64,000 nt of DNA from contig NC_134138.1 in the NCBI RefSeq assembly GCF_033958435.1, forward strand, positions 204,981,298 to 205,045,297, read 5' to 3'. Source of the stretch: Carettochelys insculpta. Lineage: Eukaryota; Chordata; Testudines; Carettochelyidae. Of this stretch, positions 1 through 64,000 are shown in pieces. How positions within the stretch are numbered: position 1 is the stretch's first letter; every line of letters starts with the position of its first letter. The notes beneath the pieces are model-generated. The model saw only the letters and a list, made by a program, of their open reading frames with translations. It was not told the origin of the DNA and did not search any database. Made by a program: the position numbers and the translations under genes.

Positions 1-1393
1 TAATGTACTCTGTAGCTTTGAAGAGTGTGCTGTGCAGGGTAACTGTGTTGAGAACTGAAGAAATGGTAGGTCCAGCAGAAGCTGTTGCTTTCCCCCATTG
101 TTTATTTGTTTTAGTTCCAGTCTTTTGCCTTTTCACTCCATAAATCTCAATCCTTTCTGATACTAGAAATGACTTTAGGTATCTCAAGAACAAGTCCCAG
201 GTTCTAACCTCATCCTGTGGAGTACTGAGCAGGTCTAGGGAAGGAATCAAAGGAAAAGGCTGTTACTGAAATGCTTCCCTTTTGGGGTTGGAGCGGGGCA
301 GTTTTCAAATTTTAAAGTTTAAATTAAAATTTTCCTCTAAAGCTTAACATTCAAAAATTGTCAACAAGTTCCAGACTCCTACTGAGTTGCACTGGAATCT
401 CTGACTTTGTGCTATCAGCACCTCAGACTAGGAGGCCCTGGCAGCCTGATCCTGACCTCACTATCACTGCTGAAGATAAAGAGGGGTTCCAAGGGAATTA
501 AGTGCCTGCAAACACGGTGTGAGCTCCCAATCAGGACTTTAAGGCCTCACCCTCGTATATATCGGGGTGCTCACCCTTTTTTACCTTTCTGAGGCCTTCC
601 AACATGCAGGGTCTTCTTACCAATTGTGGTGCCCTATGCAGCCCTAGCACCTGCACCTGCCCTTCTGCAGGAAGAGGCCAGAGATACACTCCAGGAGTGT
701 GGGGCCACAGGTTCAGTTGCGGAGAGGGGGTAGGAGCAGGACAGGGAGGCTCAGCTGAAGACTGGGGAGCAGACAGGAGGTGCGGCTGGCGGTGAGAGTG
801 ATGTTTTCCCCTTCTAGCAGAGAAGCAGGTGATGAGCAGTACGGGACATGGAAGCTGTCCTGAGTCCTGTCCTTTTTTTGGGTGGGGAGGGCTCCCTGGA
901 GCTTGGGGGGCCCAGAGGTATTAGAGGGGTGGGCACATGGCACTGGCTGGAAAATGGGCATCAGCCTGTTCCAATCCACCAGCTCACAGCTGCATCACTC
1001 TGCTTCCTGCCACCAGTGAGTGTGGGTGGCAGGGGGGCATGGCCCTGCCCTTTCTGCTAACTTCTTCCCTGGATGACACAGACAGGTGCCGGGCGAGTGG
1101 AGTGGACTGGGGCCAGATCACTCTGTTTCCCACCACCACGGCTAGGGAGTGCAGGGAAGGGCCTGAACCCTGGTGCCAGCACCAGCACCTGCTCCCCCTG
1201 CAGATCCCCTGGGCTGTGTTGCTTGGAGCAGGGGGAACTTGGGGGGAGAGGTGGAAAGGGGACACAGCAGGAGTGGGGAGGGGGTGTCCCAAGCTCAACA
1301 CCCCCTTAGGGAGGGCCCTGCCAGGGGTCTGGCTGGAGAATGGGGCTGGCTACAGCGTTAGAGGTGGCAGATGCAGTGCAGAGCTGCATAGAG
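1..1393. other. Non-coding sequence, no gene recognised
   Basis: No coding region, RNA gene or confidently named repeat is visible. Bases 600-1390 are moderately GC-rich and hold open frames up to about 154 codons on both strands, but these overlap each other, are low in complexity and match no protein family I know. They are probably chance frames in old repeat-derived DNA. Confidence 0.5.
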
Positions 1394-2090
1394 TAGGGTA
1401 AGCAAACTTTTTACATTGGGTCCCCCTTTGATGTCCCTGCAATTAGCAAGTCCTCCCTGTCCCCCTACCTGTCTCATGTAATCCAAAGCAATGGAAATTT
1501 CAGTTACGCTCATATGAAACAACAGCGTTGTCTTGCTGTCTAAATGAGTGTGGGTGCATGAAAACACACATCGAGACTGCGGACTAGCGAGTATATATGG
1601 CCACCACAGAAAGAGACACTATCTGCTCAATGTAAATGGTTGGACATCATTTTTTAAGTTGTTGCTTAATTACCTGCACCAGCTCCTCTCAGCCAGACCC
1701 GCCTGCTACCTCCAAGCAGGAAGCAGCCTCCAAGTCAGGCTACCGCTCCCATCCCAACCCCAGAGCAGAGGGAGCCGGTTGGGGGGTTCTGGAGGGGGTG
1801 GAAAAAGGAGATGGAAATGATCCAGCAACAACTACAGAGGAAGAGGACAACAGCAGAGGAGGGAGGAGAGGTGCAAGTATGGGTAGGGCATTGGGGACCA
1901 TGCAAAGTAGGGCCAGAGCCTTGGAGGAAGAGGCAGAGTAGGTGGTGTGGCCTCAGAGGAAGAGGTGGAGCAGGGGTGGGGTCTTGGAATAAGGGGTGGG
2001 CATGGCTTCTTGGGGAAGAGGCAAGATGGAGGTGAGGGGAGGGGGGCTTGAGGGTCCAGTTTTCAGCAATTAGAAAGTTTGCAAACCTAT
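1394..2090. mobile_element. hAT-like non-autonomous DNA transposon
   Basis: The left end (near 1394, core GCAAACTTTTTA) and the right end (near 2090, read on the minus strand as ATAGGTTTGCAAACTTTCTA) are imperfect inverted repeats. The interior is GC-rich, with no transposase. The terminal motif resembles hAT-type ends of the 'AGTGGTTCTCAAACTTT' class. No target-site duplication is obvious, so the boundaries are approximate. Confidence 0.45.
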
Positions 2091-2147
2091 GAGATGGAGA
2101 TGTCCTAGGTTGAAAACTCAATGTTGAATCAGAGCAGTTGACTGAAG

Positions 2148-2385
2148 CAGGGCAGGTCTACGCTCGACATGCTGTGCAGCTGTTCCAATGTAGTGCTGAC
2201 GTGAAGATACTCCTTCACCGATTGGAGAGAGATCTGTTGTTGGCAGATTTAATCCACTTTCGTGAGAGTTAGTACCTATGTCTAAAGGAGCAGAGCTCCC
2301 GTCAACATAGTGCTGGCTACACAGTTGGGTTAGGTCAGTGTGACTACATCACTCAGCGACGGGCATAGATTTTTTTACACCCCTG
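2148..2385. repeat. MITE-like interspersed repeat fragment
   Basis: The left side begins near CAGGTCTACGCTCGACATG and the right side holds GGTCAGTGTGACTACATC. This is the 'gtctac' flavour of terminus seen on the other MITEs in this window. It is old and degraded, with no coding capacity. The family assignment is weak. Confidence 0.35.
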
Positions 2386-2409
2386 AAAAACTTTATTATA
2401 CTAATATAA

Positions 2410-2735
2410 TTGTGCAGCAATTTAGAGACTAACACAATGATTTATTTGGTGGTGAGCTTTTGTGGGACAGACCCACTGCTTCAGTTCTGAAGCTATAATA
2501 TTTCCTGTACAGCGCTGCTGGTTCTATAATATAGAGATCCAAAATGGATTATATTGGAAAATGTAAAATGGAAATGGAAAAATGTATTATAAAACCATCC
2601 GTGCTGTAATGGAAATGTTATCTCTCCAGATCTGAGAAAGTGGGTCTGCCCCATGAAAGCTCATCACCTAATAAATTATTTTGTTAGTCTTTAAAGTGCT
2701 ACACAACAGCTGCTTTGATTCGTTAGAGTACAGAC
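2410..2735. repeat. Fold-back interspersed repeat (TTTATTAGGTGATGAGC family)
   Basis: The left arm (2,410-2,490) contains a diverged AGACTAACAAAATAATTTATT ... GTGAGCTTTTGTGGGACAG. The right arm (2,625-2,735) holds the same sequence inverted, with GTGGGTCTGCCCCATGAAAG and CACCTAATAAATTATTTTG. A divergent spacer of about 130 bases lies between the arms. Related copies occur at 9,425-9,520 (one arm) and 48,930-49,101 (two arms). It has no coding capacity. Confidence 0.65.
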
Positions 2736-2879
2736 GAATGTGGCTACCTCTCTGGTACTATTCAATATAAATGTAGACCTGGCTCCAGTCAGTCCCAAAC
2801 ATGAGGTTAGGGTCTGACAGTGCACCAGCAGTAAATAATGTTTTCCACCTGTATAGTAGCATCGGCTTTGGGACCCATA

Positions 2880-3574
2880 AGCTGTGTCTACACTTGCATG
2901 CTACTTCGAAGTAGCGGCACTAACTTCGAAATAGCGCCCATCACGGCTACACGTGTCGGGCACTATTTCGAAGTTAACATCGACGTTAGGCGGCGAGACA
3001 TCGAAGCCGCTAACCCCATGAGGGGATGGGAATAGCGCCCTACTTCGACGTTCAATGTCGAAGTAGGGACCGTGTAGTCGTTGCGCGTCCCGCAACTTCG
3101 AAATAGCGGGGTCCGCCATGGCGACCATCAGCTGAGGGGTTGAGATACGCTCTCTCTCCAGCCCCTGCAGGGCTCTATGGTCATCGTGTGCAGCAGCCCT
3201 TAGCCCAGGGCTTCTGGCTGCTGCTGCGGCGGCAGCTGGGGATCCATGCTGCATGCACAGGGTCTGCAACCAGTTGTCGGCTCTGTGGATCTTGTGTTGT
3301 TTAGTGCAACTGTGTCTGGGAGGGGCCCTTTAAGGGAGCGGCTTGCTGTTGAGTCTGCCCTGTGACCCTGTCTGCAGCTGTGCCTGGCACCCTTATTTCG
3401 ATGTGTGCTACTTTGGCGTGTAGACGTTCCTTCGCTGCGCCTATTTCGATGTGGTGCTGTGCAACGTCGAAGTTGAACATCGACATTGCCAGCCCTGGAG
3501 GACGTGTAGATGTTATCGATGTCGCTACATCGAAATAAGCTACTTCGAAGTAGGCTTCACGTGTAGACGTAGCC
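2880..3574. mobile_element. 0.7 kb MITE, TTCGAA-rich family, copy 1
   Basis: This is a 695 bp non-autonomous DNA element. Its first bases, AGCTGTGTCTACAC, are the imperfect inverse of its last bases, GTGTAGACGTAGCC, and similarity extends about 35 bp inward. It is flanked by ATA on both sides (2,877-2,879 and 3,575-3,577), a 3 bp duplication consistent with PIF/Harbinger-type insertion. The inside is rich in TTCGAA and CGAAATAGCG palindromes. A same-orientation copy lies at 12,954-13,662. The small open frames inside are not genes. Confidence 0.75.
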
Positions 3575-4040
3575 ATAGAGATTCTAGGAAATTAAATGAG
3601 TGATATGAAAAGAAAATTATAATTTTGTGGACATGCTGCAACATTATCTCAGTTTTTGTTTGTTGTGATTAATTAAATAAGGACAAGCTGTGAAGCCACT
3701 ATTTACAGTCCTGGACAGTTAGTGGAACAACTCATGTAAACTCAGAAATCAGGCCCAAAATGTCACCACTGGTGTAATGACCTTTTACGTGTTTCTCCAT
3801 TGTTGGCAATATTTTGTATAAAAAATTATGTTCTAGTTCAAACAGGAATTATTTCTTAGAAATCCTGTGGCCTATGTCACACTAGAGATGAGACTAAGGG
3901 ATCCCTTCTGCCCTCAGAATTTATGAATATTCTAGACAAGAAAAAAAGGTCCCAGCTAAAGAATCTTACAGTCACCAATATGTTGTGAAACAAATGGCGT
4001 GAGATGAGAAGCCAGCAGGCAATGGAAAGATATGACAAGC
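3575..4040. other. Non-coding, nothing recognised
   Basis: AT-rich sequence between two MITEs. No gene, RNA or named repeat is visible. Confidence 0.5.
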
Positions 4041-4475
4041 TCAGACGATAGCACTTTGTCTACAGTACAGCAATCTGCCGACAGAAGTTACTGCTGGAAG
4101 GGATTTTCTGGCAAATCTTTGACAGATCACATCCACGCACAAAAGCATATCAAAAGAGCAATCTGCTCTGTCGATAGAGAGTGGCCGGATAGCTCAGCCC
4201 TCTCTCGACAGAACAGCCAACCGGAGGCTCAGCAAACAGGGCTGCACAGTGAACCAGAAGCCCTCTCTGTCAACAGAGAGACTCCTGGAGAGTTTACACA
4301 GCTTTTCTGTTGACAGAAACTGAGATTTCAGAGAGGCAGAATGCTATCGGTGAAAGTGCCAAGTTTTGTTGCCAGACTGTTGACAAAACACATTTTGTGT
4401 GTAGGTGCTCTGCAAGGATTGTTCACAAAGCCCTGGTTTTGTCAACAAAACTCTCTGGTGTAAACATAGCCTAGA
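4041..4475. mobile_element. PIF/Harbinger-derived MITE (GTCGACAGA family)
   Basis: A roughly 435 bp element whose right end reads AACTCTCTGGTGTAAACATAGCC. It aligns with the reverse complement of the element at 21,635-22,074 through most of its length, sharing the blocks GCAATCTG.CGACAGA, CTCTC.ACAGAACAGCCAACC and AAACAGGGCTGC. The same blocks occur in the first 200 bp of the Harbinger relic at 24,566, so it is an internally deleted derivative of that element type. The left terminus is degraded. Confidence 0.65.
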
Positions 4476-5604
4476 AGTCTGTCCTGTCCAAGTTCATACA
4501 CAGGTACTATTTGAATGGGAATAACATCATTTTAACCAACGGGAGAGATTTTCAAGGAACACTGATCGTAGATGCTGTTTGTTTGTTTGTTTGTTTAGGG
4601 ATTTCTTCTCTTTCTTAAATAATGATGAAGCACAAAAGTAGCAGCCTGTGCCAGTGGTGGAAATGAAATGAGAGGGGCAGATTTTGAGGTAAATATTGCC
4701 ATGTCAGTCATAGTCACAAGGAACAAATTAATTTGCTTTCAATTTCTATCAAACACCAAACCATTTATGACATATCTGACAGACTCAAACTAGACAGAGG
4801 AGAGAGGGGGCAAACCTTGCAATAAAAAAGGAATCCAAAGCTGCTGCAGTTGGTTTGTTTCCCAGCAGCCCTCCCTCCAGGGTGCTTGGGTGCACAGATT
4901 CACTAATGAGACCAAGTTATTATTCCTTCCATTAGTACATGTTAACTCACTCAGTAGCATAGCCCTTTTGAGCCTGCCTGGCCCATAAAACCTGGAGCAC
5001 TTCCCTTTCATGTGCTCTGTTGCTTATCTGCTTTGACAACAATATGGAGAGACTTCCCTTCCTCTGGCTCAGGGCCATGCTAGGTCACCCTCACCGCATT
5101 GAGAGCTTTATGAGTAGTCAGAATAAGTGATGAAAGGTCCGAATTAATGTTTCATCCTGCAGAAAGGATATAAACATTAGCCTGATTGTTCTGATTAGTC
5201 TGCACAATAAAGGAGCAATTCTCCCATATATATATTGACAAATTTGTGACAACCTGTTGGCTGGAGCTACTAAATCAGAAGCAAGTTAGTGAATGACTGC
5301 TGGTGTGAGCTATATCCAGAGCTTGTACCTGTCCCAGCATATGAACAGTGAGCAGTCTCCTACAGAAACGTTTGCTGTGAAAGCTACATGCAGGGTGTTG
5401 TGTTATGGGTGTTAGGTATTGTGGGTTGAAGATTAAGCGTGGGAAGGAAAGGTATCAGAGTCAGGGTTTGATTGCAAAGATTTTCAGACAGATAATGCTA
5501 CTGTGTATGACACAGCAACAAAATAAGCAATTTGGAATATTTAAATATCCATTTTATTTTGTTCACAGCCAGTCACTAGCAAACATGCGAACAAGGGTAC
5601 AGCT
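4476..5604. other. Non-coding; short (TTTG)n tract
   Basis: Unique-looking AT-rich DNA with a short (TTTG)n simple repeat at about 4,576-4,597. No gene or other element could be supported. Confidence 0.5.
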
Positions 5605-6560
5605 CAGGGGTGAGCAATAATTTTTGAAAGGGGGGCCACTCTGAGAATTTGGTAAGTTGTCAAGTGCTCCACTCTTCCATGATATTAATGGAGGAGGTAG
5701 AGGGCCTGGAGTGCAGGTTGGTTGTAGAAAGGAGCGCAGGGTAGGGAATTGTGGCGCAGGAGGGGCTGTGGTGTCTGAAAGGGAGTATGGCTGAAGGAGG
5801 GGCTTGTGCCCTGGAGCACACTGGGGTGTAGGAGGATCGCAGGGTCCGGTAGGGTCTGGGTGCACAAGAGGATACTCACCTGGAGGAGGGATGTAGAAGG
5901 AGATGCAGGATTTGGGAGGAAGTTGTGACCAGGGGAAGGGAGGCTGGACGGGGTGCAAGGGATTGGGCTGTGGAGGTTGTAACCAGGGGCAGGGGATAGG
6001 GGTGCAGAGTCTGGGAGGGGTATGGGTGCAGGAGTAGGGCTGAAGAGGGTTTAAGTTGTAACCTGGGGTAAGGGTACAGGAGGGGAGGGATGAAGTGGAG
6101 TGCCAGGTGCAGGTTCTGGCTTGGAGGTGTTTATCATAGGTGGATCTTGGCCAACAGCCCAGTGGGTCCCTCGAGCAGGCTTCCTGTCTTCTGTGCCCCA
6201 CAGGCCACTCAAAGTGACTGGCTGTGGGGCCCATGTGCTCGCTGTGTGCCAGGCACCCTTTGGTGGTGGGGGATGTTTCCTCTGTGTACTGCCCGTGCCG
6301 CAAGCATGTCCCAGGGAGTTCTTATTGGCTAGTGTCCAACCAACAGGAGCATCAAGAATGCATTGGGGGCAGGGGGAGCATGCGAAACCCCCACTCCTAA
6401 GGGCATGCAGTGTGCTGAGAGCACATGGCCTTCGCAGACAGCCACTTTGGGCCTGTGGGGGCGTGGCAGGCAGGGAGCTTACCCAGGGCTCCTGCTGGGC
6501 CACGGGCCAGAACTGGCAGTTTGGTGGGTCAGAGATGGCCCGTGGGCCAAATTTTCCCTG
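5605..6560. mobile_element. hAT-like non-autonomous element, copy 1
   Basis: Starts CAGGGGTGAGCAATAATTTT and ends with GTGGGCCAAATTTTCCCTG, an imperfect terminal inverted repeat of the hAT CAGGGGTG type. The interior is a G-rich run of 'gggtgcaggag' words that gives long but meaningless proline-rich frames on the minus strand. Related 5' fragments lie at 40,521 and 44,383. No clear 8 bp target duplication was found. Confidence 0.55.
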
Positions 6561-8944
6561 CCTTGATATACCTTTGTATGAAATCAGCACCTGCACTGCC
6601 TTATTCATTGCTCCCCATCCTCAGCATTTCTGGACTACAGCCAAGATGATCACTACTATTGTAAGGAACACAGATCCCGAAGGTCTGATAAAAGGTCTGA
6701 TAAGAGAAATTTCCACAAGATACATTTTTCCCAGGGAAATTAAACGTTGTACACTATGTTGGACATTTCATATGCCTGTCTTTATTCATAAGAACAGTGA
6801 ATATGGCCCCTGATTCAGCAGAGCACTTAAACATTAGCAGGACTTAGGCACACGTTTAAAGTTAGGCACATAATTCAGTATTAGCTGAAGCAAAGCCAGA
6901 TTGCAGTTTCAGGTAAATGTGTTTATTGTTACTATAAGCAATCAATTTCTGTTTTGAAGTTTGAGTTGTATTTTTCATTGGCAAGCAGTGAGTTCAAATG
7001 TGGAAATGAATCACTAAATCTAACTCAATTTTAATGAATTATACTGTTTGCACTCCTTCCCTCCATTTCCCACTTGCAAAACGGGAATGGATCTTAGGAG
7101 GGAACGTGGTCCATTTAGTTCAGTCTGCTGTCTCTGCCAGTGGCTTCAGAAGAGAATGAGACAAACTTCATAAAGAGCTGTTGTACAGTAGCCGGATCAT
7201 AAGCGGGGATTTCTTCCTGGCTTCTGTCAGTTAAAGGGTTAATTTTACCTTAAGGCTGAGTTCTTACAGCCCTACTTGTCGTCTTATAAAATATATGTAA
7301 TGCTGACTGCTCTGATTACCCATGTATAAATGTCTAATCCTTTTTTTTAATCTTAAACCCTTGACCATAATGGTATCCTGTGGCAATAACTTCCACACGT
7401 TAATTATACTTGAGCTTTTCAAAAGGGTAATTATTTTAGAAGTTTTAAATGTGTAGCTGTTTGATTATATTGGCTATATTCTTGTGCTGGGAGCAAGAAA
7501 TGGATGTATATTTCTGAATAGTCATTCTTCTGTTTTTTAATAATGATTAATGGAATGGGTTACCAATTACCTTCTAAAAAGGGAGAGCTAAGTTTTCAGC
7601 AGTTTCTTCCATTTTTATGAGTATAAGCTAGCCCTCACAAATAACTGATGCCATTTTTTATCACCACGGGTTTGTGGGTATAGATATTAGTATATGGCTG
7701 CCTAACTACCTTTTTGTATTTGCATATGAGGTTGTGAGACATTTCACTGCCAACAAGTACGCACACAATTGTGGAAACCAAAGTCTTGCCTTTAGGGCTC
7801 TTATCCAAAGAGCTGACTCTCTACCATCTGACTAACATAGAATTGGGACAGAAATCAGACTGGAATAAAAGACTCATTTTCAGGTATTTTAATGTCTTCT
7901 ATAGTGTGGTTCAAGTTTTTTTTTTTTAAATAGGAGCTCGAATTCACATTCTTTTTAACCTACTTAACCCGCATACTCTTCAGTCTCTTGTTTGGGTTTA
8001 CTTGCTTTTTTCCTATTTGCATTCAGTGTAGAATAGTATACTGAAATAACGCTATGAATCTGGCAGACAAATCACCAAGAGCAAGAGAATTCCAAGCTAA
8101 GGCTGCCATTCCATCCATATATAACTCCATTGCAGCCAGGTCACTGGACAGGTCTTCAAGCAGTGGGAGATTTTACAAGTGGCATTAATAATTAATGTGC
8201 AGTGACATGTAGGTACAACAAGCATGAATTAAGGATAGAATTTGAAGTCTAAGGGCCTTCTCCCAATTCCAGTGAAGCAAATGGGCAACATTCTTTTATC
8301 AGTTCTACCAGTGCAACCCCACTGAACTGAAAAGGCTTGCACCGGTGTAACTGAGAGGAAAATTTGGCTGAATGGGCGTATTGACATTGACTTAATGGTG
8401 CAAAATCATTTGGAATAGCTATTCTTTCATCACACCTAATCAAGTCTTTAATGTGGTAAATTTACAAGCTGTTTTATTTAGTTCCCCTCCCCCCTCCCCC
8501 AACAGTAGACTTTGGGGGTGGAGAAAAGCATTCCAAAGGAATTCTAAAAACTCATCTCTAAGTTTCTTGAATTAGCGGTATATTGTCTTCAATTTTTATA
8601 TTAAGAATGTTATCCACAGCCCATTACAGTCATCTGTTCCATAGATTTCAACAGACTTTGGATAAGACCATAAAGTTACAATTTGAGAGGTTTCTTTGGG
8701 CCTGATTAATTTCAAGATGCTTTTTTCTGCTCTTTTCCTAGTATAAGACATTTTTCTTTATATCCTTTTGGTTATCAGGTTCTCTATACAATTGCAATAG
8801 AAGTTTGCAATGGAATTTTCACTGTGCAAGCTGCTAATGAAATCACAGATATTTTATGTGCTGACGTGTAATAAAAATATATAAATAGGAAACAGAGAAG
8901 TTATTTTGAGTTTAAAAATTAATTGACATCCAGTCCAAGGAAGG
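6561..8944. other. Largely unique non-coding DNA
   Basis: 2.4 kb of AT-rich, mostly repeat-poor DNA without a coding region. Small pieces resembling an old reptilian repeat (CCTGATTCAGC at about 6,809; ACCAGTGCAACCCCACTG near 8,310) are present. Such repeat-poor blocks beside a developmental gene may contain regulatory elements, but nothing here proves it. Confidence 0.45.
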
Positions 8945-9095
8945 AATATAGTCTATTGGCTAGAACATAGGACTGAAAATCAGGACAGATTTCTGTGTTC
9001 TGTTCCCAGTTCTGCACTGGTTTGCTGTGTGATTTTAGACACTGTACCTCAGTTTCCCATTCTGCAAAATTAAGATAAAGAGACTTCCCTTAGTT
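8945..9095 (+). repeat. MIR-like (CORE) SINE fragment
   Basis: The order 'tagaacataggactgaa', 'cagttctgcactgg', 'tttgctgtgtgattttag' and 'acctcagtttcccattctg' is the classic order of a MIR/CORE-SINE body. It is strongly diverged, as expected for an ancient amniote insertion. Confidence 0.65.
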
Positions 9096-9424
9096 ATAAT
9101 AGGAATTATTATTGGAGGTCCTCAGCTGATAGGGAAGATAGAAATGCAAAGTATTATCTTCTGTAGTTATTAGCTGTGAACGTCTCTACACTTCTATCAA
9201 TGTTAAGGACTAAGTGCCCACAAAAAATTAACACCAAACTATACTATAGTGTGACAATATGGAAAAGCATGGTACTCCTCCAGCTACTTTGTTTTTCCAC
9301 CAACTGTGACACTAAAAGAAAATACCTCAGAAAGACAAACAGGATGTGTATTTGAGACATTGAAATGTAAGGATTTGGTACTGTGAATTGCTGCCCCAGC
9401 CATCACCCTGCTGATATGATAAAA

Positions 9425-9520
9425 ACAAAAAAGCAGTAAAGTAGCACTTTAAAGACTAACAAAATAATTTATTAGGTGATGAGCTTTCGTGGGACAGACC
9501 CACTTCTTCAGACCATAGCC
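9425..9520 (+). repeat. Single arm of the fold-back repeat family
   Basis: Contains AAGACTAACAAAATAATTT followed by ATTAGGTGATGAGCTTTCG and GGGACAGACCCACTTCTTCA. This is the cleanest copy of the family in the window and closely matches the arms at 2,410-2,735 and 48,930-49,101. Only one arm is present, so it is a truncated or ancestral form. Confidence 0.65.
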
Positions 9521-12079
9521 ATACTGATATGATAGTTACTATATAAAAATTCAGCAGAGTTCCTGGGTGTAGGTGCCCACTGCTCAGGGTGCTATGTAAT
9601 TTCAGTGTCACATCTCGTCTGATTGGAGCTGTGTGATGTGACAGGTCAAGGTCTCAACTGTAGTTGCCAGTCTGTGCACTTTAAAGCTTTGATTTCCCTC
9701 TCCTCCCCCATGCCAATCCCTAAGCACGCATAATCTACATGACCAACATGGTAAACAAAAAGTTTGAGTTTAATTTAAGCGAATCTAGGATTGTGGATTC
9801 AAAGCCAGTGGCATCATTATCAGAAACACATGAAATTTATTGCACAAGAAATGTCATTTTTAATTTTTTCATGAATCTATGTTTCCTCTCCCCTCATAAT
9901 TCTGATTTTTTACGAGCTAGATGGACCATTGCTCTGATCTCATTAGTGCAAAAGAAGAAGAAATCATACTCTGGATATAATAGACACTTTAAACAGAATT
10001 CTGAGACCATTTGGTGTTATGAGCAAGGTACATGAAAAATTCCTAAAGCTCCTGTGATCTAATCATTAGTACAATTCAGTGTACACTAATACTGTAAATA
10101 GGTTCGCTTTTCCATTGTAAGGTAAAGAGTTTTGCCATAAAACCTTATAGGGCAAATTCAAAGAATCACATTTGCTGATTTTGCTACATGAATATTTCCT
10201 CATTTTTACTGGAATTGTTTTTACTGATTTCTACAAAATTACCATTTTACAATGGGGGAACACCCTCCTTTATGAAAATAAGCCACTTGTTTGACTCTTT
10301 TGCTTTTTCCACCTTCAGGAAGGAGTTATCTTTTCTAGAAACTGTAGTAGTTTGTTCTGAACCAAATTAATGAATTCTCAAAAGAACTTGAATGTTGCTT
10401 GGATTTTGTATGTGACATTTCCCCAAAAGTGGAGATGGATAGGTTTGATCAGGTCCAACAATGGGGCTGGGGGAGAGGAGGTGTTAGGTGTGGCGGGAAA
10501 ATCTTACGTCACCATGCCCCTGCAGGGAAACCCCAGAGGAGTCACTGAGGTAAACAAAAAGGGTGGGGAAAATCTGCTGCGTCAGAATGACTCGGCATAA
10601 TCCTGACTCCATTTTGAGATTCCATATAAAAGAAGGGCTATACCTGAAACACATGACCACCCTCCATTTTGAGGCATAAAGAGTGCTTTGTTTCGGGTGT
10701 CATTCCCAACAGCGGGGAGGAGACGACAGCTGCCTAGGGATTCAAAAGGTCCCAAGCTCCTAGCTGCTGCCACCACTACCGCCAGAGCAGCAGTGCCAGA
10801 GTATGAAAGTGCCACAGAAGTACCACACGTCACACTTAGGGCAGCTCTCAGGGCTGCTTGGGGAAGTGGGGAGCTCGCAGGGCAGCACACTGTGAGAAGT
10901 ACTGAGGACTGGCTGCCCCAGCTGTGCCCCTTGCAGCCACAGACAGAGCCCTTCCAGGAGCACTGAGCCAGGCCTCTCCACCTTGCCCAAGGGCCCAGCA
11001 AGTCTGTTGGCTCCCCTGAGTTTAATCATAGGGCCTGATTCAGGTCTCGCTTTTGTGTCAAGTCCCTATTGACCTGCACTTTGTGTAGACGTGTGCAATA
11101 ATGCAAAGTGGGTGGAAATCATCATAAAACTGGAATAGCAGAGCTTAAACACACATGCTCCCTGTCTGGTGGTATACATGGCTACCCAAGATTCTGGCCA
11201 GCCACGAATCTGGTCCTTTAACTTCCCAGCACACAATCAGATCTTAGAAGATAACATAGTTCCTCCTTCCAAGAAGCAGATATGTTGTTTCTCACCACCT
11301 GCCTTTTTTATACATGGTCAATTGAACAGGACTTTTTACTTAAAATGAAGTGAATTTGCATTAGTATTTTTCTCTAATGTTTCAGTCACTGAGCCTGATT
11401 CTCCTCCACTTTATACCAGTTATATGCAGGTGTAGCTCTGCTGCCTTCGGTGAATTTACTTTGAATTTTCACCAGTGCAATTCTCATAGCTGAATTTCAC
11501 CATTCCCCTTTTATTACTTGATAGCAGAAAAAAAATTCTTCTGTTTGCAGTATCAACAAATGTTTATCCATTTTTTTTTATCTCTGCAGAAATGAATTCC
11601 AAAAGGAGAGTTATCACACTGCCACCGTTAAGAGAGCAATGGGGCAGCTTTATGAACAACTTGCTTTTGCACATGGAATTATTCGAAGATTGAGCCTCAA
11701 CACTTATTTCTCAACGTTTCCTCCAAAACAATATGCGGTCTATGGTTGTTCATTCCTAAGATAACCTCTTTCATTTAAAAATCACACACTGCCTGATAAT
11801 TTGCCAGCTAACCCACAGTAAGTGAAGATTAAGTTTTCTTTATTTTCTGTAGACTAATCAAGAACAATTATGTGTCTAAAGGCAAATTCCTTCTAATTAA
11901 AAATTATCTCTGTAAAATTTGGATCATTTGAAAATTGTTCAAATTTGATTAGGGTGATGACAGAGCAGAGTTTTAGGAAGACAAGTTTTTACTGAAGTGG
12001 CCAACACATTAATTCAGGGTAACATTCTGGCCCCATTGAAATCAGCAAGTCCAATATTTTACACCAGGTACATTCAGGC
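9521..12079. other. Non-coding; possible LTR-like stretch near 10.5 kb
   Basis: No gene is supported. Around 10,500-10,640 is a GC-mixed stretch with CCATTTTGAG twice and a TATA-like CATATAAAAG at 10,622, faintly like an LTR promoter, but I could not find paired ends. At 11,390-11,490 is a fragment of the old 'CCTGATTCTCCTC' repeat. The rest is AT-rich unique sequence. Confidence 0.35.
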
Positions 12080-12950
12080 ACTGACACATAGGAAGGCGTA
12101 CATTGTCCTCTTTAGAAGATATGGATCTGGACCATCCAATGAAAGAGATCTTGGAATCACCATAAAAAGTTCTCTGAAAACTTTCATTCAATGAATAGCA
12201 GTGGCCAAATTAGTTAGCAGAGTGTGAGAGATTGTTAGGGAAGAGAAAGAAAACAAGACAAAAAATAATCATAATCCCACTTTTGGAATATAGTGTTGAC
12301 TTGTGGCTGCCCATCTCAAAAAGGATATTGTGTAGTGGACGTGGAAAAGATTCAGAGAAGAAGGCCAATGAAGATGATCAAAAGTATGGCATGGCTTCCA
12401 TAACAGGAGAGATTTAGGCCAGGTCTAGATGAAGAGATAAAATTGATTTTAGATGTGCAGATCCCGCTATGACAATTGCATAGCTGGAACTGATGTAAAT
12501 AAACTTATTTTTTGCCACCGTCACTACCAGGTGTGTTAAATTGAACCCCAGTTGATCAACCACCAGCACATCAATCTTCCAATAAATGTAGATGTACCCT
12601 GAAAATTAGGGCTGTACAGTTTAGAAAAGAGAGGATGCACAATTAATGTGTGGACTCATTGCCATTGGATGTTGTAATGGCAAAAAGCATAACTGAGTTC
12701 AAAAGTGAATTAGATAAGTTCATGAAGGGTAGGTCCATCAATGGCTATTGGTCAAGATGATCAGGGTTCCAACCCCAGGCTTAGAGTGACCCTATACCTC
12801 AGACTGCCACAAGCCAGTGTGGAAGACAGGATGCATCACTACAAAATTGCCCCGTACTGCACATTCACCATAAGGTTGCTGTATGGCCACTATCCAAAAC
12901 AGCATAGTGAGCTAAGCGAATCATTGGTCTCATACAGTATGGCAGCTCTT
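12080..12950 (+). mobile_element. CR1/L3-like LINE 3' fragment, copy A
   Basis: Plus-strand remnant of the C-terminal reverse transcriptase region plus 3' UTR. Recognisable steps are 'gatcttggaatcacc', 'cactttt.gaatatagtgttgacttgtgg', the peptide ITEFKSELDKFMKG near 12,690, and the 3' UTR words 'atcaatggctattgg' and 'cagtatggcagctctt' at the end. The same order is present at 48,340-49,285. A small TIR element interrupts it at 12,418-12,604. No intact frame remains. Confidence 0.65.
12418..12604. mobile_element. Small MITE nested in the L3-like LINE
   Basis: The left end CCAGGTCTAGATGAAGAG and the right end (minus strand TCAGGGTACATCTACATT) are loosely inverse. The LINE-like text resumes at 12,605 (AAAATTAGGGCTGTACAG), so this 190 bp piece was inserted after the LINE. 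Confidence 0.5.
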
Positions 12951-12953
12951 ATT

Positions 12954-13662
12954 AGCTGTGTCTACACGTGCACGCTACTTCAAAGTAGCGGCACTAACTT
13001 CGAAATAGCGCCCGTCATGGCTACACGTGTTGGGCACTATTTCGATGTTAACATCGACGTTAGGCGGCGAGACGTCGAAGTCGCTAACCCCATGAGGGGA
13101 TGGGAATAGCGCCCTACTTCGAAGTTCAACGTCGAAGTAGGGCACGTGTAGACGATCCACGTCCCGCAACATCAAAATAGCTGGGTCCACCATGGTGGCC
13201 ATCAGCTGAGGGGTTGAGAGACGCTCTCTCCAGCCCCTGCGGGGCTCTATGGTCACCGTGTGCAGCAGCCCTTAGCCCAGGGCTTCTGGCTGCTGCTGCG
13301 GCAGCTGGGGATCCATACTGCATGCACAGGGTCTGCAACCAGTTGTCGGCTCTGTGGATCTTGTGTTGTTTAGTGCAACTATGTCTGGGAGGGGCCCTTT
13401 AAGGGAGTGGCTTGCTGTTGAGTCCGCCCTGTGACCCTGTCTGCAGCTGTGCCTGGCACCCTTATTTTGATGTGTGCTACTTTGGCATGTAGACGTTCCC
13501 TCGCAGCGCCTATTTCGAAGTGGTGCTGCGCAACGTCAATGTTGAACATCGACGTTGCCAGCCCTGGAGGACGTGTAGACGTTATTCATCGAAATAGCCT
13601 ATTTCGATGTCGCTACATCGAAATAAGCTACTTCGATGGAGGCTTCACATGTAGACGTAGCT
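12954..13662. mobile_element. 0.7 kb MITE, TTCGAA-rich family, copy 2
   Basis: A 709 bp element beginning AGCTGTGTCTACAC and ending GTAGACGTAGCT. It is flanked on both sides by ATT (12,951-12,953 and 13,663-13,665). It follows copy 1 (2,880-3,574) almost base for base, with a few substitutions and a short extra segment near 13,585. It sits immediately after the 3' end of an L3-like LINE. No transposase is present; it depends on another element for movement. Confidence 0.75.
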
Positions 13663-13665
13663 ATT

Positions 13666-14105
13666 ATGTGATGTATTACTCCTATTTTATCCCAGTGAAA
13701 TGTTATTGATTTCAGTGGAGTTATACTTGCATAAAACAGAAGTACTACTGTTTAAAATCAGGCCCTGTATGTTGTTCATATTGATAGATGAAATATTATA
13801 TTGTATGTGCTGTCTTAACCTGCAAGAGAAAGGATGTAGATTATAGTTGTAACGCTGGAAATGCATAGGAAAAAGAACAACGCTATAGGGAAAAAGTGAC
13901 AGCTCTTTTGTAGTGCCAAAAGTAGGGGTTTGACACAGATTTTTGGATATCTAGGTCTCTCCACTGCAGAATAAAATGGTTTGAGTAACAATCAGGAGGA
14001 ACTACCTGACTGGTTATGCTGAAAATGTAGTATGTGCAAAACCATTGGGAGAACAGGGAATTCTGAAAATGTCCAAAACTTCATGTTTCTTACTTATTTT
14101 GAATA
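13666..14105. other. Non-coding; old repeat fragment
   Basis: Contains a piece of the ancient 'TTGATTTCAGTGGAGTTATAC ... AATCAGGCCCTG' reptilian repeat (13,690-13,770). The rest is unassigned. Confidence 0.4.
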
Positions 14106-14895
14106 CAGTCATACCCCAAGATACGCCATTCGAGTTATGAGAATTTGACTTTACAAGGAGTTTCATTTAATACCCCTACTTCAGCTTACAAGGCATTTCT
14201 TCGCATTTACGAGGACCGATTTGGAGACCGGTGGCTCTGGTAGGCAGGCACTGAGGGGATGGAGTCGGCCACATTGGTCTTGACGAAGAGGCCGTGCAGG
14301 GGGGCGGCGGCGCCCTGCAAGAGGGCGGCAGTCTGGTGCGAGGAGGTGGACGTGTCCGAGTCCCGACAGTCGATCATGCTGCTCTGTGAGACGTGGATGC
14401 TGGGCACGCAGCCCATCCTGGCCCTGCTGCTGCCGCTCACCCCCTGGGTGGCTAGGTGGCTGCCGCTGCCCGCCCTGTGCAGCTGTGCCTCAGGTGCCGC
14501 TTGCCGTCTGCCACACTCCCTCCCATTTAGCGCCTGGCTCGCCCACCGCTGCTGCCTATACGAGTGAGGAATCGCCCCTCTCCAGCTGGGGCCCGCTGTG
14601 CCTGCCTAGCTCCCTGTGCAGCCAGCCCCTGGCAGCGCCCCCTCCACGCTTAACCAAAGCTGCGCTCAGGCCAGGCCGCCTCCCCACGCCCTGCTCTGCC
14701 CTGCCCACCCCCTTGCACTGGATTTAATGAGATTTGGTGTTGTTTTAGCATAAATGGGTGTAAGTTTTGGGGCTCAGGAATGCAGAAAATTTTTTCCTAT
14801 GGAAATTAATGGTAATTACATTTTCGACTTACAAGAATTCACCCTAAGAGGGGTTTTTCATGAACGAATTACCCTCGTAAGGTGGGGGAAGACTG
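14106..14895. mobile_element. pogo/Tigger-like element carrying foreign GC-rich cargo
   Basis: The element begins CAGTCATACCCCAAGATACG and ends with GGTGGGGGAAGACTG, inverted repeats of the Tigger/pogo type. It is flanked by TA at 14,104-14,105 and 14,896-14,897, the target duplication expected for Tc1/mariner/pogo. The two outer arms (14,106-14,225 and 14,725-14,895) are AT-rich with 'cttacaag' and 'ttcgacttacaagaattc' words. The middle (14,226-14,724) is very GC- and CpG-rich and unlike the arms. It contains a fragment of a PDE8B-like first exon on the minus strand. No transposase is present. Confidence 0.75.
14210..14416 (-). pseudogene. PDE8B: Captured PDE8B-like N-terminal exon fragment
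   Basis: Read on the minus strand from an ATG at 14,416 with a good initiation context (A at -3, G at +4), the frame encodes [20 protein letters not shown], then [20 protein letters not shown] and NVADSIP. Phosphodiesterase 8 proteins (cAMP-specific, high affinity) start with an MGC lipidation signal. From memory the combination SIHVSQS, CRDSD and APLHGLFV marks PDE8B rather than PDE8A. Similarity fades after about 53 codons, where transposon arm sequence resumes, so there is no PAS or catalytic domain. The fragment lies wholly inside a Tigger-like element and is best read as a captured first exon, possibly with some 5' UTR upstream (14,417-14,724). It is unlikely to be functional. The assignment rests on recognition, not on a search. 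Confidence 0.7.
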
Positions 14896-15348
14896 TAGAA
14901 ACAAAGGTCAGATCCTAACCACACCCTTCCACTCCCTCAATATATGGAAGGCTCTGAAAGCATATGAACTGGTGTGATGAAGGATACCCTTGCAGGTCTA
15001 CCACACTGCCCAATGAAACTCACTTGTACAGGGATGGGGATAAATATGTGAAAACAATACAAAATACAAAGGCATTTTGATGGGGAGGGAAGGCAGACAA
15101 AGATCTGGTAGGATGGTGAATCCATAACCATACAGATCCAAATAGGACAGTAGATTTGCAGCTCTTCCAGTCTATATTTATGGAAGTTCTAGGGTTTTGG
15201 TTGTCTCCACAGAATACCCACAATTAAAACTGTAAGTTTATTTTCCTCTTCCTTCTGTAATACTCCTCCTTCCAATAGGAGCCATCCACTGAAGCACTTT
15301 TCCAAACTGCCTGCTGTCTTCTACCTATTCCCTCACAATGCCTTAGGA

Positions 15349-16047
15349 CAGGGGTGGCCAACCTTTTTTCTTTGGGGGGGAGGGGCCACATAGCAATTTT
15401 TACATGTTCTGGGGGCCAAAAAAAATAGACCCAAACCCAACCTCTCCCATGCCCACGTTTAACCCCTCACTGCCCCAAAACACTCCCCACCCCAAAGCTT
15501 AGCCCCTTGCAGCCCCAAATTGCTCCCAGGCTTAATCCCTTGCAGCCCCAAACCGCCCCACTCCCACCCCCACCCCAGGCTTAACCTCTCACAGCCCCAA
15601 ACACAGGATTAACTTACCTCATAGAGGAGCTCTGCCTGCCGCCGCCCCCTACTGCACCTTCGCCAGCCTGCCCTCTCCTCCTCACAGCAACTGCGTGGCT
15701 CCCCACACCCCTCCTACTCCCTTCCCCTATGTACAGCTCATGCAGCTCTCTGCCCTGCCATGCTGAAATAATGGGATTCAATTTAATCGGTTTAACGTCC
15801 GGATCCCTCCTGCCAGCCATTAACCCAATTAAATTGAGTTCTAATCTTTCAGTGCAGAAGGCCAGGAGCCAGAAGGGGAGTGAGTGGCAGCAGTGTCCGG
15901 AGCTACAAATGGCTCCTTGAAGATCCACATGCAGCTTGGAGCTACCCAGACAGCTTTTAAAATGGTGCCCCTGCGAGCTCCATGAGCTGAATGAAAAGGC
16001 TCTGCAGGCCCAATTCTGGCCTGTGGGTCACGTGTTAGCCACACCAC
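15349..16047. mobile_element. hAT-like non-autonomous element
   Basis: Starts CAGGGGTGGCCAACCTTTTT, the classic hAT terminus, and ends near GTTAGCCACACCAC, its imperfect inverse. The interior has 'gggggccaaaaaaaat' and repeated 'cagccccaaa' words. Small open frames inside are chance. No target duplication is visible. Confidence 0.55.
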
Positions 16048-18100
16048 CTCCGGAGAGGGACAGCTAGCCCTGTCCTGGGTATCCTTCTCACATCGTTGTT
16101 TTTGTTAGGTGGCAGGATTAAGCCAGCAGAAGCAACAGGGGAAATTTTAGGGCATAAAAGCTGACCCTGACCAGGCCTTGTTCAACTCCTGTTTTCATAG
16201 GTTTGTCTATATAAGACTTTTATTTTTCAAATTTCCAAGTATTGCATTCCCCCTTGTGCAGTAATGAAGGACTCATAAACATGTCCCAATTTTTAGGGCC
16301 CATCTCTTCTTTCAAGCCATGATTGTGCACTGAAATGTTTTGATTTAGTTTCTAAAAACCACAAAATGCTTTGGTCCTGTATCCATCACATCAGATGGGC
16401 TGGTGTGACCAACGCATGCTAGCTACGGGGAAGTAAGGATGGTTGAAAACTACACATTGTGTTCTCCTGAGCCTGGAAGCATCCAGGAGCTGGTCTGCTA
16501 CAGTTTCACTCCAGCTACATAAGGCCCCAAAGAACCATTCCAACTACCTTAAATCACTGGGTTTTATACAGGTCCCAGCTATTCTCTCTTTTCCCTGAGC
16601 ATGTCCCTATGCCATCATGACTTGCAAAATGGCAACCTGGATGGGACATGAACTCAGCACTAGCTTTGTTCAGTTGACTTATATTGCAGCAGTGCCTACA
16701 AGCTACAACCAAAATTGGGCCCTCATTGTGCTAGGTACTGTGCAAACACAGTGTAATAGAGCATGCAATCTAAATACATTTTTTCTATTACAGCAGCATG
16801 TAATACATTGTCTTAGTGTATGTCGTTATCTTTCCCGCTATAAGCTGGCCCTATCCACTATTACAATTTGCTACTTACAACTTACTCCTTGATCTCGGGT
16901 TATAGGGCTGATGCTGAAGGTCTAGTATTCAATCCCCATTCAGGATTGTCATGCCTTAATATGTATGTCGCTATGGCGCATTCACCATGCATGTGCAGCA
17001 GCACACCAACAGGAAAACAGACCTCTCTATGTTTAAAGTAAAACATTAGTTAAGTCTGGTTGCTGAGTTCCAGTATGACTTTTTTTTTAAACTTGACTTT
17101 ACCATCCTCTGATACAGTTAGCGAAAGCCCCATGTTAGGAGATAAAGCAGCAGCTGAGTATTCTAACAAGTGGCTTGTTAGTGAGGAATGTCCTAGCTGT
17201 AAGTATGGAGTAGTCTTGTCACTTTTCAGCCAATCCTCTGAGGATAATAAGTAAGGAGGACAAAATGAGTGCAGCCCTCCTGGGCCTCCCCTTAAGAGTT
17301 TAAAAGCAAAATATTGATTTTGAGTTACCCTGCTTCAACTCAGCTTCACTCTCATGATATTTTTATTCCCTTGTAGATTTCTGAGTCCATTTGTTTTTTT
17401 TTAAAAATCACTGGCAAAACTGTGGTGTGTCCATGTAACATTCCTGCACCTAAAAATATGGTCAATTGACACCTTGAAGGTTTCCAGGCAACTGTAACCA
17501 TTTGTGACATCTTTAGTTGCATCTCTGGGATGTTCAAAACAGATAAAGTGGATGAATTGATTTTAGTTGTATAAAACCCTTGACAAAATCTCTTTGTGGC
17601 CATCTAGTCAGTCTCCTGACGATTTGTAAAGTATTTGCTTATGCCATGAATTTGATCCTTCTCACCTCTTCACTTTGTTTTCCAACTTGATCCACAGTGG
17701 GTGTTCCATTCTTGAATGCAGAGAAATCATTTTTCCCAGTGATGGTAGAGGAAAAAAGGATTTTCACAACCTTTATATCAGGAACTCTGACTTCAAGCAT
17801 TGCAGGGAATTAGAATTTTGATTTGGAGGTTCATCCTTGGGACTATTTCAAATAACAAGACTAAAAAGAAAACCTCTATTTGTGACTTCAATTAATTCCT
17901 ATCCAATACACAGCTCCCCTGTCCTGTCCCATCACACAATTTATGAGTCTTACAGGGGCCGATCCAAAGCCCAGAGAAGTCGATGGAGGTCTTTCCATTA
18001 GCTTCAGCTGACAATGAATTGGCTCAAAATCGCAGAACTTTTTAGTAATCTGTAATAACAGGATCTTTTGTCCCACCAAAATACTCAAACATTTTTGCAT
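16048..18100. other. Non-coding, nothing recognised
   Basis: About 2 kb of mixed sequence without a supported gene or named repeat. The longest open frames are below 95 codons and show no family signature. Confidence 0.45.
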
Positions 18101-18103
18101 GAT

Positions 18104-18121
18104 CATCATCATCATCATCAA
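18104..18121 (-). repeat. (TGA)n tail of the RTE LINE
   Basis: Six ATC units on the plus strand, immediately downstream (in LINE orientation) of the 3' UTR. RTE elements end in such short tandem repeats instead of poly(A), which fixes the 3' end of the insertion. Confidence 0.65.
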
Positions 18122-18321
18122 TAACCATGGACTCAGCGCCCATTGGTGTCTGATGCCTCTCTAAATATTTCCTTCCATCTTTCCCTATCCAGTGCAGAGT
18201 GGCTTAGTTTCTGTAGACAAGCTCTGCACCCATCTACTACATCTTCTGTCCCTTCTCTGTGGGGTCTGCCTCTCCTATTCGAACCATCCATTGTGCCAAA
18301 TAGCAGGGTCTTGATTTTTTG

Positions 18322-19819
18322 TTAGTTGTTCATTCTGCAAATATGTCCAAATAGTTGTAGCTTCAGTTTTATAACCTTCTGCAGCAGGTTCGCTTTTGGC
18401 TGTATCTTCTTATATAATTCCTCATTGGTGACTTTCTGCATCCATCCTATTCTCAAAATCTTTCTATAACATCTCCTTTTGAACGCCAATATTATTCTTT
18501 TCAAATCTTTTATCACCCATGTCTCACATCTGTACAACATGCTGTTGAATACATATGTTTTCAAGACGCCCAACTTCGTTCTTAAGCTAATTGGTTTGCT
18601 TTTCCAGATCTTATCCATCGCCTTCAAACTCGCTCTTGCTTTCACTATTCTAGTCACTATTTCCTTCTTACAGTCTAGATCATACATTATGTTACTCCCC
18701 AGATATGTGAACTTCTCTACATTTTCTATTTCAATACCATAGACACTGATCTTTCTTCCTGCTTCCTAATCTCCAAATACCATTGTTTTTGTTTTATCTA
18801 TGCTCATAAACAGTCTGTACCGCCTCCTTTCTTCGTTTAACACCTGCACCATTTTTGCTAGCTTCTCCTCATCTTCCTCAAAGATAACTATATCATCTGC
18901 CAACCTCAAGTTGTTAATTCTTTTCCCATGCACAGATATGCCTTTCACCTCTTCCTTGATCTTGTCCATCGCTCTCTGCAGATGTGTGATGAAGATACTT
19001 GGTGATATTGGATCTCCTTCTCTCATACCTCTACTTGTTTTAAACCAACTTCCCAACAGCCCGCATGTTCTCACTGCTGCCTCTGCATTACGATTGATAT
19101 CTTTCAACAACCATATCAGTCTGCTATCCACTCCGTATGACTCCAACACTGCCCAAGTCACTTTCTGATCTATACTGTCAAATGCCTTTTGAAAATCGAC
19201 GAAGCAAGCTTATACGTTTTTGTTCTTTTGTGAAGCTTTCTCCACTATCAGTCTTAGTGCCAATATCTGTATGGTACTTCTATCTTTTCTGAACCCTGCT
19301 TGCTCATCTGCTATATGTTCTTCTATCTGCCATCTTAATCCCTCAGTCAGTATCATCATCAGCACCTTACCTAGATGACTTGTTAGGGCGATCGTTCTGT
19401 AATTCTTGCACTCTGATGTACTTCCTTTCTTGGTATTGTCGCTAGCACAGATCTTGTCCATTCCTTAGGCACCTTCCCTTCTTTCCATGCTACATTACAC
19501 ATAGTCAGTGTATTTCCTGAATCATGTTTTCTCCCCTGTATTTGATCATCTCTCCTGTGATCTTATCATTTCCAGGGCTCTTGTTGTTCTTTAGTCGTTT
19601 CACTGCTTTTTCTACTTCCTCCTTCGAAATATCAGTCTTGCTCTCGATGCTCAGGGGAGATATCTCTTTCAATTCTTCAATCAGTCTCTCTGAGACACTC
19701 GGGTCTGACTGTGCTTTGTATAGATCGGTGCAATATCTTGTCCATCGCTGCACAATCTTCTCCCTGTTCATGAGGACTTCTTCATTCTCATCTTTGATCG
19801 CCTCTGCTTTGCTTGCCAT
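18322..19819 (-). pseudogene. RTE reverse transcriptase and C-terminal remnant
   Basis: Reverse transcriptase split over frames at 19,819-19,505, 19,461-19,210, 19,161-18,766 and 18,687-18,322. Motifs are KNNKSPGNDKITGEMIKY, CKNYRTIALTSHLGK, QAGFRKDRSTI, GMREGDPISPSIF and the catalytic LADD (18,892-18,903), which is intact. The last piece (TYVFNSMLYRCETW, HICRMNN) is the RTE-type tail. Stops and shifts between the pieces make it a pseudogene. Confidence 0.8.
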
Positions 19820-20234
19820 TTCCTATTAACATTCCTAATTGTCTTATACATCTCCCTGGTCTTATATTTGTCATAATACCTCTCGATATCTTCACATTGC
19901 TCCTCTAACCATTTCGCCTTATACTTTCTGACTGCTTTCCCTACCTCATTGCATTTCATCCTATATTGCTGTTCTGCCATCTCAGAAACATCTCTTCTGA
20001 TCTTCAATGTTCTTTTCTCTTGAACCAACTTCAGTGTCTTCTGGGTAATCTACTTCTTATTGATCTTTTCTTCTTCTGGAACAGTCTGCTCAATTGCCTC
20101 TTCTATAGTGATGGCTATCCCTGCGACTCTCTTATCTAGGTCTTTCTCTGTGGCAATATTCTTAATCTTCTCTTCGAGCACTGTTCTGTATACATTCCCT
20201 GTTTCTTCCTCACATAGCCTCGCCACATCTCTTC

Positions 20235-20960
20235 TTACACTGTCTTACATTTTCTTTTGAGTTTTATCTTGATGTTTGCGATCACTAGACTGTGGTTTGA
20301 GTCTATATCCGCTCTTTGGAAAGTTCGGCACTGCTGTACTGATGTTATCCATCTTCTTATCAAAATCATATCTATCATGTTCTTGGACTTCCCGTCATTC
20401 GATCGCCATGTCCACTTCCTACAGTCCTTTTGTTGGAATCTCGTGTTGCAAATCACCATCTCATGCTCTGTAACAAACTCTAACAGTTTCTCACCTCGTT
20501 CATTTCTTTCTCCATATCCAAATCTTCCCATGACTCTCTCCCAACCTTCATTATCTGTTCCAACCTTCACATTCCAATCTCCCCCAATGATCAACACATC
20601 TTTCTTTGGTATCCCCGCCACCGTCTTTGTCAAGTCTTTATAGAATAGCTCAATCTCTTCCTCTGTACTGTCCGACGTGGGTGCATACACCTGAATGACA
20701 GATGTGTTGAATGGTTTTGCTTCGAATCACGCGACCATCATTTTTGCACTCACTGGTTTGTATCCTAATAATGCTCTTCTAGCTGTTTTGCTAAGAAGGA
20801 ATCCAACTCCTGCTTCGTGGTTCGTTTCATTTCCTGACAAAATGACTTTGCAACCACATATCTCTCCTGATCCCGTCCAACGCCTCTCTGCCATTCCAAG
20901 TATATTACATTGGTGTCTCTCCATCTCCTTCCAAAGCAGCTCTAATTTTCCACAATCTCA
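20235..20960 (-). pseudogene. RTE endonuclease domain remnant
   Basis: Exonuclease-endonuclease-phosphatase fold of the LINE. Visible signatures are ILGMAERRWTGSG (20,905), LIIGGDWNVKVG (about 20,600), WTWRSNDGKSKNMIDMILI (about 20,400) and DIDSNHSLVIANI near the end. The frame shifts near 20,700, and the expected catalytic Asp of the SDH motif is Asn (codon 20,295-20,297), so this copy cannot nick target DNA normally. Confidence 0.75.
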
Positions 20961-20990
20961 ACTACTGTAGGTATTATAACCCACGAGGTC

Positions 20991-21634
20991 AAAGTTCAGT
21001 TATACAAACATAGCTGTACGTTATACCACACCAACTGTCAAATTTTCAGAGTGTACATCCATTTCACTGTTGTGCAGAGCTTTAATCAAGCTTTTTAGCA
21101 CATTAGAGATCATATAAGATATATATTTTAAATTGGCACATCTGATAGCATCTAACCTAAGGGCTCCACGCAGGTGCAGCGTTGGCAATTAACATATAAT
21201 AAACAGTAATTCCAACATACAGTACTTAGCATCTCAATTTCCTTTGCCATAAATGGAAAATTAGATCCTAGACAGGAGCTTGTGGGATGTGCTGTTGGCA
21301 GAGACACTGTGTTGACAAGCTGCAGTAATAATACTGCTAAATACTTCAAGAAACATAAAATGTCTCCACTTAATAAGAGATAAACTGATAATGTGAGTTG
21401 TCACAGGAATCAATGAATCCAAGCAAAGCACAAGTGTGTTTATAGTCAGCAAGCAAGATCATAAATGGAGCTGTTTGCAGTTCAGAGACTCCTTGATTCA
21501 GCAAAGGACTTAAACTCCTGTGTAAGTCCTACTGACTATATTGTTCATTCATGCCTATTCATGCCATCTAGTCTTATCTAGCAGCACAACACAGGCCCTA
21601 GAATTTCACTCAGTAGTTACTGCTCAAACTCGAA
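20991..21634. other. Non-coding; old repeat fragment
   Basis: Mostly unassigned AT-rich sequence, with a fragment of the 'TTGATTCAGCAAAGGACTTAAA' repeat at 21,493-21,540. Confidence 0.4.
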
Positions 21635-22074
21635 GGCTGCGTCTACACTAGAGAGTTTTGTCGACAAATCCCCAGTTTTGTCGACAAAACTCATGGAGCA
21701 TCTACATGCAAAATTAATTTTGTCAACAGTCTGTCAGCAAAACTCAGCACTTCTACTGACAGCATTCTGCTTCTCCACAATGAGAAATAACACCTTTGTC
21801 AACAGTTTCTGTCAACAAAAAAAGCCATGTAGATGCTCTGGAACCCTCTGCTGACCAACAGGGCTTCCAGTTCACTGGGCAGCCCTGTTTGCTGAACTTC
21901 TGGTTGGCTGTTCTGTTGAGAGAGCAGCTGGGCAGTCTGGCCGCACTCTGTCGACAGCAGATCACTCTTTAAATCCACTTTTGTGTGTGGACGTGATCTG
22001 TCAACAGAAATTTTCCTGGAAGAGCTCTTCAACGGTAACCTCTGTCGACAGATTGCTGTGGTGTAGACGTAGCT
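21635..22074. mobile_element. PIF/Harbinger-derived MITE (GTCGACAGA family), best copy
   Basis: A 440 bp element with matched ends GGCTGCGTCTACACTAG and GGTGTAGACGTAGCT. The flanks GAA (left) and GTA (right) are a possible 3 bp duplication with one change. TTTTGTCGACAAA palindromes occur near the left end. Read in reverse, its right half matches the first 200 bases of the Harbinger relic at 24,566, which makes it a deletion derivative. Confidence 0.7.
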
Positions 22075-22097
22075 GTAATGTCTGGCTGAGCCAGAAT

Positions 22098-22811
22098 ATA
22101 TTTCTTAGGGTATGTCTACACAGCAAAATTATTCCAGACTATCTTATTCCAGAGTTATTATTCCAAAATAAGCTATTCCAGAATACTGCCTCTATACTAA
22201 AGAGAAGCAAGCAAAACTTATTCCAAAATAGTGTCTATTTCAGATTAGAGCCCCGGAAATATTGGCTACATCTACACTAGCATTTCTCTTTTGAAAGAGG
22301 TATGCAAATGAGAGAAATCAAAAATGCAAGTGAGGCACAGATTTACATATCTGGCACCTTATTTGCATATTCTTCTTTTGAAAGGAGAGAAGCAGTGTAG
22401 ACATGTATCTTTTGAAAGTAATCCCCATCTTCGAAAGAACTCATCTTCCTAAAAAAAATAGGAATAAGGGTTCTTTCGAAGATGGGGATTACTTTTGACA
22501 GAGCCACATCTACACTACTTTTCTACTTTCTAAAGTAGCGCTTTTGAAAGAAGAACATGCAAATGAGGTGCCAGATATGTAAACTTGTGCCTCATTTGCA
22601 TTTTCAATTTCCCTCATTTGCACACTTTTTTCAAAAGAGGAATGCTAGTGTAGACATTGCCATTGAAGTTCAACAAATTGGAAATAAGCTGTCCACTATT
22701 TTGAAATTATTTCGAAATAGCAGTTGTGTTGCATAGACACTCACAGTTATTTCGAAATAATGGCCATTATTTTGAAATAACTTTGCTGTGTAGACACTCC
22801 CTAAGAAAGAT
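22098..22811. mobile_element. TIR element (AGGGTATGTCTACACAGCAAA family), split by an insertion
   Basis: The left end TTTCTTAGGGTATGTCTAC and the right end (minus strand TTTCTTAGGGAGTGTCTAC) are inverted repeats continuing through ACAGCAAA. The body is made of ATTATTCCA and TATTTCGAAATA words. The palindromic MITE at 22,264-22,661 interrupts it, so this element was resident first. A related fragment lies at 47,902-48,085. Confidence 0.7.
22264..22661. mobile_element. 398 bp palindromic (fold-back) MITE
   Basis: The whole element is one imperfect palindrome. The left arm runs GGCTACATCTACACTAGCAT, then CTCTTTTGAAAGAGG, then ATGCAAATGAG and TTACATATCTGGCACC. The right arm repeats each of these inverted and ends in CTAGTGTAGACATTGCC. 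The centre lies near 22,450-22,465 (TTCCTAAAAAAAATAGGAA). It is flanked by ATT on both sides (22,261-22,263 and 22,662-22,664). RNA from it would fold into a hairpin of about 190 bp. Confidence 0.8.
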
Positions 22812-22882
22812 ATCCAATGCAGATTTAAAGATTTCAGGTGACAAAGAATCTACCACATAGGTAGGTTAGCTGATATGCTAAT

Positions 22883-24175
22883 CATAGAATGATAGAACTG
22901 GAAGGGACCTTGAGAGGTCATCGAGTCCAGCCCCCTGCCCTCATGGCAGGACCAAGTACTGTCTAGACTATCCCTGATAGACATTTATCTAACCTGTTCT
23001 TAAATATCTCCAGAGATGGAGATTCCACAACCTCCCTATGCAATTTATTCCAGTGTTTGACCAGGCAGTTAGGACAGTTAGGAACTTTTTCCTAATGTTC
23101 AGCCTAAACCTCCCTTGCTGCAGTTGAAGCCCATTGCTTCTTGTTCTATCCTCAGAGGCCAAGAAGAACAAGATTTCTCCCTCTTCCTTATGACACCCTT
23201 TAGATACCTGAAAACTGCTATCATGTCCCCCCCTTAATCTTCTTTCTTCCAAACTAAACAAGCCCAGTTCTTTCAACTTTTCCTCACAAGTCATGTTCTC
23301 TAGACCTTTGATCATTCTTGTTGCTCTTTTCTGGATCCTTTGCAATTTCTCCACATCTTTCTTGAAATGTGGCACCCAGAACAGGACACACTACTCCAAG
23401 TGAGGCCTAACCAGTGTGGAGTAGAGCAGAAGAATGACTTCTCATGTCTTGTTGACAACACACCTGATTAATGCATCCTAGAATCATGTTTGCTCTTTTT
23501 GCAAGAGCATCACGCTGTTGACTCATATTTAACTTGTGGTTCACTGTAACCTCTACATCCCTTTCTGCCATACTCCTTCCTAGACAGTTGCTTCCCATTC
23601 TGTATGTGTATAACTGATTGTTCCTTTCTAAGTGGAGCACTTTGCCTTTGTCTTTATTAAACTTCATCCTGTTTACCTCAGACCATTTCTCCAATTTGTC
23701 CAGATCATTTTGAGTTTTGATCCTATCCTCCAAAGCAGTTGCAGCCCCTCCTAGCTTGGTAACATCTGCAAACTTAATAAGCATACTTTCTATGCCAATA
23801 TGTAAATCATTGATGAAGATATTGAATAGAATAGGTCCCAGTACAGACCCCGCGGAACCCCAGTTGTTATACCGTTCCATCAGGATTGAGAACCATTAAT
23901 AACTACTCTCTGAGTATGGTTATCCAGCCAGTTTTGCACCCACATTATAATAGCCCCATCTAAGTTGTATTTGCCTAGTTTATTGATAAGAATATCATGC
24001 GAGACCGTATCAAATGCCTTACTAAAGTCTAGGTATACCACAACTACCACTTCTTCATCATCCACAAGGCTCGTTATCTCATCAAAGAAAGCTACCAGAT
24101 CGGTTTGATGTCATCTGTTCTTTGCAAATCCATGCTGGCTGTTCCCTATCAGCTTACCACCTTCCTAATGTCAAA
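22883..24175 (-). mobile_element. CR1 LINE, 5'-truncated, with intact 3' end
   Basis: A minus-strand copy beginning (3' end) at CATAGAATGATAGAACTGG, the hallmark 8-base CR1 terminus and 3' UTR. Reverse transcriptase pieces include VVVVYLDFSKAFDTVSHDIL (24,040), GSVLGPILFNIFINDLHIGI (23,850), KFADVTKLGG (23,775), MKFNKDKGKVLHLERNN (23,660) and LGLFSLEERRLRGG (23,260). CR1 encodes endonuclease plus reverse transcriptase; only the RT half remains. The catalytic FADD reads FADV (23,761-23,772), and at least two frameshifts are present. Confidence 0.85.
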
Positions 24176-24234
24176 AGGTATGTAGAAAAACACTTTTTCC
24201 CCAAAAATACCCTTTTCAAGACTTCTTTGCTTCT

Positions 24235-24263
24235 GAAAAAGAAAGAAAGAAAGAAAGAAAGAA
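24235..24263. repeat. (GAAA)n simple repeat
   Basis: About six GAAA units next to the 5' break of the CR1 copy. Confidence 0.85.
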
Positions 24264-25064
24264 CTCTATTATTACTTAGTAAATTCCTTCAAACACCAAT
24301 ATTATGTGAATGTTTTAAGCTTCATTCCCTCCCACCATACATGGAAAACATCATGAACATGCAATTACGGAAGCTATATGAATAAGACAATTGTTTGGAA
24401 TTCATTGTAACTGGTTCTCCACTGTCTTGCATGCTGTGCAGTCATTTTGCACAAATGAGCATGACAACCCTGGGTATGAGAAGTAGAGAATCAAGCCCAG
24501 AGGTTTCCAGTTTATTATAAGAAACAGTATATACCAGTTCAGTTTGTCTTTGTTTTTTACACGATGGCTACGTTTACACTAGTGACCTATCGATAGAAAT
24601 TACTGTCAGAAGATATCTTCCGACACAACTTCTGTTAACAGATGAGATCACATCCACACACCAAAGCAGATCACTCTGTCAACAGACAGTGGCCAGAGTG
24701 CCCGGGTGCTCTCTCGACAGAACAGACCCCAGAACACGGTCACACAGGGGCGCAGGGTCGGCAAGCCCTTCTGGGAGCTCTGGCGAGGCACGCCCTTAAA
24801 GGGCTCCACCCTCACAAGTTTCCTGCCCATGCTGAGCTTGCCTACCTCCTTGAGGGACAGCATAGCTAGTGCAGGACTCACACGCTTGCTGAGAGAGTTT
24901 GCTCTGTCCAGATAGCAATGATGCCAGAGCAGCCTCTGGCCTTCCACTGGATCCACTCCCAGCTGCATGAGCTACTGCTTACCCTGAACATGGCCATCCT
25001 TTACCTCCTCTGGGGAGACAAGCCCACTCCTCTGGGTGATCAGGCAGATCTGGAGGCACAGCAT

Positions 25065-25385
25065 ATGCCCTGGTTCATGAGGTCATACACTGGCCACCTA
25101 GACCCAGAGCAGGAACTGTTTATTGCCTGCCTAAACCAGGCATGGAACCAGGTCGAGCGTGCCTTCAGCTGACTCAAGGCACATTTTAGGTGTTTCCTGA
25201 CCCAGCTGGACATGGGCGAGTACAATGTCTGCCAGGAAGTGGCCACATGTGGTGCTCTCCACAACCTTGTGGAGGGGAAGAGGGAGGCCTTCCTCCCAGG
25301 GTGGGGGGATGGGACAGTTGCTGCACATATGAACAACCAGGTGCAACTCCAGTCTGCCGAGCCCACAGAGACAGGGTATGGATCT
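25065..25385 (+). pseudogene. PIF/Harbinger transposase (HARBI1-like) C-terminal remnant
   Basis: Translation gives MPWFMRSYTGHLDPEQELF, LNQAWNQVERAFS, stop, then LKAHFRCFLTQLDMGEYNV and ATCGALHNLVEGKREAFLPGW. This is the C-terminal part of the DDE superfamily 4 nuclease (the ALHN-E region and the VERAFG-LK block). The nuclease cuts and rejoins DNA at the element ends. The stop at 25,170-25,172 is in frame and the text continues without a shift. The upstream catalytic DG-H region is absent, replaced by unrelated sequence (24,918-25,060). It is inactive. Confidence 0.75.
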
Positions 25386-25609
25386 GCAAGGCCCTGTGGG
25401 AGACCTTTTCCTGCAGCCTCCAGTGACTTCACAGAGGGGGACCTTGGGCCCACAGCCCTACCACATCCCCACCATGACAACTCTCTTTATCCCCTCACAA
25501 CTCCCCACCCCCATCCCAATAAAGAGGGATGCATGGGTGGTGAACCAAAACCTTTTCTACTTAATGAAAACTGTGCTCAAAACAGATGGTTTGATTAAAA
25601 ACACTATTT

Positions 25610-27082
25610 ACAGTGTGCAATGACACACAACTATATACAGTGGAAGCGGAGGTGGGGGCATCAGTCCAAGGAGTGGGTGGGGGGACCACAGGTTTGGGGG
25701 TCTCCGTTGGGGCTGGGAGCAGAGGGAGATATGGAGGCAGTGGGGCTGTGGCAGAGTCAGACTTGGCAGAGGGAGCATGGGGACCCTGGGGAGCAGGAAG
25801 GGCGGACATACTGGGGGCTTGGGGAGCAGGGGGGCTGGCCATGGCCATTGCCCATTGCAGCAGCTGCAGTAAGCCTGGGAGCAGGGCAGTGGGCATGAGC
25901 AGGGGCAGGTTCAGTGAGGGCTGGGCTGCGGGGGAGCGGTGGTGGTAGCTGCGGGAGGAACAGGGGTGGCGGGGGAAACAGAGGCAGCAGCCACAGGTGC
26001 CTGGGCCAACAGAGCCTGCCAGACAGCAGTGTCAGCATCAAAGTGGGCCATGAGTTGCTTCAAGGCCCACATCCGACACTCCTGTTCCCATGCCCATGGC
26101 TCCCAGTCTTCCCACAGCCACTGTTCCAGGAGGTCGGTGAGCCTCCAGAGGGTGGCAGTGTGAGCATGGAGGACATCCTCATCCAGCCGATGGTGAGGTG
26201 TTGGCTGTCTCTGGTCCCAGTTCCAGGCTGACTTGCAACTGTGCTGGGATCGGGCTGGCTGGCCCTGGCTGGGGTGGGGCGGATCTGGCCCTCGGAAGGT
26301 GCAGCTGTAAGGAAGAGAAAGATGAGAGACAGTAAGTCATTCCTACAACACAGCCCCTACAGCCCTGTCCCCCACCCACCATGAGCAGTGGCCACCTCTC
26401 CCCAAGCCAGGATATGGGGACTCTGCATTGCCTACAGGACTGGGCTCACTGCTGCAGGCCTCCCTGTCCTCCCGCTTGATGGGCTAGCAGTCTAAGGGGC
26501 GTGTCCAGCTACTGAAGGGTCCCCACATGGGTGGCGGGTGGGACAGGTGCAGCCTAGACCTCCCCAGGAGCCCTCCACATGCCTGTGGCTCACATTGGTC
26601 TCCATGGGGGCAGGTGATGACTGTCACCTATGGGCTTGCCTGCATGTTGGAAGCTGCACTCCTCCATGGTGTGTCTGGGGTCAGGCTGGCACCCATGTGG
26701 CTGGCCCACTTCCAGCCATGGCAGGGGCTGGCAGGCCCTCTGCCCCCAAGCCCTGGGGTTCATCCAGCCTCCCGTGAGGCTGGCAGTGGACTGGCACCCA
26801 TGCCTGGGGGCTGCCTGTTGGGTGCCAGTGGGACATGCTGCCTTGCACATGATTGCATGTGCTGAGACCACAGCATGAGGTCCCACCCTACCCAGCCTGG
26901 TGAGGCTCTCTGCATGCCCCATCTGCCCCCGCCCCATGCCCTGGGGTGTGTAAAGTGCAGGGGGTACTTACTGGAGGGTCCCACGAAGAGTTCCAGGGAT
27001 GCCCTGGACGTGGCCTGGCTGGAGGGGCCCAAGTCCAGGCCGATCATCAGTATGTCCTTGCTGGCTTCAGACCCCATATCTG

Positions 27083-27113
<31 letters not shown>

Positions 27114-27397
27114 CTGCTCATCCTCTTCCGATGGCTCCAGCAGCGGTGGAGGGTGGGGGCCTCCTTAGCTGTGCCCACAGCAGCTGTTGTGGGGGTGATA
27201 TCTTCACCCCTCAGGAGCTGGTGGAGACCTTTGCCCGGACCTGCTCCAAGGTGGCCCTTGTCCACCAGGCTAGTGGCCAATGGGGTGTATGCTGGGGCAT
27301 TGCACCTCTTCACCAAGGGGTCAGATAGGAGCTCCTCCTCAGCCCACAGGCTGAGGTGGCCCTTTATCTCTGGCCCAGACCATGAAGGATGTAGCAT
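25610..27397 (-). pseudogene. Myb/SANT-like Harbinger accessory protein remnant
   Basis: On the minus strand a trihelix-like domain begins near 27,382: WSGPEIKGHLSLWAEEELL, then KRCNAPAYTPLATSLVDKGHL. After a gap the C-terminal part appears at about 26,190-25,960 (ATLWRLTDLLEQWLWEDWEP, WEQECRMWALKQLMAHFDAD), followed by a long proline-rich tail to 25,610. In Harbinger elements this second protein binds DNA and brings the transposase to the nucleus and the ends. A (TCTGGC)n expansion at 27,080-27,116 would encode an SQ repeat. Frames are broken; whether the 26.2-27.1 kb gap was an intron cannot be told. Confidence 0.65.
27080..27116. repeat. (TCTGGC)n hexamer repeat
   Basis: Six hexamer units inside the Myb-like remnant. 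Confidence 0.85.
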
Positions 27398-27674
27398 TTT
27401 GTGCCCGGGGGGGGGCTCCTGGGACCCCTCTGGCAGCTCCCTGGAGGGCCTTGGGAGGTTGCAGGGTGGCTGGCTTGCTGCCGTGTAGGTCGCCTCAGGT
27501 GCAAGCAGTGGCTGTGGGGGTTGGAGAGAAGCAGCATGATGCAGGGCTGCTTTCATACTTACCACTTCCTGCCACAGGGTTTCCAGGGCTCCCTGTGCCT
27601 TTAAGACAGAACACATTTGTAGTGCAGATGGTCCATGAGGTTTGTCAACAAAACTCTCTAGCGTAGATGTAGCC

Positions 27675-29235
27675 ATAAGCGATAAGAAGAGGAACCACAT
27701 GGGCACAGATAGGTCCCAAAAAAGGATGTTCATTCCATAAGCTGTACCTACACTAGGAAGTAGGGGCATGATTCTTCTGATCATGAAGGGGCAGTAGCAT
27801 GGGTAGTGGCAGCAGAAGAAAATGCTGACTACATAGCCCATTGGGTACAGGTAGGGGTACACTCAGTGTCTCTCAGCTGTACCTCCGAAGCCACTACCAG
27901 TGCTACATTGCTATTTGACTTTGTGCTAGCTCAGGTCATAGAACAGGCCATAAAATTTCTTCAGAATACTTCCTAGAGCAGATCGTTTAGAAAAACATCC
28001 TCTCTAGATTTTATACTTTCCAGTTGTCAGTGTCCAGTTGCATTTCTCATTCAGCTCTTCAGACTTCGCTAAGCTGCATTTACTCTTCATCATTTTATTA
28101 ATTGTTGTATTCGGTTTTCTGTTGTCAGAATTTGGTTTTATGAGACTGGCCCTTTTAAGAATTCTTTATTCTGTTTGCACATTATAAATATAATCGAGAG
28201 ATGATCCCTGTACCTAAGCTATCATTAATTTTACTTCTCTGCTCAGTTGTGTTTTATCAGTACGATGAGTTCTAATATAGCATTCCCCTGTGGTAGACGC
28301 AACACTTTTTGAGTTAGGACATAGTTATATAATGGCCAAGGATGTTTCAGGACTGGCAGCATGGGACCTTCAACATACGACGCTTCAGTTGAACTCCCCA
28401 ATGATCACACAGCTTTTTTTCCTACACATTGTAAATAGATACATAAGGAGTCAGTCATCCTGTTCCCTAGAGTGATTTGGTGATCAGTAGCAGACACCAG
28501 CTAATGCCCCATTATGCACTTTACCTATTAGAACATTGATCCACAAGAACTATATGCAAGATTATTTTTTTTCTTAGTTATTAGTGACTCGGAAACAAGC
28601 AATACCATTTTTGACATGTAGTGCTACTCCTTCTCCCCTTTTGACAACTGGATCCTTCCTAAACCATTTTCAAAGCCATTTCATCCATAGGATGAACTGG
28701 AGTGGCCACCTCAGGCCCCACCACAGACACTACCCCAGCAATGCTATGAACGATACTGGGGCAGGGTAGGGCATCGTAGTGGCGGCAGCAGCAGCAGGGG
28801 GTCGCCTCCCCTCGGCCTCCTCCACACTCACCATGCAGGTGATGGAGGCAGCAACCTGCTCCGCTCCACCCTGGTGTACCTGCCTGGCCTGCTGAGCCCC
28901 ACTTCTCTGTGGTAGCCCTAAGGACAGCCCTGACCGGTGTGCTAACTATACACTAACCTTCAAGTCAAAGCCTAGTTATAGAAAGTACTTCTGCTTTGGC
29001 TGGTTTCTAAAACATGGCACCCAGTAAGCAACATTACAGGACTCACAAACTGTATAACGTCATACTACCCTATTCCTATACATTTACTATACAGTGGTTA
29101 GTGAGAGTATTTACGTCTGAAAAACATTGGTTTGTGAGATGTCATTCTGAGCGACGTTCTTTGTAATGAGGAACAGGAGATGAGGTATCATATGCCACAT
29201 CCGTTTGGACAGCAGTAGTCATCCTTCGATCCCGA
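27675..29235. other. Non-coding; MITE fragment at left
   Basis: At 27,738-27,880 is a short piece with GCTGTACCTACACTAGGAAG, possibly a worn MITE end. The rest is AT-rich with no gene. 28,680-28,930 is GC-rich ('gcagcagcaggggg') but has no coding signature. Confidence 0.4.
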
Positions 29236-29239
29236 GGGA

Positions 29240-29866
29240 TCATGGGTTTGCGCCCCAGTTGGACTGATTCAAGCAGCGTCTTCTATGGCTGTGCAATCCA
29301 ATCTGGGAGTGGCAGTCCTTTCCGCACTGTGAGCAGCAGTAGGCAGATGTAGCTCTGGTATCACTGGCATGGATCTTCCTGAGGGGTCTCCTGTCTTCCA
29401 CTTCCTTCACCAAGGTAGTTTCATACATAGCAAGAGCTTCCTTCACTCCCTGTTTCCAGGCATGCGTGTCTGAGGCAAGTGGATGCCAGGTGTTCACACT
29501 GATAGAGAGAGCGCTGAGGTCACGCTTGCACGTATCCTTGTAGTGCAATTTAGGTCGCCCTTTTGGCCTCTTTCCAGATGCCAGTTCGCCGAAGAGGAGG
29601 TCCTTCAGTATTCGGCCATCCGTCATGTGTGAAACATGGCCCAGCCAGTGCATACGCCTCTGTTTGAGAAGGGTGAACATGGAGGCAGTGCCTGCCCTCT
29701 CAAGCACTGCGCTATTGGGGACCTTGTCCTGCCATGAGATACCGAGTATGCGCCTAAGGCAGTGCATGTGGAATGTGTTGAGCCGCTGCTCTTGTTTTGA
29801 GCGCAAAGTCCATGTTTCACTGGTGTACAGAAGTGTGCTCAAAACACAGGCTGTGTAGACCTGCAC
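29240..29866 (-). pseudogene. LINE C-terminal domain with C2H2-like finger
   Basis: A 208-codon frame continuing the LINE protein after a frameshift. Its end has the cysteine/histidine spacing C-x2-C-x12-H-x4-C with one more His (CSQCGKDCHSQIGLHSHRRR), a zinc-binding knuckle probably used to hold RNA or target DNA. It has no separate promoter and is not an independent gene. Confidence 0.7.
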
Positions 29867-29896
29867 CTTGGTGTGTACAGTGAGCTTATTGTTAGC

Positions 29897-30730
29897 CTAT
29901 ACTCTCTTCGTCAGCCTGGAGAACGTTGTGGCGGCTTTTCCAATGCACTTGTTGATCTCGCTATCAAGTGACAAGTTGTCCAAGATCGTCCAGCCTTGGT
30001 ACACAAACTCATGGACGACTTCCAGTTCGTAGTCAAGCATGTTGATAGATGGCTCGTTACCCATGTTTTGGCCCATCACCTGGGTCTTTAAGCTGATTGT
30101 GAGGCCAAATTCCATACCTGCATCCGCAAAGCGAGTTATGAGTGACTGCAGTTCCTGCTGAGTGTGAGCAGCAATAGCTGCATTGCCAGCAAAAAGGAAC
30201 TCCCTTAGACGCTTCGAAAGCACCCTGGTCTTCGCTCTAAGCCTCAACAGTTTGAAGGGGTTGCCGTCCGTTCTCCTGCAGAGAGAGATGCCCTCTGTAG
30301 CAGTTCCGAAGGCATATTTGAGCAAAACTGCGAAGAAGATTCCGAACAGTGTTGGAGCCAGCACACGCCCCTGCTTCACTCCACTGAGAATCACAAAGGG
30401 TTTGGATGTGGATCCATTGTATACGATGGTCCCCTTCATGCCTTCATGGAAGGCCCTAATAATGCTGAGCAGAGCTGGGGGACAGCCGATCTTAGCCAGA
30501 ATCGTGAACAGACCTTTTCTGCTGACCAGGTCAAATGCCTTGGTCAGGTCGATGAAGGCAATATACAGAGGTTTGTTCTGCTCCCTGCACTTTTCTTGTA
30601 GTTGCCTAACAGAGAAAACCATGTCTATGGTGGATCGTTCAGCTCTGAACCCACACTGAGACTCAGGGTAGACTCTCTCCACAAGAACATTGAGCCTCTT
30701 CAGAACAACACGTGCAAATAACTTCCCCAC
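29897..30730 (-). pseudogene. LINE reverse transcriptase remnant with mutated active site
   Basis: An open frame of 277 codons, unusually long for a relic. Residues 56-67 (YIAFIDLTKAFD) form the first catalytic block with Asp61, and residues 116-127 (SGVKQGRVLAPT) the next. At residues 178-184 the motif is FLFAGNA in place of the family FLFADDA. Both catalytic aspartates are changed, although the rest of the frame is open. The upstream part starts mid-domain. Confidence 0.8.
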
Positions 30731-30790
30731 GGTACTGAGAAGGGAGATGCCACGATAGTTGTTACAATCACTTTTGTCACCCTTGTTCTT

Positions 30791-31627
30791 TTAGACAAGA
30801 CAAGAATGAGGAGAACTGCAGAAGTCTATAGAGTCAATACCTTCTTTGCTGACATCGGACCAAATTCTCTGCTGATGTTATGCCCTTGTGGTACACCAGA
30901 GAGAATTTAGGATCTGCTTTGGTGAGACAGGGACAATTGTAATGGAAGCCTAGTTAGTATAAAAATGAAACATTAAAATTAAGAACTGAGAGTTGCAGTA
31001 TAGAAAAGGGGTGTAATGGAGATACAAAATTGGCAGCCAATTCTGCATTTCATGTGGCTGATCCTGCTCCTACTGGTAACAGTGGAAGATTTTCTCCTAT
31101 TTTTTGTTGGTGTCTGTTTGTTGTTTATCTTTCATAAGCATCTGATCTTGTGGATCTCATCTGAGCAATATTTGTTTGTCTTCACATTAGCAAGCATTTG
31201 GAAAATCAGAATTTGATTTGTTCTGACTTCTACAGTATGAATATGTTTTTAAAAAAGGATGAGCACTTCCATGAGGCTATGTCTACACTAGCACAAAACT
31301 TCAAATGGCCATCTCGAAGATTACTAATGAGGCACTGAAATGCATATTCAAAATTGCCACATTTCGCTCCCATGCAGCTCGTCCAGACGAGGCTCCTTTT
31401 CAAAAGGACCCTGCCAACTTCAAAATCCCCTTATTCCTATCTGCTGAATTAGGTTGATATAAGCATTTAATGTTAACCTAACTCCATAAACATCTCTAAT
31501 ATGTAGCTCTCATTTATGTATCTCGTCCAATATATCAACGTAGACCTTGTCTACATTACAGAGTTTGTGACGTAAATTAAGATCTGTATATGACTAGGAA
31601 TCTAAGGTGCCTGACCTGCTGTATGCC
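30791..31627. other. Non-coding; MITE fragment at 31.28-31.44 kb
   Basis: 31,276-31,440 begins GGCTATGTCTACACTAGCAC, the left end of a MITE related to those elsewhere in the window, followed by AAATGCATATTCAAAATTG. At 31,545 another GACCTTGTCTACATTAC motif may be the left end of the Harbinger relic that follows. Confidence 0.5.
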
Positions 31628-32560
31628 ATGGAAAGAAACACCGTATTACTTTCGGCATTTAATGAACGGCTGAACATTGTGGACCATCACTTTGGGGCTC
31701 AGAAAACAAACACAAAGTGGTGGGATTACATCATTATGTAGCTGTGGGATGACAAGCACTGGCTGCAGAACTTTTGGATGCAGAAATCTATCTTCCAGGA
31801 ACTGTGTGCAGCCTTCACGCTAGCATTGCAGTGTAAGAACACCAAAATGAGAGCTGTCCTCTAGGTGGAGAAACAACTGGCAATCGCCGGGTGGAAGCTC
31901 GCCACTCCAGATTCTACTGGTCAGTCACAAATCAATTCAGAATCAGGAAGTCCACTCTTGGGGCTGCATTAATGCAAATGTGCAGGGTCATCTATCATAT
32001 CCTGCTATGAAGGACTGTGACTCTTGACAATATGCGTGAAATAGTGGATGACTTTGTGGCAATAGGATTTCTGAACTGCAGCACAGCGCTAGATGGCACA
32101 CATATAAATCCACAGGAAGGAGTACTTGGTATTGCAGGTGCTCGTGGCTCCCAGTGGACATTTCACTGACATCAAGGTGGGATGGCTGAGGAAGGTATGT
32201 GATTCACACATCTTCAGGAACACTGGCCTTCACTGAATATTTAAAGCAATGTCTTTCTTCCTATATTAGAAAATTCCAATGGGGGGATGTTGAAATGCTC
32301 ATAGTGATGCTGGAAGACCAGCATACTGCTTACTCCCCTGGCTCTTTAAGCTTAGCATTGAAAACCTGCATAGCAGCAGGGAGCATTTCAACAATAAGCT
32401 GAGCAGGTGCAGAATGATCATAGAATAAGCCATTGGCATTTTAAAAGCATTCTGGTGCTGCTTTTACAGCAAGTTAGACCTAAACGAGGAGAATATTCCT
32501 GTGGTCATAGCAGCCTTCTGCATGCTCCATAATATTTGTGAAGTTAATGATTAAAAGTGT
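31628..32560 (+). pseudogene. PIF/Harbinger transposase (HARBI1-like) remnant, longer copy
   Basis: From an ATG at 31,628 the frame gives WWDYIIM, stop (31,739-31,741), LWDDKHWLQNFWMQKSIF, KNTKMRAVL, stop (31,862-31,864), VEKQLAIAGWKLATPDS. After frameshifts it continues with ALDGTHI (32,086-32,106, part of the catalytic DDE site region), FTDIKVGW, IFRNTGL, FNNKLSRCRMIIE, and the C-terminal ENIPVVIAAFCMLHNICEVN (about 32,487-32,550). This order is that of PIF/Harbinger DDE nucleases. It retains far more of the enzyme than the copy at 25.1 kb but has several stops and shifts, so it is inactive. Confidence 0.75.
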
Positions 32561-32889
32561 CCCCAGCATGGAGCAAGGAGGTGGATATCCTGGATACTGA
32601 ATTAGAGCACCAAGGTACCAAGGACATTAGAGGGACACAATAGTGGCTGTTTAAATCAGGAAGACGTAGAGATAACATTTTGATAATGCACATCAGTAAT
32701 GTGTCTTTCTATACAGCACTCTGCCATGCTTTGTTAACTTGGCACCTTGCATGCATATTGTGATGATTCCTGATAAGAATTTGTAGTCAGCAAGTGGTCA
32801 AACGACCACTGTGTATGATAACCAGCAGCACCCACCACATTTTAGAGCTTAAGATTGATTGTCTTTCAGACAGTTTGTTTTTATTAAAT

Positions 32890-33718
32890 ATAAATTAACA
32901 ACACACATAAAAGACTTGGTGGGAAGAGAGATAAGAGTGCAGGGCAGTGTAGGCTCTCACAGCTGTGTTTAACTCTATCATTTTGGATGCTGTCCAAAGA
33001 AATGGAGTGAGTGGGGTACCAAGACATTCTGGGAAGTTGCCAGGAATGTGTGGGAGAAAGTTAGGGAGGGCACGGAACACAGTTCTGTAGTGGCTTAGGG
33101 GAGGGGTAGGGCAAGCACATGTGTCATGCCTGGAACATGATTAGGGATGTCAGTGTGTTTGTTTGCTTCTGCATCACTTTTATCATCCACTCTGAGTCCT
33201 GGCCCTTTGCAGTTTTCTTGTCACTCTCTTTTCTTTCCTGTCTTTCTATTTTAAAATGTTCTTTAAATGTCTGTCTCCATGCCAGGCACTCTTTTTTTCA
33301 ACCTCTGAGGATTGCAGTACCTCTTGGAACACATCCTCCTTGCTCCGCTTTGGTTGCTTCCTTATCTGGTGGGAGTATGGAGGGGGTTACCCTGAAGCCT
33401 TTATCTTTAGAGACCCAAGAAACAATACAAAGAAGCATAACTGTTGCAGAAGTGTTTTAGGGCAACATCAGAGTGACAGTTTGACTTCCTTGCTTTTGAT
33501 TATGCCTGTTTTAGCTCCTTGATCTTTTCATGGCACTGATGTATGTCCTGTTTGTAGTTCTCATCCAACATGCTATGAGAAATCTGACTGTAGGTGTCTA
33601 AATTCCTACAGCTTGAGCAGAGCTAGGACTTCATAGCTTCCTCTCTCCATAGAGCCAACAGATCCAACAACTCAGGTGTTCTCACAGGAGAAGAGCATTT
33701 GCTGCATGGAGTTGCCAT
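32890..33718 (-). pseudogene. Myb/SANT-like Harbinger accessory protein remnant, second copy
   Basis: On the minus strand an ATG at 33,718 opens MATPCSKCSSPVRTPELLDL, LALWREEAMKS, stop, then LCSSCRNLDTYSQISHSMLD, ENYKQDIHQCHEKIKELKQA and a stop at 33,500-33,502. This is the trihelix-type DNA-binding domain that accompanies PIF/Harbinger transposases. The remainder toward 32,890 is broken. With the transposase remnant at 31,628-32,560 it repeats the convergent layout seen at 24.6-27.7 kb. The protein sequences of the two pairs differ, so they come from different subfamilies. Confidence 0.65.
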
Positions 33719-33827
33719 GGTCAGCTGGGAAGATGCAGTGTCAGCTCTCCGCACCAAGCAAACACGAAGTGGAATTTTGAATATTTCTGGGCCTTTAAAG
33801 GAGGAGGGGGTGAATGCCTTTCAGAAA

Positions 33828-33965
33828 GGTGACCACACATCCCATTTTTAAAGGGACAGTCCCATATTTAAGCCCTCCTGCAACTATACCAACTTCATCT
33901 ATCTCCTGCATGTGTCCCATATTTTTTCTCTCCCCACATCAGTATTAATGGGTCTTGCTGCTGGC
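33828..33965 (+). repeat. GGTGACCACACATCCC interspersed repeat fragment
   Basis: Contains GGTGACCACACATCCCATTT, AAAGGGACAGTCCCATATTT and TGTCCCATATTTTTTCTC, the word order of a repeat I recall as common in turtle genomes. The right end is worn. Confidence 0.5.
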
Positions 33966-35807
33966 TGGATCTCTGCTCACCAACTGTCTGCTCACCAGCA
34001 AGGTCCAGTGGCCGATGGTTTGGGTGGGTGTACAGGCCTGGTGGCTGGGTGAAGATGCAGCGCATGGGGATGGCCACTCCACCTACGGGTCCATCAGTGC
34101 ACCCCCACTGCATGCCAAATCTTGGCCAGCAGGGCCATGCCTCCCCATGTCATTTCTAGCTGGCATGGGCAGCTGGAGCTGGTAAGCGTGGGCAAGCTCC
34201 AGACACAGCCAGTTACATGCCACCTGCCCACCCACTAACCCTTTACTTGATTCCCTCCTTATTATAGGCTCTCTGCTTTGCTCTGCCTCCTACCTGCTGC
34301 TCCTCTATATCCCCCCCAATCTCACTGGAGGCACATCCTGCCCCCAGCATTGTGTGGAGAACTAGCCCCTACTTGGAGTGCCGATCTCATCAGTAGACTG
34401 GCCGACAAACTCCTTCCTTCCCCACACTGCCTCTGGCTGGGCTGGCACCCTGGAAAAGTCCAAGGCCTTCTGGTCTGGGACACTGGCCAGGAAGATCTAA
34501 GCCCTGCATGTGCCAAAGCCCCATGAATTGCTGGCATGGGGAAGTATCTCTGTCCCTCAACTAAGCTCTGAGAGTGGGGGAAGCAATTTGCAGCCTGTTC
34601 ACACCCCAAGCCTGCAAGCTGCACAGCAGTCACCCAGGCAGGGTCTTAGCACCCTCTCACACACACACAGACACACACACACACACACACCCCTGGGTCC
34701 TGCCCCTGGGAAGAATTGAGCTGTGTTGTCCACTGATGAGCCACCTCTCTGGCTAGGTTTGCTGAAGCCCATGGAGTCAGACTTCTTGGGCCCTGGTGCA
34801 CAATGTATCCTTAGGGCTTAACCCTTCCTGCCAGTGTCATGAGAGGCCAGCAGAAGCTGGGAGGTGTTAGCGGCATTTTGACCTTGTGTAGGGAGGAACA
34901 GAGAAGCTGCTTCCAGTCACATGAGAACGGTGGGGAGAGGGGGCAGGAGAGGAGGTGAGCTCTGCACAGACACAAGCCAAGTCATTCCTTCCCCCACCGT
35001 TCCCTGCAGCTGGAAGCAGATCCCATCCCTTCCTCGCACACAGCCAGGCATGGAGGACAAAGAGCACTGCACAAGGAGGGCTGGTGGGTGGCAACACACA
35101 CGTGCCTGGGGTGGGAGATGCGTATGAGAACGCATGTGTTCCATTTCCCCAGATGAAACTAATGTCTTAAAGATAAGAAGGTAAATAAAAAGAATACAAC
35201 CACGCAGTATTTCTTTTTAACAGGGGCTCAGTCAACGAGATGCTGTTTTGAACATTTGTTTAATAGACTGCTATTGAATTTGCTTGAATATGAGTGATTT
35301 TGCCAGGTGTCTCATATTTAGCGTAGGGATACATAGACACCCGAGCTTCGCATCTGGGTGAAGTGCACCAAAGTTCTAACTGTGTGAAGTGCACCAAAGT
35401 TCTAAATGCTGATCACAGTGATCAGGTTGGACATTGTGGGAAACCTCCTTTTCCAGTGACATAACCAAGTGCAGTGTCTACACCACTGCCGGGTAATAAG
35501 ATGGAGGTGGTTCACCAGGGTCAGCCCCTGGCAGGCCGTCACTACTGTATTTAGCTGTGGCTTCGCATGTACAGGTGACGATTGCTGTTCCTGGTCAATG
35601 GGAGCTGCAGGAAGCAGTACGGATTGGGACAATTCTTCCCACAGCCCCAATTGGCTGGGAAGAGCAATCCATAGCCAATGGCAGCTGCAAGTGCCCACAT
35701 CTGCAGAGACGCAGATAAATATGGCAGTGGCAGCCTGCAAGGAGCTCCTCCTGGTGAATCACATCTGGTCTGTGGAACAGTTATTTCCCATCGCTGTCTA
35801 TACAATC
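33966..35807. other. Non-coding, moderately GC-rich; (CA)n at 34.66 kb
   Basis: No gene could be supported. Overlapping open frames on both strands (up to about 150 codons) lack any family signature. 35,600-35,710 contains CAATGGGAGCTGCAGGAAG and AATGGCAGCTGCAAGTG, words I associate with another reptilian repeat. A (CA)n tract lies at 34,658-34,690. Confidence 0.4.
34658..34690. repeat. (CA)n microsatellite
   Basis: A dinucleotide run interrupted by one ACAGAC. Confidence 0.85.
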
Positions 35808-36570
35808 ACAGAACACTGGAACTGGAAGGGACCTCAAGAGCTCATCCAGTCCAGTTTCCTGTCCTCTTGGCAGGACCAAACAACATCTAGATCATCCCCA
35901 ATTGGTGCCTATCTAATCTGCTCTTAAATATCTCCAGTAATGGAGATGCCACAACCTCCCTAGGTAGTTTATTCCAGTGTTTAACCACCCTGACAGTTTG
36001 GAATGTTTTCCTAAGTCTAATGTAAACCTCCCGTGCTGCATTTTGAGCCCATTGCTCCTTGTCCTATCCTCAGAGGCCCAGGAGAACAATTTTTCTCTCT
36101 CCTCCTTGTATGCGTCTTTGAGGTACTTGAAAACCACTATCAAACCCTCTGAGTCTCCTCTTTTCTAAAGTAAACAAGCCCAGTTTTTTCAGTCTTCCCG
36201 CATACCTCATGTTCTCTAGACCTTTAATCATTCTTGTTGCTTTGCTCTGGACCTTCTCCAATTTCTTCCTATCTTTCTTGAAATGTGGTGCCCAGATCTG
36301 GACACAGTACTACAACTGGGACCTAATGATCACTGAGCAGAGCAGAAGAATGACTTCTCATGTCTTGCTCACAACACTCCTGTTAATACATCCCAGAATC
36401 ATGTTTGCTTTTTTGGCAACAGCATCACACTGTTGACTCATATTTAGCTTGTTGTCCACTATGACCTCTATGTCCCTTTCTGCAGTACTCCTTCCTAGAC
36501 AATCACTTCCCATTCTATATGTATGAAGCAGATTGTTTCTTCCTAAGTGGAGTACTTTGCATTTGTCCTT
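35808..36570 (-). mobile_element. CR1 LINE, second copy
   Basis: The minus-strand 3' end at 35,808 (ATCACAGAACACTGGAACTGG) is a diverged version of the CR1 terminus. Pieces of the RT tail follow: [13 protein letters not shown] (36,170), [19 protein letters not shown] (36,245), DIEVIVDNKLNMSQQCDAVA (36,460) and KCKVLHLGRNNLLHTYRM (36,560). It is shorter and more diverged at its 3' end than the copy at 22.9 kb. It is cut at about 36,570 by a MITE fragment. Confidence 0.8.
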
Positions 36571-36750
36571 ATGCTGACACTGTTGGCATAACTTTGCCAC
36601 AAAAAGCTCTATGCCGTTCATCAAGGTGCTTTTACTTTGTCACCAGAGCAGGAGGGTTTTGTTGGAAGAAGGAGAACTGCAGTGTGTACATCCCCACCAT
36701 TTTGTCAATGGAACCTGACTTCTGTTGACAAAGTTGCAACGCAGACCAGG
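36567..36750. repeat. MITE fragment (GTTGACAAA family)
   Basis: Contains TTTTGTCAATGG, TTCTGTTGACAAAGTTG and the end CAACGCAGACCAGGCC. It lies where the CR1 copy stops, so it probably inserted into the LINE. Confidence 0.5.
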
Positions 36751-38090
36751 CCTGAATCACACTGTCTTCACAAGAAAGCATAATGCTTAGGTCAGTGTAG
36801 TTACACTGACACAGTGTCAGCACAGACACTGCATTTGCTTAAGCAGAACTGCGTTGCTTACATTAACTGGCGCTGCCTTTCAGAAATTGTCCCCCTAATG
36901 CCCCACACTGGCAGCTAATGAAAGTACTCTGGTGAGGATGTGCACCACCGACACAAGGAGCATAGTGTGGATATGTTAAGCCAATATGATTATTGTGGTG
37001 GATATCTGTCTGTCAACATAACTTGACTTCATTTTGTAGTATAAACCTGCTCAACATCTTTTCCTGACCCACATCCTAGAATCAGCAGATTATTCTGTAG
37101 CCAACCGTACAGGTAAAGCAAAGTACTTTTACCCCCTCCTCTTTTTAATGTGTGAAGGAGCAGTTGTCAATTAATATTACAAGACTTGCTCAGTCTGGAG
37201 ATGGTGCATTCTTGTTTTGAGGGCTATAACTTGGGAGGTTTCTTTCAACCTGTTCCAATTTGCTTCTATGACTCATCTTCAACCAAACAAAATAAAACAA
37301 GCTGCATTAGATATTTCCGAGTGCAGGATGCTTCCTCTGCTTATGCTGACAGAAGAGAGTAAGAATGAAATAAATTGCTGTAAGGAGCATGGAAAAGGGG
37401 GAACAGTAAACTCCACAGCATGCTGAGCCTGCAAAGTCCAGCATGGAGGTTCTAGTGTGTTTGCAGATGTAGAAAGGAAGCAAAGCTGGAGAACAGCTGC
37501 TGTCTGTGGCTGGCTTCCCTGGTAGATTCTTGACAGAAAATCTGTGTGAGAATTGATACAACTCATAAAGCAGAATTTCCTGTGTGCCGTCTGTCCTGGT
37601 GCAGAGGGATGGGGAATGCAAACGGTGTGCAGAGAATCCACTAAAGGCAGGGCCAAGAAGTCAAAGTGGCTCCCCCTGTTGATATCAAGATTTTTGGACT
37701 TACAGCCATGTGTTTCTCTGGCCAGTATGAGTATGAGTATGAGTATGAGTATGCCTACCCACTGCTCAAAGGGAGTCTGGGCTACACCATGGCCACCTAG
37801 CATGAGTGTAAACACGTTGAACTTTGTCTATGCTGAATTTGGGGCAGGGACGTTCCAACTGTGCCAAGCTCACTTTGTTGAAAAATGTACTTTTTGATTC
37901 CTGTGCAGAGGGCTTGAATGACACTCTGCTCTTACCGCGCTACAACGAACACTGTGGTGCCAACATAGCATGGTTTCTCTACAATCGCACATCAGCTGTG
38001 TGTTTCTTCCCCTCTACCATCCAGCCTTATTTGGATTAGGTCTTTACTGTGTGAGAAAATGTGGGTGTGGTGGAGTGGGGGGAGTGCATG
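36751..38090. other. Non-coding; (GAGTAT)n tract
   Basis: No gene. 36,775-36,880 looks like a worn TIR-type repeat. A hexamer (GAGTAT)n run lies at 37,726-37,755. An open frame of 178 codons on the minus strand (37,279-37,815) spans the hexamer tract, codes an ILILIL run there and shows no family. Confidence 0.4.
37726..37755. repeat. (GAGTAT)n hexamer repeat
   Basis: About five hexamer units. Confidence 0.85.
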
Positions 38091-38500
38091 TGTGAGTCAG
38101 GCTGGATGTCTGAGGCAAGCAGCAGCTCCCAGTGGCTAAGGATGACCCTGGGGCTACAACTGGCAGGTAACACCTCTGCCCTGAACAAAGAGGAGGGAGG
38201 ATCCGAGCGGGGTTTTGAATCGGGGTGGCGGCAGTTAGAGGCTAGGGAAAGAGAGAGCTGGAAGGCAGCCAGCCTGAGGAGGGGGAAAGCTACACCCCAG
38301 AGGGGCACCCCTCGGGGTCTTCTCCCCAGGATAGGTTGGAAGGACTGTCTCTGGCTGCTGTACTGTCGCTTCTGTGAGAAACTGGGCATCTGTTGCCTAA
38401 TAAACCTCCTGTTGTACCTGCTGAATGAGTGTCACTCCTGCCAGCGGACGGGGTGCAGTGCAGGGGGACCCCTGAACCCCATCACAGTGGGCAGCTATCT
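38091..38500 (+). repeat. Probable solo LTR of an old LTR retroelement
   Basis: A GC-rich body with repeated 'ggaggg' words is followed by CATCTGTTGCCTAATAAACC (poly(A) signal AATAAA within 38,399-38,406), then CTCCTGTTGTACCTGCTG and GAGTGTCACTCCTGCC. An R/U5-like ending just after AATAAA, with no internal gag or pol nearby, is what a solo LTR shows. Terminal TG...CA and a target duplication were not located, so the boundaries and class (gypsy or retrovirus-like) are open. Confidence 0.45.
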
Positions 38501-38926
38501 CGTACCTCCCCAGAGGAGAGAGTGTCCAAGAACATGAACACAACACTGCACCTGCAGCCTACGATGCAATGCACTCTGAGATGTTCTAGCACATGTAGGT
38601 CTGATAGAAGAAGGACCGGCTGAACTGATTACAATGAGTATGTAGTTATGAGGGCATAGATTCATATACCATAACACAGCGGGACCACTGCGGTCATCTT
38701 TTTTGCCCTGCATAACACTGGACATGGATTAATGTCGATACAAAACAAAACAGGTTTCAAATTGGTTACAACTAGAGATTTATTTCCCAGCCTACACTGC
38801 CTGCAAAGGTAACTCATAGCTACCAAAGTTAACTAACCAAGTATTTACACACAACATGGTTGACACAAACTAAAATAGATTCAACAATGTCAGGAGCATA
38901 CCCTTCTCCATAGTTAGAAACTCTCT

Positions 38927-39372
38927 GGCTACAACTACACTAGAAGCATCTTGCAACAGACGTTTCTATCAGAAGAGATTTTCTGACAAAACTCTGTTCA
39001 CAGAGCAGCCACACACAAAAGCCAACTGAAAGAGTGATCCACTCTGTTGACAAACTGGCTGACTGCCTGGCCACTCTCTTGACAAAACAGCCAACTGGAA
39101 GCATAGCAGACAGAGCTGCCTCGTGTCCTGGAGGAGCCCTCTCTGTCGACAGAAGGCCCCACACAGCATCCACACAGCTTTTTTGTGCACAGAATCTGTC
39201 AACAAAGACGCTCTTCCTTACCTGGGCAAAGCACAAACTTTTTGATAGAAGTGCCAAGTTTTGTCAGCAGACTGTCAGCAAAATACATTCTGTGTGTGAA
39301 AGTGCAGTGAGTTTTGGCGAGAAAACTGAATTTTTGTTGAAAAAAAACTCACTAGTACAGTTGTAGACTCTG
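38927..39372. mobile_element. PIF/Harbinger-derived MITE (GTCGACAGA family)
   Basis: Starts GGCTACAACTACACTAGAAG and ends CTCACTAGTACAGTTGTAGAC. Internal words TCTGTTGACAAACTGGC, CTCTCTGTCGACAGAAGGCC and TTTTGTCAGCAGACTGTC match the copies at 4,041, 21,635 and 46,815. Confidence 0.65.
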
Positions 39373-40520
39373 AGTTCTAAAACATATTTCATGTAGAATT
39401 TTGAGACTAACATGATTTCAAGAACCTACTTGAAATATACAGAAATCTATCTGGAGAAAGTTGGAGAGTCAGGGGAAAATTAAATTTGCATTTACCCTCG
39501 CAAATTCCACAATCAATCTTTCAAGAGTGATGAGTTTTGTTTTCTTTTAAATGTATTTTTTTATAAATCAGTTTTTAAATAAGATTGGTAGATAATGACA
39601 ATGATAAGACATTATTTTGGCTAAGCACCATGAGGGCCGCCAGATTCAACTTCATAACAGTTCTTTGTTTGTCAGGCTGAGTGGTTGTAATGGGCTAACT
39701 TTTGAACACTACAGTCAGTCAACTCCAAAATTTCAGAGAATATTCTAGCTATCAGTGGGCAGAATCCTATTCATTTGGGTGAAAAATTAGAAAATCAGAA
39801 GGGGGAAATGGCAAGCACACACAACTCAACATATCATCTGGCTAGCAGATCCATCAACTTCAGCCAGGTCTGTAATTTTCTATAAATCAAATAATTGGTT
39901 GACGGCAGACATTAACACCTTCCAGCATAATATCTCCCAGCACAGCTTTGTGCACCCTCCCAGTAGAGCTTAAAATGTTGACACCCAGAAGAGACAGAAA
40001 AAAGAGAAATAAGAAATGGCTTCTGAAAATGGGCAGGCTATGGCCTAGTTTGCACTTAAACTTTAAACTAGTACTGCCCTGCAAATTATTTATGTTGCTC
40101 AGCAATTTGAATACTGTAAATTGTAGCTACCAGAGCTTATCCTTCCGGCAGAGCTACCACCTTTCAGGGACACAGGAGTTACTTGGCCAACAAGAGAGCA
40201 ATCTCCCATCAGCTTTGAAGTGCCTTCACTGAAAGACCCATAATGTAGGTTCAGGGGAGCAGACACTTGCTGGGCTCTGGGCAAGGTGCAGAAGGTACAA
40301 GGACTTCATGCAGATGGGGCAGGACAGGGACAGTCAACCTACAGCACTGCCCAGAGCACACTGCCCAGTGCTCCAGCAGCAATTTGAAGAGCTCCAGCCA
40401 CTCTTGCTCCTGTGATAGCAGCCGTGGCAGCTGGCCGCCCCAGGCCCTTTTGATTCACTGAGCCCTGAAGCAACTGGCCCTCCCTGACCCCAGACAGGCC
40501 TGTGTAGACACAGCCTTAAG
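39373..40520. other. Non-coding, nothing recognised
   Basis: Unique-looking, AT-rich on the left and more GC-rich near 40,280-40,500. Short open frames only. Confidence 0.45.
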
Positions 40521-40765
40521 CCGGGGTGACCAATAATTTTTGATGGGAACCACTCCAAGATTTTGGTAAGTGGTCATGAGCCACACTTTTCCGTGGAGGA
40601 TGTGTGGCGTCTGGGATGGAGGCTAGGTGCAGAGTGCAGAAGGGACCTCAGGGTAAGGGACTGGCTGTAGGAAAGGGAATGTGGTCTGGAGGAAGTTTGG
40701 AGGAAGGAGGGGATTATGACCTGGGGCAAAGTAGCATAGAGTGGTGAAGTGATGCTCCTGTGGCA
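40521..40765. mobile_element. hAT-like element fragment (GGGGTGACCAATAATTTTTG)
   Basis: Same left end as the elements at 5,605 and 44,383: GGTGACCAATAATTTTTGAT, CACTCCAAGATTTTGG, GTGGTCATGAGCCACACTTT. Only the 5' part is present. Confidence 0.55.
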
Positions 40766-41102
40766 TTTCAAAAGGACTGCTGCTACTGTGGCAGCAGCGC
40801 AGGGCTCTGGGCACCTTTGAAACACTGGGCCTCATGCAGTTGTCCCCCCGTTGCTCCTCCCCCACCCTCCCGTCAGTGGGCCTGTCTACAACAAAGGAGT
40901 ATACAGGGGGAAATGACCAGCAAAGAGGCATCCTGCATATGAAAATAGATAGTGGCTCATTCCGCGGTAACTAGGAGTGTAGACACCTGGGATCTTTTAG
41001 CAAGAAGACAATTTAATTGCATGACGTATCTCATGAATGGAAGATCACAGCCAACTGTAGCTGTAAAACATCAGAAGAGCGGTGAGTGAGCACTGCTGTA
41101 TA

Positions 41103-41330
41103 AGGCTATGTCTACCCTGCATTTACTTAAAAACCACACCCTGCCCGAGAAAAAATTTACTGACATAAAGGAATACTGTGGACAGCAGTTTGTCGGTGGG
41201 AGACGGTCTTCTGGCAGCAAAGCTACCGCCCACCTTGAGGGTGGTTTGATTTTGTCAGCAGGTGAGCACTCTCGTGCTGACACAGCAGCTACACTGCATA
41301 CCTTACAGCAGTAGTGCTAACTGAACAGCT
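41103..41330. repeat. MITE fragment
   Basis: Begins GGCTATGTCTACCCTGCATT, the shared MITE-type terminus, and ends near CAGCAGCTACACTGCATACC. It contains TTACTGACATAAAGG and TTTTGTCAGCAGG. The subfamily is uncertain. Confidence 0.45.
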
Positions 41331-44300
41331 GTGCTGCTGTAAGATGCACAGTTTAGCCAAAGCCTCGGATAAGAAAGCATCTAAGTCAGTAGGTCTTGGC
41401 TTTAGAATATGTGTTATGATTTTATTTTATAGATAATCATAGATGGAAGTGGTAAGCTGGGGCATGCTGTTTCTTTAGCATCAACAGATCTGTGAGTACT
41501 GTGAGTGACCTAGGGATCAGGGGTTGCAAACTCCACAGAGACCCTCAGGGGGTTGCAGTGTGCCAGTCATGAACCGGCTAAGTTACAGCAGGGTTTGAGC
41601 TGGAGATGAGAGAGAATAGAAGAATGCAGGGAGCCATTGGTCTGGGCAATATGCTTGGGCTATAGAAGCAAAAAAAATGTGTCACACTCTATTTCTAAAA
41701 TATGAGCCAAATTCTATTCTTGGAGTGCCTCCTTTGACTTCATTGGCATTAACTGAGGAATTACTTTGGCTCACTGCTACTCGCCATATTACTGGGTTTA
41801 TAAAAACTTGTTACAAAAGCCACCAAAAAAAGTTTAGTCATTGATTTATTTTGCTGTGAATGATAGTAACAGTTCAGCCTGCAAAAGCTGATGTGATTGT
41901 GAACTATTTTTTCCAGCTGTCACAATTCAAATGCCATTTGCATGCATGTTCCATTCAAAATTGCTTTACCAGCCTTAATTCTCTATATTACACTCTGTTT
42001 ATAATCTAGGGTCTATTTTTAATCTTCCTCTAACTCGATTTTTAAAAGAAATATATTACATTAAAGAGGCAGTCTCCATGCTTGTTAGCACAAACATTCT
42101 CTTATCTTCATTTCCTACGTTTATTTGCAAAACCTATGTAGTTTTTTTTTGCAAAAGAAACCAACTATTAAAAATGCAAGCAATCTGTTCAGTGTCCACA
42201 CTTAAGTGGCCGTAGCCCTGTTCTTTCTTACCTTTTGCTGTTTTTCACTTGAATCTTTAAGAGGCTGTCTGTATTAATGACACCAATTTGATTCTTTCCA
42301 AATGAAGACAGGTTAATTCAGGCAATCGGTATAGAGACCTGGCCCTGGCCAGAGGATGGATGGAATCTAAATGCAGCAAAGTGTTTTAATCAGCACTTTT
42401 ACAGAGACCACAGCAATTGCTGTAGAATTAGAAATATCTTTAAAATTAAAAAAGACTTTCATATGGAACACATTTAAACTTACACTGTTTAAAGAGCACT
42501 TTTACTGTCTGAAAAGTCATACAGATGAATTAGGCTTGATTTGCCACAATGATTGGCCATGGCACAAGGCAGCAGAGAATCAGTCCGAGAAGCTGTGAGA
42601 GGTGAATTGCCCTGCTCTTCAATCTGAAACCAAATGGTGGCTGGGGACACTCAAATTTTATTAAAGATTTTACTGCTGATCATGTTAACAGAAATATCCA
42701 GCAACCCTGGAAATTTTGATAAAAGTTCAAGTAGAGTACTATCACTTCATTTGTTCCAGTTTGATATCTGTTGACAGCACCATATACATTTACAGTGTTA
42801 TGGGTGTGATTTTCAAGGGCAATATGAGATTTACAGTTGCTTGGTTTTTACTGAATGCATTAAAAAAACAGGTATCACATCAAGCATGGCAGAGCTCAAA
42901 AAGCACCTGATCCTGCATGAAGACAAGCCTCTGTATGTAATTCAGGTAAGTATTTATTCCTATGCATATCGCTGGGGTATATGAGCATCTTATACATTTA
43001 TATATACATATACACACACACACATACACACAGAAGGATGTCTGTGTATCTCTCACTCCTTTCTCCTATGGGAAAGGATTTCATTGGCTTCAGTGAGAAA
43101 TTGTATTAACGCACATGCAGATTTCTTGCATGCAAATCCAGAGGCTGAGAAAGAGGCAGTGTGATGAATATGCTAAGCAGGGAAAAAGTGGCTTATCATT
43201 TGGGGTTAAGTAACAGTTTGTTTAAAAAAAAGGAAAAAGAAATCAAATGCCAGTATTATACATTTTAACTTTAAGCACAAGAGATCAGAGGGAGGCAGCG
43301 AGGTTTTTATTTTCAATGGCATTTAATGGATTATAACTTGTCTGTATTTTAAAAGTGGTCACATATTCCCTGGTTAGGATGACAAGAGGCTCCCAGGCAC
43401 AAAACTAGGTTTGATGGGAAGCTTGCGGGAATTCAAAATAAAAACGTAGGAAATGAGTCTCCTGGTGAGATCCAGTCAGCTGGAATATTATCCCAAAGGA
43501 ACTGATGAAAACCCACCAGCTAAACCTTTTGAAGCAGACTGAACAGAACTCTAGGGAATATGCTGTAGCCAGGTTCTCAATATGGGGGTCACACATAACT
43601 GTCAAGATGTGGGAACCATAATGTCCTTCCTATATTACTCAACTGGAAGTGGCTCTGAGCTCAGTTCTGGCTAGATAGAAGGGGGAATCTGTGCTTGGAA
43701 AAAGGTTGAAAACATTGTGCTGTAGTGAGCAATCCTGCACTGCCTGGGGATGGACAAGAAGACAGCTACCAACTATAACTTCTGTGACATCCAGTCACAT
43801 AGGCGAAATCCATTTCTGCTAAAATGATCTGCAAGGAAAGAGTAATCTACATGGATATTAAAATTATCCATCAGGATTAACTCAACATTCACATAAGTGG
43901 TGAAGTTCACCTCTCTGAGCACTGTTATTTCCAGGCTGTTTGTCTATAAGACCTGATCCAGTGCTCATTGAGGTCCACTGAGATACTGTCATTAACTTCA
44001 ATGGTCACTGGATAAAGCCCTTTAGGTTGCCTCTGCTCTGCCACTGGGATTGTGCTTCCCAGCCCAGGCAGACAGACGTGAACTAGCTTTGCTTGAACTA
44101 GTGTTCCAGCAAAAGCAGTATGATCATTACAGCTTGGGCAGTGGTTCAGTTTACATGTACAATCCCATCTGACCCACTGAGTCCAAACTGGGGCAGCTAG
44201 CCCAGGTTGTCTCTCATACTGCAGTGACCACACGGCTACTTGTACTGCATTAACTCAAATTAACCTAACGTAAGTCTCACTAGCCAGGGTGGGAAGTATA

Positions 44301-44382
44301 GTCCTAGCTGAAATGTAGACAGGCCCTGAAGGGCCTGAAGACACACGTTAACAGCAATAGACTTTGAATCAGGCCCTATTAT
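41331..44382. other. Largely unique non-coding DNA, candidate regulatory block
   Basis: 3 kb without a gene and with few repeats: an alternating TA/CA tract at 42,998-43,032 and old 'CCTGATCCAG' fragments at 43,950-44,020. The part at 41,870-42,340 (TTGCATGCATG, TTAAAGAGGCAGTCTCC and long AT words) has the texture of conserved non-coding DNA. That is an impression, not evidence of conservation. Confidence 0.4.
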
Positions 44383-44990
44383 AAGGGTGGGCAACAATTT
44401 TTGATGAGAGCCACCCCAAGATTTTGGAAAGTGGTCAAGGGCTGCACTTTTCTACAGCGGGATGCAAGGTCTGGGATAGAAATTAGGTGCAGAAGGGAGC
44501 TCAGGATAGAAGACTGCGGTGCAGGAAAGGGTGTGGGGTCTGAGAGGGAGTTTGAGTGAAGGAGAGGGTTGTAACCTGGGACAGAGGATTGGGGTGCAGG
44601 GTCAGGGAGGAGGGTATGGGTACAGGAGAGGATTCTGGCCTGAGGGAGAGGTATACAAGGGAGTGCAGGGTCTGGGAGGGAGCTGTGACCTGAGAAGGGA
44701 TGTGTGCTGAGTTAGGGTGGTGGCCTGGTGCAGGGAGTTGGGTGGAGGGAGGGACTGGGGTACTAGAGGCAGACTCTGGCCAGGAGGTACTTACCTAGGT
44801 GGCTCCTGGCTAGCAGCCCTGTGGGACCCCAAGGCAAGCTCTTTGTCTGCCGCAGTCCCAGGTTCAAAGTGATTGGCTGTTTCATGTGTTTCTCTGCGCC
44901 GGGGTGGGGCGGGGAGGGAGGAGACTTTGTGTGCTACTCCCACCCCAGCACAGTTTCTCAGCTCTTACTGGCCAGAAACTGGCCTAATAG
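44383..44990. mobile_element. hAT-like element, 5' portion
   Basis: Left part AAGGGTGGGCAACAATTTTT, CCACCCCAAGATTTTGG and GTGGTCAAGGGCTGCACTT, as in the 40,521 copy. The G-rich interior (GGGTGCAGG words) is shared with the 5,605 copy. The right end is truncated or diverged. Confidence 0.55.
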
Positions 44991-46814
44991 CACTGTGCTG
45001 ATTCTTGTCTTGTAGGGGCTGTAACTGGAGACATTGTCTCCACTAGGACACTGTGTCCATTCTGTCCACCTAGGACACTGGTATCTATGTTTCCCACCAT
45101 TGCTTCTCCTCATAGGAGAATTGGTAGAGACAGGGCCCAATGCCACTTGCATTTTTGGTAAACCGATACTGAGCAGAACTAGATTGAACAGGGCTTTAAA
45201 GCGTTGGTGGCTTCCTGAAGCTCTGTCAACAGTGAGCCCACTCTTGCTTCTTCCACAGGAGTTGACCAAGAGTGGGAAATTTTAACCTAAATTTCCTAAT
45301 GTTGATACAGCCACAAAACTTATTTTCTAATCAATGTTTTAAATTATACAGAGACTGAGAATCCTCTCAGGAAATGTTGGGACAGTTAGGTGGACCGTGC
45401 CAACTCACTGCAAGCCCAGCCTGCATTGTTTTCTCTTGCAGTTCCTTCCCTTCTTCCTCTAATACTTTTTTTCCTTCTCCTAGCTTTTCAGTGATGCCAC
45501 TGCAAAATGGAAATGAAGTTATTTTTAAAAGATCACACCAAGGAATGTAGCTTCTTTTTTAAGCATTCTTTGACATCAGTTGACTAACAGCTGTACAGTA
45601 ACTCTTCAGTGCGCTGATGGTGTTCTCTGTCAAGGGACACTCGTTTGCTTTCTCACGAGCACTGTGTTTTTTATAACTTCCTTGAAAATGTATTGTTAAT
45701 TAAAACCCCAATGAACTCAAGTTGAACTAATTAAAAAGAACTGGCCATCTTCCCCTTCACTGTATAGATTTCAAACAGGTGAATTATGGACAGGCTATTG
45801 AATTAAAAAGGACATTTCTTTCCTCTTTTGAGTTTAATCCCTAAACATTATTTACATTTTTTTTCTCTAGGTTGTTTGTCAATAGATTGAAAGATAAAAT
45901 CAATTAGTTCTTATATAAGGCCTGATCCAGATCTCTTGACCTTCCACTGAAGTCAATGGGCTATGGGCCAGGCCTTTACAATAGCGTTTTTTCCAGAGAA
46001 AGGGCTATAAAATTTTGCCCATATTGTATTGAAGGAGAGACAGTGTGTCAGAATTAATACATTTTTTCTGTGAACATACTTACTTTTATTGGCCCTTCCC
46101 CTAACTCTTGCGCATTTGGGTGCTGAGATGTGGATATTCAGTGTGCTTAATAGCTCTTCTTTAATGAAGAGGTGTTTCCTCTCTCTCAGCTGTCATTCTT
46201 TGCCACATCACAGATTCTTTCAGACAGAAAAATAATTGGCCATTTTCTTTGAGCTTAGAGAGAGGAAAGCCATAGGGAATTGTGCAGTGTGTGTAAATCT
46301 AGGACAATGATTAGAGTGTCACCCACCAGCATCTCCTACGAGCTAGGGATTCAACTTTCCATTGGTCTCCTGTATTTCCCAGACTTTGTCACTCAGCTGT
46401 AAACACTTGCGTAATATTTGACATACATTTTCATGAAATGTAAACAGCAAGGTCTAATCATTAAATGAAAACATATCTCTTACGGAGTTGTTAAATAATG
46501 GGACAGACATCCCTGCTACCCCTCAGTCTTCACCTTTATTGAATCCTTTCAGAATGGCCGTCCAGATTTTGAATTCACTTCTTTTGCTGTTTCCTTTGAA
46601 GAAAAGCAGTTTTAGACCAACTGGGCTGTTTCACTTGGTGCTTACACACTGTGTAAGAGCCATGTTCATCAAATCTCTCTCAGGGTTATTGAGTATAAAA
46701 ATATTCAGCGTATGTAAAATGCACCTCTTGTTAACTCCTAATTACGCAAGCACACGTGGGTGACCAAAGAGTGATCTCTGCATCCTTTGAGGACACATCT
46801 ACCCTAAGGTTCCG
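44991..46814. other. Mostly unique non-coding DNA
   Basis: No gene supported. 45,918-45,980 is a short 'GGCCTGATCCAG ... GAAGTCAATGGGC' repeat fragment. 45,480-45,900 is AT-rich and repeat-free (TGTTAATTAAAAC, GAACTAATTAAAAAG) with homeodomain-type TAATTA cores, a reasonable place to test for an enhancer. Confidence 0.4.
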
Positions 46815-47230
46815 GGCTACATGTACACAGGCAACATCTGTCGAGAGAGATTACTGTCAACAGAGAAAGCTCGGCAAAACTTCTCTCAACAGATTGCGTC
46901 TACACACAAAAGCAGACTGAAAGAGCAATCTGCTCTGTCGACAGAGAGCAGCCGCTCAACAGAACAGCTGACCAGAAGCTGTGCAAACAGGGCTGCTGGA
47001 GAGCTGGAAGCCCTGTCTGTTGACAGACGTGAACACACAAGCACTCTTTCAACAAAATACTGTTGACAGAGGTGCTATAACTGATCGGGGAGAGGTCTAA
47101 CGCTGCTGGCTGAACAGCTGAGGTTTGTTGATACACTCTCAAGAGAACACTTTAGCCGTATAGGTGCTTGGCAAGTTTTGCCAATAAAAGCTCAGTTTTG
47201 TCGACAGAGACTGCCCACGTAGACTCAGCC
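46815..47230. mobile_element. PIF/Harbinger-derived MITE (GTCGACAGA family)
   Basis: Starts GGCTACATGTACACAGGCAA and ends GCCCACGTAGACTCAGCC. Inside are ATCTGCTCTGTCGACAGAGA, CAACAGAACAGCTGACC and TTTTGTCGACAGAGAC. Its left 200 bp follow the left end of the Harbinger relic at 24,566. Confidence 0.65.
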
Positions 47231-47901
47231 CTGGTGATGTAGCTACTCTGGCAGTACCACCAGTTGTGGTTCTGGCCAGACTCCCAGGTACATAAACAGA
47301 AATTCTGGGAGCTCAGGAAGCTAGACCCAGCTGCCATCCTTGTCATGTGCAAGAACACTGCAATTTTAGTGCACTAGCTCCAGCAAAGCTAGCACCTGTC
47401 TGTCCACCTGTGCTAGGATTCATGCTCCCAGCTGAAGTGTAGCCATTCCAGAGTGACTGTGCAGCTGCATGACCCCGAATCCAAGCTGGAGGTGCATTCT
47501 GGTCTGCTTCTTGGTCCCTTCCACTTTATCCTCAATGTTATGTGATCTGAACTTTGTATGTTGGAGGCCATGTCCTTAACCTGCTTGAAAGCCTCAAACC
47601 CCTGTCTGCTTAGGGGCACATTCAACTAAAACTCCATCATCTGAATTAAGTTAAATATTCTGGGCCTGCGTTCTGGTCTTGCTGTGGTTTACAAAGGCAG
47701 AGTATGAGATGGTGAATATTTTTAATGCCGCAAAAAAATGAAGTTAAGTTTAAGTATAAAGAAAAATCTTGTGTTGTGTGTCCTTTTTTCTTCTTTAAAT
47801 GTAAAACAAAAGGCTTGAAAGGTTGTCTCTCTCATTCTTTCTGTTTTTACATAAGATGGGGAATATTAACTATTTCTCCGCTCTACTGTTGCTAGAGGAC
47901 T
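47231..47901. other. Non-coding; worn repeat at left
   Basis: 47,235-47,460 looks like an old TIR-type repeat (GATGTAGCTACTCTGGCAG ... GAAGTGTAGCC). The rest is unassigned. Confidence 0.35.
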
Positions 47902-48085
47902 CCTTAGGTATTTCTAAACAGCAAAGTTATTTTGAAATAGCAGCTTCTATTTCAAAATAACTACACGACCATCTACCAAATGCAAATGCTATTTCAAAAT
48001 AATTTTGAAACAGCGGATGCTTTACTTCAAAATTGGTAAACCTCACTATATGAGGAATAGCACCTATTTCAAAATACAGTAAACC
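47902..48085. repeat. TIR element fragment (ACAGCAAAGTTATTTTGAAAT family)
   Basis: TTAGGTATTTCTAAACAGCA, AAGTTATTTTGAAATAGCAG and TCTATTTCAAAATAAC correspond to the left half of the element at 22,098-22,811. A Tigger-like end (CAGTAAACCCTTGAGATGC) follows at 48,077. Confidence 0.55.
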
Positions 48086-48329
48086 CTTGAGATGCACATG
48101 TATCTTTGGTTAACGTGACTGCCGGCCCTGACAGGAGCAAGAAATCACTCCTCTCAGGGGCAGCAGCCAGACTTGTGGCTGCCACCCCTCACAGGAGCAG
48201 TCTCCCGGTCTCCAAAGTGGCAGGGAGCTGGGTACCAGGTGGTAGCCTGGCTCCCAGCTTCCCTCCAGCTTGCAGAGTGGGGAAACTGACCAGAGCAGTT
48301 TCTGCAACCCCTGAGTAATTCAAATGAGC

Positions 48330-49285
48330 TGTTACCACTCAAAAAAAAAGAGATCATGGAGTCACTGTGGACAGTTCTCTGAAAACATCCACTCAACGTG
48401 CTGTGGCAGTGAACAAAACAAACAGAATGATGGAAGTAACTGAGAAAGGAATAGAGCATAAGACAGAAAATATCATATTGCCTGTATATAAAGTCATCTC
48501 ATCTCAAAAAAGATATATTGAAACTGGAAAAGGTTCAGAAAAGGACAATAAAATGATAAGGGGGCACGGAACAGCTGCTGTATGAGGAGAGAGTAATAAA
48601 ATTGGGACTTTTCAGATTGGAAAAGAGACATCTAAGAAGGGGTATGACAGAGGTCTATAAAATCATGACAGGTGGGGAGAAAGTAAATAAGGAAGTGTTA
48701 TTTGCTCTTTATCATAACACGAGAACTAAGGGGTCACCAAATGAAATTAATAAGTAACAGGTTTTTAAAAAGCAAATATTGCTTCCTACAACATGCAGTT
48801 AACCTATGGAACTTTTTGCCAGAGAATATTGTGAAGGCCAAGTCTATAAAAAAGTTCAAAAAGGAGCTTGATGAATTCATGTAGAGTAAATAGTTTCCAA
48901 AGGACAGACATGTTAAGCTGTAGCTTCACAACAAACAAGCAATCCTGTAGCACTTTAAAGACTAACAATGTTATTTATTAGCTAATGAACTTTCATGGAT
49001 AAGACCCACCTCCTCAGATGAAGTAGTCTCCCCCCAGGAAAGCTCACTACCTAATAAATAAAATTGTTAGTCTTTAAGGTGTTACAGGGCTGCTTGTTTT
49101 TCAGGGAGGGTAAATCCATCAGTGGCTATTAGCCAGGAAATGCAGGGATGTGTCCCTAGCTTCTATTTGCCAGAAGCTGGGAATCCAACAGAGGGTTGAT
49201 CACTTGATGATTACCTGCTTTGTTGATTCCCTCTGAAGAACCTGGCATGGCTCACTGTTGGACAACAGGAAACTGGACTAGATGT
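48330..49285 (+). mobile_element. CR1/L3-like LINE 3' fragment, copy B
   Basis: Plus-strand LINE tail. Peptide traces include VYKIMTGGE-like text near 48,650, LFALYHNTRTKGSPNEIN (48,700), NLWNFLPENIVKAKS (48,810) and KKFKKELDEFM (48,850-48,882). After an inserted fold-back repeat (48,930-49,101) the 3' UTR resumes with ATCAGTGGCTATTAGCCAGG, TTTGCCAGAAGCTGGGAAT, GATCACTTGATGATTACCTG and GGACTAGATG. The same UTR words end copy A at 12,080-12,950. All frames are broken. Confidence 0.7.
48930..49101. repeat. Fold-back repeat inserted in the L3-like LINE
   Basis: Left arm ACAAACAAGCAATCCTGTAG, CACTTTAAAGACTAACAA; right arm, inverted, TTGTTAGTCTTTAAGGTG, TTACAGGGCTGCTTGTTTT. The arms are about 68 bases with a loop of about 35. 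It interrupts the LINE 3' UTR, so it is younger than the LINE. Confidence 0.75.
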
Positions 49286-49889
49286 CATTCTTAGGTACAA
49301 ATTCTGATGAAGGAAAACATTAGAGGGCCCAATTCAAAGTCTGCTGATGCTAACAGAAAGCTTCTCTAAACACACAACCATTGACTTCTCAGCAGGTCAA
49401 CAGAAATCTTTTCAGTGATGGTTTTCGGCATTTAAATAGGATCAATAAACGTAAATAGATTTAAAAGCTTCATTTGTTTGGTTTTCTCATTTTCTTCTGC
49501 ATGATCTCAGATTCTTTCAGTAACTAATAGGTGGCATTAATACTTTGCCTAATATATCTGACTTAAGAGACAGAGAACAAACACACTGTTTAGCTGGTAT
49601 GAGCTATAGATTTCTTTATCTGTGCCCAGTCCATTCTGTCTGCCGACTGGAAATATTCTGAGGGCATTTACTAAATTGTAAACAATGGGGAAACTTACAT
49701 AAGAGGAACCACCAGTGTGTCATACCGAGCAGAAATTTCCATCCTTCTCTCTGAACCCACTCAGATCTCTGAAGTTTAGCAAAGAGCTCCCTTTTATCAG
49801 CTGATTTACAAGAAATGCACTTGCCCGAGGCTAACACAAACGCCTCACTACGGCTCCCCGCTTCTCCTTCAATACAGATCACAATACAG
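49286..49889. other. Non-coding, nothing recognised
   Basis: AT-rich left part grading into the CpG island at right. An 88-codon minus frame (49,616-49,882) has no family signature. Confidence 0.4.
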
Positions 49890-50945
49890 CAGCCCGAGGT
49901 ACAGTAATGGTCCCTATCGCGTCATCCCCGAGAAATGTGTGTCCCGGCATAAATCTTTCATCTCGTAAACCATCTTGCGCTCTGCAGCTGTTTAAGTTGT
50001 TCTCGGTGTTATACCGCTCGCTCCTTACAAGCATATTGGGTGTCAGTGATACGGAGTGCCTAAGAACAAGGCGCTCTGAAGAGGGTCCCTGCCTGACCTG
50101 GAATGGGCAGCCGATTACCGGCAGCCTGCCGGGGTGACTACCACAAACTCCTCTGGAGCGCATCGATAACCCCGTGCACGCACGGAGAGCTGGAGCGTAC
50201 GCCTCGCGCCCGCTGCTGTCCGGCAACGCGGCGCCCCGTACATAAGCGTGCGCCCAAAAGGTCTGTACTGTGGTGTGCACGTGCCCCACTGTAACCCGGC
50301 TGCTGGGCGGAACGTGGGCGCACCCCCGCGGGTCTCTGGCGAGGCGAGGAGCATCGCAGCTCGGGCCCGTAAGCGGGAGACTTGGGCTGGGGCTCACCAG
50401 GCGTAGGCAGCCCGGGGAGGCTTGTGAGCGCCTTGGGCGGGATCGGCCGCTCGGGCTGGGGCGGAAAGGCGGCGGGCGCTACCGCAGGTCACTGCAGTGG
50501 GAGCTCGTGGGAGGAATCAGGCCGCGTGCCACGCTGCGAAGCGGCAGCCCAAGGGGCGTAGCCTAGCGGGGCGGCTCCCGTCCCGGCCAGTGGGCAGCTC
50601 TGGCGCGCGCCGCCGCGCCGGCACTCTCCCATAGGCAGCGGCTGAGCTCCCCCACCTAGCGGACAGCCGCTCCCAGCCTGTGGGGAGCAGGAGGGCCGCG
50701 AGTTCGGAGCCAATGTCTGTGGGTGGGGGGCAGGTTCTTTCCACTCACGGCTCTGCTTGGCTGGCCAGCTCACCTGGCTCGCTGATCGGCCTGTGCCCCG
50801 GCAGGCTGTCCCTTCCCATGGCCCTGCCCCAGGGTCCCAGCCCGGCTCCCTCCCACCGGGCAGTCATCCCTGCTCAGGGACCGCACGGGCGACTAGCCCT
50901 TCCGGCTGGTGCAGGGCACTAGAAGGATCTGCCAGTTGAGCCCCA
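49890..50945. promoter_or_regulatory. CpG island upstream of EOMES, no gene recognised
   Basis: A sharp 1 kb island of high GC with abundant CpG, flanked by AT-rich DNA on both sides. The open frames in it (for example 49,879-50,397 on the minus strand, 172 codons) are GC shadows without a known domain. An island of this kind usually marks a promoter. It lies about 5.3 kb upstream of the EOMES start, so it could drive an upstream or divergent non-coding transcript or act as an alternative first exon or distal regulator. No TATA box or splice sites prove transcription. Confidence 0.6.
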
Positions 50946-51189
50946 CTTAACCTGTAAGCATCGGTTTGGTTGTCTCCCAATAAACTGTACTCAAGTGGGG
51001 TGCTGGAGGAGGCTTAAAACCGAACAAATCACTAAGGGCAAAATCGTGGCCCTATGGCAGGCAGTGGGAAATTCCCATCCATTTTAATGAGGCTGGGGTT
51101 TCACCCTAAGTGCTTTCTCTGGGGCTTTTCCACCAGCCTTTTTCTTCTTTCACATGGGCCACCTTAATCACCATCAAAGGTAAACCTGC

Positions 51190-51264
51190 AGGGTTGCCAA
51201 CCATCAGTAAATTTACAGACATTCTGTAAAAAAATTAGCCAAAATTGGACATGTCCATAAATTC

Positions 51265-51301
<37 letters not shown>

Positions 51302-51704
51302 GGGTGTCTGTAAATTTTGTAAAAGTGCAATAAAATTTTAAAAAACAGCAATTATTCTATAGCAGTTATGTTTCTTCTGTGTTGCTTCAGCCATTTTCCT
51401 ATGCTTGAAGGGTTAATAATTGTCAGAAATGGATCTGGGACAATTACTTCAGCTATGGTTAACAGCATCAGTGTTTGGATTTAGGATCACAAAATGGCAA
51501 ACTTCCATGACTATGACTAACTAAATGATTAAAGTGAGTTAAATAGCATATTGTTCTTGTGATGTGTGAATTACAATGATTACTTTTCACTTTTGGCCAT
51601 TTATGTCATCTTAATATACTATAAAAATTATGTCCATAAAAATTGTCTGTAAATTTTTCCCATTTTGTCCATAAATGGAATTTCTGTGGGTTGGCAACCC
51701 CACA
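51190..51704. mobile_element. TIR element with internal poly(A) run
   Basis: The left end GGGTTGCCAACCATCAGTAA and the right end (minus strand GGGGTTGCCAACCCACAG) are inverted repeats. TTTACAGACA and CAAAATTGGACA words also repeat inverted. A pure run of 32 A lies at 51,268-51,299. It is non-autonomous; the family is not certain (hAT-like). Confidence 0.6.
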
Positions 51705-53266
51705 GACCTCCCATGCTGGTCCTGTAATGGGGACTTTTTCTCTTTTCCAAGCATGTCTAGACCCAATGATGAAGTGCTGGCACCATGTCTGCCTCAGCCC
51801 GTTGCTACCACTGGGGGCAATAATGCTGGAAATGCAAATGGAAGAGCTGGTGTAAACAAGACCCAAGACTCAGTGAGACTGATTCCATTTGGCTCTTATT
51901 TGGAAGTGCTCCTGTACTATGTACCTGCCTTTGGTTCTAATTTCTCCATATTTTTATAGTTGACTTAGTCTTGATTGTTGCAATTAAGTAATTGCTGGAT
52001 ATTCACTCAACCTTCCTGTCTGATGGTTGTAACAAGTGATACTTGGTGGACAGTTACTGCTTCTGATATTGCTGTATCCCATGGCTAATTATTTTTCCAC
52101 CTACAAGGTTAATAGTTTTCTAACTGTAAGCCTCAGCTTGAGCCCACCTGAAGCAAAAATACTAAAAATGTAATATTTCTCAACTACCACGTTGTCAGCA
52201 GGAAATATTTTATAGCTGTGACATGAACTCCAGTTATGCAAGCAGCTCAGCATGAATTTTATCAGAGCCATCATGATGAAAGTTTACTTTTTAAAGTGCT
52301 AGGGGAAAAAAAACGTTTACAGAATTTAAACTGACAACTGCAGTAAGCAGCTGGAATAAAGTCAATGACAAAAAGACAACAGCTGAGCTATTTCTCTTAC
52401 CACAATCCAAGCATATTACAGTGAGCTAGTCAAAATTGATTAGAGTACTTTGCAGTTTTATCCTTCTAATGGCAAATCACAAGGGGATTTGGTTTATCTA
52501 TCAGTGATGATTTTATAGAACAATATTATATTATAGTTCAACTGAGAATTTAGGAAAAAATCTATGTAATAGATAAGATTTCTTTAAAAATGTTTGAGTT
52601 GTTTAGGCTCTTTTAATTAAGGTATTGGAGACAAAAGTACTTGAAGGAGTCTGATTTTTTGGGAATCACAAGGTGTGTAATACACAATATGAGATGTTAT
52701 GTTATTTGCCATTGAGATTTGTTCTGTGGTTAGTTAGTCTATATTCTAGTCTTCCTGTGCTCTTCAATTTCTCAAATTGGTTTGGAAAAAAGAGAGCTAC
52801 CAAAATGCTAATTAAATCTAATTCTGTTGTTAGCCTTCTCCCCATACTCACTCCATCTCCCCAGTTATTTTCCCTGTAACGTTGTAGGTAGGGCGAGAAG
52901 GAAAAGTGAATGATTGCAAGCACTTTGAAGTTTTTCAGGAAGGGATTATTTTAATTTCAGATGGTGAATGCTACTCTAGAATACATTCCAGCTCTTGATT
53001 CATTAATTTTTGCCTGTTCTTTTTATTTCAGTTATTCCTGTTGGTGGCTGATATTTTCCCAATCTGTTGTTTATTTTTTAGGTAAGTGTGTGTGGTTGTG
53101 TTTAATATTTATGCCCCGGCTTCTGCTATTTAAAATGTGCATGTTCTAACCTCTGATTTAATGAACTGAATGACCTGCTTATCCCAGACACATTTCCAAT
53201 ATTTCTGTATCCAATTTTATCTTCCAGTAATTATTATATAAAAGTAAACATACTGATAGCCTGCTG
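51705..53266. other. Unique AT-rich non-coding DNA
   Basis: 1.5 kb without a gene or named repeat. It is close enough to EOMES (3-4.6 kb upstream) to hold regulatory elements; none can be proven from one sequence. Confidence 0.4.
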
Positions 53267-53765
53267 CAGGGGTCTGCAACTTGCGGCTCCAGAGCCACAT
53301 GTGGCTCTTTAAGGACTTCTTTGTGGCTCCTGATACTATAATACCAAAGTGAAAAAAAATCCCTCCTGGTTATTTTCTGTAAATGGTGACTGTCTAAAAG
53401 CCCCAGAATGAACAACTCATATTTAAATAGCAAATTATAGGAGATTTCCAAACGTTGGATAACTCCCCCCAGAGCGACAGAAGGTTCTGGGAGTGAAAAT
53501 CAGGAAGAGAGTGGTACAAACACATGCATAAAGCGTGAAGAAATAGAATATGTAAAAAGTTTGTGACCATCCTGCAGTAAACATGTATCACGTTACAAGT
53601 CACTGTGTGTGCGCTGTTCTTAAAATAGGGTTACCAAAAGCATGGTTTGACCTTATTCATTAAGGACCATCTCATATTCACATGCACTGTGGCTCTTGAA
53701 TTATTGAGTGTTCTACCAAATTGAAAAAAAATGTCTCTTCTTGCTATTTTGGTTGTCTACCGCTG
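53267..53765. mobile_element. hAT-like non-autonomous element (CAGGGGTCTGCAAC)
   Basis: A 499 bp element with ends CAGGGGTCTGCAACTTG and, inverted, CAGCGGTAGACAACC, the hAT terminal pattern. Flanking octamers GCCTGCTG (53,259-53,266) and GCCTAGTA (53,766-53,773) agree at five of eight positions, a worn 8 bp duplication. The interior includes TGTGGCTCTTTAAGG and ATGTGGCTC words. It contains no transposase. Confidence 0.65.
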
Positions 53766-54004
53766 GCCTAGTAAATGTTAACAATACAAGGATATCAGTT
53801 TTTAGGAGTATTGTTTGCTTCTCTTTAGAACTAAATAGATCCTCATTCTGATTAAGTCCAGTTTCACCTTTTAGACTTCTAGGAATGCAGATTTTAAACT
53901 GCTGGTATGACAGCTTTTTAAAAATGTGTATATGAAATGCCCATTGAAAATATCATTGTTTATTCTGACAGAGTAGGGATCCTGATTACCATAATCATAT
54001 AATA

Positions 54005-54115
54005 CCACTTTGTACTTCTTTCTTCTTGGGGAGCTTAAAGCACTTTATCAAGTAGGTGACCATTATCATCCCCATTTGACAGATGAGGAAATAGAGGCAT
54101 CAAGAGGTATGCGGC
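54005..54115 (+). repeat. MIR/L2-like 3' fragment
   Basis: Contains 'ATTATCATCCCCATTTGACA', 'GATGAGGAAATAGAGGCA' and 'AGAGGT', the typical 3' part shared by MIR and L2. Confidence 0.6.
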
Positions 54116-56050
54116 CAACTTTCAAAAATAGCCAACCTGGACCAGTTGGGCCTCAATTTCAGCAGTGTAACCCACAGCTTTCTTTATTGCAGGCAAGGTA
54201 TAAGTGATCACAATTTTAGAAAAGAGGACCAAGTTATTTCAAGGTAGGCAAATGTAAACTGAGGCATCCAAATCAGTAACCACTTTTGAAACACTTGGGC
54301 TTAATGACTTCGAAATGTTACACAGAATGTTTAAATATAGAATAAAAACAGGACCTAGAATTCCTCACCTGTAGTCCTACACATGAACCACAAGAGTGTC
54401 CCTGCCTCCTTTGTTTGGCAAGAGTTCCAAGTCCATCATTCAAGCACACTGCTCACTCCAGTGTGCAATAGAAAGCTGAACTTAGTTTTTACGGTATCTG
54501 AGAATTACTGTCTTGTAACTGGATCTCCCTGTAAAACAGGTTATTTACAGACTCCAGTCGTTGGGATTAGAAAGTCCAAATCCAAATTGTTTTAAGTAAA
54601 ATTTACAGAATAGATAACTCTTAATGTAAATTGGGGCAAAATATGTTTTCAACTGAGTTCCTGTGCAAAGAGCAAATACATAAATGGAGAAAAAAATGTG
54701 TGCGTGCTTAAGCCATTGTATGACCGTAGCACAGGGTGCGGGATAAATTGTGTCCTTTTTGCAGCCCTGCAGCTTTTGATCTGTCCAAAATCAGATCGTT
54801 CTGGAAATGTTGCTTCAGCGCAGAGTTTGGCCCATAATGGTCCCCCCTACAGAAAAATCCGGAAGGGGAATTAGAATTGTTCCTAATTTAGCTGATTCTG
54901 ATGAGCCCCACCTGTGGTGTGGACACACCGTAGTCCGGCGTAACAATAACGATGCCTTGCTCTTGCTTGTAAGCCTGACTGGCGGTGGGAGTGAATCGAG
55001 GACAACTTCCCTACTGAAACTATCCGAGGCTCCGAAGGAAAGCCGGGGGGGTTGCGAGGAGTTCCTAAAACATTACAAAGAGGGACCGCGCTCAGCCGCT
55101 TTGGAGTGCGACGTTAGCGGAGGTCGTGGGAGACACGCGGGACTCACTCCGGTCGGGGTAGCTGGAGCAGGGCGCGTTCCGCGAACATTTCCAGCCCGGC
55201 GTGCGCGCGTTGGGAGCGCGTTAAACCCTGCCCCGAGGTAAACCCAGGTGGCGGGGGGTTCCGGGCCGCTGAAACACGCAGCCCTGTGCCAGCGCCGGGG
55301 AAAGCCTTGGGGGCTGGCCGTGCTGCTGCCGAGCCCTCCGTGCCCCGAAGAGGGCGGAGGTGAGGGGTCCCCGCTCCCTTCTGCCCCGGGCCGGCCCCCG
55401 CAGATCCAGCGAGGCGCCGCTCTGCCTGCGGGCGCGGAACAGCCCCCGCCAGCTGTGGGGGCCGGAGAAGGGGGCACCGCTGGCTCCGGCCCCGGCACAG
55501 CGCCAGCGCCGCCCAGCCAGCCCCGAGGGCTGCGCCGGCCGGAGGCGATGCGGGCGCGGGGTCACCCGTGGGGAGCAGCCGCCCTTCGCTCCCGCCTGCC
55601 GCCCGGGAGGGGCCCGCAGGGGCACCGCTTGGCTGGCGCTCCGCGCAGCCCCGGCCGCGGCCCTGGCAGCCTCAGAGCTGCCCGCGTCGGGCGGGGCGCC
55701 CCGTGGGCACAGCCCCTGCGGCAGGCCCGGGCAGGGGCCGAGCTCCGGCGCAGCGATCGGCCTGGGCGCTGAGCCCCCGGGGAGCGAGGCGCGGGGGGAC
55801 TGGGACTCGCGCCCCTGCGAGGCGCTGGACACCCGGGGAGGTCCTGCCCCGCGGGCGCGGCTGGCGGCCGACCGGCTTTGGGAGCCGGGAACGTGTCCGG
55901 AGCGCGTCTCCCGCCTGCTTCCCATGTGGCCCGAGCCCAGGGGGCGCCCCGAGACACCCAGCGCCAGCCGCAGCCGCGCGGGGCCGGGGGAGCGCAGGTG
56001 ATCTGCTCCAATTAGGAGCTGTCTGATGAGGTTAGTGTCACCGGGAGCAG

Positions 56051-56055
56051 CCAAT
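56051..56055 (+). promoter_or_regulatory. EOMES: CCAAT box of EOMES
   Basis: CCAAT in the context GCAGCCAATGGGC, about 84 bases upstream of the TATA box, a usual NF-Y site position and context. Confidence 0.65.
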
Positions 56056-56134
56056 GGGCCGGCCGGGCTGGAGGGGCCTGGCGCGCCTCGCCCTCCCCAA
56101 GCCCCTCCCCGGCGGCCGAGGAGCCCGGCGAGCC

Positions 56135-56143
56135 TATATAAAG
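56135..56143 (+). promoter_or_regulatory. EOMES: TATA box of EOMES
   Basis: TATATAAAG in GC-rich surroundings, 145 bases upstream of the chosen ATG. It predicts a start of transcription near 56,165. The in-frame ATG at 56,151 therefore lies upstream of the mRNA start, which supports using the ATG at 56,280. Confidence 0.8.
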
Positions 56144-56279
56144 GGTCTCGGTGCCAGGCAGCCGCAAAGGCGGCCGTAGATGGTTTCGGGGGGCAGGCGG
56201 GGAGCAGCGCAGCGTAACGGGCCGGGCGGGGGCCCCGCGGCTCGGCGCGGCTCGGCGCGGTCCCTCCCAGGGCAGGGGG

Positions 56280-57004
56280 ATGCAGCTGGGGGAGCAGCTC
56301 CTCGGCAGCGCCGCTAGCCTGGCCGGGCCCCCCTTCTACCCGGCCGAGAGCGGCAGCGCCCGCGGCGGCCCCCGCGCCCAGGGCTCCCCCCCGCGCCTGG
56401 CCGGGGAGAAGGGGCCGAAGAAGTGCGGCAGCGCCGGGCCGGCCATGCTGAGCGAGGCGGAGGCCGGCGAGCCCTTCCCCGGCGCGCCCCCCAAGCCGGG
56501 CGCATCGGACGGCCGCAAGGCGGCCCCCTGCGGGGAGGCCGAGCTGCCCCCCGCCGCCTCCCGCTACCCGCTGGACGGCCTGAGCCCGGAGCGCTACTAC
56601 CTGCCCTCCCCCGGGCCGCAGGGCGCCGAGCTGGCGGGGCCCTGCTCGCTGTTCCCCTACCCGCCGGCGGCGCAGCACGGCTCGGTGTACCCCGCGCCCG
56701 GCGGGGCGCGCTACCCCTACGGCCCCGTGCTCTCCCCGGGCGGCTTCTCGGCCGCCGTGTGCTCGCCGGGCGGGCGGCCGCAGTTCGGGGCGGGCGGCGG
56801 CGGCGGCGCCTACCAGTACGGCCAGGGGGCGGCGGGGCCGCTCTACAGCCCCTACCCGGCGGCCGGCTCCTGCGGCGGGCTGGGGGCTCTGGCCGTGCCG
56901 GGCGCGGGGCCTGGGCTGCGGGCGCAGGTCTTCCTCTGCAACCGGCCGCTCTGGCTCAAGTTCCACCGGCACCAGACCGAGATGATCATCACCAAGCAGG
57001 GCAG
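56280..57004 (+). CDS. EOMES: EOMES exon 1 (coding part)
   Basis: Encodes residues 1-241 and two bases of 242: the GC-rich N-terminal activation region ([48 protein letters not shown]) and the first 25 residues of the T-box. It ends KQG-AG at the donor GCAG/GTGAGC. The open frame extends upstream to 56,151, but that ATG precedes the predicted cap site. Confidence 0.93.
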
Positions 57005-60000
57005 GTGAGCGCCGGGCGGGGGTCCCCGGGAAGCGGCGCCTCTGCCCTTCTCCGTAAGCCGCCAGGCTCCAGCTGCCGCTCGACGGGAGCGCTTTGAGCG
57101 GCGCGTCGGGCCCCGCTGCCCGCTCCGGCCGCGGGTGGGAGCTGGGCCCCGGCGGGGCGGGCGAGGGTCCCTCGCAGGGGCGGCGAGCAGGCGCGGCTTT
57201 GGCCGGTGCGCGCTTGCGGGGGGCGGGAGCCGGGACTGCGCCTGGCTCCGGGCGCGCGGGCTGCGGCGTAGCCGCTTTTAGAAGCGCTCCTCCGAGTGCG
57301 GGACGCGCCGCTTCCCGGGGACTCGCTCCAGCGGGCAGAGCCGGAGCCCGGCCCGGGCGCGTCGCTCACCCGCTCGCTCTCCGCTTTCTCCCCGCAGGCG
57401 CATGTTTCCCTTCCTGAGCTTCAACATCGCCGGCCTGAGCCCCACGGCCCATTACAACGTGTTCGTGGAGGTGGTGCTGGCCGATCCCAACCACTGGCGC
57501 TTCCAGGGGGGCAAGTGGGTGACCTGCGGGAAAGCGGACAACAACATGCAAGGTACGGCGGGCGGGCGCCTCTGAGCCGCCGGCCTCGGGGCCTGCTCCA
57601 CCTGCTGCTTCCCTAACATTGCTCTCCTCTTCTCTCTGCCCCACCGAGTCGATGGGGCGTCTGGGGGAACCCTCCAGCCCTAGTTTTGAAGCTTGGGGAA
57701 CGGTGTCAAATGCGAGAGAAACCCCCTGGCTGGAGATGGCGCTGCTAAGGCCTCACCCGGTCCCCAAGCCGAGCAGGGCATGAAATGAAACTTCCCAGAA
57801 TTAAGTAGACAAAGGTGTAAATTTGTCCTTCCCCAAAGCCGGCAGTCCCAGGGACTAGTTTACATGCCTCTGCCTCCCTCTTTGTCCCAGTGCTGGTACT
57901 AGACAATCTCTGGCACTCCTGTTTTCTACACTGTGTGTACAGAACCCTCGTATAATCCCGATCTTTTGTCTGTGTTTTTCCCACCCCCCCGCCAGGCAAC
58001 AAGGTGTATGTTCACCCAGAGTCCCCGAACACTGGGACTCACTGGATGAGGCAGGAGATCTCTTTTGGAAAGCTGAAACTGACCAATAACAAAGGTGCTA
58101 ACAATAATAGTACACAGGTAAATAACTGATAAATTACACGGCGGTTCCCTTAAGTCAAGAAAGCTAGTTAGTGATAAACTGGGTTTTTGCCTCAGAAAAC
58201 CTTAAACCACTTTTTTTTTTATAGTTCAAGAGACTTAAAAGCGATGGGAGGATAAGGTGAAAAACCTTCCCCTTAAACTTCTGTTTAGTCACTGCATACT
58301 GTGGTCTCTATACACTCTGTAGTTCTCTCAGAACAGCTGAGTTTTGTACACCACGGTACTCCGAAAGTGTTATCCACAGTCTAGTGAAATTGAGGATTAC
58401 CTCTTGCAAACTACCTGTGTCTGAAGCCTAAATTATCACCTTTCAAACATCTGATTTTGTTTTCCCTTCCCTATGGCAAGCAATTTTAATTTTGGGTGCA
58501 TTTTTGTTTTAATGGTATCCAAACTATGCTTTATGCCTTGTTTTTCCTAGATGATAGTACTGCAGTCTCTGCACAAATACCAACCTCGACTTCATATTGT
58601 CGAAGTGACTGAAGATGGGGTTGAAGATCTGAATGACTCTTCAAAGACTCAGACCTTTATTTTCCCAGAAACCCAGTTCATTGCTGTTACTGCATATCAA
58701 AATACTGATGTAAGTCATGGTGGTTTTGGGGAGGAGGAGGAAATCCATATGGAGCAAGTAAGAAACTTTAACTCAATTCTATTTCCCTACTCCAGATCAC
58801 ACAACTCAAAATTGACCATAATCCTTTTGCAAAAGGCTTCAGGGACAACTATGATTCGTAAGTATAATTTTACCCCTACCTCAATCTAACATCCATTTGG
58901 GAGGCATCATTCTGGCCTCATCTTAAAAAATGGAAATTTTTACAGAAACAACTTTGAACCCTTACTTTTACTTCAGAGAGACACTATATGTGCAGCTACA
59001 ATAGATGGTCCAACTCTTCATCTGAGTTTTTAAAATGTGTTTCATGTGGTTGTTTGTCGGCGAGTGGGTGACTATAAAGTTTGTCTAAGGGAGCTGACAA
59101 AGTAGATACTTTTAAAAATATCTGTAGATGGCTCTTGAAAAGCTGCTGGTCATGTTTTATGTATCTTGATATGGCTTGTGAAAGAAGTTAATTTCTCAAA
59201 GCATATGTGTATGCTGTGTTAAAAAGAGCTTTATTTAAAATGCTAGGCACGGAAGAGTCTTGAATTGAGAACTAGAGTGTAACAAGACTTGAACCTTTCA
59301 GAATTTATCAAGTGCCCTAAATCCCACATTTTTACCTTTAACACACAGTTCAGTTTCTGTCTGGCTTTTAATAGTATGTGGCATTGTAAAGACCAACACT
59401 TAGCGTTTTTCTTTTATATTGTAGCATGTACACAGGTTCAGAAAATGACAGATTAACTCCATCTCCCACGGATTCTCCTAGATCTCACCAGATTGTCCCA
59501 GGAGCCCGGTACAGCGTGCAGCCATTCTTCCAGGAACAGTTTGTCAACAACTTGCCACCAGCTAGATTTTACAATGGTGAGAGAACTGTGCCTCAGACAA
59601 ATGGCCTCCTCTCGCCTCAGCAGAATGAAGAGGTAGCCAATCCTCCCCAGAGATGGTTTGTTACGCCTGTGCAGCAGCCTGCTACAAACAAACTGGACAT
59701 GAACTCTTATGAAACTGAATATTCTCCTAGCACCTTGCTCCCCTATGGCATTAAATCGCTTCCCTTGCAGACATCCCATGCCTTGGGATATTATTCCGAT
59801 CCAACATTCCCTTCCATGGCAGGATGGGGAAGCAGAGGCTCTTACCAGAGAAAAATGACAACTGGGTTACCTTGGACGTCCCGAACAAGTCCTCCAAGTT
59901 TCTCTGAAGACCAGCTTCCCAAGGAGAAGGTGAAAGAAGAAATCAGCTCATCCTGGATAGAAACCCCACCATCAATAAAATCTCTAGATTCAAATGATTC

Positions 60001-60160
60001 TGGTGTTTACACTAGTGCTTGTAAGAGAAGACGGCTCTCCCCTAGCACGTCCAGCAATGAAAATTCTCCAACAATGAAATGCGAAGACATGAATGCTGAG
60101 GACTATAGCAAAGACACTTCAAAAGGCATGGGCTACTACGCTTTCTATACTACTACTTAG
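56280..60160 (+). CDS. EOMES: Eomesodermin (TBR2), T-box transcription factor, six exons
   Basis: EOMES is a nuclear T-box activator needed for mesendoderm, cortical intermediate progenitors and, in amniotes, cytotoxic lymphocytes. Exons: 56,280-57,004; 57,398-57,552; 57,996-58,117; 58,551-58,709; 58,796-58,857; 59,425-60,160. Together they give 1,959 bases, 652 residues plus TAG, and every intron is GT-AG with a consistent phase. The start [10 protein letters not shown] matches the family start. The T-box spans about residues 217-408 ([19 protein letters not shown] near its start, [11 protein letters not shown] at its end). The C-terminal transactivation region (409-652) carries [17 protein letters not shown] and ends [11 protein letters not shown]. 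The protein is shorter than the human one (686 residues), mostly in the N-terminal low-complexity part, where the human polyalanine stretch is absent. TBR1 and TBX21 are excluded by the start and by the C-terminal text. No frameshift or missing key residue was seen. Confidence 0.97.
57398..57552 (+). CDS. EOMES: EOMES exon 2
   Basis: Starts after CCCCGCAG and completes the split Arg codon, then [47 protein letters not shown]. It ends CAAG/GTACGG. This is core T-box DNA-binding sequence. Confidence 0.95.
57996..58117 (+). CDS. EOMES: EOMES exon 3
   Basis: Starts after CCGCCAG and completes Gly, then [40 protein letters not shown]. It ends ACACAG/GTAAAT on a codon boundary. This is T-box core. 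Confidence 0.95.
58551..58709 (+). CDS. EOMES: EOMES exon 4
   Basis: 53 codons from [19 protein letters not shown] to [14 protein letters not shown], ending GAT/GTAAGT in phase 0. It contains the T-box signature with [10 protein letters not shown] and ITAYQN-type text. A second in-frame donor-like site follows 48 bases later (CAA/GTAAGA at 58,758). Confidence 0.95.
58796..58857 (+). CDS. EOMES: EOMES exon 5
   Basis: 62 bases after [28 protein letters not shown] and the first two bases of Ser, donor TTC/GTAAGT. This is the end of the T-box. The intron before it is only 86 bases. Confidence 0.95.
59425..60160 (+). CDS. EOMES: EOMES exon 6 (coding part)
   Basis: Starts after ATTGTAG, completes Ser408, then [20 protein letters not shown]. 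It continues with [94 protein letters not shown] and the C-terminal [16 protein letters not shown], stop TAG at 60,158-60,160. This is the transactivation region, very close to the mammalian protein. Confidence 0.97.
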
Positions 60161-60444
60161 AGCATTATTTCATCCCAACTGGCTAAACTTTCAGGGTGGC
60201 TTTGGGTTTTTTCATCTGGTTTTGTTCTGCGTAAAAGTTGCCAAAAAGACTCTTGCCTTCCACCTTGAATTGTTTTGTGCAATTCTATAGAAGGTGCCAA
60301 AGCTTTTTTGACTGCTGGAGGTAACTGGGTAGGGAGGGCACTATGTTATAATTTGGCCTTAACTTTGGAAGGAATAGTAAAGGGGTTGTAAGCAAGATCC
60401 TGGCTTTTACAATGTGGCTTATTTATTGGAGACACTAAAGTGTA

Positions 60445-60620
60445 CAGTCTGGCTGGCTCAATGGCCTAGAGGTAAGTGCTGTGCACTACCGAACAAGGGC
60501 TATGGGTTTGTAGCCTACTCTCTCTTCGCGTCTAGGTCTCTGAGGAAGAAAGGGTCTGGTAATGCTATGCTGTGCTTCAGATAGTGTTGATGAGGCCTAC
60601 TGTATCAGCTGCCCAGTCAG
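60445..60620 (+). repeat. Probable tRNA-derived SINE inside the EOMES 3' UTR
   Basis: An A-box-like TGGCTCAATGG (60,454-60,464) and, about 40 bases later, a B-box-like GGTTTGTAGCC (60,505-60,515) lie in the spacing of a tRNA promoter. The text between (CTAGAGGTAAGTGCTGTGC) resembles the head of a tRNA-derived SINE. No other copy was noticed in the window, so the family is unnamed and a chance match is possible. Confidence 0.45.
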
Positions 60621-61255
60621 AGGTGTCTAACTCAGTTCAATTAGGGCTGTTTGGATAGAGGATAACAGGATAATATTTTAAAAAATTATATTTTTAATGA
60701 AGGAAAAGGTTTGACTTTAACTCTGCTGCCCAGGCCCTGTGTTTGATGACCAAATCCGGCTTTCCTGTAGTCTGGGGTGGGATAAAATGACTTAATTCTG
60801 AGAGGGTGGGGGAGGGGAGATATGGAAACTTATGAGGGTGAACTAGACCAAGGTGGCCAAAAAAAACAAAGTGTACAGCTGTATTTGTATAGGTACACTG
60901 TAGAGTACTGTGGCACATGTTGTATAAATAGTTTTACATATTAGAACTCTGGGATCATATGGAGCTGGTGCTTTGGCATTCTGAAAGCAATTTTCATTAT
61001 TCCAGCAAACTTTGGACTATTGGAGCATTAAAAATGCATTGCTGAAAGGATATGGAAGGTATCTCTACTGACTTGTAGATACAATGATTTTTCGGCTGCC
61101 CTGTATTAACTTGAAAGTGATGTAATTTATCCACTCTCCTTGCAACTGGTTTCAGATATTTCAAGTTAAGGTAAACCCTAAAGCACTGGCACACAAACTT
61201 CTCAAAACGTTTTTCTCTTGATTTTTTTTTCTATGTGTATATAGTAGTAATTTTT

Positions 61256-61261
61256 AATAAA
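61256..61261 (+). terminator. EOMES: EOMES poly(A) signal
   Basis: AATAAA followed by TGTGATGTGTGCTGGGG, a GT-rich downstream element. Cleavage is expected at about 61,272-61,280. Confidence 0.8.
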
Positions 61262-61278
61262 TGTGATGTGTGCTGGGG

Positions 61279-61789
61279 CAAGAATGGGTCTTCTAATCTT
61301 TTTCAACCCTCAAGTTGTGGCTGGCCTCCTGTTGAAAATGCATCTTATAACTAATTGTTCCTCCCAGCCGCTAGGACAGATCTTCCAGTGGGATGCAGTT
61401 TGGAGAGTTTCCACTTGCGCCTTCAGTCACGTTGTCTCGCCAAAGGTCTTAAATAAGTGGCAGGAGGTAATTATCCACCGATTATGTGGCTTCTCCCAAA
61501 GGAACTCGGGTGGTGGGGCCCTGGGGAGGGAAGGTCTTTTTCAAACTCACAGAGGGGGGAGGGGCTGAAATATATGAACTAATAGCTGACTCCTGCCCAG
61601 CCTCTGCTCCATGGAGACGTGTCAAGTGTGGCGTGGGCTATGCCTATGGAATCCTGCAGGTAGCGAGGCCAGCTCGGGCGGAGAGGGAATTTTAGGGTTT
61701 CACTCCTACTGCTGCGCCTTCCTGTCCAAATCTTTTGATCTCTAGCTCTCAGTAGTGACCTGCGCGCCGGTCCTCTGCCCCCCTTTCAC
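61279..61789. other. Downstream flank, nothing recognised
   Basis: Mixed sequence between the EOMES poly(A) signal and the next CpG-rich region, with no gene visible. Confidence 0.45.
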
Positions 61790-64000
61790 CCAGGTCTGCT
61801 TAACTGCAATCAGGGCGCCTGGGGGCCGGCTTGAAGGGTGATGCTACTATCCCCTTTTAAGCCTGAGGAGCTGCAGGACCCCAGCCACCCTCTTCTCCCT
61901 CCGTGTCCTGGGGAGGGGGGCGATCTCCCCCCAGCATTGATGGGTAGCGTTTCCCCCCCCCCCCCCGCCGCAGCCAGCTGCAAACCAGCTAGATCCGCTG
62001 CAGGCTGGGGCTGAGCACCCTCCCCCGTTGCGAGTGCATGGTGTCCCTGCAACGTGACACGCTCTGGGGCTAGCCCAGGAACCCGAGCCCTGTGCGTGCT
62101 GCCTTCAAAGCCCTCTTCGGATAAAATACCCCCCCTTGCCCGCAGCGGGGGACGGCTGAGGGGGCGGGGTGGCATTAGCTCAGGCCGGCTCTCAGCTGCG
62201 GCGAGACTTGTGAATTTCACTTAGCACCTGCAGTGAGATACGCAGCGAAGAGGCGCTCGACGAGAGATGAGGCAGGAGTTCCCCGCTCGGATGGGCCCTG
62301 CAAAGCCGCGCGGGGGCTGCAGGGGGCTATTCTCGAGCCGGGGGAGGCAGAAGCTTGTGGTGTGACTTCGAGCAGCTGCTAAGTTTGCAGCCAGGCTCGA
62401 ACCCACTTTTCAATCGCGTCTTCCCCCGGTGCCGCCAGTAGAACCCCCATTCTCCTGCAATAATGATGGGCGGCGGTGGTCCATCAAGGAAGGCAACCCG
62501 CCCGGGCACCAAGGGCAGGCAAGGTTTGCATGGGCGGCCCCTGGCCTTAGGAAATGCCGTGGGCAGCAGCGTTACGCGGTTAGCTCTGCCCTGCGCCAAT
62601 AAAATCTAGCACCCCCCGCCCCGCCTGGAGTAACGCAATCAAAGGCGCCTTGGCAAGGTGCTGGCCGAGGTGAGCCTGCAGGAAGCCACGGCGCGGCTGA
62701 CCAGGGCTGAGGTTCTTTCAGGCTGGAAACGAGGAGCGAAGGGTTTGGGAGGGCGATTCGTTAGGGTGGGAGAGTGCGGGGCAGGACGCGCTGCACCGTC
62801 CCCCTTTCCACACGCGGCGTGGCGGGACTGGTTGGGGTCCATCCCGCTCCCGAACTTAGCCGCGGCCGGTGGGGTGCACGTGTTGCAATTCCGGGCGCTG
62901 GAGCGGAGCTGGCAGAAGCTATCGGGCGCGAGGGTCTGGTTGTCTGCCCTTGCGTCAATCCCACCCGCGCGTTAGAGGTCGCTTTAAAAGCGCAGCGGAA
63001 GTTCAGCCGCCGGTTATGGCCCGGTGCGGCTGGGAGGGATGTTAACGAAATCGCTCTTCCCCGCCGCCCGGCCGCGCCGCGCCCTGTGCCAAAGCCGCCC
63101 GCGGGAGCACGAGGGGCCGCCTGCCTGGCAGGGCTGTATATTTTTGCGCTGCATAGTAAAACGCACCCGTGAAAAGTGAGCGGGAACCGAAGCGCCTGGC
63201 TGGCCCCAATTAACACCCGGCGCTGCTCCGCCGCTCCGCGAGCGGGTGTCAGACGGCACATGGGGAATAAATGTATCTAATTAAGCGGCCTCGGCTGACA
63301 CCGATAACCAAGTCTGTGAGGAAGGAAAGAGCCGGGGGTCGCGGCTGCGTGTTTGTTTTCCTTCGCGGCGGATAAAGCCCCCCCGCCCACCTCCCTCGTT
63401 TGTTTTGACCTGCGCTGGACTGAGTCGAGCGCAATAAACGGGCAGAGCTTCGCTGCGGACGATTTCACACGGGTTCCCCCTTCCAGGTCCCCGCACGATT
63501 ATCTCCCCTGTCCCATATCGAGCGGCAGCGCGGCGCTGCGATCCGGGCCGGACTAGGTCCCCCTCGAGAGCCGGCTGCGCTGAATCCGGCGTTTGCTGGG
63601 GAGACTTCACGTCTTTTCTCGCCGGCTGTCGCTCTCGGACTGAGCCGGTAGCCCTGGTATTGCACGGTGCTATATTACTCTTGCAGGCGAGAGCCGAGCC
63701 CTGGCGGTAGAGGCATGGGCGGGGGCCGAACCCTCTTCTCAAGCGCCTGAGAAGGAAGGAGGCGGCGGCGGTGGGCTCGGCGCATCGGGTTTCAGGGGCT
63801 CCAGCCTTTAGGCAGCGGCTTGGGGGCTGAATTCGTTTGGCGGCATTTCCCTCCGCCGCCTCTAGGCCGCCGCGCCGAGGAAGAGAGGAGCCGCTCTGGG
63901 GCCAACGAGTGGGCCGCTTCCTTTCCCCGCCCAAGCGGTTTCTCAAGGATCTGGCTACCGCGGGGAGGGAGTGACGCGGTTTTGTGGCCCCATTGAGAGC
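61790..64000. promoter_or_regulatory. Large CpG-rich region downstream of EOMES
   Basis: More than 2 kb of GC- and CpG-rich DNA, continuing past the window edge. It has no reading frame with a recognisable family; the frames on both strands are GC shadows. It includes an AT-richer, possibly conserved block at 63,245-63,320 (ATAAATGTATCTAATTAAGC, with a homeodomain-type TAATTA core) and a C11 run near 61,951. It may be the promoter of the next gene or a Polycomb-type regulatory island of the EOMES locus. Confidence 0.5.

Follow-up and report, generated by a model that had tools for sequence, protein, structure and literature searches.

A Tigger transposon of the pogo group very probably acquired about 970 bp of genomic DNA from the gene PDE8B and then multiplied and shed pieces by deletion (probability about 0.95). 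The element in the window (the whole stretch of 64 000 nucleotides of Carettochelys insculpta DNA that was analysed) lies at 14106–14895; it is a non-autonomous Tigger (pogo-type) transposon of 790 bp bounded by TA duplications and contains no transposase of its own. Internal deletions have shortened it relative to a larger capture, and the splice donor of PDE8B is missing from it. In longer relatives (∼1.39 kb), genomic DNA from PDE8B is present as a single piece of ∼970 bp, made up of CpG-rich upstream DNA, coding exon 1 in full, its splice donor and intron 1 over ∼200 bp. The features of the window element are given in Table 1.

Table 1. Features of the PDE8B-carrying element in the window
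Feature	Position	Strand	Remarks
TA target-site duplication, left	14104..14105	.	direct reading of sequence
Tigger arm, 3′ end in PDE8B sense (the full Tigger's transposase-side end)	14106..14225	-	terminates ...GGTATGACTG
Open frame of 69 codons with stop; PDE8B N-terminus whose final residues are arm-derived	14207..14416	-	
PDE8B-derived core: CpG-rich upstream DNA, 5′UTR side and first ∼63 codons of exon 1	14226..14722	-	
Tigger arm, 5′ end in PDE8B sense, starts CAGTCTTCCCCC	14723..14895	-	long-form 1–173, 93%
TA target-site duplication, right	14896..14897	.	direct reading of sequence

The window element starts with CAGTCATACCCC and ends with GGGGGAAGACTG. CAGTC...GACTG was found at either terminus of this element and of the aligned copies; past these terminal bases the inverted match between the ends is short and imperfect. 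Of the short copies, 25/30 are flanked by TA at both ends, as are 15/24 of the long copies whose ends could be placed (25 were examined; L039, a long copy with unplaceable ends, stands outside the count). The terminal inverted repeats (TIRs) and TA duplications are as given in a preliminary description of this DNA. The 3′ arm matches long-form 1274–1394 at 91.7%, the same end being present in the transposase-bearing copies L102 and L103, and the core corresponds to long-form 388–918 (80% match). The core had been placed at 14226–14724 and called CpG-rich; this stretch has a GC content of 68.7% and a CpG observed/expected ratio of 0.53 versus 0.39 in the whole window, and its PDE8B origin holds for an extent of about 14226–14722.

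An ATG on the minus strand at 14416 opens a frame of 69 codons, with a stop that ends at 14207; about 53 stop-free codons had been claimed, and the frame is indeed open, the extra length including its last codons in the arm. Residues 1–47 are matched by the Pfam family PF08629 (PDE8) at 7e-18 and 65 bits (cut-off 25), which rules out chance resemblance and bears out the earlier identification of a PDE8B N-terminus. A search of 5.8 billion proteins, restricted to 0.55–1.75 times the query length, gave one candidate and one match, a partial PDE8B-type protein of the turtle Natator depressus with 79% identity to the window frame peptide over 61 residues.

Other features of the window were recorded in passing. 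Exons of a T-box gene at 56142–57008 and 59390–60160 (+ strand; T-box_assoc PF16176, 6.8e-115; partial T-box match, 6.2e-5, below the cut-off) read like EOMES; the PDE8B element lies about 41–42 kb upstream of them in the opposite orientation. A LINE-type reverse transcriptase occupies 29240–30790 on the minus strand (RVT_1, 2.7e-25 for 29897–30787), and the neighbouring frame at 29240–29893 gave no Pfam match. Short inverted repeats clustered around TTCGAAATAGC at 12995–13640 (GC 0.55–0.60) are perhaps another TIR element.

The best match to the PDE8B exon in the same assembly (2.18 Gb, 134 contigs) lies at C5:86524338. Exon 1 there is identical in 105/105 residues to the start of the 888-residue PDE8B record P0039, and later exons of P0039 are located on the same strand of C5, 59–106 kb downstream of exon 1. 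The match is to PDE8B, as had been proposed, by PF08629 and by the exon on C5 with its later exons. The exon-1 frame is 315 bases long and GTAAAG comes after it; this is the point at which, in the PDE8B of Polypterus and mouse, the exon-1 peptide leads on to the remainder of the protein. No match to the transposon arms was found around exon 1 within the 9.9 kb read on C5. The expectation that the core would be met both at a PDE8B locus without the arms and at further places with the same ends agrees with what the genome search returned, the further places being many.

Positions 279–1248 of the long form are collinear with 4404–5361 of the PDE8B locus (L061), with 872/982 columns identical for the raw majority sequence and 894/953 ungapped positions identical for the CpG-adjusted majority sequence. 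The captured stretch (L061 4404 to about 5361) lies inside the CpG-rich zone of this locus (about 4400–5600). Besides the start codon and the whole coding exon, the capture holds the donor and ∼200 bp of intronic sequence, and so it was acquired as DNA and not as cDNA. The protein search brought 30 loci, namely the donor gene and 29 others, of which 25 were cut end to end and used as long copies; L042, L047, L053 and L059 were excluded since no such cut could be made. The lengths of 23 of these 25 are 1279–1415 bp, with L056 at 961 bp and L058 at 1511 bp. Most of the 25 retain the start codon, the open exon and the GTAAAG donor, although open frames are favoured in this set, whose copies were picked via a protein search. 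In a subtype of the long copies (L043, L054, L052, L058, L060 and others) the exon part is 21 bases shorter in frame (291 versus 312), which muddles the common majority sequence.

In the long form a Tigger end of 279 bp is followed by the ∼970 bp of PDE8B DNA and by a second Tigger end of ∼134 bp. The left junction has one shared G. The right junction contains about 11–17 filler bases for which neither parent fully accounts, including an octamer that is also found in PDE8B just inside the breakpoint. These structures are compatible with template switching or repair, short of proof.

Transposase-bearing relatives came from reading sampled 3′ arms. The elements at L089 and L084, L102 (2726 bp) and L103 (2693 bp) respectively, have ends that match the long form (94% to long-form 1–279; 93% and 88% to 1260/1262–1394). 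Open pieces of L102, which was scanned alone, matched the Pfam families CENP-B_N (1.5e-7), HTH_Tnp_Tc5 (1e-8) and DDE_1 (1.3e-21), and L103 is 87% identical to L102. Neither carries the PDE8B core, which speaks against the core being part of a normal Tigger, in keeping with the original proposal. No intact transposase was found in the two full Tigger copies read, both of which have broken frames. By eye, L100 seems to have the same sequence as L102 and L103. Since L102 and L103 match the long form at its two ends, the latter is composed of a Tigger end, PDE8B DNA and a Tigger end, the insert occupying the place of the middle of a ∼2.7 kb transposase-bearing Tigger. By the tests made (TA, CAGT TIRs and the transposase domains of the relatives), the PDE8B-carrying transposon is a Tigger.

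The short form, to which the window element belongs, equals the long form minus 174–386 and 916–1273; the second of these internal deletions takes out the donor at long-form 1037. Each of 30 short copies (L001–L030) is 89–93% identical to a majority sequence of ∼830 bp. A medium form lacks roughly long-form 764–950, i.e. most of the coding part; its start codon is visible in nine of ten copies over the displayed stretch, which did not include L063, and GTAAA was read at the donor in all five copies (of ten) with a fetched piece extending as far as the end of the exon. Two short copies, L068 and L093, share a further deletion at about long-form 545–848 and possibly represent a fourth subfamily. 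L087 is rearranged, with a piece of the 5′ arm (long-form 1–108) fused to core 561–918.

The whole-element genome search gave at least 42 matches at E ≤ 0.001 (best 40 of 1093 first-look candidates scored) and the exon-protein search gave at least 150 (best 150 of 1192 candidates scored); with the 5′ arm, the best 40 of 999 candidates were scored. Copies are spread over many chromosomes, and the 55 that were aligned (30 short, 25 long) occupy distinct sites and have common ends. A 22-mer from the 3′ arm has 276 exact occurrences in the genome, against 0 for its reversed control; allowing up to three mismatches gives 735 (control, 32), the near-match search adding counts alone, so that the places listed are those of the exact search. 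A 22-mer from the core has 174 exact occurrences (control, 0). Exact words are present in 41/55 (3′ arm) and 23/55 (core) of the aligned copies. On C1 and C2, which make up 31% of the genome, the exact-word lists hold 94 (3′ arm) and 58 (core) places with 26 in common, from which a Chapman estimate of 207 elements (s.e. 24) was obtained, assuming that the words are lost independently. As a rough estimate there are ∼680–700 elements with the 3′ arm genome-wide and roughly 600–610 with PDE8B DNA.

The latter figure (about 610) follows from applying to ∼680 elements the share found in a 3′-arm sample, the first 30 listed places on C1, in which 27 hold PDE8B DNA and three do not. Ten of the 30 are PDE8B copies known from earlier searches and 20 were newly fetched; these comprise 12 of short type, three medium, two long and three without PDE8B (L084, L089 and L100), the short form being the commonest type in this unbiased sample. 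In a 5′-arm sample (20 of the best 40 of the 999 candidates, read inwards, the window copy omitted), which favours arms similar to that of the window element, PDE8B DNA was present in 20/20, with nine of short type, one partial (L073) and ten medium.

It might be supposed that the transfer ran the other way and that the transposon is the source of PDE8B exon 1, given that the element far outnumbers the gene. In mouse, birds, Sphenodon and the fish Polypterus, however, the exon-1 peptide forms the N-terminus of PDE8B, the gene exon has no flanking arms, and the two transposase-bearing Tigger copies are without the exon; a reversed direction is hardly conceivable. That the exon belongs to PDE8B in fish, birds and mouse sets the direction as gene to transposon, which is the direction first suggested. 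The many copies on many chromosomes could also be retrocopies or segmental duplications of exon 1 whose transposon ends are chance neighbours. Upstream DNA and intron 1 in the copies show that they are not cDNA, and segmental duplication is at odds with breakpoints common to the copies and with identical TIR ends flanked by TA duplications, leaving this explanation a negligible chance. All three origins were rejected.

Capture of PDE8B by Tigger, probably in a turtle lineage, most likely replaced a transposase region of ∼2.3 kb with the ∼970 bp of genomic DNA (CpG-rich upstream and 5′UTR side, all of coding exon 1, GT donor and intron 1 over ∼200 bp), the junctions presumably arising by template switching or repair. 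As the founder retained both Tigger ends, transposase made elsewhere could have mobilized it in trans. Amplification to roughly 600 copies was accompanied by internal deletions: the medium form lost most of the coding part, though not its start codon or its donor, and in the short form the donor is gone and the frame now ends in the arm. A single founder is suggested by the shared breakpoints and not by the tree; in a tree of 54 copies (L056 was left out, having too few sites), with the PDE8B gene as the only outgroup and root, the 30 short copies form one group with a support of 0.57, and the terminal branches are long. Measured against the CpG-adjusted sequence, short copies have diverged at non-CpG sites by 0.037 on average (s.d. 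0.006) and long copies by 0.045 (s.d. 0.010). With a turtle substitution rate of 0.5–1 per billion years, these divergences would give an age of some tens of millions of years. A founder peptide as typed from the alignment falls with the PDE8B of this genome (0.80) and next with P0040 (0.85), not with other turtles, which hints at a capture within this turtle lineage.

The preliminary description raised the possibility that the element, if amplified, had spread a promoter and a peptide across the genome. Spread of promoter-side DNA and of the peptide code is evident at the DNA level; the state of the CpG sites speaks against wide germline activity of the copies. CpG decay was counted in 1059/1868 cells of the core versus 198/423 of the arms in short copies and in 1811/2914 versus 319/522 in long copies, at levels that may be biased by the choice of the sites from the copies themselves. 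A protected promoter would be expected to have less CpG decay in the core. As decay in the core equals or exceeds that in the arms, the copies are probably methylated, and at present most of them would be inert methylated repeats.

Selection on the peptide, which would make this a coding transposon family, was considered by the comparison of replacement and silent changes that had been suggested earlier, carried out on the 30 short copies. The PDE8B part is open in 22/30 of these and two long subtypes differ by 21 bases in frame; non-CpG transitions (46 replacement/38 silent over 104/44 sites) give a ratio of 0.51, which by itself would hint at some constraint. The ratio is 1.33 for non-CpG transversions (61/10 over 243/53 sites), 0.87 for CpG transitions (176/169 over 24/20 sites) and 0.74 for CpG transversions (15/9 over 61/27 sites), variants common to several copies not being independent in these counts. 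Overall, the changes appear close to neutral, and medium forms spread despite the loss of most of the coding part; maintenance of the peptide by selection is very improbable.

The long and medium forms could in principle serve a downstream gene as promoter and first exon. An exon-trap layout of promoter-side DNA, start codon and donor is present in the long copies and, where readable, in the medium ones, and is incomplete in the window copy and the short form, which lack the donor. That such dispersed copies act in this way today, starting transcription and splicing an MGC leader onto neighbouring genes, draws support from the preserved start codon, exon and donor in most of the 25 long copies selected by protein search, from the donor kept in 5/10 medium copies (those whose piece reached it) and from the captured DNA being the CpG-rich start of PDE8B; HelibatN3, with the same layout, drives transcripts (PMC4778049). 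Against it stand the core CpG decay, the nearly neutral coding changes and the absence of a donor from the commonest form in the 3′-arm sample (short, 12/20). No fusion proteins were seen among the matches of three protein searches, namely one match (38–120 residues), 27 matches (186–591 residues) and the 120 listed of 685 (317–1010 residues). All three returned PDE8B-type first exons; eight of the 27 were named, none as turtle, and every one of the 120 listed of 685 contains the PF00233 phosphodiesterase domain. Present-day exon trapping is judged unlikely. It is similarly doubtful that, among the several hundred copies of this mobile cassette (CpG-island start, first coding exon and donor), some of the long or medium type still serve as transcript starts and so equip other proteins of the turtle with a PDE8B-type MGC leader, which is probably lipid-modified. 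In that case the capture would have given rise to a set of new gene structures in the host and may have aided the spread of the element through open germline chromatin during its active period.

Plants offer well-known examples of gene capture by cut-and-paste transposons: Pack-MULEs and other Pack-TYPE elements, which are TIR elements of the non-autonomous kind, hold pieces of genes and are able to multiply; they belong to other superfamilies and hosts, whereas the PDE8B element is a Tigger/pogo element of a vertebrate. MITE-like non-autonomous Tigger derivatives are deletion derivatives with Tigger ends. Like them, the PDE8B element outnumbers transposase-bearing copies (27 versus 3 in the 3′-arm sample), but its core is host gene DNA and not the transposon remnants that the ordinary ones hold.

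In animals, the main text of Tan et al. (2021; PMC8277862) reports 370 Pack-TIRs from 100 animal genomes, four of them multicopy (three in the frog, one of these with three copies, and one in alligator), as well as a four-copy fly family; for the multicopy cases its authors propose transposition after template switching, and the word turtle is absent from that main text. As in the Pack-TIRs it describes, TcMariner-type ones among them, host genomic DNA lies between the ends of a TIR transposon: 970 bp are collinear with PDE8B on C5, the parental locus is without the ends in the 9.9 kb read, and 55 aligned copies at distinct sites share the same ends, genome word counts agreeing in scale with hundreds. 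The PDE8B element fits the description of a Pack-TIR and differs from the animal examples given there by its several hundred copies and its complete first exon, donor and upstream DNA. The closest working analogue is the HelibatN3 Helitrons of bats, for which PMC4778049 describes capture of the NUBPL promoter, its activity and the transcripts driven by it. Promoter-side DNA, coding start and splice donor were captured and amplified in both, and HelibatN3 can act as an exon trap, as the PDE8B element in principle could; HelibatN3 is a rolling-circle Helitron that codes for six residues and is without TIRs or TA duplications, while the PDE8B element has both and a whole first exon, any activity of the latter element being putative. 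A literature search on PDE8B, turtle and transposon found no paper on a PDE8B-carrying element, and an entry may exist in Repbase or Dfam. The novelty lies in the scale of the captured cassette and in its completeness, for a cut-and-paste element of a vertebrate.

The many loci with a near-intact PDE8B first exon are a risk to annotation, as they may be mis-called as genes. Capture of a gene with subsequent mass copying by a Tigger-type element is rare in a vertebrate, and this family is such a case. Nearly all captures in the animal survey, as given in the main text of PMC8277862, are single-copy, and the PDE8B case indicates that high copy number is possible in a vertebrate. Because the donor gene, the transposase relatives and the long and graded deletion forms are found in one genome, capture, spread and silencing can be traced there.
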